A stretch of DNA of 64,000 nucleotides, from positions 105,505-169,504 of the forward strand of contig JAFODS010000028.1 of assembly GCA_017380575.1 (NCBI GenBank), given 5' to 3'. Below are positions 1 to 64,000 of the stretch, in pieces. Position 1 is the stretch's first letter. Each line of letters begins with the position of its first letter. Under the pieces are notes generated by a model. It worked only from the letters and a program-made list of their open reading frames with translations. It was not told the DNA's origin and ran no database searches. The translations under genes were made by a program, and so were the position numbers. This DNA comes from Clostridia bacterium. GTDB taxonomy: Bacteria > Bacillota > Clostridia > Oscillospirales > Acutalibacteraceae.

Positions 1-120
1 CTTCACAATCACAGAAACAGTAAGAACAGTACTCAGCACGTTTGCAATAACAATCAGTTTTCTGTCTGCCTCTGCCATCTTTAAAAAAGTTTTTGCTGTA
101 AGTGCTGTGTTATTTTTCAT
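1..120 (-). CDS. Partial membrane-type protein downstream of spoVAD (N-terminus only)
   Basis: The reverse strand opens with an ATG at 118-120, overlapping the last codons of spoVAD by 11 bp, and stays open for 40 codons to the window edge. The visible residues are a short polar start (MKNNTALTAKTF...) followed by a hydrophobic stretch rich in V, I, L and T that looks like the beginning of a membrane helix. The overlap suggests translational coupling and co-expression with the spoVA genes in the forespore. SpoVAE would be the expected third gene, but this polar N-terminus does not look like a typical SpoVAE start, so no identity is assigned. Confidence 0.5.
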   Translation of the reverse strand, partial: MKNNTALTAKTFLKMAEADRKLIVIANVLSTVLTVSVIVK

Positions 121-1141
121 CGGTCACCCTCCCGCCTGTCAGCAGAATTCCGTGAGCGATTGAAGGTATACTTTCTCCCTGAAACGGCGAAATTGCCGAA
201 AGCAAGGCACCTGTTGCAACAACCAACACCTTTCTAAGCTTACCGTTTTTAAGTTCATTCAGTATTTTTGTGCATAAAACCGTTCCGCAACAAGCACAAC
301 CGCTTCCACCAGCATGAACATCCTGTTCATCAAGATAATATATCATAAGACCTGCATCGTTATGAACGTTTCGGATATTTATTGAATATTCGGTTTCAAG
401 CAATTCGTAGAGCAAGGCTGTGCCTACCTTGCCAAGATCACCTGTCATAATCAAATCGTACTCTTCCGGTGTTGTATTTGTATCTTCAAGAAAATCCGCT
501 ATGGTCTGTGCCGCAGCAGGTGCCATAGCCGCGCCCATATTGGCAGCATCTGTTACACCTTTATCGACAATGCGACCGATAATTGCTTTTTCGATTTTGG
601 GATAAGCATCGTTTTTCTCATTACTGACCAGAGCCGATGCGGCACCCGTTACCGTCCACTGAGCTGTAGGTGTTCGTTGTCCGCCATATTCAAGAGGCTG
701 ACGGAATTGCTTTTCAGCCGAGCAGAAATGCGATGAGGTTGAAGAAATTGCCCTTTTGAAAACACCTGAATTCACACCGATAGCGGCATTGATCATCGAA
801 AGAACAGATGTTGAGCAGGCTCCGTAAACTCCGCTGAAAGGGATATTATAATTTCTTATACCGAAGCCTGTACCGCTGCATTGATTGAGAAGGTCACCTG
901 CAAAAATGGCATCAACATCTTCATCTTTTACACCTGCTTTATCAAGAAGTATTCCTATTGCAGTTTTCTGTAGTTCACTTTCTGCCTGCTCCCAGGTGTC
1001 CTTACCGTCGGTTGCATCGCTGATTATCATATCAAAAAGATTTCCTAACGGACCCTCATTCTCTTTCTGACCCGCTACAGCCGACCATTCAACTACAGAC
1101 GGCTTGTTTTCAAACTCAATTGTATATCTCCCCTGCCTCAC
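110..1141 (-). CDS. spoVAD: Stage V sporulation protein AD (SpoVAD)
   Basis: A 343-residue protein with the thiolase-like fold typical of SpoVAD. The start IEFENKPSVVEWSAVAGQKE matches the conserved FENPPSI..A..VGPKE region, and the segments around DLLNQCSGTGFG and GVYGACSTS match the pseudo-active-site region. SpoVAD is a soluble component of the forespore-membrane SpoVA channel and binds dipicolinic acid (family knowledge). The start is GTG at 1139-1141 with a good AAGGTGATG ribosome site just upstream. It overlaps the spoVAC stop (GTGA), so the two are coupled. Length is typical of the family. Confidence 0.95.
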   Translation of the reverse strand: MRQGRYTIEFENKPSVVEWSAVAGQKENEGPLGNLFDMIISDATDGKDTWEQAESELQKTAIGILLDKAGVKDEDVDAIFAGDLLNQCSGTGFGIRNYNIPFSGVYGACSTSVLSMINAAIGVNSGVFKRAISSTSSHFCSAEKQFRQPLEYGGQRTPTAQWTVTGAASALVSNEKNDAYPKIEKAIIGRIVDKGVTDAANMGAAMAPAAAQTIADFLEDTNTTPEEYDLIMTGDLGKVGTALLYELLETEYSINIRNVHNDAGLMIYYLDEQDVHAGGSGCACCGTVLCTKILNELKNGKLRKVLVVATGALLSAISPFQGESIPSIAHGILLTGGRVTDEK

Positions 1142-1587
1142 GTCATCACCTTCTGCACAATGTAATATACAAGACCGAACACTGTTGATGCAAAAATACC
1201 GTAAGCAATAACCGGACCCGAAACTTTAAAAATATTAGCTCCCGTACCCATAACAAAGCCTTCACTCTTATGCTCAAGTGCAGGTGCAACAACTGAATTG
1301 GCAAAGCCTGTGATCGGAACAACAGTCCCTGCACCCGCGTGTTTTGCAATTTTATCAAATATTCCGATACCTGTAAGAATTGCTGCAATAACAATCAGGG
1401 TTACGGACACCATTGTACGCGTTTCTACGGTATCCATACCGAACATACCGTACAGTTTGAACAAAAGCTCCCCTAAGCAGCATATAGCACCGCCAACACC
1501 GAATGCCCACAGACAGTTTTTAAGCACCGGTGACGGTGGCGAAGCTTTTTTCACCATTTCATCATATTTTTTATTTGAAATATCCAT
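1138..1587 (-). CDS. spoVAC: Stage V sporulation protein AC (SpoVAC)
   Basis: A 149-residue membrane protein with several hydrophobic segments (about 24-45, 57-78, 86-110 and 120-145) and the conserved GAGTVVPITGFANS stretch of the SpoVAC/SpoVAE family. In Bacillus, SpoVAC acts as a mechanosensitive channel subunit in the spore inner membrane during dipicolinate uptake and release (family knowledge). It is the first gene of the visible spoVA cluster and overlaps spoVAD. No convincing sigma-G promoter could be pointed to in the 80 bp upstream. Confidence 0.95.
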   Translation of the reverse strand: MDISNKKYDEMVKKASPPSPVLKNCLWAFGVGGAICCLGELLFKLYGMFGMDTVETRTMVSVTLIVIAAILTGIGIFDKIAKHAGAGTVVPITGFANSVVAPALEHKSEGFVMGTGANIFKVSGPVIAYGIFASTVFGLVYYIVQKVMT

Positions 1588-1638
1588 TTCATCAACTCGC
1601 TTTCAGGTTTATTATCTGCAAACTGATTGATAAAATGC

Positions 1639-1668
1639 AAAAACCAACCTCTTCCGAAGTTGGTTTTT
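1639..1668 (-). terminator. Intrinsic terminator of the ASKHA gene
   Basis: A perfect 10-bp inverted repeat (AAAAACCAAC / GTTGGTTTTT) with a 10-nt loop lies immediately after the stop of the 1671-3053 gene. Its 3' arm ends in a T-run on the reverse strand. Confidence 0.75.
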
Positions 1669-1670
1669 GA

Positions 1671-3053
1671 TTAAAACATCATATTTTCAATAAAAAGCTG
1701 TGAAAAATCATTTATTGAGGATAAATCGACATATTCTGAATTTTTAAGTATCGAAGCCGTTTTGTCTGTTCCGCAGGCATATCCGACTGTTCCGAGCAAG
1801 CTGCTGTTGTTAATAGCCTTGCATTTATTTTCTAAGTCCTTCGGAATAAGACCTGTTTTTACAGCATTCTGTATATTGATTTTTGCGGAAAAGCCACCCG
1901 AAACACAGACTTTTTCAACATCATTATGTGTAATTTTTTTATATTTCAAAAGCGTTTCAATCGCTGAATATACGGCTGATTTTGCAAGCTGATACTGTCT
2001 TACATCTGCCTGCGAAATCGAAACACCGTCAGCAATTTCAATTTCTTCATTTTCCATATATCCTGTTTCGTCGATTTCACAACCAAGCAATTCAGCAATA
2101 ACATCAACAAGACCTGTACCGCAGATTCCTTTCGGAACAACATTTCCGACTGTTTTGTATCCCGACTTTGAATATGCATATATTGCACCGTCGGATGCAC
2201 TCATTCCGCACGAAATATTTGCTCCTTCAAAGCAAGGACCTGCCGCTGCGGAAGTGCAGACAACTTCACTTTCTGTAAAAAGTGCAATTTCTGCATTTGT
2301 GCCGAGGTCTATGAGCATATTGTATTTTCCTTTTTCAGGATATTCGATACAATTAAGACCCGCAACAATATCTGCACCGACAAATGCTGAAATACAAGGG
2401 AGCGACTCTACCCTTCCAACTCCTTTAAGACCGATTTCAACACCTTCAAACGTCTGCTTTTCAAGAAAAACAGGAGTATAAGGAGCGACACCTATTCCCG
2501 ACGGATCAACATTCCAAAACAAATGAAGCATCGTTGTATTACCCGAAACGAAGAGCGGAAGTTCTTTTTCACAGCCCAAAGAAGCAATCATTGAGTTGAT
2601 TTCATCAATAAGGATTCTATGGAGTTCCGTATGTGAAGATTTACGGCAATATTCAATTCTTGATATCACATCTGCTCCGTACATTTTCTGAGGGTTAGTA
2701 CGTGTTACTGTATTAATTACTTCATTATTATCAAGAGAAATGAGTGCAAGCGCAAGAGTTGTTGTACCTATATCGAGGGCAAAACACATATTTCCCATTT
2801 CAGATTTAGCGGTAGTGATTCCTGTTTCAGAAAAAATTTCAGCTTTTTCCGGTATAGTAACCTCAATATCAGCGGTTACGGTGTACTGACAGGAAAGCTC
2901 AGGTTTGCCGTCGACAAGTACCGTGCATTTTTTACAAATTCCTTTTCCTGCACAAGGATGGTCAACAAATATGCCGTTTTTAATGAGAATATCAGAAAGC
3001 CTTTCGCCTTTTTCAGCGTGTAGTATTTCATTTTTTAAAATTATTTCCGGCAT
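1671..3053 (-). CDS. 2Fe-2S ferredoxin / ASKHA-domain protein (corrinoid-activator-like, DUF4445 type)
   Basis: A 460-residue protein. The N-terminal ~70 residues form a plant-type 2Fe-2S ferredoxin domain with the cysteine pattern CAGKGICKKC...C. The remainder is an actin-like ATPase fold with phosphate-binding motifs (ALDIGTTTLALALI, LIDLGTNAEIAL, CVSGGFSAKINIQ). This is the architecture of RACo-type reductive activators, which use ATP to reset Co(II) corrinoid proteins to Co(I) (family knowledge). It is shorter than the ~600-residue acetogen RACo proteins. No corrinoid protein or methyltransferase lies nearby, so its partner is unknown. It has a GGAGGG ribosome site and its own terminator. 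Confidence 0.85.
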   Translation of the reverse strand: MPEIILKNEILHAEKGERLSDILIKNGIFVDHPCAGKGICKKCTVLVDGKPELSCQYTVTADIEVTIPEKAEIFSETGITTAKSEMGNMCFALDIGTTTLALALISLDNNEVINTVTRTNPQKMYGADVISRIEYCRKSSHTELHRILIDEINSMIASLGCEKELPLFVSGNTTMLHLFWNVDPSGIGVAPYTPVFLEKQTFEGVEIGLKGVGRVESLPCISAFVGADIVAGLNCIEYPEKGKYNMLIDLGTNAEIALFTESEVVCTSAAAGPCFEGANISCGMSASDGAIYAYSKSGYKTVGNVVPKGICGTGLVDVIAELLGCEIDETGYMENEEIEIADGVSISQADVRQYQLAKSAVYSAIETLLKYKKITHNDVEKVCVSGGFSAKINIQNAVKTGLIPKDLENKCKAINNSSLLGTVGYACGTDKTASILKNSEYVDLSSINDFSQLFIENMMF

Positions 3054-3086
3054 AGTTTCCCTCCTTTACGTCTGATAAATAAAAAT

Positions 3087-3416
3087 TTAATCAAGCAATT
3101 CTATAAGCTTATCAAGAAATGCTTCTTCGCCCCATGTGTTGACTTTGAAAAACATTGCCTGGCTACCGCCCGAAGTAATTGCAGAAAGATTAATCGGTCC
3201 GTCACCGTTCTGAAACAGAGTAACATTCATACTTACACGGTTTCCGCCCGCATAGCTGTAACGTTCAAAAACGCGTACACTGCACCTTGCATCACCGTCG
3301 CAAAAATCGCTTGAATCTTCAAGTGAAGCAGAAACATTACCGCCTAAAATTCCGTTCTCAATTGTTTTTAATAACTGTTCAAAATCACCGTTAACTGCCT
3401 GCTCAAATTTTGCCAT
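3087..3416 (-). CDS. DUF6054-like small protein
   Basis: A 109-residue soluble protein, starting MAKFEQAVNGDFEQLL behind a GGGAG ribosome site. It has a central aromatic/basic segment (VRVFERYSYAGGNRV) and an acidic, amphipathic C-terminus. It resembles the DUF6054 family of small Firmicute proteins, although this match is from memory of the N-terminal pattern. It sits 33 bp upstream of the ASKHA gene on the same strand and may be co-transcribed with it. Function unknown. Confidence 0.65.
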   Translation of the reverse strand: MAKFEQAVNGDFEQLLKTIENGILGGNVSASLEDSSDFCDGDARCSVRVFERYSYAGGNRVSMNVTLFQNGDGPINLSAITSGGSQAMFFKVNTWGEEAFLDKLIELLD

Positions 3417-3510
3417 TGTTATTACTCCCTTTCAAATGTGTTTTTTACTTATCAGACAGGAAATGAACCCTTCACTGCTGATTTAATTCTATTATACCAT
3501 ATACTCATAT

Positions 3511-3541
3511 AAAAAAACAACTCCGCACGAAGCGGAGCTGT
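3511..3541 (-). terminator. Intrinsic terminator of trpB
   Basis: On the reverse strand an 8-bp GC-rich hairpin (AGCTCCGC / GCGGAGTT, loop TTCGT) is followed by seven T residues. It lies 6 bp past the trpB stop. Confidence 0.85.
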
Positions 3542-3547
3542 ACAAAT

Positions 3548-4768
3548 TTATCTGATACCGTAATTTTCGATAATATAGTCCATATCCTTATCGCCTCTGC
3601 CTGAGAGGTTGATAAGAACTGAGCCGTGATCCATTCTTTCTGCAAGCTTCATACCGTATGCAACAGCGTGTGAGCTTTCGATTGCAGGAATAATACCTTC
3701 AAGACGTGAGAGCTTGAAAAATGCATCAATTGTTTCATCGTCATTGATAACATCATACTTTACTCTGCCGATTTCCTGAAGGAAAGCATGTTCAGGACCT
3801 GAAGACGGATAATCAAGTCCGCTTGCAACAGAATAAACCGGTGCAGGCTCGCCGTTTTCATCCTTGAGCATAATGCTGTTGAAACCGTGCATAATGCCCT
3901 CTGTGCCGTACTTAAGGCTTGCGGCATGGTCACCGAGCTTTTCTCCTCTGCCGAGTGGTTCGATACCGTAAATATCAACAGGGTCATTAAGGAAGCCCGC
4001 AAAAAGACCTGCCGCATTGCTGCCACCGCCGACACAAGCTACGATTGCATTCGGAAGATGACCTGTCATTTCGATAAACTGTTCTCTTGCTTCGATACCT
4101 ACAACGCTTTGGAAATCACGTACCATCATCGGGAACGGATGAGGTCCGAGAACTGAACCGATACAGTAAATTGCATCGTTATATTCCTTGCTGTATGCAT
4201 CAAATGCCGCGTCAACAGCCTCTTTGAGTGTCTGAAGGCCGTGAGTAACCTCAACAACGTTTGCACCGAGAATCTTCATTCTTGCAACGTTCGGAGCCTG
4301 CTTTTTGATATCAACAGAGCCCATATAGATGTCACATTCAAGACCAAAATATGCTGCTGCAGTTGCAAGTGCAACACCGTGCTGACCTGCACCTGTTTCA
4401 GCGATAACCTTTTTCTTACCCATATACTTTGCAAGAAGTGCTTCACCCATACAGTGGTTAAGCTTGTGGGCACCCGAATGGTTAAGGTCTTCACGCTTTG
4501 CATAAAGCTGTACCTTTCCGCCAAGTGCATCAGAAAGACGCTCAAGGTGAGTTACGGGAGTCGGTCTGCCCTGGAACTCCTTGCGGATTCTGCGAAGCTC
4601 AGCAATAAACTTTCTTGACTGGCAGATTGAATAATAAGCCTCTGTTGTTTCAGCCATAGCTGCCTTGAGCTTATCGTCAACAAAAACTCCTCCGTATTTT
4701 CCGAAATATCCGTTTTTATCGGGATAGTTATTAAAATAAGTATCAAAATCAATTCCGTTGAGTTTCAT
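3548..4768 (-). CDS. trpB: Tryptophan synthase beta chain (TrpB), stand-alone
   Basis: A PLP enzyme that condenses indole with serine to form tryptophan. The PLP-lysine motif SGAHKLNHC, the glycine-rich phosphate loop GGGSNAAG and the TrpB signature [11 protein letters not shown] are all present. I start it at the ATG at 4768 (406 residues) because GGAGGAATT lies directly before it; an in-frame ATG 15 bp upstream is part of the ribosome site itself. No trpA or other trp gene is adjacent. It may work with a distant TrpA or salvage free indole. A T-box leader with a Trp specifier precedes it. Confidence 0.95.
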
Positions 4769-4873
4769 AATAAATTCCTCCATAAGTTAAGATTATAATA
4801 TTTTCGGTTCAGACTGAGCCTCGCCATCGTTTTGTAAGCAATACCATAATCTTCCTCCTGAAATAGTCTTTCT

Positions 4874-5158
4874 GACAAAAACAAAACGTCCCTGACAGAA
4901 TTAATTAATCTGTCAAGGACGAATAAAACTTATCCGCGGTGCCACCTTGTTTCACGGTTTACCGTGCACTTTCAGGATACTTACATACCCTTGCCAACTA
5001 ACGTATGGCTGACGTTGCAGAATACTTTGCATTACGCATTTGACTGCACCCTCCGCGGTCCATTTGACGAAGTGTTTCTTACCTGATTTTCAGCATCGCA
5101 GGCTCTCTGTAAAGGCATCGTCGCCGTTATCTCCGCATCAACGGTTTAATTTTAAAAT
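4874..5158 (-). promoter_or_regulatory. T-box leader of trpB, Trp specifier
   Basis: The T-box GGTGGCACCGCGG is at 4934-4946 on the reverse strand. It is followed by a terminator hairpin (4887-4921, 12-bp arms with one mismatch) and a T-rich tract. Upstream are the AGAGAGCC distal Stem I sequence and a specifier loop in which AAA-TGG-ACC can be read, with the TGG codon at 5060-5062. Uncharged tRNA-Trp would stabilise the antiterminator and allow trpB transcription. The match of specifier and downstream enzyme makes this assignment strong. Confidence 0.93.
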
Positions 5159-5165
5159 TTGGCTT

Positions 5166-5194
5166 ATTATATCACCGTAGCTTCAAGTTGTCAA
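5166..5194 (-). promoter_or_regulatory. Consensus sigma-A promoter of the trpB T-box leader
   Basis: A perfect TTGACA (5189-5194) and a perfect TATAAT (5166-5171) are separated by 17 bp on the reverse strand, just past the nrnA stop. This gives a start about 15-20 nt before Stem I of the T-box. Confidence 0.9.
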
Positions 5195-5211
5195 TGGTTT
5201 GATGAAAACTT

Positions 5212-6174
5212 TCAGTTGTTAACATCTTCCTGCAGGTATTTTTCGATACAGGAAACAACAAGGTTTCTTGCCGTATTCACGTTACCGCTTACCGTACAGC
5301 CTGCCGCTCTCGGGTGGCCGCCGCCACCGAGCATTGCACAGACTTCGGAAGCATCAACGCCCTCGTGTGTTCTCATTGAAACTTTGAAGGTTCCGTCTGT
5401 TTTTTCGCGCATTGTCACACCGACAACAACACCCTCAATCTGTCGGGGTATTGCAGCAATAGCGTCAACTTCACTTTCGTCCGAGCCGCTTCTGCGGTAC
5501 ATATCCTGAGTGATTGTGATAAATGCACATTTACCGTCAAGATACATTTTCATCGACTCAAGTGCAAGACGCTCAAGTGCAACATAAGTTCTTGTTTTGG
5601 TTTCGAACATTATGATATTGATTTTACTGTGGTCAGCTCCCGATTCAATCATTTCCGCTGCCATATGCATAGTTCTCGGAGTAACGTTTGCATACCTGAA
5701 ACAGCCCGTGTCCGTTGAAAGTCCCGTGAATATGCAATCCGCAATATTCTTTGTAATTTCAACACCGAGAGCCTTTATAACCTCAAGAATAATCTCACAC
5801 GCTGCCGCCGCAGTCGGGTCAAGAAGAGTCTTTTCAGCGTAAAGTCTGTTTGAACCGTGGTGGTCAATACAGAGCTTTACCCTGCTGCCGAAGCGAGCTT
5901 CAAAATCTTTACCGAGGAGCTTCGCATCTGCAACGTCAACCGCAATGATATTATCATATTCGATGTCTTCTTCACACAGTCTGCCCATATAGGAATACTT
6001 TTCGGGTGCAGTGTCACCGCAACGTACAACTGCATTTTTACCGCAGCTTTTCAGTGCTTCACAAAGAGCAAAACCGCAGCCGAGAGTATCTCCGTCAGGA
6101 TGTGAATGTGTAAGAATCAGAAAATCATCATTATTTTTAAGGAATTCTACCGCTTGGTTCAAGTCAATAATCAT
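5212..6174 (-). CDS. nrnA: DHH-family bifunctional oligoribonuclease/PAP phosphatase NrnA
   Basis: A 320-residue DHH/DHHA1 phosphoesterase that degrades short RNA oligomers and dephosphorylates pAp (family knowledge). Metal-binding motifs visible are THSHPDGDTLG near residue 24, the DHHGSN signature, and the C-terminal GGGHPRAAG of the DHHA1 domain. Length is normal. It is the last gene of the rimP-nusA-infB-rbfA operon and follows rbfA by 27 bp, a common gene order in Firmicutes. Confidence 0.93.
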   Translation of the reverse strand: MIIDLNQAVEFLKNNDDFLILTHSHPDGDTLGCGFALCEALKSCGKNAVVRCGDTAPEKYSYMGRLCEEDIEYDNIIAVDVADAKLLGKDFEARFGSRVKLCIDHHGSNRLYAEKTLLDPTAAAACEIILEVIKALGVEITKNIADCIFTGLSTDTGCFRYANVTPRTMHMAAEMIESGADHSKINIIMFETKTRTYVALERLALESMKMYLDGKCAFITITQDMYRRSGSDESEVDAIAAIPRQIEGVVVGVTMREKTDGTFKVSMRTHEGVDASEVCAMLGGGGHPRAAGCTVSGNVNTARNLVVSCIEKYLQEDVNN

Positions 6175-6201
6175 AATCCCTCATCCCTCAATTATAACGG
6201 A

Positions 6202-6543
6202 TTATTTTAAATCATCCATAATTTTAACAATGTTCATACCGTGTTCAATGGAATCGTCTGCAATAAACACAAGCTCGGGTGTTTTTCTTAAATGCAGACG
6301 CTTTCCAACCTCACGGCGGACATATCCCGTTGCACTTTTAAGACCCTTTACAGCTTCTTTTGCCGTATCAAGACCTTCAAGTGCGCTGATGTAAACCTTT
6401 GCATAGGATGCATCTGAGCTTACTTCAACGCGTACAACGGTAAGCATTTTATCCAGCACCCTCGGATCCTTAAGCTCACGGACAATTGCAATTATCTCGC
6501 GCTTGATATCCTCGGATACTCTGTCAATTCTGTATCCAGCCAT
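6202..6543 (-). CDS. rbfA: Ribosome-binding factor A (RbfA)
   Basis: A 113-residue KH-like protein needed for 16S rRNA 5' end maturation of the 30S subunit. The N-terminus RIDRVSEDIKREIIAIVREL and the DPRV...VTVV-like segment (DPRVLDKMLTVVRVEVSSD) are diagnostic. It lies 12 bp after infB in the standard order. Confidence 0.95.
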   Translation of the reverse strand: MAGYRIDRVSEDIKREIIAIVRELKDPRVLDKMLTVVRVEVSSDASYAKVYISALEGLDTAKEAVKGLKSATGYVRREVGKRLHLRKTPELVFIADDSIEHGMNIVKIMDDLK

Positions 6544-6555
6544 AAATACCTCTTA

Positions 6556-8955
6556 TCAATCTCTGTATTCTTCGATGATATATGCTTCGAAGATGTCGCC
6601 TTCCTTGATATCGCCGAACTTGTTAAGTCCGATACCGCATTCATAGTTGGAAGCAACTTCCTTAACGTCATCCTTGAAACGGCGGAGTGATGAAATTTCG
6701 TCATCAGCAAGCACAATACCGTCACGGACAACACGGATTTTTGAATTTCTTGTGATTTTACCGTCAAGAACGTAACAACCTGCAATCTTACCTACAGAAG
6801 AGATTGTAATAACGTTTCTTACCTCACAGCGACCCTGCTCAACCTCGCGGAACTTCGGAGCGAGCATACCCTTGATAGCTGCCTGGATTTCCTCGATGCA
6901 GTCGTAGATAATACGGTACATTCTCATTTCAACACCGTCACGCTCTGCAAACTGAACAGCAACGGGGTCGGGACGTACATTGAAGCCGACGATGATAGCG
7001 TTTGAAGCATTTGCAAGCATAACGTCAGACTCACTCGGAGCACCAACACCGTTATGAATAACACGAACGCGTACTTCCTCGTTTGAAAGCTTTTCAAGAC
7101 TCTGCTTAACAGCTTCTGCTGAACCCTGAACGTCAGCCTTAACGATAACATTGAGGTCTTTCATTTCACCTTCCTTGAGTGAATCAAAGAGGTTATCAAG
7201 AGTGACCTTCTGCATTGACTTGAACTGCTCTTCCTTAGCTTCGCTCTTTCTCTGCTCAACAAGCTCACGTGCAAGACGCTCGTCGCTTACTGCATCAAAG
7301 ATATCGCCTGCCTGCGGAACTTCAGCAAGACCTGTGATTTCAACAGGAACTGACGGACCTGCAACCTTAACTTTTTTACCCTTATCGTCTGTCATTACAC
7401 GTACACGACCAACGGCTGTACCTGCAACGATAATATCACCCGAATTAAGTGTACCCTTCTGAACAAGGAGAGTTGCAACAGGACCGCGACCCTTATCAAG
7501 ACGAGCTTCAATAACAATACCCTTTGCAGCTCTGTTCGGGTTAGCCTTAAGCTCCTGCATTTCAGCAACGAGAAGGATGTTTTCAAGAAGAGTATCAATA
7601 CCCATATGAGTTTTTGCAGAAACAGGTACACAGATAACGTCACCGCCCCACTCTTCGGGAACAAGGCTGTGCTCTGTGAGCTGCTGCATAATTCTGTCGG
7701 GGTTGACATCCTGCTTATCCATCTTATTGATAGCAACAATAATCTGAACACCTGCAGCCTTTGCATGGTTGATAGCTTCGATTGTCTGCGGCATGATACC
7801 GTCATCAGCAGCAACAACAAGAACTGCAATATCTGTAGCCTGAGCACCGCGGGCACGCATTGATGTGAAAGCAGCATGACCCGGAGTATCAAGGAATGTA
7901 ATCTTCTGACCGTTGAGGTCAACTCTGTAAGCACCGATATGCTGAGTGATACCGCCTGCTTCAGTTGTTGTAACTGATGTGTTTCTGATAGCATCAAGAA
8001 GTGAAGTTTTACCGTGGTCAACGTGACCCATTACACAGACAACGGGATCACGGAGAACAAGATCTTCGTCTGTATCTTCACTGTCGTCGATGATTCTGTC
8101 TTCAATTGTAACAACAACTTCTCTTTCAACCTTTGCACCAAGCTCTGTTGCAACGATTTCAGCTGTATCGTAGTCGATAACCTCGTTTACACTTGCCATC
8201 TGACCGAGCATAAAGAGCTTTTTGATAACTTCAGCTGCTGTCATGTGGAGAAGTTCAGCAAGAGCACCGACTGTGATCTCTTCGGGAACCTGAATCTTAA
8301 GCTGAGGCTTCTTTGCTCGCTCTGCAGCGATTCTCTGAAGTCTTTCCTGCTCAGTTTCTCTTCTTGAAGAACGCATACCCTGCTTACGGTACTGCTGTGA
8401 CTTCTGCTTGAGCTTCTGCTTGTTTACTGTTTTATCGTTCTGAACACCGCGGTTTGCGGGAGCGATATTTTCATAACGCTCGTTGTACTTTTCAAGGTCA
8501 ACGTTGTTTGCTCTTGTATCAACTGTTCTTGCTTCACCCTTTGTTCTGCTCTGCGGCTTTGCATTGGGATCCTTTTCCTTTTTCTTCGGAGGATTGTTCT
8601 GCGGCTGTGCTGCCTTTTCGGGAGCCTTATTCTGCTTTGCAGGTTCAGCCTTTTTATCCTTATTGCCCTTTTCTGCAGGAACTTCAGCAGCTTTTTCAGC
8701 TACCTTTTCCTCAGCTTTCGGCTCTTCTGCTTTTTCTTCCTTCTTAGGCTCATTTGCCGTTGCGAAGTAAGCATCGAAGCTCTCGACGCTGTTTTCCTTA
8801 GTGTAAACCTCAAAAATAACGTCAAGCTCATTTTCTTCAAGAGCTGTCATAGATTTCTTCTGACCCTCAAAGTGTTTGCCCAAAAGCTCAAGCACACTTT
8901 TGCTGGACACATCGAAATCCTTAGCGACCTCGTGAACTCGGTATTTATTTATCAT
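6556..8955 (-). CDS. infB: Translation initiation factor IF-2
   Basis: A 799-residue GTPase that places initiator tRNA on the ribosome. It has an IF2_N helix bundle at the start and a long low-complexity K/E/A/P-rich linker (about residues 70-200). The G domain begins near residue 310, with [20 protein letters not shown] and NKMD, followed by the beta-barrel and C-terminal domains. Its ATG overlaps the stop of the upstream L7Ae-like gene (ATGA), indicating coupling. Confidence 0.97.
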
Positions 8956-9281
8956 AAACCTCGCTCCTTTCCGGATTTGTTATCGTTAATTTTTGTAATA
9001 ATTGTTTTTGCGAAACCTTCATCGTCAACCGTAAAAACCGCAGCTTTGAAGCTTGTGGCATTTTTGATATCGAGCATCGTATAGCTGACGTCAAAGATTT
9101 TCACACCTGCATTCTGTGCAAGTGAAGTAATTTCATCATTAAGCCTTTGTGAAGCGTCACTGCATATTACGCAAAGACTTGCACTTCCTGCCTTGAGAGC
9201 CAGCTTACAGGCATCGTGACCGAGGCTGAGCTTTCCGGCTTTTCTGCAAAGACCTAAGAGGCTGAGTGCTGAATCATTCAT
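8952..9281 (-). CDS. ylxQ: L7Ae-family RNA-binding protein (YlxQ-like)
   Basis: A 109-residue L7Ae/L30e/Gadd45-fold protein between nusA and infB. The segment [36 protein letters not shown] is typical of YlxQ, a kink-turn RNA-binding protein of unclear role. It overlaps ylxR by 8 bp at its start and infB by 4 bp at its end. Confidence 0.92.
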
Positions 9282-9546
9282 GATTTTTCAGCTCCTCTTC
9301 CATTTTATCGTAAATCTCATCGGGAATCTGCATCTGAAAAGATCTTTCGATTCTCTTGGATTTTCTTGCAATTTTAAGACACTGCGCATTCGGGCAGATA
9401 TAAGCTCCCCTGCCGTTGACTCTTCCTGTAAGGTCCATAAGAACCTCATCTTCGGGAGTTTTAACAACGCGGACAAGCTCCTTTTTCGGCTTCATTTCAC
9501 CGCAGCCCGTACATTTGCGAAGAGGTATCTTCTTTTTCTGCTGCAT
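9274..9546 (-). CDS. ylxR: YlxR / RnpM family protein (DUF448)
   Basis: A 90-residue basic protein with the family signature RKCTGCGEMKPKKELVRVV near the start and GRGAYICPNAQCL in the middle. YlxR was recently described as an RNase P modulator (RnpM) in Bacillus (family knowledge). It sits in the invariant position between nusA and ylxQ. Confidence 0.93.
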   Translation of the reverse strand: MQQKKKIPLRKCTGCGEMKPKKELVRVVKTPEDEVLMDLTGRVNGRGAYICPNAQCLKIARKSKRIERSFQMQIPDEIYDKMEEELKNHE

Positions 9547-9561
9547 TCCTATTCCTCCTTA

Positions 9562-10638
9562 TTAAAGGATGATAGAAGGTTCGATTTTTCCGCTTTCGGG
9601 TTTGATATCAATTTTCCAACCTGTGAGCTTTGCTGCAAGACGTGCATTCTGACCCTTGTTACCGATAGCAAGTGAAAGCTGAAGATCAGGAACGATTACT
9701 CGGCAAGCCTTTTCGCCGTTTTCGTCAACAGTTACTGACACAACGTCTGCCGGAGCAAGAGCTGCTGCAACAAACTCTGCAGGATTTTCGCTGTACTTAA
9801 CAATGTCGATTTTCTCACCGTAGAGCATATCAACAATCTTGCCCACACGAGCACCGCGGGGACCGATACATGCACCTACTGCATCAACATTTTCGTCCGC
9901 ACTGTAAACAGCGATCTTTGTTCTTGAACCTGCCTCACGTGAAACTGACTTAATTTCAACAGTACCGTCATAGATTTCAGGAACTTCTGATTCAAAGAGT
10001 CTCTTAACGAGTCCCGGATGTGTTCTTGAGATAGTAGCTCTCGGACCGCGTCTGCCCATTTCCTTTGCATCTGCAACACTTGCAATATAAACCTTGATAA
10101 GTGCACCGGGAACAAGTGTTTCACCCGGAATCTGCTCACTTTTGAAAAGTGTTTCCTGAGCCTTGCCGATTTCAACAACTGCGTCGCCTGTTTCAGGATC
10201 AACACGAGAAACCTTAGCTGTAACGATTTCCTGATTGTGGCTCTGGAATTCCTCACGAAGCTTACCGTGTTCAGCCTCTCTGATACCCTGACGGATAACG
10301 TGCTTACCCTTGTCAGCTGCGATACGGCTTACTTCCTTTGTTTCAAGCTCGATTTCGATGATATCACCGACAAGAGCTGTTGCCTTATACTTCTGAGCCT
10401 GCTCAAGTGTCATATCCTCATCGGGATCAACAATCTCAGAAACAACGTTCTTTCTTACGAAAACGCGCATTGTTTCCTCTTCGGGATCAAGCTCGCAGAA
10501 AACGATATCCTTATTGTTATAATCACGCTTAACTGCTGTTACAAGAGCTCTCTGGATGCCTTCGCAAAGTGTTTCCATCGGGATTCCTTTTTCTTTTTCA
10601 AGCATCTTGAGTGCCATAAAAAGTTCCTTGTTTACCAT
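9562..10638 (-). CDS. nusA: Transcription termination/antitermination protein NusA
   Basis: A 358-residue NusA with the order N-terminal RNA-polymerase-binding domain (1-~130), S1 domain (about 135-200) and two KH domains. The KH part contains IGPRGARVGKIVDML and IGNKGQNARLAAKLTGWKIDI. It lacks the extra C-terminal acidic repeats of proteobacterial NusA, as is normal in Firmicutes. The rimP stop and nusA start share one base. Confidence 0.97.
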   Translation of the reverse strand: MVNKELFMALKMLEKEKGIPMETLCEGIQRALVTAVKRDYNNKDIVFCELDPEEETMRVFVRKNVVSEIVDPDEDMTLEQAQKYKATALVGDIIEIELETKEVSRIAADKGKHVIRQGIREAEHGKLREEFQSHNQEIVTAKVSRVDPETGDAVVEIGKAQETLFKSEQIPGETLVPGALIKVYIASVADAKEMGRRGPRATISRTHPGLVKRLFESEVPEIYDGTVEIKSVSREAGSRTKIAVYSADENVDAVGACIGPRGARVGKIVDMLYGEKIDIVKYSENPAEFVAAALAPADVVSVTVDENGEKACRVIVPDLQLSLAIGNKGQNARLAAKLTGWKIDIKPESGKIEPSIIL

Positions 10639-11123
10639 TATTCTACTCCTCCGAAATCATCAAGTTTAACATAAGATGTTTCTTTTTTATTAATCATGAG
10701 CTTTGTGCCGTCCTCCAGCAGAAGCTCAAAGTTTCCGTTATCATAGCTTTCAAGAGTACCCTTGAATTCTCTCTGTCCGTCAACAGGACGGATAAGCTTT
10801 ACCATAATTTTCTCACCGAGGCTCTTTTCAAAATGAGCATCACGCTTAAGGTCACGCTCAAGACCCGGTGAAGAAACCTCAAGACAATAGCTCTGTTCAA
10901 TCGGATCAGCCTCGTCAAGCGGCTTGTCAATCGCGTGACTCATATCCACACAGTCATCAATTGAAACTCCGCCTTCTTTATCAATGAAAACACGAAGGAA
11001 CCAGTCTGCACCTTCTTTTTCAAAGCGGACGTCCCAGATTTCAAGACCGAGAGACTGAGCAATCGGCTCAGCGATTTCCCAGACGGTGTTGACGGTATTA
11101 CCGCCCTTACCTTTTGAAGCCAT
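10638..11123 (-). CDS. rimP: Ribosome maturation factor RimP
   Basis: A 161-residue protein for 30S assembly, first gene of the rimP-nusA-ylxR-ylxQ-infB-rbfA-nrnA operon. The motifs SLGLEIWDVRFEKEG, DKPLDEADPI and LEVSSPGLERDLKR identify it. The ribosome site AGGAGGTAG is 5 bp before the ATG. A short stable hairpin lies in the leader just upstream. Confidence 0.95.
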   Translation of the reverse strand: MASKGKGGNTVNTVWEIAEPIAQSLGLEIWDVRFEKEGADWFLRVFIDKEGGVSIDDCVDMSHAIDKPLDEADPIEQSYCLEVSSPGLERDLKRDAHFEKSLGEKIMVKLIRPVDGQREFKGTLESYDNGNFELLLEDGTKLMINKKETSYVKLDDFGGVE

Positions 11124-11144
11124 AATCTACCTCCTAAACAACAC

Positions 11145-11170
11145 AAAAGAGCGGGTTGCCCCACTCCTTT
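11145..11170 (-). promoter_or_regulatory. Leader hairpin ahead of rimP-nusA operon
   Basis: On the reverse strand, GAGTGGG / CCCGCTC (one G-U pair) with a GCAA tetraloop, extended by AAAG/TTTT, is followed by a T-rich run and then the rimP ribosome site. It could act as a weak attenuator or mRNA-stability element for the operon. This is an inference from the fold only. Confidence 0.4.
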
Positions 11171-11241
11171 GTCAATACATTCTAAAGTTTACTGTAATAT
11201 GATATCACATTATTTCTGAAATATCAAGTGTTTTTTTGAAA

Positions 11242-11901
11242 TTAAAGTTTATTGAACTTATTAAGCACAAGAACAGTTATAACAGCTACCACGATTGTGA
11301 TGAACATAAGTGTACCTGCACCCATTGTCGGGTCTACGAAATAAAGGAATGCAACACCGGCAATAAGAGGTGTGATCATAATCTTCCAATGCTTGAGGAT
11401 GTAACCTGCAGCAAGTGAACCGAAGAGAGCCGGGAGAACATAATCAAATGCAGGAGCAAGAGTGCCTTCTGTAAGAACGCTGAGGTAAGGGCCGAAAGCA
11501 AGAACACCGACTGCGATAACAACTGTTGTTACGATTGAAGAAACCGCAATTGCAATAGTTGTGATAACTTCGCCTTCTTCTGTGTTTGCGCGAACCTTAG
11601 CCTGCTCCATAGCCTTAAGACCGCAGGGAAGCTTGAGGTTTGAGATGTTACCTGTAACAAAGCTGAGGTAAGCACCGCCGGGACCGAGAAGAGGAACGTA
11701 TGTGATAACCTCAACAATAGCTGTGAGCCAATAAAGAGCCATAAGCTTCGGCATAATGCTAAGAAGTGCATTTGCTTCAGGCCATACATTCCAACGGATG
11801 CAGACAGAAACAGGAATACAAATAAGAACAAGCAATGCACCGATGTTCCAGAGGATACCCCATCTGTGAACTCTGTCAAAATAGTCTTTCTGATTAATCA
11901 T
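11242..11901 (-). CDS. Integral membrane protein, partner of the DUF5058 protein
   Basis: A 219-residue protein with about five to six hydrophobic segments (about 15-38, 50-72, 110-140, 150-170 and 175-215). The segments are separated by a charged loop near residues 95-112 (KAMEQAKVRANTEEGE). I do not recognise a named family. It follows the DUF5058 gene by 14 bp, so the two probably form one membrane complex, perhaps a transporter, but nothing in the sequence shows the substrate. Confidence 0.7.
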   Translation of the reverse strand: MINQKDYFDRVHRWGILWNIGALLVLICIPVSVCIRWNVWPEANALLSIMPKLMALYWLTAIVEVITYVPLLGPGGAYLSFVTGNISNLKLPCGLKAMEQAKVRANTEEGEVITTIAIAVSSIVTTVVIAVGVLAFGPYLSVLTEGTLAPAFDYVLPALFGSLAAGYILKHWKIMITPLIAGVAFLYFVDPTMGAGTLMFITIVVAVITVLVLNKFNKL

Positions 11902-11915
11902 TGTCTGTCCCTCCC

Positions 11916-12761
11916 TTAACCTTTGATATATTCAGCGCCGACTTCGAACCAACCGTGTGAAACAAGGTTCTCGGGAAGCACGTTCGTGAACAACACAGCC
12001 ATACCCATAGCCGCAAACATCGCGATAGGCATTGCAAACGGTTCGAGCTTTGTGAGCTTGAATTTCTTACATACGATATCAAGAACTAACATAAACACTA
12101 TCGCACAGATAAGAACAAGGATTGACATAAAGCCTGCAGAACCGCTGATCATTTTTACCTTTTCAATCTGACCTGCTGCATTTTCTGCAGTTACAGTCTG
12201 AGTTGTAACGCTGTAAATCTCTCTTGAAACGAAAGCCATAACAATACCGATGAAAGCTGCTGCAGAGATAGCATCGCCGAATTTCTGTGACTTTTCGCTC
12301 TTGTTTACTGTTTCGCCGACCTTCTTCTGAAGCTTCTTGCAAAGGAACGGAAGAAGAAGCAAAGGAGCGATACTGCCGAGTGTCATAGCCCATGTTATTG
12401 TTGCAAACTTCTGAGGATCGGTAACTGAATTGTTAAGGGTATCTCCCCAGAAATCAAGAGCAGACTGAGCTGCTGTTGTTTCATATGCAAGGTTACCAAT
12501 AACTGAAAGTCTGATCCACGGAAGAACAATACCCAATGCATTTGCAAGAACGATAACTGTAGCAAGAATTGAAATTGCAGGAGCAACGGTAAACATCGCA
12601 CTTGAAATCATTGTTGTTCTGAGAGTTTCTTTTGCGATACCGAGTTCGCGTGCTCTCTTTAAAGACTTAACAAGGAAAAATACGGACTGTACAACTACGA
12701 AGCCGATAACGATCAATGCAACCGCGTACATAAATCCGCTTGTTTTGAAATCACCATTCAT
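11916..12761 (-). CDS. DUF5058-family membrane protein
   Basis: A 281-residue polytopic membrane protein. It shows about six hydrophobic segments and a conserved-looking cytoplasmic stretch KSLKRARELGIAKETLRTTMISSAMFT, as in DUF5058 proteins. It is first in a two-gene operon with the 219-residue membrane protein. Transport is a plausible role but is unproved. Confidence 0.75.
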   Translation of the reverse strand: MNGDFKTSGFMYAVALIVIGFVVVQSVFFLVKSLKRARELGIAKETLRTTMISSAMFTVAPAISILATVIVLANALGIVLPWIRLSVIGNLAYETTAAQSALDFWGDTLNNSVTDPQKFATITWAMTLGSIAPLLLLPFLCKKLQKKVGETVNKSEKSQKFGDAISAAAFIGIVMAFVSREIYSVTTQTVTAENAAGQIEKVKMISGSAGFMSILVLICAIVFMLVLDIVCKKFKLTKLEPFAMPIAMFAAMGMAVLFTNVLPENLVSHGWFEVGAEYIKG

Positions 12762-12806
12762 CTGGTTTTATCCCCCAATCACGTTTTTACGTTTTAGAAT
12801 GAAGTA

Positions 12807-12836
12807 ATAATAACATAAATCTTTATATATCGTCAA
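12807..12836 (-). promoter_or_regulatory. Promoter of the DUF5058 operon
   Basis: TTGACG (12831-12836) and TATTAT (12807-12812) on the reverse strand, spaced 18 bp, lie about 45 bp before the first start codon. Confidence 0.6.
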
Positions 12837-13034
12837 GTGCAGATAACAGTATTATTATACATTTATTTTTTATACGATCATATAAAAGTGTTTAGCTGAT
12901 AAGGTCGTTTTTTATTTCCAATTTGCAATTATTAATAATTTGTTCATATTTTCTCAATTTTTCCGCTAATTCTTCGTGATATAAAAAACACAGAGATAAC
13001 ATCTCTATTTTCATTTTTATTTTCTCTTTCCCTT

Positions 13035-13067
13035 GAAGGCTCCGATGCTGCACACATCGGAGCCTTC
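13035..13067. repeat. Strong 13-bp inverted repeat in long intergenic region
   Basis: GAAGGCTCCGATG and its exact complement CATCGGAGCCTTC are separated by 7 nt. A pyrimidine-rich tract follows on the plus strand. No gene ends here on the plus strand, so a terminator role is unclear. It may be part of a dispersed repeat. Confidence 0.6.
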
Positions 13068-13150
13068 CCCCTTTTATATGGGATTTATAGTAGAAACAGC
13101 AGAAATATATAGCAATAAGCACTTGTTGCTTTCCAAATCAACATCAGCAC

Positions 13151-13394
13151 AACAAATTTTGGTTTGTAGGGCTTTTCAGTGGTGCAGTTTTCAGGCCCCC
13201 TTGCCTAAAGGGGGGGGCTGGCACGACGAAGTCGTGACTGGGGGATATTTTTAAAGAAAACAACGAAATTCAAATATTTTTTCTAAAAGTATCCCTCCGT
13301 CTTTTGCTTCGCAAAATCCACCTCCCTTTAGCCAAGGGAGGCTTTGCTTGATTTCATAATTGTGCTAAAACACCCCTACAAACCCGAATTTGTT
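13151..13394. repeat. MITE-like inverted-repeat element A
   Basis: Terminal inverted repeats of 21 bp (13151-13171 and 13374-13394; 19 of 21 match) begin AACAAATT and end GGTTTGTAGGG. Inside is a second, imperfect inverted pair: 13196-13248, with a CACGACGAAGTCGTG palindrome, against about 13287-13351, with TTTTGCTTCGCAAAA. Both inner arms carry a CCTAAAGGG/CTAAAGGGAGG core. There is no coding potential. The same terminal repeats bound element B at 46309-46530. Confidence 0.7.
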
Positions 13395-13498
13395 AAACTG
13401 ATTTTTTAATATTTCACTTGTTTTTGTGAGCAAATTTTTTCTATTTGAATTACCATATAAAACATATAAAATATTTGTCAAAAAATATCGTCAAATTA

Positions 13499-13527
13499 TT
13501 GACAAAGGTCTCTTTATGGAATAAAAT
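13499..13527 (+). promoter_or_regulatory. Promoter of the acn-icd-rex operon
   Basis: A perfect TTGACA (13499-13504), a 17-bp spacer and TAAAAT (13522-13527) place the transcript start at about 13534, within the Rex-like site that follows. Confidence 0.85.
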
Positions 13528-13532
13528 AAACT

Positions 13533-13551
13533 TTGTTAAAAAATTAAACAA
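13533..13551 (+). promoter_or_regulatory. Putative Rex operator
   Basis: The site TTGTTAAAAAATTAAACAA closely matches the clostridial Rex consensus TTGTTAA-N4-TTAACAA, with one extra A in the right arm. It overlaps the predicted transcript start of the operon that encodes Rex itself. Repression at low NADH/NAD+ and negative autoregulation would follow. The match is by eye. Confidence 0.65.
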
Positions 13552-13572
13552 GTCGGAGGTTCAACTGCTTTT

Positions 13573-15504
13573 ATGAACTATACAATCGCGCAGAAAATCA
13601 TTAAAAATCACTTGCTTTCAGGCGATATGACCGTAGGCAGTGAAATCGGTCTCAGAATTGACCAGACTCTTACTCAGGATGCTACAGGTACAATGGCTTA
13701 CCTTGAGTTTGAGGCTATGGGTATTGAAAGAGTCAAAACTGAGCTTTCAGTCGCTTATATTGACCATAACACACTTCAGACAGGTTTTGAAAACGCTGAT
13801 GACCACCGTTTTATCCAGAGCGTTGCAAAAAAGAGAGGTCTTCGTTTCTCACGTCCCGGTAACGGTATCTGCCATCAGGTACACCTTGAGCGTTTCGGTG
13901 CTCCGGGTAAGACACTTATCGGTTCTGACTCACATACACCCACAGGTGGCGGTATCGGTATGCTTGCAATGGGTGCAGGCGGACTCGACGTTGCTGTTGC
14001 TATGGGCGGCGGTGCATACTATATTACTATGCCGAAAATGGTAAGAGTTAACCTTACAGGTAAACTTTCACCCTGGGTTGCTGCAAAGGACATCATTCTT
14101 GAAGTTCTTCGCATTATGTCCGTTAAGGGCGGTGTAGGCAAGATTGTGGAATACGGTGGAGAAGGTGTAAAGACACTTTCAGTTCCCGAAAGAGCTACAA
14201 TCACAAACATGGGTGCAGAGCTTGGTGCTACAACATCCATCTTCCCCTCAGACGATATAACACGCGAATTCCTTAAGGCTCAGGGCCGTGAAAAAGATTG
14301 GATTGAGCTTTCAGCTGATGAAGGTGCAGAATATGACGAGGTTATCGAAATCGACCTTTCAACCCTCGCTCCTCTCGCTGCTATGCCTCATATGCCAGAT
14401 AATGTTAAGAAGGTTGAAGAAATCGGTGAAATCAAGGTTGACCAGGTTTGTATCGGTTCTTGCACAAACTCTTCACTTATGGATATGCTCAAGGTTGCAG
14501 CTATCCTTAAGGGTAAGACAGTTTGTCCTTCAGTAAGCCTTTCGATTGCTCCCGGTTCAAAGCAGGTTCTTAACATGCTCGCTCTCAGCGGTGCACTTTC
14601 AGATATGATCGACGCAGGTGCAAGAATTCTTGAATCAGCTTGCGGTCCATGTATCGGTATGGGCCAGTCACCTAATTCAGCAGGTGTATCACTCCGTACA
14701 TTCAACCGTAACTTTGAAGGCCGTTCGGGTACTGCAGACGCAGGTATCTACCTTGTAAGCCCCGAAGTTGCAGCTGCTTCTGCTCTTACAGGTGTTCTCA
14801 CTGATCCGCGCAAGCTCGGCGAAATGCCTGAAATTGAAATGCCTGATGAATTCATCATCAACGACAATATGATCGCGATGCCCGCAGCAATTGAAGATGC
14901 TGACAGCGTTGAGATTATGTATGGTCCGAATATCAAGCCCTTCCCGAAGACAGAGGCTCTTCCTGAAGAAATTACTGCAAAGGCAGTTCTTAAGGTTGGT
15001 GACAACATAACAACTGACCACATTATGCCTGCAGGCGCTAAGATTCTTCCCTACCGTTCAAACATCCCCTTCCTTTCAAACTTCTGTTTCAAGCAGTGCG
15101 ACGAAAAGTTTGCTGAGCATTGTAAGGAAGCAGGAAAAGGTATTATCATCGGCGGTGCTAACTACGGTCAGGGTTCATCAAGAGAGCATGCGGCACTCGT
15201 TCCGCTTTACCTCGGAATTAAAGCTGTTGTTACAAAGTCTTTCGCACGTATTCACTGTGCAAACCTTGTTAATGCAGGTATTATTCCGTTCACATTCAAA
15301 AACGAAGCTGACTACGACAAGATCAGCGTAAACGACGAGCTTTGCCTCCCTGCTATCCGTGAAGCAATCGCAAACGGCAGCGAGGTAACACTCAAAAACA
15401 TCACAACAGGCGAAGAGTATGCTCTTGATTATCAGCTTTCTGAGCGTCAGAGAGATATTATCCTCGCAGGCAGCCTTCTTGACTACACAAGAGAGAACTC
15501 ATAA
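13573..15504 (+). CDS. acn: Aconitate hydratase
   Basis: A 643-residue 4Fe-4S hydro-lyase converting citrate to isocitrate. Cluster ligands are visible in IGSCTNSS and in ACGPCIGMGQSP. The swivel domain carries NYGQGSSREHAALVP. It belongs to the short (~640-residue) aconitase form common in Clostridia. The ribosome site GGAGG lies before ATG 13573. With the adjacent isocitrate dehydrogenase it supplies 2-oxoglutarate for glutamate. First gene of a Rex-containing operon. Confidence 0.95.
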   Translation: MNYTIAQKIIKNHLLSGDMTVGSEIGLRIDQTLTQDATGTMAYLEFEAMGIERVKTELSVAYIDHNTLQTGFENADDHRFIQSVAKKRGLRFSRPGNGICHQVHLERFGAPGKTLIGSDSHTPTGGGIGMLAMGAGGLDVAVAMGGGAYYITMPKMVRVNLTGKLSPWVAAKDIILEVLRIMSVKGGVGKIVEYGGEGVKTLSVPERATITNMGAELGATTSIFPSDDITREFLKAQGREKDWIELSADEGAEYDEVIEIDLSTLAPLAAMPHMPDNVKKVEEIGEIKVDQVCIGSCTNSSLMDMLKVAAILKGKTVCPSVSLSIAPGSKQVLNMLALSGALSDMIDAGARILESACGPCIGMGQSPNSAGVSLRTFNRNFEGRSGTADAGIYLVSPEVAAASALTGVLTDPRKLGEMPEIEMPDEFIINDNMIAMPAAIEDADSVEIMYGPNIKPFPKTEALPEEITAKAVLKVGDNITTDHIMPAGAKILPYRSNIPFLSNFCFKQCDEKFAEHCKEAGKGIIIGGANYGQGSSREHAALVPLYLGIKAVVTKSFARIHCANLVNAGIIPFTFKNEADYDKISVNDELCLPAIREAIANGSEVTLKNITTGEEYALDYQLSERQRDIILAGSLLDYTRENS

Positions 15505-15515
15505 GGAGAATAACA

Positions 15516-16685
15516 ATGACAGAATTACAGATTAAAAATGCAGTAGAAAAATTTGAAGCTCTTATGCGCGAACAGAGCGACCGTTCAGATGCAATCAAGG
15601 CTCAGGGCGATTTCGTCGACTTCGAAAAGCTTGATAAAATTATCATCGGTGTTTGCGGTGGTGACGGTATCGGTCCCGTTATTACAAAAGAAAGTGCAAG
15701 AGTTCTTGAGTATATGCTTGCTGACAAGGTTGCTGCAGGCAAGGTTGAATTCAAGGTTATCGACGGACTTACAATTGAAAACCGTGTTGCAGCTAACAAG
15801 GCTATTCCCGATGATGTTCTTGAAGAGCTCAAGGCTTGTCACGTTATCCTCAAGGGCCCCACAACAACACCTCAGGCAGGCGATCCGTGGCCTAACATTG
15901 AAAGTGCAAACGTTGCAATGAGAAAGGCTCTCGACCTTTTTGCAAACCTTCGTCCCGTTAAGGTTCCTGACGAGGGTATCGACTGGACATTCTTCCGTGA
16001 GAACACAGAAGGTGCTTACGCTGTCGGTTCAAAGGGCTTCAATGTAACTGACGACCTTGCAGTTGACTTTGTTGTTACAACAACTGAAGGCTGTGAAAGA
16101 ATTGCAAAGCTTGCATATGACTATGCAAGAAGAAACAAGAAAGAAAGAGTTTCTATTATCACAAAGGCAAATATCATCAAGACAACTGACGGTAAGTTCC
16201 TTAACCTTTGTAAGAATATCGGCAAGGATTATCCTGAAATCACAACTGATGAATGGTATATCGACATCACTACAGCAAAGCTTATCGACCCGAAGCGTCG
16301 TAAGGATTTCAAGGTATTTATTCTTCCGAACCTTTACGGTGACATCATCACAGACGAAGCTGCTGAATTCCAGGGCGGCGTTGGTACTGCAGGCAGTGCA
16401 AACATCGGTAAGAAATATGCTATGTTTGAAGCTATCCACGGTTCAGCTCCCCGTATGATGCGTGAAGGCAGAGGTCAGTATGCTGATCCTTGCTCAATGC
16501 TCCGTGCTACAGTTATGCTTCTTTCTCACATCGGTGAACAGGAAAGTGCAGACTTGCTTGAAAGAGCACTCGACATCTGTATGTATGAAGAAAAGAAGCT
16601 TCAGATTACAGGCCGTGACACAGGTTGTACTTGTGAAGAATTCGGCAACTACGTTATGGATACAGTTAAAAAACTCAGAGCATAA
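15516..16685 (+). CDS. icd: Isocitrate dehydrogenase (isocitrate/isopropylmalate dehydrogenase family)
   Basis: A 389-residue beta-decarboxylating dehydrogenase making 2-oxoglutarate from isocitrate. Substrate and metal motifs include FRENTEGAYAVGSKG, NLYGDIITDEAAEFQGG and FEAIHGSAPRM. The position 11 bp after aconitase supports isocitrate rather than isopropylmalate as substrate. The cofactor (NAD or NADP) cannot be settled by inspection, though Rex control would suit NAD. Confidence 0.9.
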   Translation: MTELQIKNAVEKFEALMREQSDRSDAIKAQGDFVDFEKLDKIIIGVCGGDGIGPVITKESARVLEYMLADKVAAGKVEFKVIDGLTIENRVAANKAIPDDVLEELKACHVILKGPTTTPQAGDPWPNIESANVAMRKALDLFANLRPVKVPDEGIDWTFFRENTEGAYAVGSKGFNVTDDLAVDFVVTTTEGCERIAKLAYDYARRNKKERVSIITKANIIKTTDGKFLNLCKNIGKDYPEITTDEWYIDITTAKLIDPKRRKDFKVFILPNLYGDIITDEAAEFQGGVGTAGSANIGKKYAMFEAIHGSAPRMMREGRGQYADPCSMLRATVMLLSHIGEQESADLLERALDICMYEEKKLQITGRDTGCTCEEFGNYVMDTVKKLRA

Positions 16686-16709
16686 ATACCATTACAGAGA
16701 GGATTTATT

Positions 16710-17360
16710 ATGCCAAAAGAGAAAAAGGACATATCAATGTCCGTAATCAAGCGACTGCCGAGATATTACAGATTTCTCGGTGAGCTTAAGAAGAAGAATG
16801 TTTCAAGAATTTCATCGCGTGAGCTTTCACAGATGATGGGATTCACAGCATCGCAGATCAGGCAGGATCTTAACTGCTTCGGCGGTTTCGGACAGCAGGG
16901 ATACGGTTACAATGTTGACCAGCTCCGCACCGAAATCGGCTCTATCCTTGGAGTTGGTAACGGCTTTAAGACAATTATTATCGGTTGCGGTAACCTCGGT
17001 AAAGCAATCGCTGCACATATGGCTTTTGAAGACAGAGGATTTGAGCTTGTCGGTATTTTTGACAAAAGAGCTGATGAGATGCAGGATGTCAGAATAAAGG
17101 GTATTTCAATCTCCCCTATCGAAGACCTTGAAATTTACTGCAAAGAGGTTGAGCCGATTGTTGCCGTGCTCTGCACTCCGACACTTGCAACTCCTGAAAT
17201 TGTTGACAGACTTATAAATTTAGGTATCACAAATTTCTGGAATTTCAGTCATTACGATATCAATTCAGTTTATCCCCAGGCAAATGTTGAAAACGTTCAC
17301 CTTAACGACAGTCTTATGACTCTCAGTTATCAGATTACAAACAACGGTGGTGTTGAATAA
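16710..17360 (+). CDS. rex: Redox-sensing transcriptional repressor Rex
   Basis: A 216-residue Rex with an N-terminal winged helix (SVIKRLPRYYRFLGELKKK, SSRELSQMMGFTASQIRQDL) and a Rossmann domain (IIGCGNLGKAIA, near residue 90). The domain senses the NADH/NAD+ ratio. It is 24 bp after icd, in the operon whose promoter carries a Rex-like operator, so it probably regulates its own synthesis and the citrate-to-2-oxoglutarate branch. Confidence 0.96.
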   Translation: MPKEKKDISMSVIKRLPRYYRFLGELKKKNVSRISSRELSQMMGFTASQIRQDLNCFGGFGQQGYGYNVDQLRTEIGSILGVGNGFKTIIIGCGNLGKAIAAHMAFEDRGFELVGIFDKRADEMQDVRIKGISISPIEDLEIYCKEVEPIVAVLCTPTLATPEIVDRLINLGITNFWNFSHYDINSVYPQANVENVHLNDSLMTLSYQITNNGGVE

Positions 17361-18115
17361 TGAAAGTTATGACTTTTAACGTCCTTTGCCACGGCTGCGA
17401 AGGTCACGATTGGTTTGACCGACAGGATGACGTTATTGCAACCGTACGCAAGTATATGCCCGATATTTTCGGACTTCAGGAAGCTCATCTTGACTGGATG
17501 AAAGTTTTCTGGAAAAATATGCCTGAATATGATTATGTCGGTGTAGGCAGAGATGACGGAAAGGAAGACGGAGAATTTTCTCCCGTTTTCTACAAGAAAG
17601 ATAAATTTGATTTTATCGAAGGCAACACCTTCTGGATAAGTGAAACTCCCGATGTACCGTCAAGGTCATGGGACACGGCCTGCACAAGAGTCTGCTCTTA
17701 TGCAAAGCTTCGTGACAAGGAAAGCGGAAAAGTTTTCGTTGCGATGAACACTCATCTTGACCACATCAGCATTGAGGCACGAAAAAACGGTGTTCGCCTT
17801 ATCAATGAATTTGCAAAAAACATCGACTGTCCAATCGTTATCACAGGTGACTTTAATATTCCTGAAAAAACCGATTGCTATCCCGATATGATCGGCTACG
17901 GTATTTTCAAGGACACAAAGTATGTTGCTCCCGTTACTGAGGACACATTCACATTCCACGAGTTTTTCCACCACAACGGTGAAAGATCAGTCATCGACTT
18001 TGTATTTATAACCGAAGGCTTCAACGCTTTGGTATATCAGGTTGTACAGGATAAAATAGACGGTGCTTTCCCGTCTGACCACTGTCCTGTTATTGCTGAA
18101 ATTGATTTTGAATAA
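17360..18115 (+). CDS. Endonuclease/exonuclease/phosphatase (EEP) family protein
   Basis: A 251-residue metal-dependent phosphoesterase fold. Visible motifs are the N-terminal MTFNVLCHG, the metal-binding LQEAH, NTHLDHIS, ITGDFNIPE and the C-terminal SDHCPVIAEI. There is no signal peptide, so it is cytosolic. Its ATG overlaps the rex stop (TAATG), making it the fourth gene of the acn operon. The substrate is unknown; a sugar-phosphate, nucleotide or lipid phosphodiester is possible. Confidence 0.85.
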   Translation: MKVMTFNVLCHGCEGHDWFDRQDDVIATVRKYMPDIFGLQEAHLDWMKVFWKNMPEYDYVGVGRDDGKEDGEFSPVFYKKDKFDFIEGNTFWISETPDVPSRSWDTACTRVCSYAKLRDKESGKVFVAMNTHLDHISIEARKNGVRLINEFAKNIDCPIVITGDFNIPEKTDCYPDMIGYGIFKDTKYVAPVTEDTFTFHEFFHHNGERSVIDFVFITEGFNALVYQVVQDKIDGAFPSDHCPVIAEIDFE

Positions 18116-18121
18116 TGTAAC

Positions 18122-18154
18122 AAAAATCTCAGGTTATAACAATCTGAGATTTTT
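18122..18154 (+). terminator. Terminator of acn-icd-rex-EEP operon
   Basis: An 11-bp inverted repeat (AAAAATCTCAG / CTGAGATTTTT) with a T-run lies 7 bp past the stop. Confidence 0.85.
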
Positions 18155-18193
18155 ACATTATATCAGGTATGTAAAACTAACAAGCTTTTTATG

Positions 18194-18222
18194 TTGATTA
18201 ATTGCGGATTTTATGTTATAAA
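18194..18222 (+). promoter_or_regulatory. Promoter of GDPD gene, with palindrome over the -10
   Basis: TTGATT (18194-18199) and TATAAA (18217-18222) are spaced 17 bp. The -10 lies inside the palindrome TTATGTTATAAACATAA (18211-18227), which recurs identically at 32652-32668. Confidence 0.6.
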
Positions 18223-18258
18223 CATAAATATTCTGGTTTAAAGGAAAGGATTTATAAA

Positions 18259-19293
18259 ATGAAAAAGAAGACTGAAAAAAGCAATAAAAAGCATAAGGGG
18301 TTAAAAGTATTTGGCTGTATTGTTCTTGTCCTTGTTCTTTTCTTTGCAACAATCAACATAATTCCTCCGAAAAAGAATCTTGAGGAAAACCCGTTTGTTT
18401 TAAAAGAAGGCCAACCAACCATGATTGCAGCACATCGCGGCGGTGGTGACATTAACCCCGAAAACACACTTCTCGCCTTCAAAGAAGCTGTTCTTACACA
18501 CAAAGTAGACATCGTTGAAAGCGACATTTATATGACAAAGGACGGCTACCTTGTATTCAATCACGACAGCTACATTGACGAAACATGTAACGTAAACGGT
18601 GATATCAGTTATGAAGAGATGGAATCTCTTATTGAAGATGAGTCAAAACGTCACTACATCGCTGATATGACACTTGAAGAGCTTCAGCAGTACAATTTCG
18701 GATACTATTTTGAAGATGAAAACGGACAGCGAATTTACAAGGATGTAGAGAATTTCAAAGATATCGGTCTTCAGAGGGCAACAGCGGATCAGCTTTTTGA
18801 ATTTTTCTACGAAAGCCATCCTGACCTTATGTTCATTCTTGAAATCAAGAATGAAGGAGAAGAAGGCAAAAAAGCTTGCAAAATTTTCTACGATATGCTC
18901 AAGGAAAGATTCCCGAACTATCTTGATCAGATTGTTGTAGGCACCTTTAAGGATGAAATCGGGGAAGAGCTTAAAGAGAATTACCCTGACCTTCTTGACG
19001 GTGCAGCACCGTATAAGGCTGCACAGTTTGTTCTTACACAGTACCTTGGTGTAAATCTTTTTGACAACAGCAGCTTCTCAACCCTTCAGATCCCTGTTTC
19101 TTACGATATCGGTTTCGATCTTAACCTTGTAAGCAAAAGTCTTGTAAAACGCGCTCACAAGCGTAATATCGCAGTTCAGTACTGGACAATCAACGACCCT
19201 GACGAAATGCGTACTCTTATAGAACTCGGTGCAGACTGCCTTATGACAGACAACCCGAAGCTTATGAGAGAAATTCTTGAAGAATACAAATAA
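18259..19293 (+). CDS. Membrane-anchored glycerophosphodiester phosphodiesterase
   Basis: A 344-residue protein with a lysine-rich N-terminus, one membrane helix (about residues 18-38) and an extracytoplasmic GDPD TIM barrel. The catalytic motifs are intact: AAHRGGGDINPENTLLAF, VESDIYMTKDG and FNHD, with a late QYWTIND typical of the family. It hydrolyses glycerophosphodiesters to glycerol-3-phosphate and an alcohol. I use the ATG at 18259, preceded by AAGGAAAGGA; a longer upstream frame is unlikely. Confidence 0.92.
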   Translation: MKKKTEKSNKKHKGLKVFGCIVLVLVLFFATINIIPPKKNLEENPFVLKEGQPTMIAAHRGGGDINPENTLLAFKEAVLTHKVDIVESDIYMTKDGYLVFNHDSYIDETCNVNGDISYEEMESLIEDESKRHYIADMTLEELQQYNFGYYFEDENGQRIYKDVENFKDIGLQRATADQLFEFFYESHPDLMFILEIKNEGEEGKKACKIFYDMLKERFPNYLDQIVVGTFKDEIGEELKENYPDLLDGAAPYKAAQFVLTQYLGVNLFDNSSFSTLQIPVSYDIGFDLNLVSKSLVKRAHKRNIAVQYWTINDPDEMRTLIELGADCLMTDNPKLMREILEEYK

Positions 19294-19301
19294 ACATAAC
19301 G

Positions 19302-19340
19302 ATACCCTGATGTTCTGCAGAGCATCAGGGTATTATTTTA
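19302..19340 (+). terminator. Terminator of GDPD gene
   Basis: An 11-bp perfect hairpin (ATACCCTGATG / CATCAGGGTAT) is followed by TATTTTAT. Confidence 0.8.
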
Positions 19341-19361
19341 TCATTATGTCTATAAAAGTTT

Positions 19362-19393
19362 AAACTCCGTAATGCGGTTGCATTACGGAGTTT
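19362..19393 (-). terminator. Terminator-like hairpin of the ligase/VOR operon
   Basis: A 14-bp perfect hairpin (AAACTCCGTAATGC / GCATTACGGAGTTT, 4-nt loop) lies 7 bp past the last gene. The T-run after it on the reverse strand is weak. Confidence 0.65.
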
Positions 19394-19399
19394 GTTTAA

Positions 19400-19942
19400 T
19401 TATTCAGCGTAGTCGTAGCCTGACTTGATAGCTGTTTCGTTAACACCGAGAAGCTCGATCTTACGTGCTGAAACAACCTTCTTAAGAGCTGCATCAACGT
19501 TATCAAGAGAAAAGCTTTCAACTTCCTTGAGAACCTTACCTGTGATAATCATATTAGCAAGAGTCTTGATGTTGTTATCATATGCCATCTGTGTTGCAGG
19601 GATATAATAAACATCAACGTCTGTTCTTTCAACCTTCTTGTCAATGAGTGTTGAATCGACGAAAATCTTACCGCCGCTTACAACAGAGTTCTCATACTTT
19701 TCAAGTGAAGGAAGGTTCATTGCGATGAGTACATCGGGAGCATCAACGATGGGAGAACCGATCGGCTCGTCGCTGATGATAACTGAACAGTTAGCTGTAC
19801 CGCCACGCATCTCGGGGCCGTATGACGGAAGCCAGCTTACCTGCTTGTCTTCAATAAGTCCTTTATATGCAAGGAATTTTCCTGCGAAGAGGATACCCTG
19901 TCCGCCGAAGCCTGCAAAAAGCAATCTGCATGTCTTACTCAT
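19400..19942 (-). CDS. 2-oxoacid:ferredoxin oxidoreductase, gamma subunit
   Basis: A 180-residue gamma (catalytic-domain II) subunit. It starts with the family motif [17 protein letters not shown] and contains the conserved [17 protein letters not shown]. It is the last gene of the operon and overlaps the beta-subunit stop by 4 bp. Together the alpha, beta, gamma and delta subunits interconvert a 2-oxoacid with acyl-CoA, CO2 and reduced ferredoxin. Confidence 0.93.
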
Positions 19943-20694
19943 TTTGCTTCCTCCTCTGCATAGATATCTTTATAAACACCGAGAGGATAATACGGAATCA
20001 TCTTCTCATCTACCCATTCGAGTGCCTTTTCGGGAGTCATACCCCAGTTTGTCGGGCAAGTTGAAACAACCTCGATAAGAGAGAAGCCTTTGCCTTCAAG
20101 CTGGTTTTGGAAAGCCTTTTTGATAGCCTTCTTTGCGTTCTTAACGTTCTTTACGTTGTTAACAGCAACTCGCTCAAGGTAAGCTGCACCGTCAACGTTT
20201 GAAAGAAGCTCACAAACCTTTACGGGATAACCTACTGTTTCAACATCTCTGCCGTAAGGTGAAGTCTGTGTAACCTGACCGGGAAGAGTTGTCGGAGCCA
20301 TCTGACCGCCTGTCATACCGTAGATTGCATTGTTTACGAAGATAACAGTGATGTTCTCTCTTCTTGCTGCTGCGTGTACCGTTTCAGCAGTACCGATAGC
20401 TGCAAGGTCACCGTCACCCTGATATGTAAATACGATCTTTGACGGATCACTTCTCTTAACACCTGTTGCAACTGCGGGAGCACGTCCGTGTGCAGCCTGA
20501 ACAAAGTCACATGTGAAATAGTTATATGCCATAACAGCACATCCAACGGGAGCAACACCGATTGTATCGCCCTCGATGCCGAGCTCGTCAATAACTTCCG
20601 CTACAAGGCGGTGGATAATACCGTGTGTACAACCCGGGCAATAGTGAAGCACTGCATCTGTGAGTGCCTTCGGCTTTTCAAATACTACTGACAT
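19939..20694 (-). CDS. 2-oxoacid:ferredoxin oxidoreductase, beta (TPP) subunit
   Basis: A 251-residue thiamine-diphosphate subunit with [11 protein letters not shown] near the start and the TPP/Mg motif [12 protein letters not shown]...[12 protein letters not shown]. Size and order fit VOR/KOR-type enzymes of Clostridia. The substrate (2-oxoisovalerate, 2-oxoglutarate or an aryl pyruvate) cannot be read from sequence alone. It shares one base with the alpha-subunit stop. Confidence 0.93.
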
Positions 20695-21761
20695 CAGAAC
20701 GCACCTCCGTTCTCGTTAACTTCATTGATTTTTGCAAGTACCTCTTCAGGTGTGGGGATCATACCGCCGACACGGTTGCAGAGGTAAACAGGCTTCTTGC
20801 AACGGATTGCAAGTTCAACATCTTCGATCATCTGACCCATGCTCATTTCAACACAGATGAATGCCTTGCACTTATCTGCTGCAGCTTCAAGAACCTTCTT
20901 CGGGAAGGGCCATACTGTGATAGGTCTGATCATACCAACCTTAACGCCGTTTGCACGAGCTTCGTTGATTGCATTCTTTGCAACACGTGAAGTAATACCA
21001 AAAGCAACAACACAAACCTCTGCATCGTCCATAAGGTACTCTTCGTACATAACTTCGTTTTCTTCGATTGCCTTATATTTCTCGTATCTTTCGAAGTTCT
21101 TGATTTCAAGCTCTTCGGGCTTAAGATAGAGTGAATTTACGATATTGTGCTCTCTTTCGCACTTCGTGCCTGTAAGTGCCCAGGGCTTCTCGTATTTTGT
21201 AACTTCGCCTACATCAAGTGATACCGGCTCCATCATCTGACCCATTGTGCCGTCAGCAAGGATCATTGAAACCATGCTGTACTTGTCTGCAAGGTCAAAA
21301 GCCTTTACTGTAAGGCTTGCCATTTCCTGAACTGAAGAAGGAGCGAGAACGATATTTCTGTAGTCACCGTGTCCGCCACCCTTTGTTGACTGGAAATAGT
21401 CAGACTGTGAAGGCTGGATACCGCCGAGACCGGGACCACCTCTCTGAACATTGACAACAACAGCAGGAAGGTCGCAACCTGCAAGGTATGAAATACCCTC
21501 AGCCTTAAGGGAAACTCCCGGGCTTGAAGATGATGTCATAACTCTTTTACCTGTTGATGCAACACCGATTACCATATTGATAGCAGAAACTTCACTTTCA
21601 GCCTGAAGGAAGGTTCCGCCGATTTTCGGCATACGCTTTGCCATATAAGCCGCAACTTCTGTCTGCGGTGTGATGGGATAGCCGAAGTAATGATGACAGC
21701 CTGCCTGAATAGCAGCTTCAGCAATAGCTTCGTTACCCTTCATAAGTACTTTTTCTGACAT
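20694..21761 (-). CDS. 2-oxoacid:ferredoxin oxidoreductase, alpha subunit (VorB-like)
   Basis: A 355-residue pyrimidine-binding/alpha subunit. It begins [30 protein letters not shown], the form usually annotated as 3-methyl-2-oxobutanoate dehydrogenase subunit VorB in Clostridia. The segment [20 protein letters not shown] and the C-terminal swivel domain are present. Gene order ferredoxin-alpha-beta-gamma and 0-8 bp spacings show a single complex. Confidence 0.92.
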
Positions 21762-21768
21762 TATTTTT

Positions 21769-21975
21769 TCACCTCTCTACCGTAATTACACAATCAGGAC
21801 ACATTGTTGCACAGAATGCGCAACCGATGCACTTTTCAGGCTCAGTTACTTCTGCGGGGTGATGGCCCTTAGCATTGAGCTTTGTTTCTGACAGTTTAAC
21901 GATACCTTTCGGACAAGCGCCGACGCAAAGGCTGCAGCCCTTGCAAAGGTCTGTTTTGAATGTTACTTTTGCCAT
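21769..21975 (-). CDS. 2-oxoacid oxidoreductase delta subunit, 2x[4Fe-4S] ferredoxin
   Basis: A 68-residue ferredoxin with two classical cluster motifs, CKGCSLCVGACPKG and CIGCAFCATMCPD. It carries electrons between the TPP site and the external ferredoxin pool. It lies 7 bp upstream of the alpha subunit. Confidence 0.94.
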   Translation of the reverse strand: MAKVTFKTDLCKGCSLCVGACPKGIVKLSETKLNAKGHHPAEVTEPEKCIGCAFCATMCPDCVITVER

Positions 21976-21989
21976 AGCTTTTACCTCTC

Positions 21990-22652
21990 TTAGTTTATCT
22001 TTTCCTGTAGTCTGAGTGGCATTAAATTCTCCACTTTGCCGTACAGATTATTATACAACTTTTCATCTACGGTTGTCAACCTTATTGGAAGACCCGTAGC
22101 CTTTGAAACCTCATCTGCATAGCCGAGAGAGTCAAGAACATCCTGCGCGGTTGTTTCCTCGCCTATGTTTGAGTTATTAACAATTGCCGTGAATTTCATT
22201 GAGCATGCCGCTTCAATTTCTGCCATAACCTCGAGAGTGCTTTCGACATCCCTTGTAAGAGGGCGGTACATATTGATTACCATAAACATCTCGTAGTTAT
22301 TTTCTTTCTTAAGACTGTCTGCATAACGACCGAGGGCATATGCTCCCCTGTCGTCGCCGCCGATGTCCATAACGGCATATTCTGTATTATTATCAACAAT
22401 GGAATAAACATCCTGAGGCAAAGCCGGAAGGTCGACGTTTGAGCTTGCATACTGCGAAGAAATAAGTCGGATTCCCGCCTCAGTCAGTTCTTTTTCGCTG
22501 TCTTTTGTTCGGAAGTAAGGATTGACGATATCAAGGTCAGCGATTGCGACGGGTTTGCCGTCCGCTCTGAGTTTAAGAGCATAATTAACCGCAATGTTTG
22601 TCTTTCCGCTTCCGTAATGACCTGCAAAAAGTGTTACGCGCTTCGATTCCAC
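21990..22652 (-). CDS. P-loop ATP-binding protein of the ligase/VOR operon
   Basis: A 220-residue SIMIBI-type P-loop protein with Walker A GHYGSGKTNIAVNYAL at residues 10-25, a switch-like DLDIVNPYFRT and a Walker B-like AVMDIGGDDRGAYALG. It resembles ParA/CobB-like ATPases found beside 2-oxoacid oxidoreductases. It sits 13 bp before the ligase fusion's stop and 14 bp upstream of the ferredoxin subunit, so it belongs to this operon. Cluster assembly or complex maturation is conceivable but not shown. Confidence 0.8.
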   Translation of the reverse strand: MESKRVTLFAGHYGSGKTNIAVNYALKLRADGKPVAIADLDIVNPYFRTKDSEKELTEAGIRLISSQYASSNVDLPALPQDVYSIVDNNTEYAVMDIGGDDRGAYALGRYADSLKKENNYEMFMVINMYRPLTRDVESTLEVMAEIEAACSMKFTAIVNNSNIGEETTAQDVLDSLGYADEVSKATGLPIRLTTVDEKLYNNLYGKVENLMPLRLQEKIN

Positions 22653-22665
22653 TGTATCACCTCTT

Positions 22666-24933
22666 TTAAAGCTGATTTCTTATAATCTTTCCGCTGATAG
22701 TCTTCGGAAGCTCTGTTCTGAACTCGACTATTCGCGGATACTTGTAAGGTGCTGTATGCTCCTTAACATATTTCTGGATTTCCTTTTTGAGTTCTTCTGT
22801 CGGCTCTGTACCCTTTGTAAGAACAATACTTGCCTTTACAACCTGGCCTCTCACCTCATCGGGAGCTGCAGAAACACCGCATTCAAGAACATACGGAAGC
22901 TCCATAATAACATTTTCGATTTCGAACGGTCCGATGCGGTAGCCTGATGACTTGATAACATCGTCTGTTCTGCCGACATACCATAAGTAACCGTCCTCGT
23001 CTGCCCACGCAGTGTCGCCTGTATGGTAGTAGCCGTCGTACCAGACATCCTTAGTCTTTTCTTCATTCATAAAGTAGCCGATGAAAAGACCGCAGGGTAC
23101 TTTATCGCTTGTCTTGATACAGATTTCACCTGTTTCACCAAGCTCGGCAGGTGTTCCGTCAGGACGGAGAATCTGAATATCGTAAAGCGGTACGGGTTTA
23201 CCCATTGAACCCGGCTTCGGATTCATACCGACAAGGTTTGCAATTGAAAGTGTTGTTTCTGTCTGACCGAAGCCTTCCATAAGTGTAAGTCCTGTTGCAT
23301 TATAGAACTGTTTGAACACTTCAGGATTAAGAGCCTCGCCTGCAACCGTCGCATGCTTGATTGAGCTTAAATCGTACTTGCTGATATCCTGCTTGATAAG
23401 CATTCTGTACATCGTAGGCGGTGCACAGAAGGTTGAAATCTGATACTTTGCGAAGAGCGGAAGAAGATCAGCCGCGTCAAATCTTTCAAAGTCATAGACA
23501 AAGATTGAGCCTTCGCAAAGCCACTGACCATAAAGCTTACCCCAGAGAGCCTTACCCCAGCCTGTTTCTGAAATTGTGAAGTGGAGCCCGTCCTTGCTTA
23601 CACAGTGCCAATACTTAGCAGTGATGTAATGGCCGAGAGGATATTTAAAGCTGTGTGTCGCGATTTTCGGATAGCCTGTTGTTCCTGAAGTGAAGAACAT
23701 AAGCATCGGATCGTCGCCGCACGGTGCATTTTCATCTCTTCTGTAACGGCGGCTGAAGAGGCAATATTCTTCATCGAAGCTATGCCAGCCTTCTCTTGTA
23801 CCGTTAACGATAATTTTATTTTTAAGTGTACCTGTAACTGCATCTGCAAGCTCAGCCTGTCTTGCTGTGTCACCGTCTGCGGTACAGATAATTGTTGAAA
23901 CGTTAGCAGCCTTGAATCTGTATTCAAAGTCGTGCTGAACAAGAAGGTTTGTTGCAGGAATAACAACAGCACCAATCTTGTGAAGACCGAGAATTGCAAA
24001 CCAGAACTGATAGTGACGCTTCATAACAAGCATTACCGTGTCGCCCTTCTTAATGCCGAGTGACTTAAAGTAGTTTGCAGCCTGGCTTGAATGCTCTTTG
24101 ATATCTTTATAAGTAAAGATTCTCTCATTCTTATCCTTATCAAGGTGAACCATCGCACGTTTGTCAGGTGACTTTCTGCCGATGTTATCCACAATATCAA
24201 AAGCAAAGTTGAAAGTATCTTCGTTATTGAAGTCGATTGAAACGAGGTTACCGTTCTCATCCTCATGTGCATCGATATACTTTTCACACACAAGGCTTCC
24301 CGAAGCTTTTGTACCCTTGACAGCTCTGTCATGGACAATCTTTTCAACAGCTTCGTCACTTGCCATAACCATTGCGAGGAAAACGCAGTCTCTTCCGTCA
24401 ACGGCAATCATACCGTGAGGTGTTGAGCTGTTGTAATAGATGCTGTCGCCCTCTTCGAGGATTTCCTCATGGTTACCGATTCTGACCTTGAGCTTACCGC
24501 TGATAACAAGATCAAACTCCTGACCTGCATGAGTTGTTGTATGAATCGGCTGATTTTCAAGCTCAGCTGAATATTCATAGCGTACCATGTACGGGTCTGA
24601 GAGTCTTTTTCTGAACTTCGGAGCAAGGTTTTTGATTTCGATGCCGTTTTCACTTGCAGTCGTCTGTCCCTTACCCTTTCTTGTTACCGTATACGATGTA
24701 AGAACGGCACTATGTCCTTCAAGGAGGTCGGTAAGACCGATATCAAAAGCAAGAGCACACTTATGAACAAAAGTGAACGGAAGATCAATTTCTCCTGCTT
24801 CATAAATATTATACTGTTCAACAGATACTTCTGTTTTTTCGGCCATTTCTTCTACGCTGAAGCCACAGATATCGCGCATTTCCTTAATTCGCTGTGCCAC
24901 CTCGTAGAGCTTATTAGTTGTGTTGTTTTCCAT
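22666..24933 (-). CDS. HTH-cupin-acyl-CoA synthetase fusion
   Basis: A 755-residue three-part protein. Residues ~10-65 are an XRE-type helix-turn-helix (GFSVEEMAEKTEVSVEQYNIYEAGE). Residues ~115-195 are a cupin with likely ligand-binding HAGQEFDLVISG and TPHGMI. Residues ~245-755 are a complete ANL adenylate-forming ligase: FTSGTTGYPKIA, GFGQTETT, TGDTAW, GRTDDVIKSSGYRIG and the catalytic-lysine ISGKIIRN. The ISETGWGK stretch is like medium-chain/branched-chain acyl-CoA synthetases. It is first in the T-box-led operon with the P-loop protein and VOR subunits. The HTH could make it a self-regulating enzyme. Confidence 0.9.
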   Translation of the reverse strand: MENNTTNKLYEVAQRIKEMRDICGFSVEEMAEKTEVSVEQYNIYEAGEIDLPFTFVHKCALAFDIGLTDLLEGHSAVLTSYTVTRKGKGQTTASENGIEIKNLAPKFRKRLSDPYMVRYEYSAELENQPIHTTTHAGQEFDLVISGKLKVRIGNHEEILEEGDSIYYNSSTPHGMIAVDGRDCVFLAMVMASDEAVEKIVHDRAVKGTKASGSLVCEKYIDAHEDENGNLVSIDFNNEDTFNFAFDIVDNIGRKSPDKRAMVHLDKDKNERIFTYKDIKEHSSQAANYFKSLGIKKGDTVMLVMKRHYQFWFAILGLHKIGAVVIPATNLLVQHDFEYRFKAANVSTIICTADGDTARQAELADAVTGTLKNKIIVNGTREGWHSFDEEYCLFSRRYRRDENAPCGDDPMLMFFTSGTTGYPKIATHSFKYPLGHYITAKYWHCVSKDGLHFTISETGWGKALWGKLYGQWLCEGSIFVYDFERFDAADLLPLFAKYQISTFCAPPTMYRMLIKQDISKYDLSSIKHATVAGEALNPEVFKQFYNATGLTLMEGFGQTETTLSIANLVGMNPKPGSMGKPVPLYDIQILRPDGTPAELGETGEICIKTSDKVPCGLFIGYFMNEEKTKDVWYDGYYHTGDTAWADEDGYLWYVGRTDDVIKSSGYRIGPFEIENVIMELPYVLECGVSAAPDEVRGQVVKASIVLTKGTEPTEELKKEIQKYVKEHTAPYKYPRIVEFRTELPKTISGKIIRNQL

Positions 24934-24963
24934 AAATTTACCTCCTTTTTATGACTTTGAGGA

Positions 24964-25256
24964 AATAAAAAACCGTCTCAAAGTCCTTAAAAACTTTGAG
25001 ACGGAAAATAAAATCCGCGGTACCACTCAAATTGCACTCTGCTATTGCTTTGTGCCACTCATCAGGGTCAGCCAACCCCTTAACACTAACGTAGTTATAC
25101 GGAAGAAACTATTTGCATTAAGCGTTCATCTCTCCGGCTCGGAAGTGATAGGTCATAACCGTTTGAAACTGTCGGTCTCGCACCAACCGCCGACTCTCTT
25201 TAAGTTTCGAAAACGCAACCGTCTTCGTCACAGCCTTTATAAACAATTACTTGTTG
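24964..25256 (-). promoter_or_regulatory. T-box leader of the acyl-CoA ligase/VOR operon
   Basis: The T-box core TGGTACCGCGG (25015-25026) is followed by a 14-bp terminator hairpin (24973-25004) and a T-run on the reverse strand. The 5' part has the distal Stem I sequence AGAGAGTCGG. The specifier loop falls in GGTTATGACC (25151-25160). By eye the codon could be GTT (Val), TAT (Tyr) or ATG (Met), and I could not decide between them. Confidence 0.9.
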
Positions 25257-25262
25257 CGATAT

Positions 25263-25291
25263 ATTATAAACTTATTATATATCATTTTCAA
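25263..25291 (-). promoter_or_regulatory. Promoter of the ligase/VOR operon
   Basis: TTGAAA (25286-25291) and a perfect TATAAT (25263-25268) on the reverse strand are spaced 17 bp. Confidence 0.8.
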
Positions 25292-25299
25292 GAAACACT

Positions 25300-25330
25300 T
25301 TGTAATGTATGCATTACATTTTGTAATGTG
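25300..25330. promoter_or_regulatory. Candidate operator TGTAATG-N4-CATTACA
   Basis: A perfect 7-bp inverted repeat with a 4-bp centre lies just upstream of the -35 of the ligase/VOR promoter. A third half-site TGTAATG follows at once. It might be bound by the HTH domain of the ligase fusion. This is inference from position and symmetry. Confidence 0.45.
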
Positions 25331-25336
25331 TGTTTT

Positions 25337-27844
25337 TTATGCGGTAACAACTGAATTTGCTTTCTGCAAGCCGTATTTTTCAATCGCCATTTCACGCATT
25401 TTATACTTAAGAATCTTACCTGCGGCATTCATCGGGAATTCCTTGACAAAGTCAATGTACTTCGGTACCTTGTGCTTTGCCATATGGTCAAGAACATACT
25501 GCTTCATTTCTTCAACGGTCATCTCCTCACCCTCGTGAAGGATGATACAAGCCATAATTTCTTCGCCGAGGCCTTCGTCGGGCACACCGATAACCTGAAC
25601 ATCCTTAACCTTATCGTGAGTATAGATAAACTCTTCGATTTCCTTCGGGTAGATGTTTTCACCGCCACGGATAATCATATCTTTAAGTCGGCCCGTAATT
25701 TTGAAGTTGCCGTCGGGTGTTCTGCAAGCAAGGTCACCTGTATGAAGCCAGCCGTCCTTATCGATAGCCTCAGCGGTAGCCTTCGGCATCTTGTAATAGC
25801 CCTTCATAATGTTGTAACCTCTTGCAACGAATTCACCGTTGACATTATCAGGACATTCAAGACCTGTTTCGGGGTCGATTACCTTACACTCAATCTTCGG
25901 CAACGCTCTGCCGACTGTTGCAACACGAACCTCAAGCGGGTCATCCGTACTTGACATTGTACAACCCGGTGAAGCTTCCGTCTGACCGTAAACGATTGTA
26001 ATTTCCTTCATATTCATCTTGTCAACAACTTCGCGCATCTTTGCAATCGGACAGGGTGAACCAGCCATAATACCTGTTCTGACATAAGAAAAATCTGTCT
26101 TTTCAAAATCAGGATGCTGAAGCATTGCGATGAACATTGTCGGAACACCGTGGAATGCTGTAATTCTTTCATTATTTACACAAGCAAGTGATGATTTCGG
26201 TGAGAAATACGGCAAAGGAAGCACCGTACCACCGTGAGTCATAGTTGCTGTCATTGCAAGAACCATACCGAAGCAATGGAACATCGGAACCTGAATCATC
26301 ATTCTGTCCGCTGTTGAAAGATCCATTCTGTCACCGATACACTTACCGTTATTGACAACGTTATAGTGAGTAAGCATAACACCCTTCGGGAATCCCGTTG
26401 TTCCTGAAGTGTACTGCATATTACATACGTCATCCTTTTTAACAAGAGATGCCATACGGTAAACTTCCTCAACAGGAACCTGAGAAGACTTTTCAAGAGC
26501 TTCGTTCCATGTCATACAGCCTTTCTGCTCATAACCGACTGTAATGACGTTGCGAAGGAACGGAAGCTTCTTTGAATGAAGCTGTTCGCCAGGCTTAAGT
26601 GTTTCAAGCTCGGGGCAAAGCTCTGCCATAATCTCGTCATAGTGAGAATCTCTGTAACCCTGTACCATAACGAGAGTATGCGTATCAGACTGTCTGAAAA
26701 GATACTCTGCTTCGTGGATTTTGTAAGCTGTGTTGACAGTTACAAGAACAGCTCCGATCTTTGTTGCTGCCCAGAATGCGATATACCACTGAGGAACATT
26801 AGTTGCCCATACAGCAACGTGAGTACCTGCTTTTACGCCCATAGCAATGAGTGCACGTGCAAAGGTATCAACATCATCGCGGAACTCTGAATATGTTCTT
26901 GTATAGTCAAGTGTTGTATATTTGAACGCAAGCTGGTCAGGGAATTCTTCAACCATTGTATCAAGCACCTGAGAGAAGGTCTTTTCAATAAGCTCTTCCT
27001 TTTCCCATACAAACTTGCCTGTTCTTGACTTATTATAAAAATACTTTTTATTGCTCTTTGTGCTGCCCATAGCTTCCATAAAGCTTTCATAATGGGTAAG
27101 GATGATTTCAAGGTCATCAATCTCGCTCATCCATTCAGGATTCCATTCAATACAAACGAAGCCTGCATAGTTGATTGAGCGAAGAGCATTTGTCATCTCC
27201 TCAACAGGGAGCTTACCCTCACCGATGAGAGTGTGTCTGCCGTATTCTTCGGCATCGGTCATATGAACGAGTTTTACATATGCACCGAGGTTTTTGATTG
27301 TCTTCTCAGCATCCTCTTTAGCCTTGAAGAATGTTTCGTACATATTCCAGTCTGCACCGATATAATCGCTCGCAAAGAAGTTAAGAAGGTCACAGAGCTT
27401 GTCTGTATCAGCGTAAATGCCGACAGTTTCAACAAGAACAACGACGTTGTTTTTCTCGCAAAGGCTGATTACGTCTGACATAAAATCAGTAACATAGCTT
27501 ACTGCATCTTCGTCGTCGCTTTCAGCGTAAACCTTGATGTATGAAACGTTTATATTTCTTGCAACAGCAACTGCTGCTTCGATTTTTTTCATAATCTCTT
27601 GGGCATTTTCTTTGTCTGCAACATTACAGTTAACATCGATACAGGCAATCGCTTTCTTCGCATTGATAAGAGTACGCTTTGTTACGGATGCCATATCGGG
27701 GTTGAACGGAGAAGCCTTACCTGAAAAAGCATCTGCCTTTATATCGTGAATTTCAATTCCGTCATAGCGAAGCTCCTCGGCAATCTTAAGAAAATCGCCA
27801 AGACCCGATGCTTTATGGAATTTTGTTGAAAAAGCTAAATTCAC
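25337..27844 (-). CDS. TIM-barrel (AP-endonuclease 2-like) / acyl-CoA synthetase fusion
   Basis: An 835-residue two-domain protein. Residues 1-~265 look like a sugar-phosphate-isomerase/AP-endonuclease-2 TIM barrel (MNLAFSTKFHKASGLGDFL..., VLVETVGIYADTDKL, IGADWNMYETFF, VKLVHMTD, FVCIEWNPEW). Residues ~285-830 are a full ANL ligase with YTSGTTGFPKGV, VYGQTEASP, TGDLACRTPDG, GRLKDMIIRGGENIYP and the catalytic AAGKILKYKMRE. It directly follows the LeuA-like gene (2 bp) under a T-box. I know no characterised protein with this fusion. The barrel may act on the ligase substrate or product. Confidence 0.88.
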   Translation of the reverse strand: MNLAFSTKFHKASGLGDFLKIAEELRYDGIEIHDIKADAFSGKASPFNPDMASVTKRTLINAKKAIACIDVNCNVADKENAQEIMKKIEAAVAVARNINVSYIKVYAESDDEDAVSYVTDFMSDVISLCEKNNVVVLVETVGIYADTDKLCDLLNFFASDYIGADWNMYETFFKAKEDAEKTIKNLGAYVKLVHMTDAEEYGRHTLIGEGKLPVEEMTNALRSINYAGFVCIEWNPEWMSEIDDLEIILTHYESFMEAMGSTKSNKKYFYNKSRTGKFVWEKEELIEKTFSQVLDTMVEEFPDQLAFKYTTLDYTRTYSEFRDDVDTFARALIAMGVKAGTHVAVWATNVPQWYIAFWAATKIGAVLVTVNTAYKIHEAEYLFRQSDTHTLVMVQGYRDSHYDEIMAELCPELETLKPGEQLHSKKLPFLRNVITVGYEQKGCMTWNEALEKSSQVPVEEVYRMASLVKKDDVCNMQYTSGTTGFPKGVMLTHYNVVNNGKCIGDRMDLSTADRMMIQVPMFHCFGMVLAMTATMTHGGTVLPLPYFSPKSSLACVNNERITAFHGVPTMFIAMLQHPDFEKTDFSYVRTGIMAGSPCPIAKMREVVDKMNMKEITIVYGQTEASPGCTMSSTDDPLEVRVATVGRALPKIECKVIDPETGLECPDNVNGEFVARGYNIMKGYYKMPKATAEAIDKDGWLHTGDLACRTPDGNFKITGRLKDMIIRGGENIYPKEIEEFIYTHDKVKDVQVIGVPDEGLGEEIMACIILHEGEEMTVEEMKQYVLDHMAKHKVPKYIDFVKEFPMNAAGKILKYKMREMAIEKYGLQKANSVVTA

Positions 27845-27846
27845 TT

Positions 27847-29262
27847 TTATTCCTCCTCGTAGGCGATTTTATTGAGTGCACTTACATAAGCTCTGATACT
27901 TGCACCGATAACGTCAGTTGAAATACCTGTGCCTGAATAAAGCTTACCGCTTGCTGAACGAAGCTTCACAAGAGCTGAACCCATAGCTTCACGGCCTTCG
28001 GTTACTGACTTGATCTGGAAATCGTCAAGCTCATAGTGGTGACCGATAATGTGTTCAATTGCAAGGAAAGCCGCATCAATCGGACCGTCACCAACGCTTA
28101 CACCGCTCATCGGCTCGCCATCCTTAAGAAGGCGGATGTTAGCTGTTGCGGTGATAACGTTACCGCTGTTGATAACATAGCTTTCGATTGTATATGTTGC
28201 AGGTACCTGAAGTGCTGTTGAAGCGATGATTGCCTCAAGCTCCTTTGTGCCGACAAATTCCTTCTTTGCCGCAACTCGCTTGAATGCTTCATATACCTTT
28301 GAGTTATCCTCTTCGGAAAGGTCATAACCAATCTTCTTAACAGCCTTGATAACTGTTGAGATTGTATCGTTCTTATCAAGAGTGAGTGATTCTGCATTAT
28401 CGTTCACACCGTTTTCGAAGGGTGAATTTTCACTCTTTGTTGTGTTAACCATTCTCTTCATCTGATTAACAACTCTTGAAAGCTCTGTTGTACGGATTTT
28501 GCTTGAAACACCGTTTGAATCACCGCGGAGCTTGAACACGTTCATTACGTCTTCAATTGACGGGAAGCTGAAGCCTTCAACTGTTGTCTTGATCTCCCCT
28601 GCTCCTGCACTGATTGCTGAGAATGCACAGGCAACAGCCATATTGAGCTGGTCGCTGAGCTCGACAGAGAGAGTTACACCCTTGAGTTCAGGAACATTTT
28701 CAAAAATTGCCTTTACTAAATCATAAATTTCTGGCGGCATTATTGTACCTTCTGAATCGCAGATATTAATACGGTCTGCACCTGCTGCGATTGCTGCACG
28801 GATAACATCATAGAGGAAATCCTTTTCCGCTCTGATTGCATCTTCTGCAGAAAATTCAACGTTATCTGCATATTTCTTACACTCTGCAATAAGTGATGCT
28901 GCCATTTCCTTAACAACAGGAGGCTTCTTACCGCATTTGTACTCCATCTGTACTGCAGAAACCGGAACGCTTACCTTGAGCGAAGCCTTCTTTGCAGCCT
29001 TAACGCTGTTCCAAGCAGTTTCAACGCTTTCAGCAGTTATGCCGACAGGAACACACACTTCAGAGTGCTTCATAAGTGATGCAATAGTCTTAATCAAGAG
29101 AACATCAGTAGAAACGTTTTTAATTTCAGGCATTTCGATGCTGTTGAAATGTAGCTTATCCATAAGCTTTGCCATTTCAATTTTTTCTTTAAAGCTGAGT
29201 GAATGTTCTGTAGAATTTGCGCATTCTCTCAAAGTAATGTCTGATACATGAATCTTTCTCAT
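27847..29262 (-). CDS. LeuA-like protein (isopropylmalate/citramalate synthase family) lacking the HxH metal motif
   Basis: A 471-residue member of the DRE-TIM metallolyase superfamily with a C-terminal LeuA-type allosteric domain (about 350-470; YVINSGNVITATANIRL, GDGPIDAAFLAIE). The N-terminal SDITLREC (7-14) keeps the metal Asp and catalytic Arg. The usual HxHND is replaced by VELSD (200-204), and the GERAGN segment is gone. So it may be a non-canonical or inactive homologue. The start at 29262 is chosen because AAGGAGA precedes it and overlaps the earlier ATG. First gene of a T-box operon. Confidence 0.85.
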   Translation of the reverse strand: MRKIHVSDITLRECANSTEHSLSFKEKIEMAKLMDKLHFNSIEMPEIKNVSTDVLLIKTIASLMKHSEVCVPVGITAESVETAWNSVKAAKKASLKVSVPVSAVQMEYKCGKKPPVVKEMAASLIAECKKYADNVEFSAEDAIRAEKDFLYDVIRAAIAAGADRINICDSEGTIMPPEIYDLVKAIFENVPELKGVTLSVELSDQLNMAVACAFSAISAGAGEIKTTVEGFSFPSIEDVMNVFKLRGDSNGVSSKIRTTELSRVVNQMKRMVNTTKSENSPFENGVNDNAESLTLDKNDTISTVIKAVKKIGYDLSEEDNSKVYEAFKRVAAKKEFVGTKELEAIIASTALQVPATYTIESYVINSGNVITATANIRLLKDGEPMSGVSVGDGPIDAAFLAIEHIIGHHYELDDFQIKSVTEGREAMGSALVKLRSASGKLYSGTGISTDVIGASIRAYVSALNKIAYEEE

Positions 29263-29280
29263 AAATATTCTCCTTATCAT

Positions 29281-29556
29281 AAAAAAATCCCTGAAACACT
29301 CTGTGCTTCAGGGACGATAAACAAATTTACCGTGGTACCACCCGGATTGCTGAAAAACAGCCACTCTTCGGATTCTTTCAAATCCTAAGCTATGATAACG
29401 GTGCTTGCCGTGGTTCCTTATGCAGTCAGAAACGGTTAGGGAACCAAGCTCAGATACGAGACAGCCTAAACTTTCAAATACTGACTTTCACCAGCCGTCA
29501 GCTCTCTGCAAAATTACGGAAAAGGCTTAATATCTTCAAAGCTTTTCAAAAATATT
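29281..29556 (-). promoter_or_regulatory. T-box leader of the LeuA-like/ligase operon, probable Leu specifier
   Basis: The T-box core GGGTGGTACCACGG (29330-29343) is followed by a terminator hairpin (29288-29314) and seven T residues on the reverse strand. Stem I shows AGAGAGC and an AGATA-type loop. Between the helices AGCC/GGCT and AGATA/TATCT the 3' strand reads GT-CTC-G, giving a CTC (Leu) specifier at 29458-29460. This agrees with the downstream LeuA-like gene, but the pairing was judged by eye. Confidence 0.88.
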
Positions 29557-29562
29557 GAAAAT

Positions 29563-29591
29563 ATTATATATTTACGTATATTTTTTGTAAA
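29563..29591 (-). promoter_or_regulatory. Promoter of the LeuA-like operon
   Basis: TTTACA (29586-29591) and perfect TATAAT (29563-29568), spaced 17 bp on the reverse strand. Confidence 0.8.
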
Positions 29592-29592
29592 T

Positions 29593-29615
29593 AGACAAAA
29601 CCGTCATTTTGTCTA
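29593..29615 (-). terminator. Hairpin after rhaD
   Basis: A perfect 9-bp inverted repeat TAGACAAAA / TTTTGTCTA lies 2 bp after the rhaD stop and directly upstream of the next promoter. It could be the rhaD terminator. Confidence 0.5.
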
Positions 29616-29617
29616 AA

Positions 29618-30439
29618 TTATTTCAAGAGATCAGCATTGAGTGTCTGACCGTAAGCAGCAGCAACATCGATAAGTCCCTGGTCTTCGATTGTCTGACGGA
29701 TAGGCTGACCGAGAGAGAGGATTCTGCAATAAATTTCTGCTGACTTCTCGATTGTGTGCATAAGGCCGTATGCATTGTCAAATGTATCACCTGATACGAA
29801 AAGACCGTGGTGAGCCCATACAACTGCATCGTATGTTTTAAGAAGCTCGCAGGTTCTGTGTGCGATTTCAGCACCGCCCGGAATCATCCATTCAACAACA
29901 CCAACACCGTTCGGGAAGATGATCGGACATTCTGTCATACTCTGCCAGAGAACCTTTGAGAAAGCCTCTGATGTGAGAGGAAGAACGAATGTGAGAGCGA
30001 TGATATTAACGGGATGTGCGTGGTAGATAACACGGCACTTACCGTCTGTTGCAGCAACACGGACACTGTGGTTCATAAAGTGAGTCGGGAATTCGCTTGT
30101 CGGGCCGCCGCCGTTAACAAGACCCCATACGATTCTGTAGCTGTCGCCTGCATCGTTGATTTCAACAATACAGATATTTGCAGCAGGATCAAGGATTGTG
30201 TTACGGAAGAACTTGCCTGTACCTGTTACCATGAAATATTCGTTCTTAAGGTTGTCTGCCTGAACGCCCATATTAACCCAGGGTCTTTCGTATGTAAAGT
30301 AAGGCTTGCAAGCCTCAACCTCTTCGCTTGTCATACGGTATGAAAGGTTGCCGCCGTTTCTTTCGTGCCAACCCTCTGAATAACCGTCGTCACATACTCT
30401 TACAAAGCTTTTGATTACGTCAAGATCCAAAATACTCAT
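29618..30439 (-). CDS. rhaD: Rhamnulose-1-phosphate aldolase
   Basis: A 273-residue zinc-dependent class II aldolase that splits L-rhamnulose-1-phosphate into dihydroxyacetone phosphate and lactaldehyde. The N-terminal GWHERNGGNLSYR, the phosphate-binding TGTGKFF and the zinc ligands HAHPVN and AHHG are present. It is not next to rhaA/rhaB. It has its own promoter and is divergent from the GH43 gene. Confidence 0.93.
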   Translation of the reverse strand: MSILDLDVIKSFVRVCDDGYSEGWHERNGGNLSYRMTSEEVEACKPYFTYERPWVNMGVQADNLKNEYFMVTGTGKFFRNTILDPAANICIVEINDAGDSYRIVWGLVNGGGPTSEFPTHFMNHSVRVAATDGKCRVIYHAHPVNIIALTFVLPLTSEAFSKVLWQSMTECPIIFPNGVGVVEWMIPGGAEIAHRTCELLKTYDAVVWAHHGLFVSGDTFDNAYGLMHTIEKSAEIYCRILSLGQPIRQTIEDQGLIDVAAAYGQTLNADLLK

Positions 30440-30481
30440 TTTAATATCTCCTTGTTTTTATTACATATTTTTACCGCATAA

Positions 30482-30510
30482 ATTTTAACACTACAGAAGA
30501 ACAATGTCAA
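30482..30510 (-). promoter_or_regulatory. Promoter of rhaD
   Basis: TTGACA (30505-30510) and TAAAAT (30482-30487), spaced 17 bp on the reverse strand. Confidence 0.75.
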
Positions 30511-30557
30511 TATTAAGAAAAAGATATTATTAATTTTAGGAGCTATCACAGGCACTC

Positions 30558-30586
30558 TTTACTTCTCTCCTTTAATGTGTTAAAAT
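30558..30586 (+). promoter_or_regulatory. Promoter of the GH43 gene
   Basis: TTTACT (30558-30563) and TAAAAT (30581-30586), spaced 17 bp. A GGAGGTGC ribosome site lies downstream. Confidence 0.6.
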
Positions 30587-30616
30587 TATCAACATAAGTA
30601 TTTCGGAGGTGCATTT

Positions 30617-31657
30617 ATGACCTGGTTATCCTTCACACGGCTTCTTATGGCGATTCTTATGATGCCGTATTATCTTTTCAACTATGCATTCAACAACTAT
30701 GCCTACCCTGCTTACAGCACGTCGGGTGCATACCTTTTCTGTTACTTTACGGGAAATGAAATTGAAAACCAGACACTTCATTTCGCTGTCAGCACGGACG
30801 GCTACCATTTCAAGGCACTTAACAACAATGAAGCGGTAATCACGCAGACTCTCGGCACGAAATGTGTCCGCGACCCTTACATACTTAAAGGTGTTGATGA
30901 AAACGGCAAGGAATGTTTCTTCATCATCGCTACCGATATGGATGCAGGCCTCGGCTGGCTTTCAAACCACAGTCTGATTACATGGAAATCCTACGACCTT
31001 GTTAACTGGATTGACGAAACGGTTATCGACATCCGTCAGTTTGAGGGATTCGAAACAACAAACAGAGCGTGGGCACCGCAGGCAATATGGGACGAGAGCA
31101 AGGGTATGTACATGGTATACTGGGCAAACTCAACCGAAGAAAATGACTGCGCAGGCCATTACTACGCTTATACAAAGGATTTCAAGACATTTGAAACCGA
31201 GCCGCAGGTGCTTTTCGGACGATGGAACGAATACGTCCCCGAGCGTGACGAAGTTATGAACATCCAATGCATCGACGGTGACATTATATACAACGAAAAA
31301 GACGGTTATTATTACCTTTATTTCAAGGAAGACTTAACTCAGAAAATTGCCTACGTCAGGTCAAAGAATCTTACGGGACCGTATAACACGGATTACACAA
31401 TCTGCTCGCTCAACTGGTTCGGTGTTGAGGGAAGCTCGATGTACCGAATCACAGGTACGGACGCTTGGATGATGATTATGGACGAATACGGCAACGGTAC
31501 ATTCTTTGCACAGATGACAAGGGACTTTGAAAACTTCAGGCAGTTCCAGCGTTCATCAATGGAGATTGACCACCTTAAACCGCGTCACGGTTCAGTTGTT
31601 GCGATAACTGAAGACGAATATAAAACACTTATTGAGCACTACGGTGTTCAGGAGTAA
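30617..31657 (+). CDS. Glycoside hydrolase family 43-like five-bladed beta-propeller protein
   Basis: A 346-residue protein with a GH43-type propeller. The motifs CVRDPYILKG (Asp of the catalytic base region), RAWAPQAIWDESKGMYMVYWA and DGDIIYNEKDGYYYLYFKE match arabinofuranosidase/xylosidase families. The first ~25 residues are hydrophobic (LLMAILMMPYYLF). They may be buried or act as a poor anchor; there is no clear signal-peptidase site. The strong GGAGGTGC site supports this start. Likely acts on arabino-xylan fragments. Confidence 0.82.
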   Translation: MTWLSFTRLLMAILMMPYYLFNYAFNNYAYPAYSTSGAYLFCYFTGNEIENQTLHFAVSTDGYHFKALNNNEAVITQTLGTKCVRDPYILKGVDENGKECFFIIATDMDAGLGWLSNHSLITWKSYDLVNWIDETVIDIRQFEGFETTNRAWAPQAIWDESKGMYMVYWANSTEENDCAGHYYAYTKDFKTFETEPQVLFGRWNEYVPERDEVMNIQCIDGDIIYNEKDGYYYLYFKEDLTQKIAYVRSKNLTGPYNTDYTICSLNWFGVEGSSMYRITGTDAWMMIMDEYGNGTFFAQMTRDFENFRQFQRSSMEIDHLKPRHGSVVAITEDEYKTLIEHYGVQE

Positions 31658-31663
31658 AAAATA

Positions 31664-31707
31664 AAAATCCGAGTCCTCTACCTGTAAAGTGAGGATTCGG
31701 ATTTTTT
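31664..31707. terminator. Bidirectional terminator between GH43 and tRNA-Pro
   Basis: A 15-bp stem with one mismatch (AAAATCCGAGTCCTC / GAGGATTCGGATTTT) is followed by a T-run on the plus strand. It also lies just past the tRNA 3' end. Confidence 0.85.
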
Positions 31708-31708
31708 G

Positions 31709-31785
31709 TGGTCGAGGCGACAGGACTTGAACCTGCGGCATCTTGCTCCCAAAGCAAGCACTCTACCAAACTGAGCTACGCCTCG
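31709..31785 (-). tRNA. tRNA-Pro (anticodon TGG)
   Basis: The reverse strand folds as a full cloverleaf. The acceptor is CGAGGCG/CGCCTCG, the D arm TAGCTCAGTTTGGTA, and the anticodon arm CTTGC-TTTGGGA-GCAAG gives TGG. The T arm contains GGTTCAAGTCC. The discriminator A and CCA are encoded (31709-31712). Confidence 0.97.
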
Positions 31786-31871
31786 ATATATTCTGTTGAC
31801 AAACACACAACGTTGCATATTATATCAAACCGTTATTCATTTGTCAACAGAAATATTGTTTAACAGAGCTT

Positions 31872-32360
31872 TTATTTTACGTTTTCAAGATATTTATTTA
31901 TTGTTGTCAGCTCACGGATATAAAGGCTGCGGACATCGGGTGTTTTTTCGTCAAACGTACTGAAAATCGCAAGTGCCTCTTCAATTGTTAGCCATTCGGG
32001 AACGATACCGTGTTCGATCTCGATATCTGTAAGGGTTTGTTCCCCCTCACCTGTTACCTCGCAGATAAAATAATTACTGACATACTTAGTTTCGAAGGAA
32101 TATTCATTGATTTTAAGGAACTGACAGATAGGATTGACCTCGTATCCCGATTCTTCACGAACCTCTCGTTTGCAACATTCTTCGAGGGTTTCGCCATCTT
32201 CAATCCCTCCGCCCGGTGTCATATAAACACCCGTGTTGAGTTCGTGCGAAAGCAGGATTTTTCCGTCACGGACAACGATTCCTCTGCCTGCGATACGTTC
32301 GCGCTCAGGCGGATCGGAATAGGTTTCGGCATATTGGTTTATTATTTCGATGTTATTCAT
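31872..32360 (-). CDS. Nudix hydrolase
   Basis: A 162-residue Nudix protein with a complete Nudix box, GGGIEDGETLEECCKREVREESGYE (about residues 50-74; key residues G, E, REVREE and G). It hydrolyses a nucleoside diphosphate linked to another moiety; the substrate is unknown. Its ATG overlaps the stop of a 35-codon reading frame upstream (AAATGA). Confidence 0.9.
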   Translation of the reverse strand: MNNIEIINQYAETYSDPPERERIAGRGIVVRDGKILLSHELNTGVYMTPGGGIEDGETLEECCKREVREESGYEVNPICQFLKINEYSFETKYVSNYFICEVTGEGEQTLTDIEIEHGIVPEWLTIEEALAIFSTFDEKTPDVRSLYIRELTTINKYLENVK

Positions 32361-32464
32361 TTTAACACCTCAATTTCAGTTTCATAATACTGTTCCTGAA
32401 AACGGACAGCAGCATCCTTTACATTCAGTTGTTTCTCAACAATTGATTTGATTGTATTTTTCAA
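32357..32464 (-). CDS. Possible small ORF coupled to Nudix gene
   Basis: A 35-codon frame begins TTG at 32464 (or GTG at 32473) and ends in a TGA overlapping the Nudix ATG. The product is charged and helical-looking (KNTIKSIVEKQLNVKDAAVRF...). AGGTG lies a few bases upstream. The overlap and the promoter 110 bp upstream make translation plausible. It may be a leader peptide or a small protein. Confidence 0.4.
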   Translation of the reverse strand: MKNTIKSIVEKQLNVKDAAVRFQEQYYETEIEVLK

Positions 32465-32554
32465 AGCAATCACCTGCTTTCAAAAAGGTTTGTGTTTGGT
32501 GAATTCGGTTTTTTTAAATTTTCAATACACGTTTTTTCAAGAACAAAAATAGGA

Positions 32555-32580
32555 AAAATTCAAATCATATTTTGAATTTT
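32555..32580. promoter_or_regulatory. Inverted repeat over the Nudix promoter
   Basis: AAAATTCAAA and TTTTGAATTTT flank a short centre and overlap the -10 and start region of the promoter at 32576-32604. A repressor site is possible. Confidence 0.4.
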
Positions 32581-32604
32581 AACAATATAACACACCTTTG
32601 TCAA
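32576..32604 (-). promoter_or_regulatory. Promoter of small ORF/Nudix unit
   Basis: TTGACA (32599-32604) and TAAAAT (32576-32581), spaced 17 bp on the reverse strand. Confidence 0.75.
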
Positions 32605-32651
32605 CAAAAAGAAAACAAGCAACAAAAACAGTTCTTCGCATTTATCGTGAT

Positions 32652-32668
32652 TTATGTTATAAACATAA
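32652..32668. promoter_or_regulatory. Palindrome TTATGTT-ATA-AACATAA
   Basis: Identical to the palindrome at 18211-18227. It has perfect 7-bp arms around a 3-bp centre. It lies in the otherwise featureless gap between the Nudix and asparaginase units. Confidence 0.4.
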
Positions 32669-32805
32669 TATAGTGTTCAAAGCCTAATCATGGCTTGACA
32701 ACATCCTTTTCGGTTTTGATCTGTTTTAACAGTTGATTTTTCGAATCGACCCTACGGTATTGATTTTGCGATGCATCGTGGTATAATTATTTTATAAACG
32801 TTAAA

Positions 32806-32832
32806 GGGACGTCGAGGACGTCGTCCCCTACA
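32806..32832 (+). repeat. 27-bp palindromic repeat before the asparaginase start
   Basis: The repeat GGGACGTCGAGGACGTCGTC... is identical over 27 bp to 46463-46489 inside element B. It folds as GGGACG-T-CG / CG-T-CGTCCC around an AGGA loop. Here it lies between a TATAAT-like box (32782-32787) and the ribosome site of the asparaginase gene, so it would be in the 5' untranslated RNA. Confidence 0.75.
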
Positions 32833-32847
32833 GGTTTGGTGGTAATT

Positions 32848-33855
32848 ATGAACAAGATATTTTTGATTCTTACGGGCGGGACGATATGCTCGTACGAGAA
32901 TGCGGACGGAAAACGTGCAACGGATGCCGAGAGTGCGAAATACAAGATAATATCTGAATTCAGAAAAAGTGGTTCACCTTTTAATGGTGTTGAGTTTGAT
33001 ACGGCTATGCCTATTGACACACTCAGTGAAAACATGACTGTTAACAAGTGGAACATTCTGCTTGATGAGTTGAGAAAAGTTGAGAGTGACAAATACAATG
33101 GTATCATCATTCTTCACGGGACAGACACTCTCGCTTACACGGCTTCACTTTTATCGCTTGTTATGAGTAAAAAAAATCTACCTGTCTGCCTTATTTCGAG
33201 CCACTCACCTGTTGACTGTGAAGGTACGAATGCAAACATCAATTTCAGAACTGCAGTTGAGATGATTATGAACGGGCTGAAGTCGAATGTATATGCCGTT
33301 TATGAAAACTCTGACGGTAAGACCTATCTTCATTACGGCTCTCGCCTGCTTCAATGCGGAAACTACAGCAACGACTTTTTCAGCAAAGATATGATTGCCG
33401 TTGACAGTATCGAAGCTGTTTGCACAGAAAGTCAGGCATTTGAAACAGACAGAAATCTGCTTAGTGAAATCAAAGAGCTTAATTCAAAGGTTCTTCTGAT
33501 TAATCCGTATGTAGGATTGGATTATAACAGCGTTAATCTCAGCGGTGTTTCTGCCGTTGTGCATACTACCTATCATTCTCAGACCGTCTGTGTTGACGGT
33601 GACACCAATTCATTCACAGAATTTGCAAAAAGGTGCAAAAAAGAAGGTGTAAGCCTTATACTTACACCTTGTGATAAAAATTCATATTCATATGTTTCAA
33701 CTGCATCCGCACTTGGAAACGGAGTTATTCCCGTAAGCGGTATGACAGACGAAATGGTTTATGTTAAGACGGTTGTGGGTTGTTCGTTGAGTTACAAAGA
33801 TGATGAGCTTTGTCAATTTTTAAACACCGATATCAATTTTGAAAGTGCTTATTGA
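32848..33855 (+). CDS. Asparaginase/glutaminase-family protein
   Basis: A 335-residue type I-like asparaginase. Both catalytic threonine motifs are present: LTGGTICS near residue 8 and the HGTDTLAYTAS motif. It hydrolyses asparagine to aspartate and ammonia. There is no signal peptide, so it is cytoplasmic. I start it at ATG 32848; the preceding TTG codon in frame is not needed. The ribosome site (GGTGGT) is modest, and a palindromic repeat sits directly before it. Confidence 0.88.
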   Translation: MNKIFLILTGGTICSYENADGKRATDAESAKYKIISEFRKSGSPFNGVEFDTAMPIDTLSENMTVNKWNILLDELRKVESDKYNGIIILHGTDTLAYTASLLSLVMSKKNLPVCLISSHSPVDCEGTNANINFRTAVEMIMNGLKSNVYAVYENSDGKTYLHYGSRLLQCGNYSNDFFSKDMIAVDSIEAVCTESQAFETDRNLLSEIKELNSKVLLINPYVGLDYNSVNLSGVSAVVHTTYHSQTVCVDGDTNSFTEFAKRCKKEGVSLILTPCDKNSYSYVSTASALGNGVIPVSGMTDEMVYVKTVVGCSLSYKDDELCQFLNTDINFESAY

Positions 33856-33903
33856 CAAGACCAACTAGTCCTTGACAATCATTAATCTTTCCACTCTACT
33901 TTA
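33844..33903. repeat. Direct repeat copy 1 (~60 bp)
   Basis: TTATTGACAA...TTGACAAT...CCACTCTACT resembles 34424-34484 closely. It covers the 3' end of the 172-residue gene and the gap to the asparaginase gene. It suggests a past tandem duplication of a gene end. Confidence 0.5.
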
Positions 33904-34400
33904 ACATGTCTGAAATCGCTCATGAAAAGTTCATGACTTTCTTCTGTATACAATCCTTCTTCATTCTTTGCGGCAAATCTGAGATCGTATAAGAAACTCT
34001 CAACATCCTCACGTCTGTTAATTTGCAAGGTTTCAGTGTTAACATCATCAGGAACAACTCTGAAAATGAGCATAAACTTTGACTTTTTGTTTGTAACCGT
34101 AAGCTTCGGCGGATTGATAACACCCGTGCCACTATAATCTACATCGCCCAAAGGATTAGGGCCGTCAAGGTAGTATTCTTTTGTTTCAAAATCATCCAAC
34201 CAATTCCGAACTGATGCATCGATTTTTATTTCGTAGTAACCGTCTGTATCCGTTTTGTCATATGCTGTTATTGATTTAACATTATACAAAACAGTGTGAA
34301 CATCTCCCCACCAGGCTTTAAATCCGAAACAGGATAAAACCAGAATTATAATAACAGCAAAAGGAATTATTGCTAATACGATTTTATTTTTACTTTTCAT
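33882..34400 (-). CDS. Membrane-anchored protein of unknown function
   Basis: A 172-residue protein with a basic start and one N-terminal membrane helix (about residues 8-27), then a hydrophilic extracytoplasmic domain rich in D, E and K. No family is recognised. It lies downstream of another small membrane protein, and repeated sequence at both gene ends suggests a shared origin. Confidence 0.7.
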   Translation of the reverse strand: MKSKNKIVLAIIPFAVIIILVLSCFGFKAWWGDVHTVLYNVKSITAYDKTDTDGYYEIKIDASVRNWLDDFETKEYYLDGPNPLGDVDYSGTGVINPPKLTVTNKKSKFMLIFRVVPDDVNTETLQINRREDVESFLYDLRFAAKNEEGLYTEESHELFMSDFRHVKVEWKD

Positions 34401-34423
34401 TTCTTTCTCCTTACAAAATCAAA

Positions 34424-34484
34424 AGTGTTTATTGACAAAATCAATGAGTCATTGACAATTATCAACCTTCCCACTCTACTCAAA
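34424..34484. repeat. Direct repeat copy 2 (~60 bp)
   Basis: Similar to 33844-33903. In this copy the homologous gene end (coding V-E-W in another frame) is out of frame with the present stop of the 188-residue gene. Confidence 0.5.
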
Positions 34485-35042
34485 CAAGCTTTCTTTCCAC
34501 AAATCATCTGAAACCTGACGGTCTGTACGTTTAGTAATCCGCTTATCTTTGAATATTTTTTTACTGAACACTAAAAATAAAACTTCAAAAACTAATGCAA
34601 ACAAAGCGAAAGACCCAAATAAAACAGAATTTTTCAGAGTTGATTTTACCGTTGAATCGGCATCAAAAACAACCTCATGTGCAGTTTTGATACCCAACAA
34701 ATTAAGCTCGGTTGCTTCATCGGAATAATCAGAATTATAGAAAGTGACCGTTATTTTATCTCCTGTTTTAAGTTTTCCTGAAACACCATCGTCCAATAAT
34801 GAGTATACATAATAAAGTTCTTTGGTATTTCCTGATTCATCAACTGCGTAGATTTTCACACCGTTTGAAAAACGGCTGAGAGAATACGGAGTTGATTTTT
34901 CATATATGAAATTCTTTTCAACCGTTCCGCTTTGATATGAACTAAAATTCTGAACAGAAATAATTGAGAAAATTATAATTGCAGGAATAGCGATAATCGA
35001 AACGAAAAAACAATATATAAAACGCTGATTTTTATTTTTCAT
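34476..35042 (-). CDS. Two-helix membrane protein of unknown function
   Basis: A 188-residue protein with membrane helices at about residues 8-30 and 140-162. The intervening extracytoplasmic part is of DUF3592-like character (redox or signalling unknown), and the tail is short and basic. The C-terminus may be frameshifted relative to an ancestral form, because the sequence just past the stop resembles the end of the next gene. Confidence 0.65.
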   Translation of the reverse strand: MKNKNQRFIYCFFVSIIAIPAIIIFSIISVQNFSSYQSGTVEKNFIYEKSTPYSLSRFSNGVKIYAVDESGNTKELYYVYSLLDDGVSGKLKTGDKITVTFYNSDYSDEATELNLLGIKTAHEVVFDADSTVKSTLKNSVLFGSFALFALVFEVLFLVFSKKIFKDKRITKRTDRQVSDDLWKESLFE

Positions 35043-35062
35043 TTCAGTTTATCCTTTTCAAA

Positions 35063-36157
35063 TTAAAACTTTTGATTGATAAAATCAAACATACCGTGCC
35101 AGTCATCGCGGGCAAAATAGTGTTTACCGTGGCGGAAGTATAATCCTATGCTTCCGTCATGTAACATTTTACCGCATTTGAGGTAATCGTCCTCTTCGTA
35201 AACAAAGCCTTTTTTGCCGTAAAGCTCATATACTTCGGAAGCCGCCGCACAGCAAAGGAACTGCACATCGGGCCCTGCCCAGATATCTTCTTCGGCAGAA
35301 GCGATGTGAACAGGTCTGGGAGCAATCAACGAATGCATAAAATGCTGTTCAAATTCGGTTTCATTATCCTTGCCGTAATAATTTTTATAATTTTCGCAGA
35401 ACCAGAATTCAAAACGGTCAATAATATCCCCTATTGTTTCTGAGCCTTTCTGCTTTCCTCTGTTGAGAGAGTCACCGCTGCATCCTGCACAGTTTGAGTG
35501 AACGCAAGAGAAGCGTTCATCGGAGATACCTGCAAGAAGTGCGGTTTTGCCAAGCCTTGAATGACCGCAGACAGTTACGCAGTCGAGGTCAACTTCTTCA
35601 CGTGTTTCAAGGAAGTCCATAACTCTCATCGCCGCCCAAGCCCACATTGCGATTTTCCCGGGTGAATAGAGTGTTCTTTCTTTATTCTTATAAATAACGC
35701 CTGCAAGTCCGTTTGTGAAGTCACCGTCATCGCTTGTTACATCCTCATAGCAGAAAGATGCTATCGCAAATCCGTTATCTATAATTTCTTCTGTCGGGAT
35801 ATACTTATCGGGAATATCGGGACGGAAGTTTATGCAGACGAACGTTTTGAACTTATCCCCTTTTGTCGGACAGACGTATGTAATCGGGAAAGTGAAAGTT
35901 TCACCGTTGATTTCTGATGTTATTTCAATTCGTTCTATAGTCGCCTTACCTGCACAGAATCGGTCATCAGGCTCACTTACAACTTTAAAAGAAACACTTT
36001 CAGGCTTTTCGGGAAGATGGCCGTACTCGCATTTATACATCATTTCCCTGACAATCGGTTTTATCTTTTCCCACTCATCAACAGTTGTTGCTCTTTTGCC
36101 CGTAACCTCAAGCGGTGACGGCACATTCAAAGCTTTTAAACGTTCTTTTACTGTCAT
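35063..36157 (-). CDS. CE15-like alpha/beta hydrolase (glucuronoyl-esterase type)
   Basis: A 364-residue serine hydrolase. The nucleophile motif CGHSRLGKTALLAG is the G-x-S-R-x-G-K pattern of carbohydrate esterase family 15, which cuts lignin-glucuronoxylan ester links. A late His is in DDWHGMFDF. There is no signal peptide, so it may act on imported fragments or be a different esterase. The start is ATG 36157, preceded by AAGAAGGGACG; a longer upstream frame overlaps the transporter gene and is rejected. Confidence 0.82.
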   Translation of the reverse strand: MTVKERLKALNVPSPLEVTGKRATTVDEWEKIKPIVREMMYKCEYGHLPEKPESVSFKVVSEPDDRFCAGKATIERIEITSEINGETFTFPITYVCPTKGDKFKTFVCINFRPDIPDKYIPTEEIIDNGFAIASFCYEDVTSDDGDFTNGLAGVIYKNKERTLYSPGKIAMWAWAAMRVMDFLETREEVDLDCVTVCGHSRLGKTALLAGISDERFSCVHSNCAGCSGDSLNRGKQKGSETIGDIIDRFEFWFCENYKNYYGKDNETEFEQHFMHSLIAPRPVHIASAEEDIWAGPDVQFLCCAAASEVYELYGKKGFVYEEDDYLKCGKMLHDGSIGLYFRHGKHYFARDDWHGMFDFINQKF

Positions 36158-36251
36158 TTCTTCACGTCCCTTCTTTTTTATATTATAACTTAATATCACC
36201 GCAAATGCAATAATGCACCGAGAGAAGAACTTCTCACGGTGCATTGATTTT

Positions 36252-37202
36252 TTATCTTTCCTCTCGGAAATATGAAAGTCCGAGACTCTGAGGAGGTTGA
36301 TTTTCACGCTTGTCGCGAATGCTCGTAAATACAAGTACAACTATCGTAACCACATAAGGCAGCATTTTAAAAAGCTCCTTACTCGCAAAGCTTACACCGG
36401 TAATATAGCTGCTTGCAATATAAAGTCCGCCAAAAATAACCGATCCTATAATTGCAAGGCTGGGCTTCCACACCGTAAAAATAACAAGTGCAATAGCAAG
36501 CCAACCGATAGCATCGATACAGTATTCCCAGTTACCGTTAAGATAGTCCATAATAAATGAAAGTCCTCCGAGACCGGCAATAGCACAACCGATACAGGTT
36601 GACGCATATCTGTATCTCGAAACATTGATACCTGCAGCATCCGCTGTAGCCGGATTTTCACCAACTGATCTGAGATTAAGACCAACTCTTGTTTTCGTGA
36701 GAATATAAGATGAAACCAAGGCTATAATAATCGCTAGATAAATCAGAATACCGTGAGAGAAAAATATTTCACCGAACCAACCAAGATCTTCGGCAAATGG
36801 AAATGTCATTGTGAAAAAACGACTGCCCTTACTGTATACAGGACCTGTTTCTGCAATCATATAATCTGAAACACCAACACCGAATGTTGTAAGAGCAAGA
36901 CCTGTTACGTTCTGGTTAGCTCTGAGAGTAACAGTAAGAAAGCTGAAAATAAAGCCCATAACCGCACCGCCGATCACAGTGGCGATAATAGGAATAAGAA
37001 CCGCAAGAAAATAATTCGCATCCGGACCGACCTCAGAAAGATACAGGTATTCTGCAAAGCAGCCGCAGGATGCACCAACACACATAACACCCGGAATACC
37101 GAGGTTCAGGTGACCTGACTTTTCTGTAATAGTCTCACCTGTTGAGCCGAAAAGGAAAGCCATGCCAAGTCTAATTGAACTAACAATAAACGCTAACATC
37201 AA
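36252..37202 (-). CDS. Nucleoside-type ABC transporter permease (second)
   Basis: A 316-residue permease of the BMP-linked family (NupQ/YufQ-like) with about eight to nine hydrophobic segments and the conserved GHLNLGIPGVMCVGA region. It overlaps the preceding permease by 4 bp. With the ATPase, the other permease and the BMP lipoprotein it forms one importer. Confidence 0.9.
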   Translation of the reverse strand: MMLAFIVSSIRLGMAFLFGSTGETITEKSGHLNLGIPGVMCVGASCGCFAEYLYLSEVGPDANYFLAVLIPIIATVIGGAVMGFIFSFLTVTLRANQNVTGLALTTFGVGVSDYMIAETGPVYSKGSRFFTMTFPFAEDLGWFGEIFFSHGILIYLAIIIALVSSYILTKTRVGLNLRSVGENPATADAAGINVSRYRYASTCIGCAIAGLGGLSFIMDYLNGNWEYCIDAIGWLAIALVIFTVWKPSLAIIGSVIFGGLYIASSYITGVSFASKELFKMLPYVVTIVVLVFTSIRDKRENQPPQSLGLSYFREER

Positions 37203-38272
37203 TCATTCTCCTTTCCGCTCTTTGTTGAAACAATTTTATACTGAAGGAAAAATTCACAACCGATGATAAAGAACAGGATTATACCTGTCACTATATCAGA
37301 AATCGCACTGGGAAGACGGAAATCTGTCGAAACCTGGCCCGCACCTCTCTGCAGAAAAACAATAAGAAAAGATGTAAGAACCATATAAACAGGATTGAAT
37401 TTACCGAGCCACGAAACCATAATCGCAGTAAATCCTCTGCCGTCAACGGTTGTTGTGCTTATTGTATGGTTTGTTCCGCCAACCAGAAGAAGTCCTGCAA
37501 TACCGCAAAGAGCACCTGAAACGACAAGTGTACGTATAACAACCTTACGCACATTGATACCGATATACTTAGCAGTATTTTCGCTTTCACCTACAACAGA
37601 AATTTCATAACCGTGTTTTGTCTTTTTGAGGTAGATATAAACAAGTACAGTAAGCACTGCAACAATTATAATATTAAGCAGATATGACTGACCGAAAAGT
37701 ACCGGTAATCCATACTCAGACATAGGAGCAAGAACACCTGAACCACTCTTGACAAAATATTTAAGAAAGAATGCAACAGACTGAATTGCTACATAGTTCA
37801 TCATAAGAGTGAACAAAGTCTCGTTAGTATTCCACAACGCTTTGCAAAAAGCAGGAATAACCGACCATATAATACCTGCAAGCATTGAAGCTATCAACAT
37901 TACTACAATAAGCGCAGGATATGGCAAGCTGTCACCAAGGAACATCATAACTGCCGTAGTAGCTAATCCGCCAATAAGCACCTGGCCCTCTGCGCCACAG
38001 TTCCAAAACTTCATTTTAAAAGCAGGCGTAACCGCCAAGGATATACAAAGAAGAATTGCAACATTCTGTACAAGACTCCAAATACGAAGTGATGAACCAA
38101 AAGCACCTGAAACCATTGAAGCATAAACCTCTAAGGGATTTTTACCGGTGAGGATTGTAATCGCCACCGCAGAAACAATCAATGAGGCAATGATTGCTAT
38201 TGCTCGCACAAACACATTTTTGTACCACACCATGGGTTCACGCTTAACCAAATGAAAGCTCATTTTATTCAT
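37199..38272 (-). CDS. Nucleoside-type ABC transporter permease (first)
   Basis: A 357-residue permease (NupP/YufP-like) with the typical FWNCGAEGQVLIGGL motif and about ten membrane segments. It shares one base with the ATPase gene end, so it is tightly coupled. Confidence 0.9.
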   Translation of the reverse strand: MNKMSFHLVKREPMVWYKNVFVRAIAIIASLIVSAVAITILTGKNPLEVYASMVSGAFGSSLRIWSLVQNVAILLCISLAVTPAFKMKFWNCGAEGQVLIGGLATTAVMMFLGDSLPYPALIVVMLIASMLAGIIWSVIPAFCKALWNTNETLFTLMMNYVAIQSVAFFLKYFVKSGSGVLAPMSEYGLPVLFGQSYLLNIIIVAVLTVLVYIYLKKTKHGYEISVVGESENTAKYIGINVRKVVIRTLVVSGALCGIAGLLLVGGTNHTISTTTVDGRGFTAIMVSWLGKFNPVYMVLTSFLIVFLQRGAGQVSTDFRLPSAISDIVTGIILFFIIGCEFFLQYKIVSTKSGKEND

Positions 38273-39810
38273 TATGCTTCACCTCCCTGCTCAACACTCT
38301 TTGTCATAAGCAAACCTATTTCTTCCTTGGTAGCTGTTCTCGCATCAACGGTACCGGTAATACTGCCTGAGCCGATTACGATAATTCTGTCGCAGAGCTC
38401 TATAAGCACGTCCAGATCCTCACCAACAAAAATTACAGCTACTCCTTTTTCCTTCTGTGCATTGAGAAGGTTATAGATCGTGTAAGATGCACCGATATCA
38501 AGACCTCTTACAGGGTATGCCGCCATAAGAACTGTAGGTGAAGCAGCAATTTCACGGCCGACAAGAATTTTTTGTATATTTCCGCCTGAAAGTCTTCTGA
38601 CCGGAGTTTTTGCATCAGGAGTTACAACCTCAAGATCCTTGATAATCTTCTCTGCAAGATATCTCGGCCCTTTTCTTTCTAAAAAGACTGAATGGCCTTT
38701 ACGATAGGATCGGAGCATCATATTATCGATGATATCCATATTTCCTACAAGACCCATACCAAGTCTGTCTTCAGGAACGAAAGAAAGACGTACACCAAGA
38801 TCGCGTATCTGCATCGGAGTTTTATCACGAAGATTGTCACTTTCTCCGGTCTTAGGATTATTGTAAACAATCTCACCTTCATTCACCTTCTGAAGTCCGG
38901 CTATGGCCTCAAGCAACTCGCGCTGACCTGAGCCCGCAATTCCTGCAATTCCGAGAATTTCTCCCGAACGGGCAGTGAAAGAAACATTGTTGAGGATTTT
39001 AACGCCCTCTCGGTCAACGCAATTAAGGTTCCTGACCACAAGTCTTTCCTCGCAGTTTTTAGGATCACCACGCTCAATATTGAGACTGACCTTTTTACCT
39101 ACCATCATTTCCGTCAGTTGACTCTCATCTGTGGTTGCGGTAAGCACTGTACCGATGTACTCACCCTTACGAAGAACTGCAACCTTATCCGAAAGTGAAA
39201 GTACCTCGTGAAGCTTATGTGTGATAATTATAATTGACTTACCATCATCTCTCATTTTACGAAGAACATTGAATAATTTCTGTGTTTCCTGAGGAGTCAG
39301 AACAGCTGTCGGCTCATCAAGTATAAGTATATCTGCTCCTCTGTAAAGCACCTTGATAATTTCAACAGTCTGCTTTTCAGAAACGGACATTTCATGGATT
39401 TTTTTCATCGGATCGATATCGAAGCCATAACGCTCACTAATTTCCTTTACCTTATTAGCGGCAGCTTTATGATCAAACTTTTCTTTTTTATCAATGCCGA
39501 GAATAATATTTTCCGTCGCTGAAAAAACATCAACAAGCTTGAAATGCTGATGTATCATACCGATTTTATATTTGAAAGCATCTCTGGGAGAACGGATAAC
39601 GACCTCTTTGCCGTCAATGAAGATCTGACCCTCATCCGGAAAATATATACCGGCAATCATATTCATAAGTGTTGTTTTGCCACTTCCGTTTTCACCGAGA
39701 ATTGACAGGATTTCACCTCTGTTAATAGACAAACTTACATTTTTATTTGCAGCCTTTCCGCCAAAATACTTGCTTATATTTCTGAGTTCAATCGCTGAAG
39801 TTTCTGACAA
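38272..39810 (-). CDS. ABC transporter ATPase, double nucleotide-binding domain (BMP/nucleoside type)
   Basis: A 512-residue protein with two ABC domains, as in RbsA/NupO. The first has GENGSGKTTLMNM, the signature MSVSEKQTVEI and DEPTAVLTPQE. The second has degenerate GIAGSGQRELL and LSGGNIQKILVGRE followed by a non-canonical Walker B (AAYPVRGLDIG). The asymmetry is usual for this family. It drives import with the two downstream permeases. Confidence 0.93.
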   Translation of the reverse strand: MSETSAIELRNISKYFGGKAANKNVSLSINRGEILSILGENGSGKTTLMNMIAGIYFPDEGQIFIDGKEVVIRSPRDAFKYKIGMIHQHFKLVDVFSATENIILGIDKKEKFDHKAAANKVKEISERYGFDIDPMKKIHEMSVSEKQTVEIIKVLYRGADILILDEPTAVLTPQETQKLFNVLRKMRDDGKSIIIITHKLHEVLSLSDKVAVLRKGEYIGTVLTATTDESQLTEMMVGKKVSLNIERGDPKNCEERLVVRNLNCVDREGVKILNNVSFTARSGEILGIAGIAGSGQRELLEAIAGLQKVNEGEIVYNNPKTGESDNLRDKTPMQIRDLGVRLSFVPEDRLGMGLVGNMDIIDNMMLRSYRKGHSVFLERKGPRYLAEKIIKDLEVVTPDAKTPVRRLSGGNIQKILVGREIAASPTVLMAAYPVRGLDIGASYTIYNLLNAQKEKGVAVIFVGEDLDVLIELCDRIIVIGSGSITGTVDARTATKEEIGLLMTKSVEQGGEA

Positions 39811-39887
39811 AGTATGTTCCTCCTTTGCTTTTAATACTAAAAAAGCAGCCTTTTATCAAGGTTGTTTTTTCAATATTAAAACAAGAG

Positions 39888-39913
39888 TAAGCGGGACATA
39901 ACTGTCCCGCTTA
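39888..39913 (-). terminator. Perfect hairpin between binding-protein and ATPase genes
   Basis: An 11-bp stem TAAGCGGGACA / TGTCCCGCTTA with a 4-nt loop lies 33 bp after the BMP stop, with a weak T-rich tail. It probably raises binding-protein expression by stabilising or partly terminating the mRNA. Confidence 0.6.
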
Positions 39914-39945
39914 TTCAATTTAACTGATTACCGTTTCCGGCAAAA

Positions 39946-41214
39946 TTAGAATTTTTCGTTAAGAAGAGTAATACCGTCGATTCTGAGGTCGAAGTAAGGA
40001 GCTGAGCGGAACTCTGATTCATTGAACACACCGTCAGCGATAACCTCTGTATCCGGCTGGAAAGCAGCATCTGTATCAACATCAGCCTGATAGCTGTCAA
40101 GTTTCTTTCCGCCTACTGTGAATGAAGCGGTATCAAACACATTGAGCTTACCTGCCTTGATTTCCTCTACAAGAGCCTGGATTTTCTCATATGTGCCTTC
40201 AGCTGCAACGCCCTGGTTAATGCCTGTAAGAACTACAGAACCTTCAGCAATACCGCCGCACCAGTCAGCATCAATCTTTTCACCCTTAACAACCTGACCG
40301 ATAATGTAGTTGTAGTAGGGAGCCCAGTTGATAGCAGATGAAATGATGAATGTTTCGTAGCATGAATCATATGTGCTGCCGTTGTAAGAAACATTCGGAA
40401 TACCTGCGGCTTCACAAGCACCGGGAGCGCCCATTGAGTCAGCATGCTGGCTGATAAGCTTACAATCACGTGCGATGAGAGCTTCAGCAGCATTCTTCTC
40501 TTCTGTTGCATCATACCAAGAACCTGTGAACTGAACATCCATTGTAACTGTCGGACACACGCTCTTTGCGCCAAGATAGAATGATGTGTAACCTGAGATA
40601 ACTTCAGCATATGTGAAAGCACCTACATAGCCCATCTTAGCTTCTTCGGCTGTAAATTTACCTGCTTCAATCATTTCGTTAAGCTTCAAACCTGCAGCAA
40701 CACCTGCAAGGAAGCGACCTTCATAGATTGATGCAAAAGCATTATGGTAGTTATCAAGACCGGATGTGTGAGCCTTTGTACCTGTTGCGTGACAGAACTG
40801 AACTTCAGGGAATTCCTTTGCTGCCTGAATCATAAAGTCTTCGTGACCGAAGGAGTTCGCAAAAACTACCTTACAGCCTTCTGATACAAGATCCTTAGCT
40901 GCAACATAGCATTCATTACCCTCAGGGATATTAACTCTGACTATAACCTGCTCATCAGTAAGCTTGAGGGCTTCCTTAATCTTATCAACTGCATTAAGGA
41001 AGTTAAGATCATAGGTTGAATTTTCATCGTGAAGGCAGATAAAACCAATTTTGAAGTCTGAAGGAACTTCGTAATCAACATTGAGAGCAACCTCTGCGAT
41101 GGGTGATTCGCTCATGCCCTTGTTATCATTTTCTTTTCCTGTTTCATTGCCACCACATGCAGCAAGAGAGAAAATCATGATAGCCGCAAGCATAACAGCA
41201 AGAATTTTTTTCAT
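39946..41214 (-). CDS. BMP-family nucleoside-binding lipoprotein
   Basis: A 422-residue substrate-binding protein with a lipoprotein signal ending LAAC|GG at about residue 20. Family motifs include IGFICLHDENSTYDLNF and GFAVANSFGHED-like VFANSFGHEDFM. PnrA/BMP proteins bind purine nucleosides. The xpt gene just upstream supports a purine substrate such as guanosine or xanthosine. Confidence 0.9.
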   Translation of the reverse strand: MKKILAVMLAAIMIFSLAACGGNETGKENDNKGMSESPIAEVALNVDYEVPSDFKIGFICLHDENSTYDLNFLNAVDKIKEALKLTDEQVIVRVNIPEGNECYVAAKDLVSEGCKVVFANSFGHEDFMIQAAKEFPEVQFCHATGTKAHTSGLDNYHNAFASIYEGRFLAGVAAGLKLNEMIEAGKFTAEEAKMGYVGAFTYAEVISGYTSFYLGAKSVCPTVTMDVQFTGSWYDATEEKNAAEALIARDCKLISQHADSMGAPGACEAAGIPNVSYNGSTYDSCYETFIISSAINWAPYYNYIIGQVVKGEKIDADWCGGIAEGSVVLTGINQGVAAEGTYEKIQALVEEIKAGKLNVFDTASFTVGGKKLDSYQADVDTDAAFQPDTEVIADGVFNESEFRSAPYFDLRIDGITLLNEKF

Positions 41215-41268
41215 GTGTTTTTCCTCCGTTTATTTTTTATTTATAGCTAAAAATTGCTACCGAAATAA

Positions 41269-41844
41269 TTATTCGCAGAATGTGATTCTGCCGTCATCCG
41301 TCATTGACTCAACCCTTGCAAGAGATTCAACACGGATACCCTGAGAGCGGATAAGCTCACCGCCCTGCTGAAATGCTTTTTCAACAACAATGCCCGCACC
41401 GACGATCTCTGCACCTGCAGACTTAATAAGGTTTATAAGACCCTGCAAAGCACATCCCTGTGCGAGGAAATCGTCGATTATAAGGATTTTGTCCTCGGGA
41501 TTTAAAAATTCCTGTGAAACAATAACGTCATATGTTTTTCCGTGGGTAAACGATGTAATCGGAGTTGAATAAACGTCCGCCGAAATGTTTTTACCGAGAG
41601 TCTTCTTTGCAAAAACCACCGGCACATCAAAATACTGTGCAACGATACAAGCGATACCGATACCTGACGCTTCAATGGTAAAAATCTTATTTACGCCCTT
41701 ATCACCGAAAAGACGGTAAAATTCCTTACCGATCTCGTTAAGGAGTTTGACATCAACCTGATGATTAAGGAAACGGTCAACCTTAAGGATATTTCCCGGG
41801 AAAACCTTTCCGTCTTTTATTATGCGTTCTTCAAGTATTTTCAT
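41269..41844 (-). CDS. xpt: Xanthine phosphoribosyltransferase
   Basis: A 191-residue type I PRTase converting xanthine and PRPP to XMP. The PRPP loop is KILIIDDFLAQG, and FTIEASGIGIA and FPGNILKVDRFLNHQVD match Xpt. I begin at ATG 41844, preceded by GAGGAAT; the upstream in-frame TTG lies before this site. It is the first gene ahead of the BMP importer. No classical purine riboswitch core could be found in its leader. Confidence 0.93.
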   Translation of the reverse strand: MKILEERIIKDGKVFPGNILKVDRFLNHQVDVKLLNEIGKEFYRLFGDKGVNKIFTIEASGIGIACIVAQYFDVPVVFAKKTLGKNISADVYSTPITSFTHGKTYDVIVSQEFLNPEDKILIIDDFLAQGCALQGLINLIKSAGAEIVGAGIVVEKAFQQGGELIRSQGIRVESLARVESMTDDGRITFCE

Positions 41845-41918
41845 AAATAATTCCTCATTTACCAACAGATAGTGCCGATTAAAGCTGAACTACCCACATT
41901 TAGACATTATATAAGTTT

Positions 41919-41946
41919 ATTTTATCACAATATCGTTTTTTGTCAA
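41919..41946 (-). promoter_or_regulatory. Promoter of xpt-BMP importer operon
   Basis: A perfect TTGACA (41941-41946) and TAAAAT (41919-41924), spaced 16 bp on the reverse strand. Confidence 0.75.
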
Positions 41947-42060
41947 CAAATTACTTATGTCAAACAGTAAATGTATAGGCTCTGTTTTTGTTGAAAATAA
42001 CGAGAGATTTTTTCTTTTTGTTCATAAAATATTAATATAGGCGAGGTAAAATAACTTTAA

Positions 42061-42089
42061 TTGATTTTACAGAAAATTTGTGTTATCAT
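42061..42089 (+). promoter_or_regulatory. Promoter of the orphan ABC ATPase
   Basis: TTGATT (42061-42066) and TATCAT (42084-42089), spaced 17 bp. The GGGAG ribosome site follows. Confidence 0.55.
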
Positions 42090-42118
42090 TAATTATAAAC
42101 TTTTCGGGAGAAAATTCT

Positions 42119-42829
42119 ATGTCACATCTCATTGAATTAAAAGACGCATACAAGATATATAACCCCGGCGAAAACGAAGTAAGAGCACTTGACGGGGTCA
42201 ATCTCTGCATTGACAGAGGTGAGTATGTTGCAATCGTCGGACAGTCCGGTTCAGGCAAATCCACACTTATGAATATGCTCGGTCTTCTTGACGTTGTTTC
42301 AAGCGGAACATACATCCTTGACGGAAAAGACATCAAGGATATGGACGATGATGAGCTCAGTGCGATAAGAAACCGCGAAATCGGATTCATATTTCAGGGC
42401 TTCAACCTCATTCCGAGCCTCACAGCAAAAGGAAACGTTGAGCTTCCCCTCATCTACCGTGGAATGAAAGCTGAGGAAAGAGAAAAGCTTTCAACTGAAG
42501 CATTGGGAAGAGTCGGTCTTGAAAAGAGAATGAATCACCTTCCAAGCCAGATGTCGGGCGGTCAGCAGCAGCGAGTTGCTATTGCGCGTGCCGTTGCCGC
42601 AAGACCTCCCGTTATCCTTGCCGACGAGCCGACAGGTAACCTCGACTCCAACTCAGGTAAGGAAGTTATGAGAATCATCAACGAGCTCTGGGCTGAAGGA
42701 AGAACAATTATCCTCATCACACATGACGATAAAATTGCACAGAAGGCACACAGGGTTATCCGTATCAGCGACGGAAAGATAATTGAAGATTACATCAACG
42801 AGGACGTAACGCCTCAGAGCAATTTATAA
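42119..42829 (+). CDS. ABC transporter ATPase (MacB/LolD type), orphan
   Basis: A 236-residue single ABC domain with Walker [10 protein letters not shown], the family [16 protein letters not shown] insert, signature [14 protein letters not shown], Walker [14 protein letters not shown] and H-loop THD. This class normally works with a FtsX/MacB-like permease, but none is adjacent; the gene has its own promoter and terminator. The start is ATG 42119 after GGGAG. Confidence 0.9.
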
Positions 42830-42835
42830 AAACAG

Positions 42836-42875
42836 CACCGATTGCAGAAAGCAAACTGCAATCGGTGTTTTTATT
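42836..42875 (+). terminator. Terminator of orphan ABC ATPase
   Basis: A perfect 12-bp hairpin (CACCGATTGCAG / CTGCAATCGGTG) is followed by TTTTTATT. Confidence 0.88.
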
Positions 42876-42898
42876 ATAACCCTTACGAACAACTTATT

Positions 42899-44341
42899 TT
42901 AATATTTTCTTGAAAGCATCTTTTCGGCTTCTGCACGTGTGATTTTTCCGGCATTGCAATCAGCCATAACCTGAACATCCTTGTCGTTGAGCTTATAAAG
43001 CATCCATGTAAGCAAGGAGAATACATAACCGATTGCGGGCACCATAACGTAAACGAACCATAAAACATTAAGTGCATGCGGTGACTGCTGAATATTAAGA
43101 GCCTGAAGCTCTTCAAAGTTCTTTGCAGGAACGCTTATCCAACCTGTGTATTCAAGTCCCATCCACAAAAGGCTGACAGAACCCGATACAGCACCCGTAA
43201 GCTTGCACATAAAGGTCTGGATTGCAAAAGTAATACCCTTTGCATCAATGCCTGTTTTGAATTTACCGTATTCGGCACAGTCGGGCGTAAACATAAAGAG
43301 CACACAGCCGAAAATTGACATCGGGATTGAACGGATAACAGAAAGAACTGCAAAGGCAATAATACTCTTATAGCCTATTGCCCACATAACAACACTTGAA
43401 ACAATTATGCCGAGTGTGCACCATTTAAAGAGCACCATTTTATCGATTTTCTTAAGAATTTTCGGGGTAACGATTGAAAGAACGACTGACGGAACAGCAC
43501 TGAATGCACCGACAACAAGCGAGAACAGACTGTCGTTGAAGAGATAGAACGAAACCCACATATTAAGTGCACCGATGATATTCACACTTGAATAGAAGAA
43601 GAAGCCTATGTAGAAAATGAGGAGATATTTGTTTTTGAAAAGATAAACAAACATCTTGCTGACAGAGAAGTTTTCCTCTTCCTTCGGTGGAGTATAACGC
43701 TCCTGAAGTGTAAGACAGGACGGAAGCATCGTAACAAATGCAATTATCGCAACAGCAACAGCTGCCACAAGGTAAGTGCTGCCGACCTTTTCGCTGATAA
43801 GAACAGGAACAACAACAGAAGTTACCGTTCCGCCTGCACCGCCCCAGATGCTCTTATAAGCCATCATTGAGTTACGCTCGGAGATATTTTTTGTCATAGA
43901 TGTGATAATACCGTAAATCGGCACGTCACAAAGAGTATAAACGGTATCCCAGATAAGATAGCTGATTGCAAACCATATAAGCTTGGTAGTACTGCTTGAG
44001 TTAAACGGTGCCGCAAACATAAGAACTGTTGTGACGACTATCAGCACAAGCGAAACACGAAGCCACGGCAGGTATTTCTTTCCGCTTTTAAACTTGACAG
44101 CATCAAAAACAACACCGAAGATACAGTCATTGACCGCATCCCATACCTTGATAGCAAGCATAATTCCGGTTGCCTTTGTGAGGTCAACACCGATAAGCAT
44201 AAAGTACGTTGTAAGATAAGACGTTACAAGGGCATAAATTGCATTCTGTCCGATAAAAAAGGCATAGTAACTTTTTCTTTCAAGAGAATTGGTTGACCAA
44301 CCCTCGGGAGTGTCTTTCAATAATTTTTTAACTAAATTCAC
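42899..44341 (-). CDS. GPH-family sugar:cation symporter
   Basis: A 480-residue transporter with about twelve hydrophobic segments, of the glycoside-pentoside-hexuronide:cation (MelB/XylP) family. The conserved KVWDAVNDCIFGVVFDAVKFKSGKKYLPWL loop and DVPIYGIITSMT are visible. It imports a glycoside or pentoside of unknown identity. Confidence 0.9.
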   Translation of the reverse strand: MNLVKKLLKDTPEGWSTNSLERKSYYAFFIGQNAIYALVTSYLTTYFMLIGVDLTKATGIMLAIKVWDAVNDCIFGVVFDAVKFKSGKKYLPWLRVSLVLIVVTTVLMFAAPFNSSSTTKLIWFAISYLIWDTVYTLCDVPIYGIITSMTKNISERNSMMAYKSIWGGAGGTVTSVVVPVLISEKVGSTYLVAAVAVAIIAFVTMLPSCLTLQERYTPPKEEENFSVSKMFVYLFKNKYLLIFYIGFFFYSSVNIIGALNMWVSFYLFNDSLFSLVVGAFSAVPSVVLSIVTPKILKKIDKMVLFKWCTLGIIVSSVVMWAIGYKSIIAFAVLSVIRSIPMSIFGCVLFMFTPDCAEYGKFKTGIDAKGITFAIQTFMCKLTGAVSGSVSLLWMGLEYTGWISVPAKNFEELQALNIQQSPHALNVLWFVYVMVPAIGYVFSLLTWMLYKLNDKDVQVMADCNAGKITRAEAEKMLSRKY

Positions 44342-44368
44342 ATTACCCCTCCTCTGCTTTATAAATTT

Positions 44369-44397
44369 ATTATATCAACACCTCTGTTCAAAATCAA
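44369..44397 (-). promoter_or_regulatory. Promoter of GPH symporter
   Basis: TTGATT (44392-44397) and perfect TATAAT (44369-44374), spaced 17 bp on the reverse strand. Confidence 0.65.
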
Positions 44398-44422
44398 TAC
44401 GGAGTTACTTATTAAATTCCTG

Positions 44423-44451
44423 TTGCAATCATCAATTTAATATGCTACAAT
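44423..44451 (+). promoter_or_regulatory. Promoter of pnuC
   Basis: TTGCAA (44423-44428) and TACAAT (44446-44451), spaced 17 bp. The predicted start near 44458 gives a ~110-nt leader. Confidence 0.6.
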
Positions 44452-44471
44452 ATGAAAAACTCAAAATTTAC

Positions 44472-44550
44472 TGCCACCGGGTAGTGTGATGCTTCGCATC
44501 CGTTTACACATCGTTAGGTCTTTGAAGATGTGTAAAGCGGGTGTTATTTT
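44472..44550 (+). promoter_or_regulatory. Structured leader RNA of pnuC (candidate riboswitch or attenuator)
   Basis: Three helices can be drawn. An outer CACC (44475-44478)/GGTG (44540-44543) pairs. A small hairpin is GATGC-TTC-GCATC (44488-44500). A 10-bp perfect stem is TTTACACATC (44503-44512)/GATGTGTAAA (44527-44536). The last is followed by a seven-T run and the ribosome site. It could be a ligand-responsive terminator for an NAD-precursor transporter. No known riboswitch consensus was recognised. Confidence 0.55.
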
Positions 44551-44566
44551 TTTAGGAGAATATATA

Positions 44567-45265
44567 ATGAACATTTTTAAAGCGTTTAAAAGTCTTACTA
44601 AATTTGAATTATGTCTTTGGCTGTTTTCTGTTGCGGTTATAAGCATTTCTTACTGTTTTTCAGGCGGTAACGTGTGGAGCCTTATCACCTCTCTTATCGG
44701 AGTGACTTCGCTTATTTTCTTAGCAAGAGGTTTTGTTATCGGTCAGGTGCTGATGATTATATTCAGCATAAATTATGCACTGATTTCTTACGGCTTCAGC
44801 TACTACGGAGAACTTCTGACTTATGCCGGAATGACACTTCCGATGGCTGTTGTGTCACTTATTTCCTGGATAAAACACCCTTACAAAAAGACAGCTGAGG
44901 TTGAGGTTGACAGCAAGCTTGGCTTAAAAAAAGCTGTTTTTCTTGCAGTTTCTGCCGTTGTTGTAACCGTTATATTTTATTTCATACTAAAAGCTTTAGA
45001 TACAGCGAATCTTTTGCCCAGTACAGTTTCTGTACTGACAAGCTACATTGCGGCAACGCTGACCGCTTTCCGCAATCCTTATTTTGCACTCGGGTATGCA
45101 ATAAATGACCTTGTTCTTATCGTTCTTTGGATATTAGCAACCATGGCTAACCTTTCATACCTGCCGATGACAGTATGCTTCATTGTATTTTTCATCAACG
45201 ATATGTATGGATTCATCTGTTGGAAAAAGATGGAGAAACGGCAAAAAGAATTTATTAATAACTGA
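44567..45265 (+). CDS. pnuC: PnuC-family nicotinamide riboside/vitamin transporter
   Basis: A 232-residue protein with about seven to eight membrane helices. The segments SLIGVTSLIFLARGFVIGQVLMIIFSINYALISY and NDLVLIVLWILA...NDMYGFICWKKMEKRQ are typical of PnuC. Transport is by facilitated diffusion coupled to phosphorylation (family knowledge). The vitamin could also be thiamine or riboflavin in PnuT/PnuX relatives. The start is ATG 44567 after TTTAGGAGAA. Confidence 0.9.
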   Translation: MNIFKAFKSLTKFELCLWLFSVAVISISYCFSGGNVWSLITSLIGVTSLIFLARGFVIGQVLMIIFSINYALISYGFSYYGELLTYAGMTLPMAVVSLISWIKHPYKKTAEVEVDSKLGLKKAVFLAVSAVVVTVIFYFILKALDTANLLPSTVSVLTSYIAATLTAFRNPYFALGYAINDLVLIVLWILATMANLSYLPMTVCFIVFFINDMYGFICWKKMEKRQKEFINN

Positions 45266-45272
45266 ATAAGAA

Positions 45273-45312
45273 AACAGCAAGGATGTATCAAATTACACCT
45301 TGCTGTTATTAG
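45273..45312. terminator. Terminator hairpin between pnuC and lysozyme genes
   Basis: A 10-bp perfect repeat AACAGCAAGG / CCTTGCTGTT with a 15-nt loop lies between convergent genes. Confidence 0.65.
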
Positions 45313-45313
45313 T

Positions 45314-46234
45314 TTATCCTAATTTTGCATCAAGAAGAGTACGGATTGCACGGATTGTCTGTGCACCTACAATACCGTCTTCCGCAATTTTGGCGGCACG
45401 CTGAATTTGTTTTACCGCTGTTTCCGTTCCGTCACCGAAAATATTATTATCGTCAACGCTCTGCGTTATAACACCTGCTTTTCTGAGAAGAAGAATGTTC
45501 TGCTTAAGAAGATATACTCCTGCGTTTCTGTCGCCTTTTTTGATTACTCCGACATCAGATGGCGGCATTACAGGATTCATAACAGGTGCCTCCTCTCTTC
45601 CGAAACCGTTCAGACCGTAAGATTTAATAATTGACGAAAAATCCTTATACATATAGTTCTGGTCAACATTGAACCCGGCAATAATCGGACTTCTTATGCG
45701 ATTTGTGCTTCCGCCGAACTGCCACATTCCGACCACACTTTTATCCGGATACGTAAGCTGGGTTGACCATTGAGCTACCCAATGAGTATAAGCTTTGAGC
45801 TGCGAATCATCAAGATAGGTCGCAAAGAAATATGTTGATGCATAAACACCCGTAAAGTAATCTTTCGCTTCGAGTGTATCACAGAAGGCTTTTACTACCG
45901 CACTGTTACTTGCTTTCGGACGTGAATAATAACGTTCATCCTCGATATCAATATAAATCGGCAATTCAAACTGTTTTCCTTTCAGGACATTGTTGTGTAG
46001 AAAGTTTGCTTCTTCCCTCGCCTCCTGCGGTGATGTGGCAATTGTATAAAGGTACACACCGACAGGCAGATTCCGTGCCTTTGTTTCCCTGTAAAAATTT
46101 TCAAATTCGCTGTCTTTTGTAAGGTGATACGCACCACGTAGGATCACAAATTCAACACCCGCATCTGCAAGTGCATCAAAGCTTATCCCCTGCTGAAACC
46201 TTGATAAATCTACCCCGAATTGCTGAAAAGCCAT
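45314..46234 (-). CDS. GH25 lysozyme with C-terminal peptidoglycan-binding domain
   Basis: A 306-residue muramidase. Residues 1-~200 are a GH25 barrel (FGVDLSRFQQGISFDALADA, the acidic YIDIEDE motif). About 225-305 is a PG_binding_1 repeat (GDRNAGVYLLKQNILLLRKAG, GDGTETAVKQIQRAAKIAEDGIVG). There is no signal peptide, as for many endolysin-like or sporulation hydrolases. The ATG at 46234, after AAGGGG, is the start; the longer open frame runs through a repeat element and is not coding. Confidence 0.92.
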   Translation of the reverse strand: MAFQQFGVDLSRFQQGISFDALADAGVEFVILRGAYHLTKDSEFENFYRETKARNLPVGVYLYTIATSPQEAREEANFLHNNVLKGKQFELPIYIDIEDERYYSRPKASNSAVVKAFCDTLEAKDYFTGVYASTYFFATYLDDSQLKAYTHWVAQWSTQLTYPDKSVVGMWQFGGSTNRIRSPIIAGFNVDQNYMYKDFSSIIKSYGLNGFGREEAPVMNPVMPPSDVGVIKKGDRNAGVYLLKQNILLLRKAGVITQSVDDNNIFGDGTETAVKQIQRAAKIAEDGIVGAQTIRAIRTLLDAKLG

Positions 46235-46308
46235 ATAATACCCCTTTTTCTTTTTTATATATGGATATTCAGAAAAGCGAAAAAGATGTATGTTGCGATA
46301 AAAACAGA

Positions 46309-46530
46309 CCAACAAATTCGGGTTTGTGGAGCTCTTTGATTTCGCACAATCAGATTCTGCTGAATTAACGGACGGTCGAGGACGCCCGTCCCTACGCAGT
46401 TGACTGAAACAAGGTTCGTAGGGGCAGAGATCATCTGTCCGCCAATTTTGTACATTTCTGACGGGACGTCGAGGACGTCGTCCCCTACAATAATAATTTG
46501 AAAATTGCTCAACAAACCTGAATTTGTTGG
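46309..46530. repeat. MITE-like inverted-repeat element B
   Basis: Ends match CCAACAAATTCGGGTTTGT (46309-46327) and its near-complement at 46512-46530 (18 of 19), the same terminal repeat as element A. The interior holds two hairpin units: a variant at 46369-46395 and the 27-bp unit at 46463-46489, identical to 32806-32832. Non-coding. It lies between the lysozyme start and the maltodextrin operon end. Confidence 0.75.
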
Positions 46531-46593
46531 TAGTTTTAAAAAGCATTTATATATTCATCGGCTTATATTACATCGTTTATCATATTATACAGA

Positions 46594-46630
46594 AAGAAAT
46601 AAAAGTTCCTTAACGGAACTTTTATTTCTT
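46594..46630 (-). terminator. Terminator of the maltodextrin operon
   Basis: A 16-bp perfect hairpin (arms 46594-46609 and 46615-46630, loop of 5) lies 6 bp after the last stop and ends in a T-rich run on both strands. Confidence 0.88.
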
Positions 46631-46635
46631 TTTTA

Positions 46636-47742
46636 TCACAGCATAATATTAACCGTTGTGTTCGGATCGAAGAGGTGGATTTTGTCGGTATGGATTGCGA
46701 GGAGCGGAGTATCATTTTCACTTTTCGTGTTCTGTACCCTTGCGACAATCTTTTCCCCTGCATAATCAAGGTAAAGATAAGTTTCGCTTCCCATCATTTC
46801 GTTGACTTCAAGCTTTGCAGTAATCAGCTTATCCGCATTCTTTTTGACAAAATCTTCATCATTTGTGATATCCTCCGGTCGGATGCCGACTTTAACATAT
46901 TTGTCCGCATAGCTGAGGAGTCTTTCGTCAAGGCCGAATATTCCCGTAACATTTATTTCATTCTGTGAAAGAACAAGGTAAACCTGAGAGTTTCTGACGC
47001 TGACGAGAGCATCAAGGAAATTCATCTGCGGAGAGCCGATAAATCCCGCAACGAACATATTGTAAGGCTTATCGTAAAGATTCTGCGGGGTATCAACCTG
47101 CTGAATCACACCGTCCTTCATAACGACTATTCTGTCCGCCATAGTCATTGCTTCGGTCTGATCGTGAGTAACATAAATAAAGGTTGTTCCGAGCCTTTTG
47201 TGAAGCTTTTTTATTTCCGTACGCATCGTTGTGCGGAGCTTTGCGTCGAGATTTGAAAGCGGCTCGTCAAGAAGAAAAACCGACGGTGAACGCACCATAG
47301 CTCTGCCGAGGGCTACTCGCTGACGCTGACCGCCCGAAAGAGCACGCGGTTTTCTTTTGAGAAGATGCTCGATATCAAGGATTTTTGCGGCTTCGCGTAC
47401 ACGGCGGTCGATTTCAGCCTTCGGAATTTTTCTGAGTTCAAGACCGAATGCCATATTTTTATAAACGCTCATATGAGGATAAAGTGCATAGCTTTGAAAA
47501 ACCATTGCAATATCCCTGTCTTTGGGAGCAACAGTATTCACTACCCTGTCCCCTATCTTCATCTCACCCTTTGATATACTTTCAAGTCCCGCAATCATAC
47601 GAAGGGTCGTTGACTTGCCGCAGCCTGACGGACCGACGAGTATAATGAATTCCTTATCTTCTATTTCGAGAGAAAAGTCGTTGACAGCCGTGGTGCCGTC
47701 CTCAAAGATTTTAAAAATATTTTTAAGACTGATACTTGCCAT
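46636..47742 (-). CDS. msmK: Carbohydrate ABC transporter ATPase (MsmK/UgpC type)
   Basis: A 368-residue ATPase with Walker [17 protein letters not shown], signature [14 protein letters not shown], Walker [14 protein letters not shown] and a C-terminal TOBE/OB regulatory domain (~240-368). It powers the adjacent MalFG-type permeases. Its own gene being here means this importer need not share an ATPase. Confidence 0.94.
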
Positions 47743-47745
47743 AGT

Positions 47746-48591
47746 TTATCCTTTCACGGCACCTGCAACAATGCCCTTGATGATATATTTCTGACAGAAG
47801 AGATAGAATATTATTATCGGAATAATTGACAGCACTAGCATCGCCATCAATGCACCCATATCAACCGAGCCGTAACCGCCTCTGAGGTACTGTACGGCAA
47901 TCGGAATTGTTCTGTACTCGCTTCCGATAAGAAGATACGGAAGAAGGTAATCGTTCCATATCCACATAGCGTTGAGAATTGCGACCGTTACCGCTGTCGG
48001 CTTGAGTATCGGAAAAACGACCATAAAAAACGTCTGCAAGGGATTGCAGCCGTCAATCATCGCCGCTTCTTCAATCTCAAGCGGTACGGATTTGAGGAAT
48101 CCGCAGAACATAAAAACAGCGAGACCCGCACCGAAACCGAGATAAATCAGAACAAGTCCCCACGGAGTATCAAGCGAAAGCTCTGCCGCCGTTTTTGTCA
48201 TTGTAAACATAACCATCTGAAACGGGACAATCATTGAAAAAATGAAGATGAAATAAAGGGCTTTGGTGAAAATATTTTTCACCCTCACGATGTACCATGC
48301 TGTCATTGACGTAAAAAGTACAATTGCAATCACCGAAAATACGGTTATAAAAAGTGACCAGAAGAAAGCCGAGAAAAACTCTGTTTTTTCAAGACCGCTT
48401 GTGTAATTTTCAAGACCTGCAAAGGTTTCGCTGTCCGGTAACGAAAACGGTTCTTCACTGATATAAAACTTACCCTTGAAAGAATTGATTGCAACGATTA
48501 TAACCGGTGCAAGAAAGGCTGCCGAAACACCGATCAAAATGACATAAAGAAGGGTTCTGACAGCTGTATTTCTGCCTGAAACGGTATTCAC
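47746..48591 (-). CDS. malG: Sugar ABC permease, MalG type
   Basis: A 281-residue inner-membrane permease with six helices and the EAA loop EIEEAAMIDGCNPLQTFFMVVFPILKP. It overlaps the other permease by 4 bp and is 3 bp from the ATPase gene. Confidence 0.92.
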   Translation of the reverse strand: MNTVSGRNTAVRTLLYVILIGVSAAFLAPVIIVAINSFKGKFYISEEPFSLPDSETFAGLENYTSGLEKTEFFSAFFWSLFITVFSVIAIVLFTSMTAWYIVRVKNIFTKALYFIFIFSMIVPFQMVMFTMTKTAAELSLDTPWGLVLIYLGFGAGLAVFMFCGFLKSVPLEIEEAAMIDGCNPLQTFFMVVFPILKPTAVTVAILNAMWIWNDYLLPYLLIGSEYRTIPIAVQYLRGGYGSVDMGALMAMLVLSIIPIIIFYLFCQKYIIKGIVAGAVKG

Positions 48592-49424
48592 TGTTCAACC
48601 TCCCTTTTGCGAGTAAGCATCAACTGAACGAAAGATATTGCCGCAACAATAACAAAGAAAATTACAGCCTTGGCCTGACCGACACCTTCCCAGCCTATTC
48701 TGCTGTAAAACGTGTTGTAGATATCAAGAGCAAGCATAGCCGTCTGTTTTGACGGTGCACCTGCCGTTAGAGCGAGGTTCTGGTCAAAAAGCTTGAATGA
48801 ATTAGTCAATGTCAGGAAAAGACAGATTGTGATTGACGGCATAACAAGCGGAATTGTAACATTACGGAGAGTCTGCATTCTGTTTGCACCGTCCACCTTT
48901 GAAGCATCGATAAGGTCGGTCGGAATATTCTGTATACCTGCGATGTAAATTACCATCATATAACCGATAAGCTGCCAGTTCATAAGAATTACCAGTCCCC
49001 AGAAGCCATACTTCGGGTCGTAGGTTATAGTAACACCCATAGTCTGCAGAACACCGTTGATTATCAGCTGCCAGATATATCCGAGAACAATGCCGCCAAT
49101 AAGATTCGGCATAAAAAACACCGTCCTGAAAATATTCGTGCCTTTGAGTCCTTTTGTGAGAATTGATGCAAGTGCGAATGCAATCAGATTGACGGTTATT
49201 ACGGAAACTACGGTAAATTTTACGGTAAACCACAGAGCATTGAGGAAATCATCGTTTGAAAATGCCCTGATATAGTTAAGAATGCCTACCCATTGAGCAT
49301 CCGCGACAGTAGTGAATTCCGTAAAAGAAAGATACAGACCGAGGACAAACGGCACTGCAAAGGCTATCGTGAATGCCGCAAGCGTCGGCAGAACGAATAT
49401 AGGAAAATACTTTTTCAGTGCCAT
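48588..49424 (-). CDS. malF: Sugar ABC permease, MalF type
   Basis: A 278-residue permease with six helices and an EAA-like loop DLIDASKVDGANRMQTLRNVTIPLVMP. It is placed between the binding protein and MalG. It lacks the large periplasmic loop of E. coli MalF, as in other Gram-positive importers. Confidence 0.92.
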   Translation of the reverse strand: MALKKYFPIFVLPTLAAFTIAFAVPFVLGLYLSFTEFTTVADAQWVGILNYIRAFSNDDFLNALWFTVKFTVVSVITVNLIAFALASILTKGLKGTNIFRTVFFMPNLIGGIVLGYIWQLIINGVLQTMGVTITYDPKYGFWGLVILMNWQLIGYMMVIYIAGIQNIPTDLIDASKVDGANRMQTLRNVTIPLVMPSITICLFLTLTNSFKLFDQNLALTAGAPSKQTAMLALDIYNTFYSRIGWEGVGQAKAVIFFVIVAAISFVQLMLTRKREVEQ

Positions 49425-49442
49425 TTTATCCTCTCCAGAATA

Positions 49443-50795
49443 TTATTTGCGTTCAGATTTCCAGCTGTTTTTAAATGTTGTTTCAACGTGTTTCCAATCC
49501 TTTTTGCCCTGGGAATATTCAAGCATTGCATTACCGAAATCTTCCTTGAACTGCTGACTCGGAAAAGAATTGAATGCCCATTCAAGATTATTGACATCCT
49601 TTTCCATCCAACGAAAAATTTCTTTTGCAAGAGGATCGTCAGGCTTTTCGTCGTCTTTGAAAGTATTGAAGGGAGCGATGAAATTCAGCTTATTTACAAC
49701 GTAATCCTTACCCGTTTCACTTGAAAACAGCCATTCAAGAAAAGCAATTGAAGCCTTTCTGTCCGCTTCGGTAGCGTTTTTATTGATTGCAAGGTAATTT
49801 TCCGTACCGATACAAAGACCTTGCTTTTCTTCACCCTTTATACCCATATAAATCGGAAGATATTTTATATCCTCAGCCTTGACTACATTGCCCTTTACGT
49901 TTGAAATCTGCTCCCATGCCCAGTTTCCGTTCTGCACCATTGCTGCCTTACCGAGAGCAAATTCAGCCATCGCATTATCAACAGTCTTACCCGAAAGAAG
50001 CTCTTTCTTTGTTGTTGAATTGTTAAGATACATATCGAAAACTTTTCTGAAATTTTCGGAATAGCTGAAGTCAATATCCTTTGCATTGAGCGTTGTCAGT
50101 GTCGGAGAATCATCGTTTTTCTCCTTCATTTCGTAGTATACGGGCACATTGGCAAGGTGTGTTGTCCAACGCCACTGTTCTCCGCTTCCCATTGAGGTGG
50201 AAGCAAAAACACCGTCAATGCCAAGCTCTTTTTTATGCTTTGTCATATCCGTTACAACGGCATTAAGAGTTTCAAAGCTCCTGATATCGTCAGCCTTTGA
50301 AATACTTACCGCCTTATCTTTGAGAGCAAAATATTTTTCCATAATAGCGTTGTTGTAAATAATTCCGTAGCCCTCAACAACGTACGGTATACCGAAAACG
50401 CCGTTGGAATTTTTAACAGCAAGATTCTTGTCCGTCAGGTAACTGTAAAGCTTTGTATCGCTCAGGTCAAGGCAGTAATTTGCCCACGACTTGTAGCCGA
50501 CGGGACCGTTGATCTGAAAAATCGTCGGGGCATCCTTCTTTGCGATTTCGGACTTAAGGGTTGTTTCGTAGGTATTGCTTGCAGCGGTAACGACCTTAAC
50601 GTCAACACCTGTTTCTTCCTTATATTTTGTTGCAATTTCTTTGTAGATATCCGCAACCTCAGGCTTAAAATTAAGGAAATATACTTTACCTGTATTTGAC
50701 GCTTGAGTTTCGGGTTTCGGTTCCTTTTTCATACCGCATGCCGTCAGGGTAAAACCGAGCACGGCACAGAGCAAAAGAGCAATTGTTTTCTTCAT
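49443..50795 (-). CDS. Maltodextrin-type ABC substrate-binding lipoprotein
   Basis: A 450-residue extracellular binding protein with a lipobox LTAC|G at about residue 20. The fold is MalE-like (VYFLNFKPEVADIYKEIATKYKEETGVDVKVVTA, QNGNWAWEQISN). The operon with malQ suggests malto-oligosaccharides, although the family also covers other sugars. Confidence 0.88.
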   Translation of the reverse strand: MKKTIALLLCAVLGFTLTACGMKKEPKPETQASNTGKVYFLNFKPEVADIYKEIATKYKEETGVDVKVVTAASNTYETTLKSEIAKKDAPTIFQINGPVGYKSWANYCLDLSDTKLYSYLTDKNLAVKNSNGVFGIPYVVEGYGIIYNNAIMEKYFALKDKAVSISKADDIRSFETLNAVVTDMTKHKKELGIDGVFASTSMGSGEQWRWTTHLANVPVYYEMKEKNDDSPTLTTLNAKDIDFSYSENFRKVFDMYLNNSTTKKELLSGKTVDNAMAEFALGKAAMVQNGNWAWEQISNVKGNVVKAEDIKYLPIYMGIKGEEKQGLCIGTENYLAINKNATEADRKASIAFLEWLFSSETGKDYVVNKLNFIAPFNTFKDDEKPDDPLAKEIFRWMEKDVNNLEWAFNSFPSQQFKEDFGNAMLEYSQGKKDWKHVETTFKNSWKSERK

Positions 50796-50807
50796 TATTT
50801 TTCCTCC

Positions 50808-52268
50808 TTATAAGGTTCTTGAATAAAGCTTTGTCATGTCAGCAATTTCCTTTGCAAGCTCGTCAGTCAGCATACCGTCGCTGAGTCGCCATTCCCAGTT
50901 TCCGTACGGTATTGACGGGACGTTCATCCTCGCCTCGCTTCCGAGAGACAGCCAATCCTGCATCGGTATAATAACGGTTTCGCTGACACTCATAAATAAC
51001 GCTCTAATACAATCTTTGACTAAAGATTCTGCATTATTCACGTTAAGATATTTTTTGGCAAACGTCAGTGCCTGATCGTCGGAAATGAGGGACCATTGCT
51101 TCATCGTAGGGTTATCGTGAGTACCGGTGTAAACAACGCTGTGGCGAGTATAGCTGTGCGGAAGGAACTCTTCGGCACCCTCAAACCCGAACTGCAGCAC
51201 CTTCATTCCCGGGAAATCGCTGTAGCAAAGAAGATCGCGGACTTTATCTGTAATATTTCCGAGGTCTTCTGCAATAATCCTTATTCCCGGAATATTTCTT
51301 TTTAGTGCATCGATAAAATCCCTTGACGGACCTTTATACCATTCGCCGTGCACCGCGTCCTGTGAAGCAGAATCTACGGCATAATAATCCTCAAAGCCTC
51401 TGAAATGGTCAATGCGGACAACATCGTAAACAGCTGAGATTTGCCTCATTCTTTCTATCCACCAGGAAAAGTTATCCTTGCGGTGGCGTGTCCAATCATA
51501 GACAGGATTTCCCCACAGCTGTCCGAGCGGCGAATACTCATCGGGCGGACAGCCTGCATAAAGTGCAGGGTTACCTTCATCATCAGTTATGAAAAGTTCA
51601 TTGTGAAGCCACATTTCGCACGAATCGGCTGAAACATAAATCGGCACATCGCCGATGATTTCAACATTTTTTTCATTTGCATATTTTTTGAGATTATTCC
51701 ATTGAGTGAAAAAAACAAACTGAACAGCCTTCCATTGACGCATACGCTTGCCAAATCTTGTTTTCAGGCTATTAAGCATATCTACATCAGGAAGGCGGAT
51801 TTTCTCGTCCCAATCCTTCAGGGATTTCATTTCAAGGCTTTCCTTTACAGCCATAAAAAGTGAATAATCATCAAGCCAGAAGCTGTTTTCTTTTTCAAAC
51901 GAGTTAAAACCATCACTTTTCAAATCCACTCTTTCAGCTGCCTTCAGAACAAGGTTTATTCTTTCTTTGTAAAGATTACCGTAGTCTACTCTTCCGTCAT
52001 TCTTCTGAAGCGGAAGATCTTTTTCTTCAATATAACCTGACTGAAACAGCAACATCGGGTCAATATAATAAGGGTTGCCTGCAAAAGCCGAAAAGCATTG
52101 ATACGGACTGTTTCCGAAGCCAGTATGGCCAAGAGGCAGAATCTGCCAGTAATGCTGACGTGAAGAGGAAAGAAAATCCACAAAATCATACGCTTCTTCG
52201 CCGAATGTACCTATACCGTAATCGGACGGCAAAGCACTTATCGGAAGAAGTATACCGCTCGCTCTCAA
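50808..52268 (-). CDS. malQ: 4-alpha-glucanotransferase (amylomaltase)
   Basis: A 486-residue GH77 enzyme that transfers maltosyl units and releases glucose. Visible motifs are SALPSDYGIGTFG, GDVPIYVSADSCEMW, VRIDHFRGFEDYYAV, IIAEDLGNITD and TGTHDNPTMK. It starts with TTG at 52268, with GGAGATGA about ten bases before. It is first in the operon ahead of the importer genes, linking uptake to cytoplasmic maltodextrin breakdown. Confidence 0.95.
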   Translation of the reverse strand: MRASGILLPISALPSDYGIGTFGEEAYDFVDFLSSSRQHYWQILPLGHTGFGNSPYQCFSAFAGNPYYIDPMLLFQSGYIEEKDLPLQKNDGRVDYGNLYKERINLVLKAAERVDLKSDGFNSFEKENSFWLDDYSLFMAVKESLEMKSLKDWDEKIRLPDVDMLNSLKTRFGKRMRQWKAVQFVFFTQWNNLKKYANEKNVEIIGDVPIYVSADSCEMWLHNELFITDDEGNPALYAGCPPDEYSPLGQLWGNPVYDWTRHRKDNFSWWIERMRQISAVYDVVRIDHFRGFEDYYAVDSASQDAVHGEWYKGPSRDFIDALKRNIPGIRIIAEDLGNITDKVRDLLCYSDFPGMKVLQFGFEGAEEFLPHSYTRHSVVYTGTHDNPTMKQWSLISDDQALTFAKKYLNVNNAESLVKDCIRALFMSVSETVIIPMQDWLSLGSEARMNVPSIPYGNWEWRLSDGMLTDELAKEIADMTKLYSRTL

Positions 52269-52283
52269 AATGAATCATCTCCA

Positions 52284-52311
52284 TTGACATATGTTTTTAT
52301 TTTGCTATAAT
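52284..52311 (+). promoter_or_regulatory. Promoter of the Dabb gene
   Basis: A perfect TTGACA (52284-52289) and perfect TATAAT (52306-52311) are spaced 16 bp. Confidence 0.8.
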
Positions 52312-52344
52312 TATTTAGAAATATTCATATCGGAGGTCTGCTAT

Positions 52345-52632
52345 ATGGTTAAGCATATTGTATTCTGGAACGTAAGAGACGATGAAAAGAAAGAAGAAAA
52401 CATGACAGAAATGAAAAAACGCCTTACTTCCCTTGTCGGAAAGATAGACGGTCTTATCAGTGCTGAGGTCGGATTCAATTACAATCCTAACGGCTACGAC
52501 CTCGCATTATATTCAATTTTTAAAGATAAGGAAGCCCTTGACTCATATCAGGTACACCCCGAGCATCTTAAGGTTAAGGAATTCGTTCATTCTGTTATCA
52601 CTGACAGATGCGTTGTTGATTTTGAATTCTGA
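52345..52632 (+). CDS. Dabb-family (stress-responsive A/B barrel) protein
   Basis: A 95-residue dimeric alpha/beta-barrel-type protein, starting MVKHIVFWNVRDD and with a central VGFNYNPNGYDLALYSIFKD and HPEHLKV typical of the family. The biochemical role is unknown. Start ATG 52345 follows CGGAGG. Confidence 0.9.
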   Translation: MVKHIVFWNVRDDEKKEENMTEMKKRLTSLVGKIDGLISAEVGFNYNPNGYDLALYSIFKDKEALDSYQVHPEHLKVKEFVHSVITDRCVVDFEF

Positions 52633-52633
52633 T

Positions 52634-52671
52634 AAAAAATACTCTTGCCCGTATGAGCAAGAGTATTTTTT
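52634..52671. terminator. Bidirectional terminator, Dabb/MFS
   Basis: A 15-bp perfect hairpin (AAAAAATACTCTTGC / GCAAGAGTATTTTTT) lies between converging genes. Confidence 0.88.
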
Positions 52672-53920
52672 ATGTTCTGTTTGCTTTTTTGAATGTTTTT
52701 ACTATAATTGCTAAAACAACTATTCCAAGCAACGGGAATATCGCCGCTGTGAGCATACCCGTTTTCATACCGAGCTGTTCAGTTGTGATTGAAAGGTTCG
52801 GTGCAAGTGATGCTGCCCAACCGCTTTGTGAAACTGCATCCACAACAGCTCCAAGCATCTGCGGAGCTATTGAACCGCCGAAATCTCCGCCTGCCGCCAT
52901 AAGTGCATAAGCAGCGACACCCGGAGCAGGAAATTTTTCTTCCATAAGAATAAGAGTGCCCGGCCAGAGCATAGACGTAAATAGACCAGTCAGTATACAC
53001 GCCAGCATTGCCAAAACAGAATTCGGAGACAAGCCTGCCACAAGATAGCAAACAAAAGAACCAATCATTCCGAAAAGAAGCACTGAAGTTATGTTTTTGC
53101 CGTATTTTGCATAAGCTGTACGTCCCGCACCGAGTAAAACAGCAAAGAGTGCCATACCAAGAATGTCACCTGTAGTCTTTGCTATTCCGAGAGCATTCTC
53201 CATGTAACCGGATATCCAGTTTGTCATCGCGTTTTCCGCTGCACTTCCAAAGAAAATACAAAAAACGCAAAGCCACATAGCACCAAGACGTCTTTTTTTC
53301 TTTCCTGATGAGTCGCCCTGTGAAATATTCATTTCAGGCATTGGAGAAATACAGAAAAGAATAAACGAAATAATCGGGAACACAGCCCAGAAAAGAGTAA
53401 GGTACATCCAATTCTGTGTACCGAAAAGCTTAAGAAAAAGTGTGCTTACAATTACTACAGTTACAACACCGTAAGCATACAGAGAATGTAACATACTCAT
53501 ATCTTTCTCAGGATTTTCCGACGGAATAGCTGCAACAAGCGGACTTAAAAGAACCTCACAAAGTCCTGCCGCAATTGAAAAAACAATTGTTCCGATGACA
53601 AACCCTGCATAAGCGTACTGCGGAAAGAACGTCGGCACGAGTGCATAAATCGTAAACCCTAACGAAGTCAGCAACGGCATTATTCTTATTGTCAGCTTGA
53701 TATTGAAATATTTAGAAAACAATGTGAATATCAGGTCAACTATAAGCTGGGTACAGAAATTTATCAGAACGAGCGTACCGAGCAACGTGTATGAAATTCC
53801 GTAGGTTTCACGGAATGTAACAAAAAGCAACGGTGGAAGGCTGAACGCTGACGACATTGCAAGGAATGTATAAAAGCAGGTTCGCTTTGTACGTGTAAAA
53901 TTTTTAATAGTATCCGACAT
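52670..53920 (-). CDS. MFS transporter
   Basis: A 416-residue protein with about twelve membrane helices and a polar central loop (NISQGDSSGKKKRR, near residue 200) between the two six-helix halves. It resembles FHS-type sugar permeases or drug/sugar MFS proteins. The substrate is unknown. It converges on the Dabb gene and shares its terminator. Confidence 0.85.
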   Translation of the reverse strand: MSDTIKNFTRTKRTCFYTFLAMSSAFSLPPLLFVTFRETYGISYTLLGTLVLINFCTQLIVDLIFTLFSKYFNIKLTIRIMPLLTSLGFTIYALVPTFFPQYAYAGFVIGTIVFSIAAGLCEVLLSPLVAAIPSENPEKDMSMLHSLYAYGVVTVVIVSTLFLKLFGTQNWMYLTLFWAVFPIISFILFCISPMPEMNISQGDSSGKKKRRLGAMWLCVFCIFFGSAAENAMTNWISGYMENALGIAKTTGDILGMALFAVLLGAGRTAYAKYGKNITSVLLFGMIGSFVCYLVAGLSPNSVLAMLACILTGLFTSMLWPGTLILMEEKFPAPGVAAYALMAAGGDFGGSIAPQMLGAVVDAVSQSGWAASLAPNLSITTEQLGMKTGMLTAAIFPLLGIVVLAIIVKTFKKANRT

Positions 53921-53938
53921 TTTTACCCCTCATTCAAA

Positions 53939-53963
53939 ACAGACACCCCAAAAGAGTGTCTGT
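53939..53963 (-). terminator. Hairpin ending the J-domain operon
   Basis: ACAGACAC / GTGTCTGT, an 8-bp stem with a 9-nt loop, followed by TTTT on the reverse strand. It overlaps the stop of the last operon gene. Confidence 0.6.
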
Positions 53964-54499
53964 CATCTTTTTCTGAAAATCTTTCTGACCGTCCTCTGCC
54001 ACTTTCTGTAATATGCAATTTCGAGCATCATCAGTGCCTTATCGTAAAGCATAAATGCGACTATACCAAGCACGACAATAAACGGCAGAAGATATCTTTC
54101 ACTTTCTTCGAGCAATTCGGTTGAGATGCCGAAAACTGCAATCATGACGCTGTATGCCGCAATAGTAACAATGGTGAAGAAAATGACTTTTAATATTGCG
54201 GATATAACCTTTTCAGGCTTATCAAAAAACGGTTTTACAAGCGGATAATAGCCGAGCAGAGCTATGTAAATTCCGACCGCTTCCTTACCGGGTACAACAA
54301 GAGCACTTACAACGGCAGTACCGAAATAAACGCTCAAGCCCCATTTCCATCCGCATTCAACAGACATAAAAAGCACAAGCAAAGCCGCCATTGCAGGCAA
54401 AGCATATGTGAAATACGGCAGGATTGAGGAAGCAAGCATAACAGCTGTTGAAAGAGCAATACACATTCCGCCCAAGGCGGTTTTCAAGGTATTATTCAT
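53963..54499 (-). CDS. Membrane protein (ECF-S-like) of unknown function
   Basis: A 178-residue protein with five or six membrane helices and a basic C-terminus (RKWQRTVRKIFRKR). Its shape resembles ECF substrate-binding components or DUF2232-like proteins, with no clear family call. Start ATG 54499 fits the GAAGGA site better than the GTG two codons earlier. It is 16 bp after the J-domain-like gene. Confidence 0.7.
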   Translation of the reverse strand: MNNTLKTALGGMCIALSTAVMLASSILPYFTYALPAMAALLVLFMSVECGWKWGLSVYFGTAVVSALVVPGKEAVGIYIALLGYYPLVKPFFDKPEKVISAILKVIFFTIVTIAAYSVMIAVFGISTELLEESERYLLPFIVVLGIVAFMLYDKALMMLEIAYYRKWQRTVRKIFRKR

Positions 54500-54515
54500 A
54501 AACACATTCCTTCAC

Positions 54516-55133
54516 TTAACAGCAACGGATAAGGTCGCCGCCCATACATTCACAGCAACAGTCTGCACAGCAGAGTCCCGTACAGATATCGCATCCGTCG
54601 CAACCACAGGGGTCACAGCAACCGTTATTGTTGTTTGTGTTTCTTTCCTGACGGTAATGACCCTTTTTTTCTCTGTTGAGCTGTTTAAATGCCGCAGTGT
54701 ATTCAGGATTCTGCGGATCCATATTATGAGCACGTTCAAAGCTTTCGGCCGCACTTTCAAGCCAACCGCGACGGTGCTGAATTGCACCTTTAAGGTAAAA
54801 CCACTCGGCATTTCGGCGCTGGTGAGGAATTCCGTCAAGAAGCATTTCCGCATCATCAATTCTTCCTGAGTTAAGCTTTGCTCTTATATCACCGAATTCT
54901 GAAGTACCTTCGGTTGTATTAGCCTCATAAGTGTACTGTGCATTTGTATTTGCATATGTGTTGCTTCGGTTTTTGTTGCCGAAGTTCATCACAATTGTAT
55001 CATAAGCCGCATTGAGCTCATCCATTTTCTGATAGTCGTTGTTGTGAATACGTGCAAGCTCTCTGTATGCTTTTTTTACGTCATCAAGACTTGCACCCTG
55101 TTCAAGGCCAAGAACCTCATACGGATTTCTCAT
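54516..55133 (-). CDS. Degenerate J-domain/TPR-like protein with cysteine-rich tail
   Basis: A 205-residue protein. Residues 1-~55 are a J-domain (NPYEVLGLEQGASLDDVKKAYRELA), but the HPD triad is H30-N31-N32, so DnaK stimulation is doubtful. About 70-150 holds helices of TPR type (AEWFYLKGAIQHRRGWLESAAESFERA). The last 35 residues contain 14 cysteines, suggesting metal or cluster binding. It overlaps the DUF5685 gene by 17 bp, so they are coupled. Confidence 0.85.
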   Translation of the reverse strand: MRNPYEVLGLEQGASLDDVKKAYRELARIHNNDYQKMDELNAAYDTIVMNFGNKNRSNTYANTNAQYTYEANTTEGTSEFGDIRAKLNSGRIDDAEMLLDGIPHQRRNAEWFYLKGAIQHRRGWLESAAESFERAHNMDPQNPEYTAAFKQLNREKKGHYRQERNTNNNNGCCDPCGCDGCDICTGLCCADCCCECMGGDLIRCC

Positions 55134-55983
55134 TTTCTGTGCCTCCTTTTTTCAGCACTTTCTGCGTAACGGAATAAACTCCGTCGTAGAGTATATTGGT
55201 TAATATATCATCAAATCGGAAAATTTTCAATCTTTTATAAGAAATAATAGCTTCGCCGATCGTCAGATTCATCATTTCTTCGCAATATTCTGTGAAGTTT
55301 TCATCATCAGCCCGTTTTTTCAGCGGATTGAAGCTTCCGTCTTTAATATCTTCTTCACAGTCGTTGACGGCATCGGTAATATAAACCCACCTGCCGACCA
55401 TATAGCCGAACTTTCTGAGTGATTCTTTCTCCTCACATTCAATATTATGTACAAGAAGCTCCGAAAGCATTACAGCACTCGGGTCAGCGGCTTCGTCAAG
55501 GTTACCGTTGCGTTTTTCAATTTCCTGCTGACGTGCCATCTGTGCTTCAAGAACTTTACAGATATCACCCGTTCTTTTGCAGGCTTTTTTATAAAGATGC
55601 TTTGCGTAGGGCATAATAAGCTTGCAAAGGAATCTTTTGAAAAATCCGCTGTCCTGAATATTATCGCACAGCTTATGGTACATCATAAGGATCGTGACAT
55701 CCGCAGTGTATGCGATATCCTCGTTATCGCAGTTACAGTCAAGACACTTTTTTGCAGGATTAAAGGAACAGTGCGACTGTTTAAATCCCGGACATTGGTT
55801 TCGCACAGCCATCCTTACCATAGCAAAAAAAGTAAAATCATAAGAGAGAATGAATCGCGGAATGAAGCCGTAACGCTTACCGAGTGCCTTGCAAAGAGTA
55901 CAGTATACACCTTTATAAAGCTCGTAGTCCTTAAACTTCATTTCAGGCTTGTGTGCTCTTATGTAGCCTAACACTTCATTCAC
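55117..55983 (-). CDS. DUF5685-family protein
   Basis: A 288-residue mostly helical protein with cysteine groups near the start (YCTLCKALGKRYG) and at about 75-90 (HCSFNPAKKCLDCNCDNED). It also has a polyprenyl-synthase-like feel (DAVNDCEEDIKDGSFNP). It matches DUF5685. Function unknown. Its position with the J-domain-like protein recurs in Clostridia, as far as I recall. Confidence 0.8.
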   Translation of the reverse strand: MNEVLGYIRAHKPEMKFKDYELYKGVYCTLCKALGKRYGFIPRFILSYDFTFFAMVRMAVRNQCPGFKQSHCSFNPAKKCLDCNCDNEDIAYTADVTILMMYHKLCDNIQDSGFFKRFLCKLIMPYAKHLYKKACKRTGDICKVLEAQMARQQEIEKRNGNLDEAADPSAVMLSELLVHNIECEEKESLRKFGYMVGRWVYITDAVNDCEEDIKDGSFNPLKKRADDENFTEYCEEMMNLTIGEAIISYKRLKIFRFDDILTNILYDGVYSVTQKVLKKGGTENEKSV

Positions 55984-55998
55984 CCCTTACAATAAGAT

Positions 55999-56451
55999 TT
56001 AAAATAAAACAAAGGTTTTGATTTTCCTGCCGCAACCGGGACAGGTTATATGCCTTACACCGCGTTTTTTACTAAGACGAAGATGCTTGTCGCACTGCGG
56101 ACAGGTACGGAAACGGTGTGTCCTTATCTGTGAAATTCTTATTCCGAGTCTTTTCATTTTTTTGTTCACAACACGTACAAAATCCTGAAAGCGGACACGT
56201 ACAAGAAAGTTTTCAAACTGCTGTGCTTCATATCCTCTCTTTTCAAGATTCTTTGAAAGGAATCGCATTACGGACACTGCAAGGAATAAAAGTGCAACCG
56301 CCCACAAAGAAAAATAAACAAGCCTGTTGAACGTAAAAAACATCTTTATTCCGTTGAAAAGAAGGTACATAAAGACAGTAAACATACCGAGTTTGTCAAT
56401 GCCGTTTCTGCCGTACATAAAAATTCTGATTTTTTCAATAAATTTCTGCAT
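55999..56451 (-). CDS. Membrane protein with C-terminal zinc ribbon
   Basis: A 150-residue protein with two membrane helices (about 23-40 and 45-63), a basic cytosolic region and a C-terminal zinc ribbon CPQC...CPGC. First gene of the four-gene J-domain operon. No named family is recognised. Confidence 0.75.
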   Translation of the reverse strand: MQKFIEKIRIFMYGRNGIDKLGMFTVFMYLLFNGIKMFFTFNRLVYFSLWAVALLFLAVSVMRFLSKNLEKRGYEAQQFENFLVRVRFQDFVRVVNKKMKRLGIRISQIRTHRFRTCPQCDKHLRLSKKRGVRHITCPGCGRKIKTFVLF

Positions 56452-56501
56452 AGAATTACTTCCCGTTTAAATTATTTGCACTGTTACATATAATACTATA
56501 C

Positions 56502-56529
56502 TTGACAAATCGGGTCAAGGTGTTACAAT
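56502..56529 (+). promoter_or_regulatory. Promoter of cysK
   Basis: A perfect TTGACA (56502-56507) and TACAAT (56524-56529), spaced 16 bp. The start is about 25 bp before the ATG. Confidence 0.75.
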
Positions 56530-56560
56530 TTTATTAAATTTTATTAAAAGAAGGATTACT

Positions 56561-57487
56561 ATGAAGGTTTTTAATAACTTTTCGGAGCTTGTGGGCAACA
56601 CACCGCTTATGAAGCTTAATAATTTCTGTAAGAAAAACAAGCTTGAGGCAGAGATTTATGCCAAGCTCGAATATTTTAACCCTGCAGGAAGCATTAAGGA
56701 CAGAGTAGCTCTTGAAATGATTAATGCCGCTGAAGCTGACGGCACCCTTAAAGAAGGTTCGGTTATTATTGAGCCGACAAGCGGAAATACGGGTATCGGA
56801 CTTGCGGCAATTGCTGCGGCAAGAGGATACCGTGCAATAATCATAATGCCTGACACAGCGAGCGAAGAGAGAAGAAAGCTTATCAGTGCATACAGTGCCG
56901 AGCTTATACTGATTGAAGGTGCAAAAGGTATGGCAGGCTGTGTTGAAAAAGCAGAAGAGCTTAAAGCAACTTTACCGGACAGCATTATTGCGGGTCAGTT
57001 CACAAACCCTGCCAATCCTGCGGCCCACCTGAAAACAACGGCACCTGAAATATGGAACGACCTTGAGGGTGAGGTTGATGTTTTTGTTGCAGGAATCGGC
57101 ACAGGAGGTACAATCAGCGGAAACGCTGAATTTCTTAAAGAAAAGAATCCTTCAATCAGGGTTATCGGTGTTGAGCCAGCCTCCTCACCTCTTATAACTC
57201 AGGGAAAAGCCGCAGCTCACAAAATTCAGGGAATCGGAGCTAACTTTATCCCCGAAATTCTCAGAACCGAGCTGATTGACGAAATTATTACCGTCAGCAA
57301 CGATGATGCATATGATTTTGCACGTCAGGTGACTGAAAGCGAGGGTGTGTTCGTCGGAATTTCTTCGGGTGCGGCACTTTTTGCAGCAACTGAAATCGCA
57401 AAAAGAGAGGAAATGAAAGGCAAGAAAATTGTCGTAATCTTCCCTGACGGCGGTTCAAGGTATCTTTCTACTCCCGATTTCATATAA
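56561..57487 (+). CDS. cysK: Cysteine synthase (O-acetylserine sulfhydrylase)
   Basis: A 308-residue PLP enzyme forming cysteine from O-acetylserine and sulfide. The PLP lysine is in NPAGSIKDRVAL, the substrate loop is PTSGNTGIGLA, and the phosphate loop is GIGTGGTISG. Length is normal. Monocistronic with its own promoter and terminator. Confidence 0.95.
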   Translation: MKVFNNFSELVGNTPLMKLNNFCKKNKLEAEIYAKLEYFNPAGSIKDRVALEMINAAEADGTLKEGSVIIEPTSGNTGIGLAAIAAARGYRAIIIMPDTASEERRKLISAYSAELILIEGAKGMAGCVEKAEELKATLPDSIIAGQFTNPANPAAHLKTTAPEIWNDLEGEVDVFVAGIGTGGTISGNAEFLKEKNPSIRVIGVEPASSPLITQGKAAAHKIQGIGANFIPEILRTELIDEIITVSNDDAYDFARQVTESEGVFVGISSGAALFAATEIAKREEMKGKKIVVIFPDGGSRYLSTPDFI

Positions 57488-57501
57488 TTTCATATAAAAA
57501 T

Positions 57502-57531
57502 AAAAGTCCGGTCTCCCGGACTTTTTATTTT
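57502..57531. terminator. Terminator of cysK, bidirectional
   Basis: A 10-bp hairpin AAAAGTCCGG / CCGGACTTTT with a TCTC loop, and T-runs on both sides. Confidence 0.88.
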
Positions 57532-57888
57532 TTAAAACATTTTAACAACCTTATAAGCTGTAATTGTTTTGGGATTTTTCTTGGAAAGCTTTCCGTTATA
57601 GTGGATTTCAAGAGTGTCGCCTACAACAAGGTCGTCACGTGAAATCTCTTTGCCGTCCTTATCGTAAATTTTCTCTCCGTCCTTGAATTTGATGTAAATT
57701 CCGTTTTTGTCATAAAGCTCGGAATATACACCGCCAAGGTCCTGAACCTCAATGATAAATTCACCTTCAAGGCTTTTAAGACTGTATGTAGCCTGAATCG
57801 TTGCAACCTCTTCATTCTTATCTGAGCCACATGCAACACAGGCAAAAAGCATAAGAACCGCAAGTGCCAAAGCTGCTATCTTTTTCAT
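57532..57888 (-). CDS. Small lipoprotein of unknown function
   Basis: A 118-residue secreted protein with a lipoprotein signal (MKKIAALALAVLMLFACVAC|GSD). The short domain that follows has YDKNG/DKDGKEI-type beta-hairpins. Start ATG 57888 follows AGAGGT. It follows the zinc-ribbon lipoprotein gene by 11 bp and is likely co-transcribed. Confidence 0.75.
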   Translation of the reverse strand: MKKIAALALAVLMLFACVACGSDKNEEVATIQATYSLKSLEGEFIIEVQDLGGVYSELYDKNGIYIKFKDGEKIYDKDGKEISRDDLVVGDTLEIHYNGKLSKKNPKTITAYKVVKMF

Positions 57889-57899
57889 AAGCAAACCTC

Positions 57900-59174
57900 T
57901 TATCTCCAGCAAACTCTTACTGTTACGCCGTCCTCTTCGAGGAAGAACTTAGCTTTTGCTGCTCTTGTTTCGTACTCTTCTGCTGAAGTCATTTCAATAA
58001 ATGAGATTTTACGTTTTGATCCGCCTGCTGTGTTATTGTAAATTGTGTCAACCTTTCGAAGACCTTCAATAAACGCCTGAGCCATTTCAGGAGTCTTGAG
58101 GGTAAGCTTTGAGTCAACACGAAGACGGTTTGTATAGTCAGCGTTTACGTTATACTTTGCAAACGCAAGTGTGCCCGGAACGAAGCCTGTACACCACCAT
58201 GTATTTGTCGGATTTCTTGAAAGAATAAGCTTGTATTCATTTGAGTTTTCTGTTCCGCACTGGTAAACATTCATGCTCTGAAGAAGCTTTGTTTCATCGT
58301 CTGCGCAGTTATAGTGAGAACTCGGAGATGAAGTTTCAGGTCTGTTGTAGATACCGATTTCAGCACCTACGAAAACAAGACCGTACTGACCCTTCCAATA
58401 CTGGATCATCCACTGAAGTCCGTCATAATCGAAGTATACGCGCATTGTATCGTATGAAATTGCAATAACAGGAGCTGATGCATCATAGATTTCATTATAA
58501 CCGTACTGTCTCTGCCATGCATCCTCAGCTGTGATGAAGCATTTCTCTGTTGTTGAATATTTGAAACCTAAAAGACCTGTATCCTTACCTTCATCGTTTT
58601 TGATAGTAAGGTTTCCGTTTGCGTCAATTGTAACATTGTCCCTTACTACAGACTGAACAGCTTCAATTACTTCCTTCATAGTGGGTGCCGGCTTTGTGTT
58701 ATCTACCTGTTCTTTGTCGGTGCTCGGTATGTTGGTGTTTGTATTACCGTTCGGTTTGTTGTTTGAACCGCCGTTTGAGCCACCGTTCGGTCTGTTATTT
58801 GAACCGCCCGAGCTGCCACCGTTTGAACCACCGTTTGAGCTACCACCGTTTGAACCACCTGACACACCGGGAAGCTGAACAAGGTTTCCGTCCTTGTCAT
58901 AAACTTCGTAGTTACCGTCGTTTGTTCCCCACTTTGTGCCACAATCACCGCAAGTGAAGAAGCCCTTATCGTCGGGGCCTGTGAAGTTAGTTGACTGACA
59001 TACAGGACAGCCCTGTGTGTTCAATGTGTCGTCAAGTGCAAAGGGATCGTTTGTTGTTTCTTCGGGAATATCAGCCTTACCTACGAAGCTGCATCCCGGT
59101 AATACGGTAAGAGCCATCATTGTGATGATGCCGATTACGGCAACTGCTCTTAAGATACCATTCTTATTGAACAT
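57900..59174 (-). CDS. Zinc-ribbon lipoprotein with Gly/Ser/Asn-rich linker
   Basis: A 424-residue surface protein with a lipobox LPGC|S at about residue 28. A zinc ribbon (CPVC...CGDC, about 56-80) follows. A low-complexity G/S/N/P repeat linker spans about 105-150, and a C-terminal unknown domain begins near 165. Start ATG 59174 follows GGAGGTAAC. The C-terminal domain might bind a surface ligand; no function is assigned. Confidence 0.78.
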   Translation of the reverse strand: MFNKNGILRAVAVIGIITMMALTVLPGCSFVGKADIPEETTNDPFALDDTLNTQGCPVCQSTNFTGPDDKGFFTCGDCGTKWGTNDGNYEVYDKDGNLVQLPGVSGGSNGGSSNGGSNGGSSGGSNNRPNGGSNGGSNNKPNGNTNTNIPSTDKEQVDNTKPAPTMKEVIEAVQSVVRDNVTIDANGNLTIKNDEGKDTGLLGFKYSTTEKCFITAEDAWQRQYGYNEIYDASAPVIAISYDTMRVYFDYDGLQWMIQYWKGQYGLVFVGAEIGIYNRPETSSPSSHYNCADDETKLLQSMNVYQCGTENSNEYKLILSRNPTNTWWCTGFVPGTLAFAKYNVNADYTNRLRVDSKLTLKTPEMAQAFIEGLRKVDTIYNNTAGGSKRKISFIEMTSAEEYETRAAKAKFFLEEDGVTVRVCWR

Positions 59175-59253
59175 ATCTGTTACCTCCAAGTCATTTGGAT
59201 AAATTATATCACAACTATAATCAAATTTCAACACAAACTGACAAATAAATATA

Positions 59254-59282
59254 TTGACTAAATTTGGAAAGAAATATATAAT
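59254..59282 (+). promoter_or_regulatory. Promoter of the kinase/GDPD pair
   Basis: TTGACT (59254-59259) and perfect TATAAT (59277-59282), spaced 17 bp. Confidence 0.8.
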
Positions 59283-59315
59283 ATTTTTGTATGTATTATA
59301 ATATGAGGTGTTTAT

Positions 59316-60446
59316 ATGAATTACACAAATGATGAGAAGCTCCTTAAGATTGTTGACAGTTTTCCTTTCAAAGGCGAACTTGTTGAAATCAAGCCCACAG
59401 GTTCAGGTCACATCAACAGCACATTCCTTGTTACCTGCTCAGATTCAAATATGAATTATCAGTATATTCTTCAGCTTATCAACCCCAATGTTTTCAAGAA
59501 GCCGGACGAGCTTATGTCCAACGTTATGAACGTTACAAGCTTCCTGAGAAACAAGATTATACTTGACGGCGGTAATCCCGAAAGAGAAACTCTCACTTTC
59601 CTTTATACTAAAGACAACTCACCTTACTACAAGGATGAAAATGACGCTTGTTGGAGAGCTTACAATTACATCGGCAGCTGCACAACTTTTGACAAGGTTG
59701 ACGAGCCGATAAAAATGTTCCGTTCAGCAAAAGCTTTCGGTGTTTTCCAGAAAAGACTCGCTGACTACCCTATTGACAATCTTTTCGAAACTATTCCTAA
59801 TTTCCACAATACACCGTCACGCTATGAAGCTTTCAGGGAAGCTATTGAAAATAATCTTTCAGGCAGACTTGATGAAGCAAAGGAAGAAATTGAATTTGCA
59901 CTTTCAAGAGAAGCTGATGCTTCAAAGCTTACAGATATGATCAAAACGGGTGATCTTCCCATCCGTGTTACTCACAACGATACGAAGATCAACAACGTTC
60001 TTTTTGACAAAATCACAAACGAGGCTTTCTGCGTTATCGACCTTGACACGGTTATGCCCGGACTTTCACTCTACGACTTCGGTGACAGCATCCGTTCAGG
60101 TGCAGTTACATCCGACGAAGACGAAAAGGATCTTGACAAGTTCAATCTTGACCTTGATCTTTACAACGCATATGCTGAAGGCTTCCTTGCCGAGGCTGCT
60201 GAGTCACTTACACAGAACGAGGTTGACAACCTTGTTTTCTCTGCAAAGCTTATGACACTTGAATGCGGTGTACGTTTCCTTACAGACTTCCTCAACGGTG
60301 ACGTTTACTTTAAGACCGATTACCCAGAGCACAACCTTGTAAGATGCCGTACACAGTTCAAGCTCGTAAGAGAAATTGAAGCACACTACGACGAAATGTA
60401 CAAAACAACAGCCGAGCTTTACAGGAGGGCTATGCTTGAAAAATAA
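59316..60446 (+). CDS. NahK-like phosphotransferase (APH/choline-kinase fold)
   Basis: A 376-residue kinase with the Brenner motif VTHNDTKINNVLF and the metal motif VIDLDTVMPG. The N-terminal GSGHINSTFLV matches N-acetylhexosamine 1-kinases of the lacto-N-biose pathway. It may phosphorylate N-acetylhexosamines, or another sugar or choline. The last codons overlap the TTG start of the next gene. Confidence 0.85.
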   Translation: MNYTNDEKLLKIVDSFPFKGELVEIKPTGSGHINSTFLVTCSDSNMNYQYILQLINPNVFKKPDELMSNVMNVTSFLRNKIILDGGNPERETLTFLYTKDNSPYYKDENDACWRAYNYIGSCTTFDKVDEPIKMFRSAKAFGVFQKRLADYPIDNLFETIPNFHNTPSRYEAFREAIENNLSGRLDEAKEEIEFALSREADASKLTDMIKTGDLPIRVTHNDTKINNVLFDKITNEAFCVIDLDTVMPGLSLYDFGDSIRSGAVTSDEDEKDLDKFNLDLDLYNAYAEGFLAEAAESLTQNEVDNLVFSAKLMTLECGVRFLTDFLNGDVYFKTDYPEHNLVRCRTQFKLVREIEAHYDEMYKTTAELYRRAMLEK

Positions 60447-61308
60447 GAAACTCGGTATTCTTATCGCCTGTGTACTCGTTGTTGTTATTGCCATTGTCAC
60501 TGTTATTTGTGCACCGCTTGTCAGGAATGCATCCGAAAACGGTGTCATCCGCAAATACACTTCGCAGAATCTCAGGAATGTAGATAACGTTGTTCTGCTT
60601 TCACATTGTGCGGAAATTGACGGCATGACAAACTCCGTTGCAGGTGTTAAAGAGGCTGTACGTCTTGGTGCGGATGCCGTTGTTGTTGACCTTTGCTTCA
60701 GGAACGACGGAACGCCCGTCATCACCGACAACTACGAAAACAGCGAATCAGCCACCACTCTTGAAGAGCTTTTTGTTGCAATGAACGCTGACGGTTTCAA
60801 AGACATCATAATCTATCTTAACATCGTTCAGCTTTCCGAGATGAACAAGCTCAATACAATCACAATCAAGCACAATATGGTCAGCCGTACCTTCATTGCA
60901 GGTATTGATAAAGCACATTACGGAATGATTACTTCGGACAGCACAATTATTCCTTTCCTGCTGAAATATGAACTGACCGAAGAAGATAATGATGCTATCA
61001 CAGACGGAAGCTTTTCGGCACCGGAATGCATTGCAGAATACGGTGCAAGCGGACTTGAAATCAGTGCAAAGGATGCAACAAGCGAAACAATCAACACTTT
61101 AAATGATTTCGGAATTCCGTTCATTGTTTCGGGAATTGATTCGGTTGAAAACTTCTGTGAACCGCTTCTTAACGGTGCATCAACCGTTTATGTGAATGAT
61201 ATCGAAAAATATTCAAAACTGCTTGATGACTGGACGATCTCCATGCAGGAAAGACACAGCATTTCTGTTGAGCAATCTTTGGCAGAATTAAAAAAGAATA
61301 AACAATAA
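60436..61308 (+). CDS. Degenerate GDPD-fold membrane protein
   Basis: A 290-residue protein with one N-terminal membrane helix (about 7-27) and a GDPD-like barrel that has lost its catalytic set. HRG is SHC at 56-58, ENT is TNS at 65-67, the first Glu of ExD is a Val (83), and the HD pair is DN. The start is TTG 60436, with AGGAGG 7 nt before, overlapping the kinase end by 11 bp. It probably binds rather than cleaves a ligand. Confidence 0.75.
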   Translation: MKNKKLGILIACVLVVVIAIVTVICAPLVRNASENGVIRKYTSQNLRNVDNVVLLSHCAEIDGMTNSVAGVKEAVRLGADAVVVDLCFRNDGTPVITDNYENSESATTLEELFVAMNADGFKDIIIYLNIVQLSEMNKLNTITIKHNMVSRTFIAGIDKAHYGMITSDSTIIPFLLKYELTEEDNDAITDGSFSAPECIAEYGASGLEISAKDATSETINTLNDFGIPFIVSGIDSVENFCEPLLNGASTVYVNDIEKYSKLLDDWTISMQERHSISVEQSLAELKKNKQ

Positions 61309-61315
61309 ACAAAAA

Positions 61316-61356
61316 ACAGCGTATTTATGAAAAAATCATAGATACGCTGTAATTTT
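61316..61356. terminator. Bidirectional terminator between GDPD-like and DUF1015 genes
   Basis: A 15-bp stem with one mismatch (ACAGCGTATTTATGA / TCATAGATACGCTGT) and flanking A/T runs. Confidence 0.82.
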
Positions 61357-61366
61357 TTGCTGTATT

Positions 61367-62608
61367 TTATGAAAGCTTGTGAATGAACAAACCGCTCATA
61401 AGCTTAGGCTCGAACCAGGTTGATTTAGGAGGCATAAGCTCCCCTGCATCTGCAATATCCATAAGGTCATCAAGCGTTGTCGGATACATTGAGAATGCAA
61501 TCTTCATATCGGTATTTACCCTTCTTTCAAGCTCGCCGAGTCCGCGGATACCGCCGATGAAGTCAATGCGCTTGTCTGTTCTCGGATCTTCAATTCCGAA
61601 AATCGGAGCGATAACATTTTTCTGAAGAATTGAAACATCAAGCTGATCAACAGGATCTTTCGGATCGAATGTACCGTCCTTCGCTGTGAGCTTGTACCAT
61701 GTTCCGTCAAGAAGCATACCGAATGTGTGCTTTGCTTCGGGCTTATAAGCTTCTGTACCGACAGCTTCAACATCGAACACTTCAGCAATTTTTGCCATGA
61801 ACTCTTCGTTAGTATAACCGTTGAGATCCTTCATTACACGGTTATAGTCCATAATCTCAAGCTCGTTTCTCGGGAAAAGAACTGCAAGGAAGAAATTGAA
61901 CTCCTCTTCACCTGTATAGTCAGGATTCTGCTCACGGCGCATTTTGCCAACCTTAACTGCAGAAGCTGCTCTGTGGTGACCGTCCGCAATGTAAAGATAA
62001 TCGATAGCTGCAAACTTTTCGGTAAGCACTGCCAAGGTTTCGGGGCAGTCAATTACCCATACTGTATTGCTCACACCGTCGGATACAAAATCATAGACAG
62101 GGTCGTGCTCTGTCTTCCACTTTTCAACAAGGTTGTTGATGAAATCATCCTCACGGTAGGTAAGGAAAATCGGACCTGTATTGGCATCACAGTAATCAAC
62201 ATGATTGATTCTATCAGCTTCTTTATCGGCACGTGTAAGCTCGTGCTTTTTAATAACGTTATTGATGTAGTCATCAATTGCGGTGCAACCGACAAGACCT
62301 GTCTGGCTTCTGCCGTTCATAATCTGGCGGTAGATATAAATACAGGGAACTGCGTCCTCCTTACAGATACCGTCAGTTACAAGTTTATCAAGATTTTCTC
62401 TTGCTTTGAGATAAACTGATTTGTCATAAATATCGATACTTTTATCAAGATCAACTTCCGCTTTGTCAACGTGAAGAAATGAATAAGGCTTTCCCTTAAC
62501 CATTTCCCTCGCCTCATCGCTGTTCATAACGTCATAAGGTAATGCAGCAACAGCCTCTGCCTTATCAGGCACGGGTCTTATTGCCCTGAACGGTTTGAAA
62601 ATTGCCAT
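61367..62608 (-). CDS. DUF1015-family protein
   Basis: A 413-residue cytosolic protein. It starts FKPFRAIRPVPDKAEAVAALPYDVMNSDEAREM and carries the DGHHR motif (IADGHHRAASA, near residue 215) that relates the family to ParB/SerK-type nucleotide-using enzymes. A serine-kinase-like activity has been suggested for relatives. It has its own promoter; the IS element starts ~24 bp upstream of the -35. Confidence 0.88.
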   Translation of the reverse strand: MAIFKPFRAIRPVPDKAEAVAALPYDVMNSDEAREMVKGKPYSFLHVDKAEVDLDKSIDIYDKSVYLKARENLDKLVTDGICKEDAVPCIYIYRQIMNGRSQTGLVGCTAIDDYINNVIKKHELTRADKEADRINHVDYCDANTGPIFLTYREDDFINNLVEKWKTEHDPVYDFVSDGVSNTVWVIDCPETLAVLTEKFAAIDYLYIADGHHRAASAVKVGKMRREQNPDYTGEEEFNFFLAVLFPRNELEIMDYNRVMKDLNGYTNEEFMAKIAEVFDVEAVGTEAYKPEAKHTFGMLLDGTWYKLTAKDGTFDPKDPVDQLDVSILQKNVIAPIFGIEDPRTDKRIDFIGGIRGLGELERRVNTDMKIAFSMYPTTLDDLMDIADAGELMPPKSTWFEPKLMSGLFIHKLS

Positions 62609-62640
62609 AAAGACTCTCCTTTAAGAAAGATTGCATAATA

Positions 62641-62669
62641 ATTTTACTATACCCCAAAACCTTTGTCAA
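62641..62669 (-). promoter_or_regulatory. Promoter of DUF1015 gene
   Basis: A perfect TTGACA (62664-62669) and TAAAAT (62641-62646), spaced 17 bp on the reverse strand. Confidence 0.8.
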
Positions 62670-62727
62670 TAAAAAAGAAAAGCTGCTTTTCCTGAAGTGA
62701 ACCCCAAAGATTAGACAAAAATAAATA

Positions 62728-63579
62728 TTATATTGTTTGCGAATGAGTTCGGTATTGTACCGGACTCATTCCTTTTAGTTTCAGGGAAATTCTTTCGTTG
62801 TTGTAGTAATGAATATATTTCTTTAATTCATCAACAAAAGCGTTAACGCTTTCAAATTTTTCTCCGTAGAACATCTCAACCTTTAATCTGCCAAAGAAAT
62901 TTTCCATAGCGCCATTATCCATACAGTTACCTTTTCTAGACATACTTTGAGTAATGTTATGCTCTGCTAATAAGCGTTGATATTCAGCGTGTTGGTATTG
63001 CCAACCTTGGTCAGAATGGAATATTGGTGTTGCGTCAGCAGGAAGTTGTTCAAACAAACCATTAAGCATTTCTCTAACCTGTTCTAAATTAGGACTTGTT
63101 GAAATGGAATAGGATACAATTTCATTGTTGAATAAATCTAAAACAGGTGAAAGATATACTTTCTCATCACCAATCTTAAACTGCGTAACATCAGTTGTTA
63201 TCTTTTCAAATGGCTTATCAGCTTTGAAATCTCTTTTAAGTAAATTGTCAGTAACTTTACCAACAGTACCTTTGTATGAATGGTATTTATCGTTTTTGCG
63301 TTGTTTACCTTTCAATCCAAGTTGATTCATTAGTTTTTGTACGGTTTTGTGGTTAATTACATAACCTTTATTACGCATGGCAATTGTGATTCTACGGTAT
63401 CCGTATCTACCTTTGTTAGTGTTGTAAATTTCTAATATTTCTTGTTTTTCGCACTCGTACTTATCCTGATCTAAATGTTTCAGATAATAGTAGAATGTGC
63501 TACGAGCCAAACCGGATAGTTGCAGCAAGTCATTTAATGGATATTCTCGCCTTAATTCATTGACTATTGCTGCTTTTTC
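62728..63579 (-). CDS. IS3-family transposase OrfB (DDE integrase core), frameshift-expressed
   Basis: The catalytic half of the transposase. The DDE residues lie in TDVTQFKIGDEK, HSDQGWQYQH and NGAMENFFGRLKVE. It has an upstream ATG at 63528, but conserved residues (VNELRREYPLNDLLQLSGLARSTFYYY) continue in frame to 63579. This shows it is reached by a -1 shift from orfA at an A5G run (63573-63578). It appears intact. Confidence 0.92.
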   Translation of the reverse strand, partial: EKAAIVNELRREYPLNDLLQLSGLARSTFYYYLKHLDQDKYECEKQEILEIYNTNKGRYGYRRITIAMRNKGYVINHKTVQKLMNQLGLKGKQRKNDKYHSYKGTVGKVTDNLLKRDFKADKPFEKITTDVTQFKIGDEKVYLSPVLDLFNNEIVSYSISTSPNLEQVREMLNGLFEQLPADATPIFHSDQGWQYQHAEYQRLLAEHNITQSMSRKGNCMDNGAMENFFGRLKVEMFYGEKFESVNAFVDELKKYIHYYNNERISLKLKGMSPVQYRTHSQTI

Positions 63580-63953
63580 CTTTCCTCTTGCAACCTTTTC
63601 TGAACTAAGGCATCGAGTTTTTTTAAGTATTCTATCTCCATGCGAAGTCGTTGATTTTCGGCAATTAAATCTTCCTCAACCTTTTTATCCAATTTAGGTG
63701 GTCTGCCTTTCCTTGTGCCACTGGCGGCACAAGCTCTGCCTCGTCTTTCCTTCATAAGACCTTCGGCTCCTTCTTCCAAGTATATGCGTTCCCACCGTTG
63801 TAACATATTTCTGGCTCCGCCAGTTTTATCATTTCCTAACTCATATTTTCTTACTGTTTCGTGATAACTCAAATGGTGTTCTCGCATATCCATTATAACA
63901 CCTATTTTAAATTCTGCACTATATACTTTATTTTTCCTTCCTGTTTTACCCAT
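63564..63953 (-). CDS. IS3-family transposase OrfA (HTH)
   Basis: A 129-residue DNA-binding protein with an N-terminal helix-turn-helix (YSAEFKIGVIMDMREHHLS, YELGNDKTGGARNMLQRW). A basic linker and a leucine-zipper coiled coil (EEDLIAENQRLRMEIEYLKKL) near the end follow. It overlaps the shifted start of orfB by about 15 bases. Confidence 0.92.
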   Translation of the reverse strand: MGKTGRKNKVYSAEFKIGVIMDMREHHLSYHETVRKYELGNDKTGGARNMLQRWERIYLEEGAEGLMKERRGRACAASGTRKGRPPKLDKKVEEDLIAENQRLRMEIEYLKKLDALVQKRLQEERKKQQ

Positions 63954-64000
63954 AAAAAATATGCACCTCCAAAAGTGTCTAACTTTTGGGGTGCATATCA

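Follow-up and report, generated by a model that had tools for sequence, protein, structure and literature searches.

Which metabolic route is served by an operon in which a T-box leader precedes an acyl-CoA ligase and a 2-oxoacid:ferredoxin oxidoreductase (VOR)? We addressed this question for a stretch of 64,000 nucleotides (the window) on contig JAFODS010000028.1 of a Clostridia bacterium, whose genome is a MAG of 88.8% completeness. The original prediction had described a T-box leader in front of a ligase, a P-loop protein and a complete four-subunit oxidoreductase. This order was confirmed by Rfam model RF00230 together with open reading frame and domain calls, and the alpha, beta, gamma and delta subunits were all identified together in the window. 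The operon comprises the following features:

19400..19942, minus strand: VOR gamma subunit (Pfam POR, 112.7 bits; under the PorC_KorC cut-off, TIGR02175, 70.4 vs 81.1)
19939..20694, minus strand: VOR beta subunit, TPP binding (Pfam TPP_enzyme_C, 82.2 bits; under the PorB_KorB cut-off, TIGR02177, 117.7 vs 261.9)
20694..21761, minus strand: VOR alpha subunit (VorB model NF005507, 545.7 bits vs cut-off 399)
21769..21975, minus strand: VOR delta subunit, 2x[4Fe-4S] ferredoxin (profile matches, NCBIfam and Pfam)
21990..22652, minus strand: P-loop protein, CbiA/ParA-like (Pfam CbiA, 28.7 bits vs 25.4), recurring in the cluster
22666..24933, minus strand: LigI, 755 aa, XRE HTH, cupin and AMP-forming acyl-CoA ligase (Pfam)
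23554..23556, minus strand: codon for Gly460 of LigI; LigV, the ligase type under Val T-boxes, differs here by having Ala
24973..25004, minus strand: intrinsic terminator of the Ile T-box, a 14-bp hairpin (-20.1 kcal/mol, z -5.9) with a U run 3' of it
24994..25240, minus strand: Ile T-box leader of the VOR operon (Rfam RF00230, 95.3 bits vs gathering score 93; own Stem I model, whose training set included this leader, 84.9 bits)
25147..25149, minus strand: Ile specifier codon AUC (Rfam alignment; 3' neighbor A, flanking GAAG/CUUC helix)

T-boxes induce genes upon amino acid shortage. The original prediction had proposed a covariance-model check of the specifier, and this check returned AUC, an isoleucine codon. 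As Stem I folded alone was not better in energy than its shuffles (z -0.3), the T-box call rests on covariance models and not on folding energy. For the terminator hairpin, none of 200 shuffles reached the folding energy of the native sequence. The best NCBIfam model for LigI was MbcS (NF047394), with 435.8 bits under an equivalog cut-off of 850; by sequence LigI is related to MbcS and is not filed as MbcS.

The operon directly upstream carries a second T-box, with a Leu specifier, which the original prediction had missed:

25337..27844, minus strand: fusion of a xylose-isomerase-like TIM barrel and an AMP-forming acyl-CoA ligase, here TIM-ligase (Pfam AP_endonuc_2, AMP-binding)
27847..29280, minus strand: LeuA-like protein that has kept the LeuA_dimer domain and lacks the IPMS metal site (NCBIfam, Pfam, alignment)
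29307..29548, minus strand: Leu T-box leader (Rfam RF00230, 95.8 bits vs gathering score 93)
29458..29460, minus strand: Leu specifier codon CUC (Rfam alignment)

A third ligase, under a Val T-box, is located elsewhere in the same genome.

Across the window and 109 related loci, the T-boxes found had uniform specifiers: 99/99 were Ile for LigI, 58/58 Val for LigV and 34/34 Leu for the LeuA-like gene. Excluding the 46 leaders used in model training left 80/80, 44/44 and 21/21, respectively, and the outcome was the same for leaders that differed both from the training set and from one another (76, 41 and 21). Around more distant ligases, 12 T-boxes were found in 40 loci, all with Ile specifiers; in the other 28 loci no T-box was found by R1, nor in the 20 of these that were also scanned with Rfam. 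Control T-boxes of the window's own genome were cognate to their genes, namely ileS, valS, pheS, tyrS, thrS, a Met gene and trpB; these genes were named by eye, except trpB, with L011 (Cys) read separately and L014 outside the control set. A first reading of specifiers by regular expression, which required a purine 3' of the specifier, was rejected. It left 41 LigI leaders unread, gave 51 ATC, 4 other and 6 without a codon for LigI, and produced odd codons in a few LigV and LeuA-like leaders. Dropping the purine demand, also rejected, gave 90 ATC, 3 other and 9 without a match for LigI, 52 Val and 24 without a match for LigV, and 23 Leu, 1 other and 8 without a match for the LeuA-like gene. 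In the covariance-model alignment the odd codons were no longer seen.

The original prediction had left open whether branched-chain or aryl acids feed the operon. Phenylalanine formation from phenylacetate in rumen cultures is reported in a passage of PMC7356843. However, all specifiers read on module genes were Ile, Val or Leu, which leaves a route from phenylacetate or indoleacetate to Phe or Trp unsupported and makes it highly improbable. Phe, Tyr and Trp specifiers were not found among the T-boxes on module genes of the window and the 109 loci, though the same model detected the leaders before pheS, tyrS and trpB in the own genome.

Gene neighborhood and gene content were compared next. 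In 24 of 33 genomes IlvE was encoded on the strand of VOR alpha and no more than 2.3 kb away from it, with one partial match among them. We defined window-type module genomes by thresholds of 1000 bits for the ligase and 559 bits for VOR alpha, chosen after the hit lists were seen, and in these IlvC (8/32 vs 77/118 other genomes), IlvD (9/32 vs 75/118) and LeuB (6/32 vs 79/118) were mostly missing. IlvE was present in 31/32, including the window's own genome, vs 97/118. IlvC and IlvD were both missing while IlvE was present in 22 of the 32. When the comparison was limited to genomes lacking IlvC, IlvE occurred in 23/24 module genomes vs 22/41 of the rest. With looser thresholds the link to IlvC nearly vanished (37/76 with module vs 48/74 without, p 0.05), so the exclusion of IlvC applies to the window-type module alone. 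When only genomes with a completeness of at least 95% were counted, IlvE by itself no longer differed (23/24 vs 66/73, p 0.67), and p values overstate independence because the genomes are related. Of 50 named genomes carrying a LigI-type ligase, 6 encoded IlvC.

The two ligase types differ at one catalytic position. At this position, 460, Gly was aligned in 102/103 LigI and Ala in 60/60 LigV sequences; L133 combines an Ile T-box with Ala460. The position aligns to a Val in Acs 9g79, presumably a valine in the acyl pocket of acetyl-CoA synthetase. Among solved structures, MacsMa (PDB 3ETC; 640.9 bits over residues 238-753), the 2-methylbutyryl-CoA synthetase of Methanosarcina acetivorans, is nearest to LigI in sequence. 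It likewise has Gly at position 460, but is archaeal, and the XRE/cupin part of LigI lies outside the match. A preference of MacsMa for 2-methylbutyrate is described in a passage of PMC10455477.

We consider it probable (about 0.83) that the module is anabolic and converts free branched short-chain acids to branched-chain amino acids via reductive carboxylation, because of the Ile specifier, the paralogues with Val and Leu specifiers, IlvE beside the VOR in 24 of 33 genomes and the lack of IlvC, IlvD and LeuB in most window-type module genomes. This part of the original prediction was thus upheld, with MacsMa as a further argument, while its aryl option was not. AMP-forming ligases, one per acid, would activate the free acids to acyl-CoAs, a shared VOR would reductively carboxylate these to 2-oxoacids, and IlvE would transaminate the products. 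LigI is a proposed 2-methylbutyrate--CoA ligase supplying 2-methylbutyryl-CoA for Ile, and LigV would convert isobutyrate to isobutyryl-CoA for Val. The LeuA-like/TIM-ligase pair would probably act on isovalerate for Leu, the TIM-ligase being a proposed isovalerate--CoA ligase; this assignment is less certain than the other two. Each T-box would permit transcription of its operon once the matching tRNA builds up in uncharged form.

MbcS provides the branched acyl-CoAs that prime the synthesis of branched membrane fatty acids, and it was the best NCBIfam model, under cut-off, for each of the three own-genome ligases scanned. The ligases could accordingly serve lipid synthesis, with the VOR supplying or draining acyl-CoA from 2-oxoacids. 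We regard this as unlikely, as the paralogue-specific specifiers, the IlvE neighborhood and the scarcity of IlvC and LeuB in window-type module genomes fit amino acid supply better. The Ile specifier would also suit a LigI that activates propionate, with the VOR making 2-oxobutyrate for the ordinary isoleucine pathway. 2-oxobutyrate can only be turned into Ile with IlvC and IlvD, and the 22 genomes that have IlvE and neither of these two enzymes render this quite improbable, even though MacsMa is able to adenylate propionate according to a passage of PMC10455477; LigV under Val T-boxes would also be left unexplained. VORs are classically fermentative enzymes, which would favor amino acid fermentation through the VOR with the ligase on the acid end. 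A catabolic role is nevertheless very unlikely, since it conflicts with T-box induction upon shortage, with the acyl-CoA direction in which AMP-forming ligases run, and with the retention of IlvE in module genomes lacking IlvC.

The LeuA-like gene deserves separate consideration. Its product shares the sequence family, the LeuA_dimer domain and Leu T-box control with 2-isopropylmalate synthase LeuA, but has lost the metal-site residues of that enzyme, which we take to be the HxH motif and the Asp of the RD pair. The HCHND of LeuA is replaced by ELSDQ in the window's protein, and of 30 aligned sequences (L087 was excluded owing to a stop) none kept both His, one (L050) kept the second His and none kept the Asp. 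The match to the LeuA equivalog TIGR00973 (271.8 bits) did not reach its cut-off of 598.7. As the metal ligands are lost and LeuB is missing from 30 of 33 genomes with this gene, we rejected an identity as classical LeuA, and catalysis has probably been lost with the metal site. A T-box upstream of leuA is mentioned in PMC2494555. Related loci gave 30 long LeuA-like matches, of which 29 had the TIM-ligase immediately 3'; at the 30th (L058) the TIM-ligase match was weaker and cut by the locus end. Tentatively, the LeuA-like protein might be a leucine-feedback subunit for isovalerate activation that keeps the leucine-binding domain and pairs with the ligase's degenerate TIM barrel; in LigI and LigV, the corresponding sensors for Ile and Val would be the XRE-cupin parts. 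We consider this reading rather doubtful. If true, each ligase would be under double control, by tRNA via RNA and by the amino acid via protein, and the Leu arm would be a new kind of control device.

The T-boxes of the module share Stem I, specifier, antiterminator and terminator with the T-box riboswitches of Firmicutes, whose specifiers have been used to predict gene function (Wels et al. 2008, PMC2494555). Passages of that paper deal with tRNA ligases and transporters as well as with some genes of biosynthesis, leuA and trpE among them, and the words CoA, oxidoreductase and ferredoxin are absent from its main text. Reductive carboxylation of isobutyrate to Val, 2-methylbutyrate to Ile and isovalerate to Leu is described in passages of PMC7356843, which cite work from the 1960s-1970s on rumen bacteria building these amino acids from branched volatile acids. 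The chemistry and products proposed here are the same; the module would add a specific gene set, a separate ligase per amino acid and T-box control. Our literature searches found no gene assignment for this route, in line with the original prediction that its genes are poorly defined. The route is known biochemically, and judging from the literature searched both its gene set and its wiring appear to be new. Strain NK3D112, presumably cultured, encodes the full cluster, and IlvC was not found in it. The branched-acid route gains a concrete and conserved candidate gene set whose substrates are indicated by the specifier codons themselves. From the module one may predict those gut bacteria that rely on others for branched acids, a cross-feeding relevant to ruminant feeding.

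The ligase-VOR operon (VOR, 2-oxoacid:ferredoxin oxidoreductase) lies on the minus strand, where an Ile T-box leader and a 14-bp terminator hairpin are followed by genes for an acyl-CoA ligase, a P-loop protein and the VOR delta, alpha, beta and gamma subunits. The ligase (755 aa) carries XRE helix-turn-helix, cupin and AMP-binding domains and the P-loop protein is CbiA/ParA-like. VOR alpha scored above the VorB subfamily cut-off (545.7 vs 399), and the beta and gamma subunits scored below their own subfamily cut-offs. The adjoining upstream operon, also led by a T-box, codes for a LeuA-like protein and a xylose-isomerase-like TIM barrel fused to a second acyl-CoA ligase (TIM-ligase).

24994-25240, minus strand: T-box of the ligase-VOR operon (Rfam 95.3 bits, cut-off 93)
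25337-27844, minus strand: TIM-ligase fusion gene
27847-29280, minus strand: LeuA-like gene
29307-29548: T-box of the LeuA-like operon

According to the Rfam alignment, the ligase-VOR operon of the window has the specifier codon AUC (Ile) and the LeuA-like operon has CUC (Leu); a third leader at 4912-5150 (minus strand), which precedes trpB (3548-4783, minus strand), has UGG (Trp). Beyond trpB, a gene at 1671-3053 resembled the corrinoid activation protein AcsV with a score below the AcsV cut-off. The original prediction of a T-box, ligase fusion, P-loop protein and four-subunit VOR was borne out by Rfam and domain matches, and the specifier fixed by the T-box covariance model, AUC, stands for an amino acid of the branched-chain route that had been proposed.

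The genome harboring the window (2.52 Mb, 79 contigs, 88.8% complete) showed 14 T-box matches, six of them above the gathering score. Specifiers were readable by eye in 13, the exception being a weak match (L014), and were cognate wherever a T-box preceded tRNA synthetase or amino acid genes, as named by eye from translations. The genome encodes two more XRE-cupin ligases, one behind an Ile T-box and the other behind a Val T-box, both sharing 63% identity with the first. A fourth ended at the edge of a small contig; it and the ligase of a second small contig, both under Ile T-boxes (C45 and C56; loci L016 and L015), were 97% identical across 593 residues, perhaps reflecting strain variation within the assembly. 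Some Ile-T-box ligases were followed by a gene that appeared ACT-like by eye (L016 at 1-1152, minus strand; L077, L099 and L101), had no NCBIfam model match at 1e-20 and possibly encodes an amino acid sensor.

We collected 109 related loci, 80 kept from at least 551 stretches of named genomes encoding a relative and a further 29 from a search of 150 genomes belonging to the same family. Among the 80 named-genome loci, of which 39 had a herbivore host in their titles, the recurring order was LigI, LigV, P-loop protein, ferredoxin and VOR alpha, beta and gamma, LigI being the ligase proposed for the Ile arm (from 2-methylbutyrate) and LigV that for the Val arm (from isobutyrate); LeuA-like and TIM-ligase genes often adjoined this cluster. 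The aminotransferase gene ilvE lay within 2.3 kb of VOR alpha on the same strand in 24 of 33 genomes (one a partial match), and on a different contig from VOR in the window's own genome.

Each ligase was assigned, blind to the T-box, to the own-genome paralogue that it matched best in BLAST. From 46 leaders, picked for having the expected specifier, we built a covariance model of Stem I and scanned the 109 related loci, the window and 11 further loci of its genome; the model failed to detect the own-genome T-boxes L011 and L014. Specifiers followed the gene throughout: AUC in 99/99 LigI leaders, Val in 58/58 LigV leaders (GUA 51, GUC 7) and Leu in 34/34 LeuA-like leaders (CUC 18, CUG 15, CUU 1). 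Further matches were one other Ile-type ligase with AUC and three without an assigned gene. With training leaders excluded, the expected specifier was found in 80/80, 44/44 and 21/21 leaders, respectively; 95, 55 and 34 remained once duplicates had been dropped from the full collection of leaders. A pattern search that preceded any specifier-based choice, its rule loosened after leaders were inspected, gave the expected specifier in 90/93, 52/52 and 23/24 of the leaders read. The base 3' of AUC was C rather than a purine in 36 of the 99 LigI leaders (e.g. L041, L043 and L054). Where at least 330 bases were available upstream, T-boxes were present at 98/101 LigI, 56/76 LigV and 29/32 LeuA-like genes. 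The 19 measured LigI-LigV gaps lacking a Val T-box spanned 11 to 274 bases, and these LigV genes are therefore probably on the LigI transcript.

The 150 genomes were also searched for the textbook branched-chain enzymes (Table). Ligase and VOR alpha occurred together in 32 of them at strict thresholds (at least 1000 and 559 bits, respectively, chosen after hit lists were inspected).

Table. Genomes encoding branched-chain amino acid enzymes, with and without the window-type module.
Enzyme; module genomes; others
IlvC; 8/32; 77/118 (Fisher p 9e-5, ignoring kinship)
IlvD; 9/32; 75/118
LeuB; 6/32; 79/118
IlvE; 31/32; 97/118 (p 0.046, ignoring kinship)
IlvE, genomes without IlvC; 23/24; 22/41
IlvC, genomes at least 95% complete (n=97); 8/24; 58/73
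LeuB, same genomes; 6/24; 60/73
IlvE, same genomes; 23/24; 66/73

The IlvC and LeuB differences thus persisted among the more complete genomes, where IlvE showed none. IlvE was present with IlvC and IlvD both absent in 22/32 module genomes. When all ligase and VOR alpha matches were counted without a strict threshold, IlvC occurred in 37/76 vs 48/74 genomes (p 0.05, again ignoring kinship); the exclusion is therefore confined to the window-type module. The only other genome of the same genus among the 150 (G063) was a mirror image of the window's own, with IlvC, IlvD and LeuB present and neither ligase nor VOR found. Of 50 genomes carrying a LigI-type ligase in a second, named set that overlaps the 150, six had IlvC; it was not found in strain NK3D112, which carries the full cluster. 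With Ile, Val and Leu specifiers sorted by gene and IlvC rare in window-type module genomes, the predicted conversion of branched acids to amino acids appears right in substance; the aryl acids offered as an alternative found no counterpart among the specifiers read on module genes, which were Ile, Val and Leu.

Comparison of 103 LigI-type and 60 LigV sequences, with an 85% test applied in both groups, yielded 11 discriminating positions, of which the XRE-cupin half holds ten and the catalytic half one; lower thresholds added weaker differences. The catalytic-half position, residue 460, which we take to be part of the acyl pocket lining, was Gly in 102/103 LigI-type and Ala in 60/60 LigV sequences. 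If the acyl pocket of the Val paralogue is smaller, it would be suited to isobutyrate. The solved structure closest to LigI by sequence, MacsMa of Methanosarcina acetivorans (3ETC, 640.9 bits), shares the Gly of LigI at the equivalent site, where acetyl-CoA synthetase 9g79 has Val; the preferred substrate of MacsMa is 2-methylbutyrate (PMC10455477). The exception, L133, has Ala460 under an Ile T-box and is perhaps a dual-substrate enzyme; its genome (G022) is small (1.1 Mb) with a single ligase match. LigV formed a single clade (support 1.0), and LigI-type sequences did not under midpoint rooting because the second own-genome Ile ligase groups next to LigV.

The XRE-cupin part adjoined the ligase at every one of 40 additional loci, most of them more distant. 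At most of these (L143-L181) the two were seemingly separate adjacent genes, with stops or gaps intervening, and the fusion in the window may therefore be a derived state. T-boxes were carried by 12 of the 40, all with AUC (460-equivalent site Gly in 9, Met in 3); 28 had none by the Stem I model (Ala 15, Met 11, Gly 2), and an Rfam scan of 20 of these 28 likewise found none.

The LeuA-like protein scored under the LeuA cut-offs. Among 30 aligned sequences (L087, with a stop, left out), both histidines of the metal motif were retained in none and the second in one, the aspartate of the RD pair in none, and the GDGPIDAAF region of the LeuA_dimer domain was almost invariant. LeuB occurred in 3 of the 33 genomes with a LeuA-like protein of at least 300 bits (G060, with fragments, left out) vs 82/117 without. 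The lost metal-site residues and the rarity of LeuB suggest that this protein is probably not a source of isopropylmalate for the standard pathway. In TIM-ligase the barrel was also variable at positions expected to hold metal ligands. We tentatively suggest a leucine-sensing role in this arm, and isovalerate appears a reasonably probable substrate of TIM-ligase.

Rumen bacteria are described as forming Leu from isovalerate, Ile from 2-methylbutyrate and Val from isobutyrate in PMC7356843, citing Allison and co-workers. Among the open-licence papers searched we recognised none tying T-boxes, XRE-cupin ligases and VOR to this route. The wiring of the module, amino acid by amino acid, is unusual, and a long-known route now has a strong, testable gene assignment.
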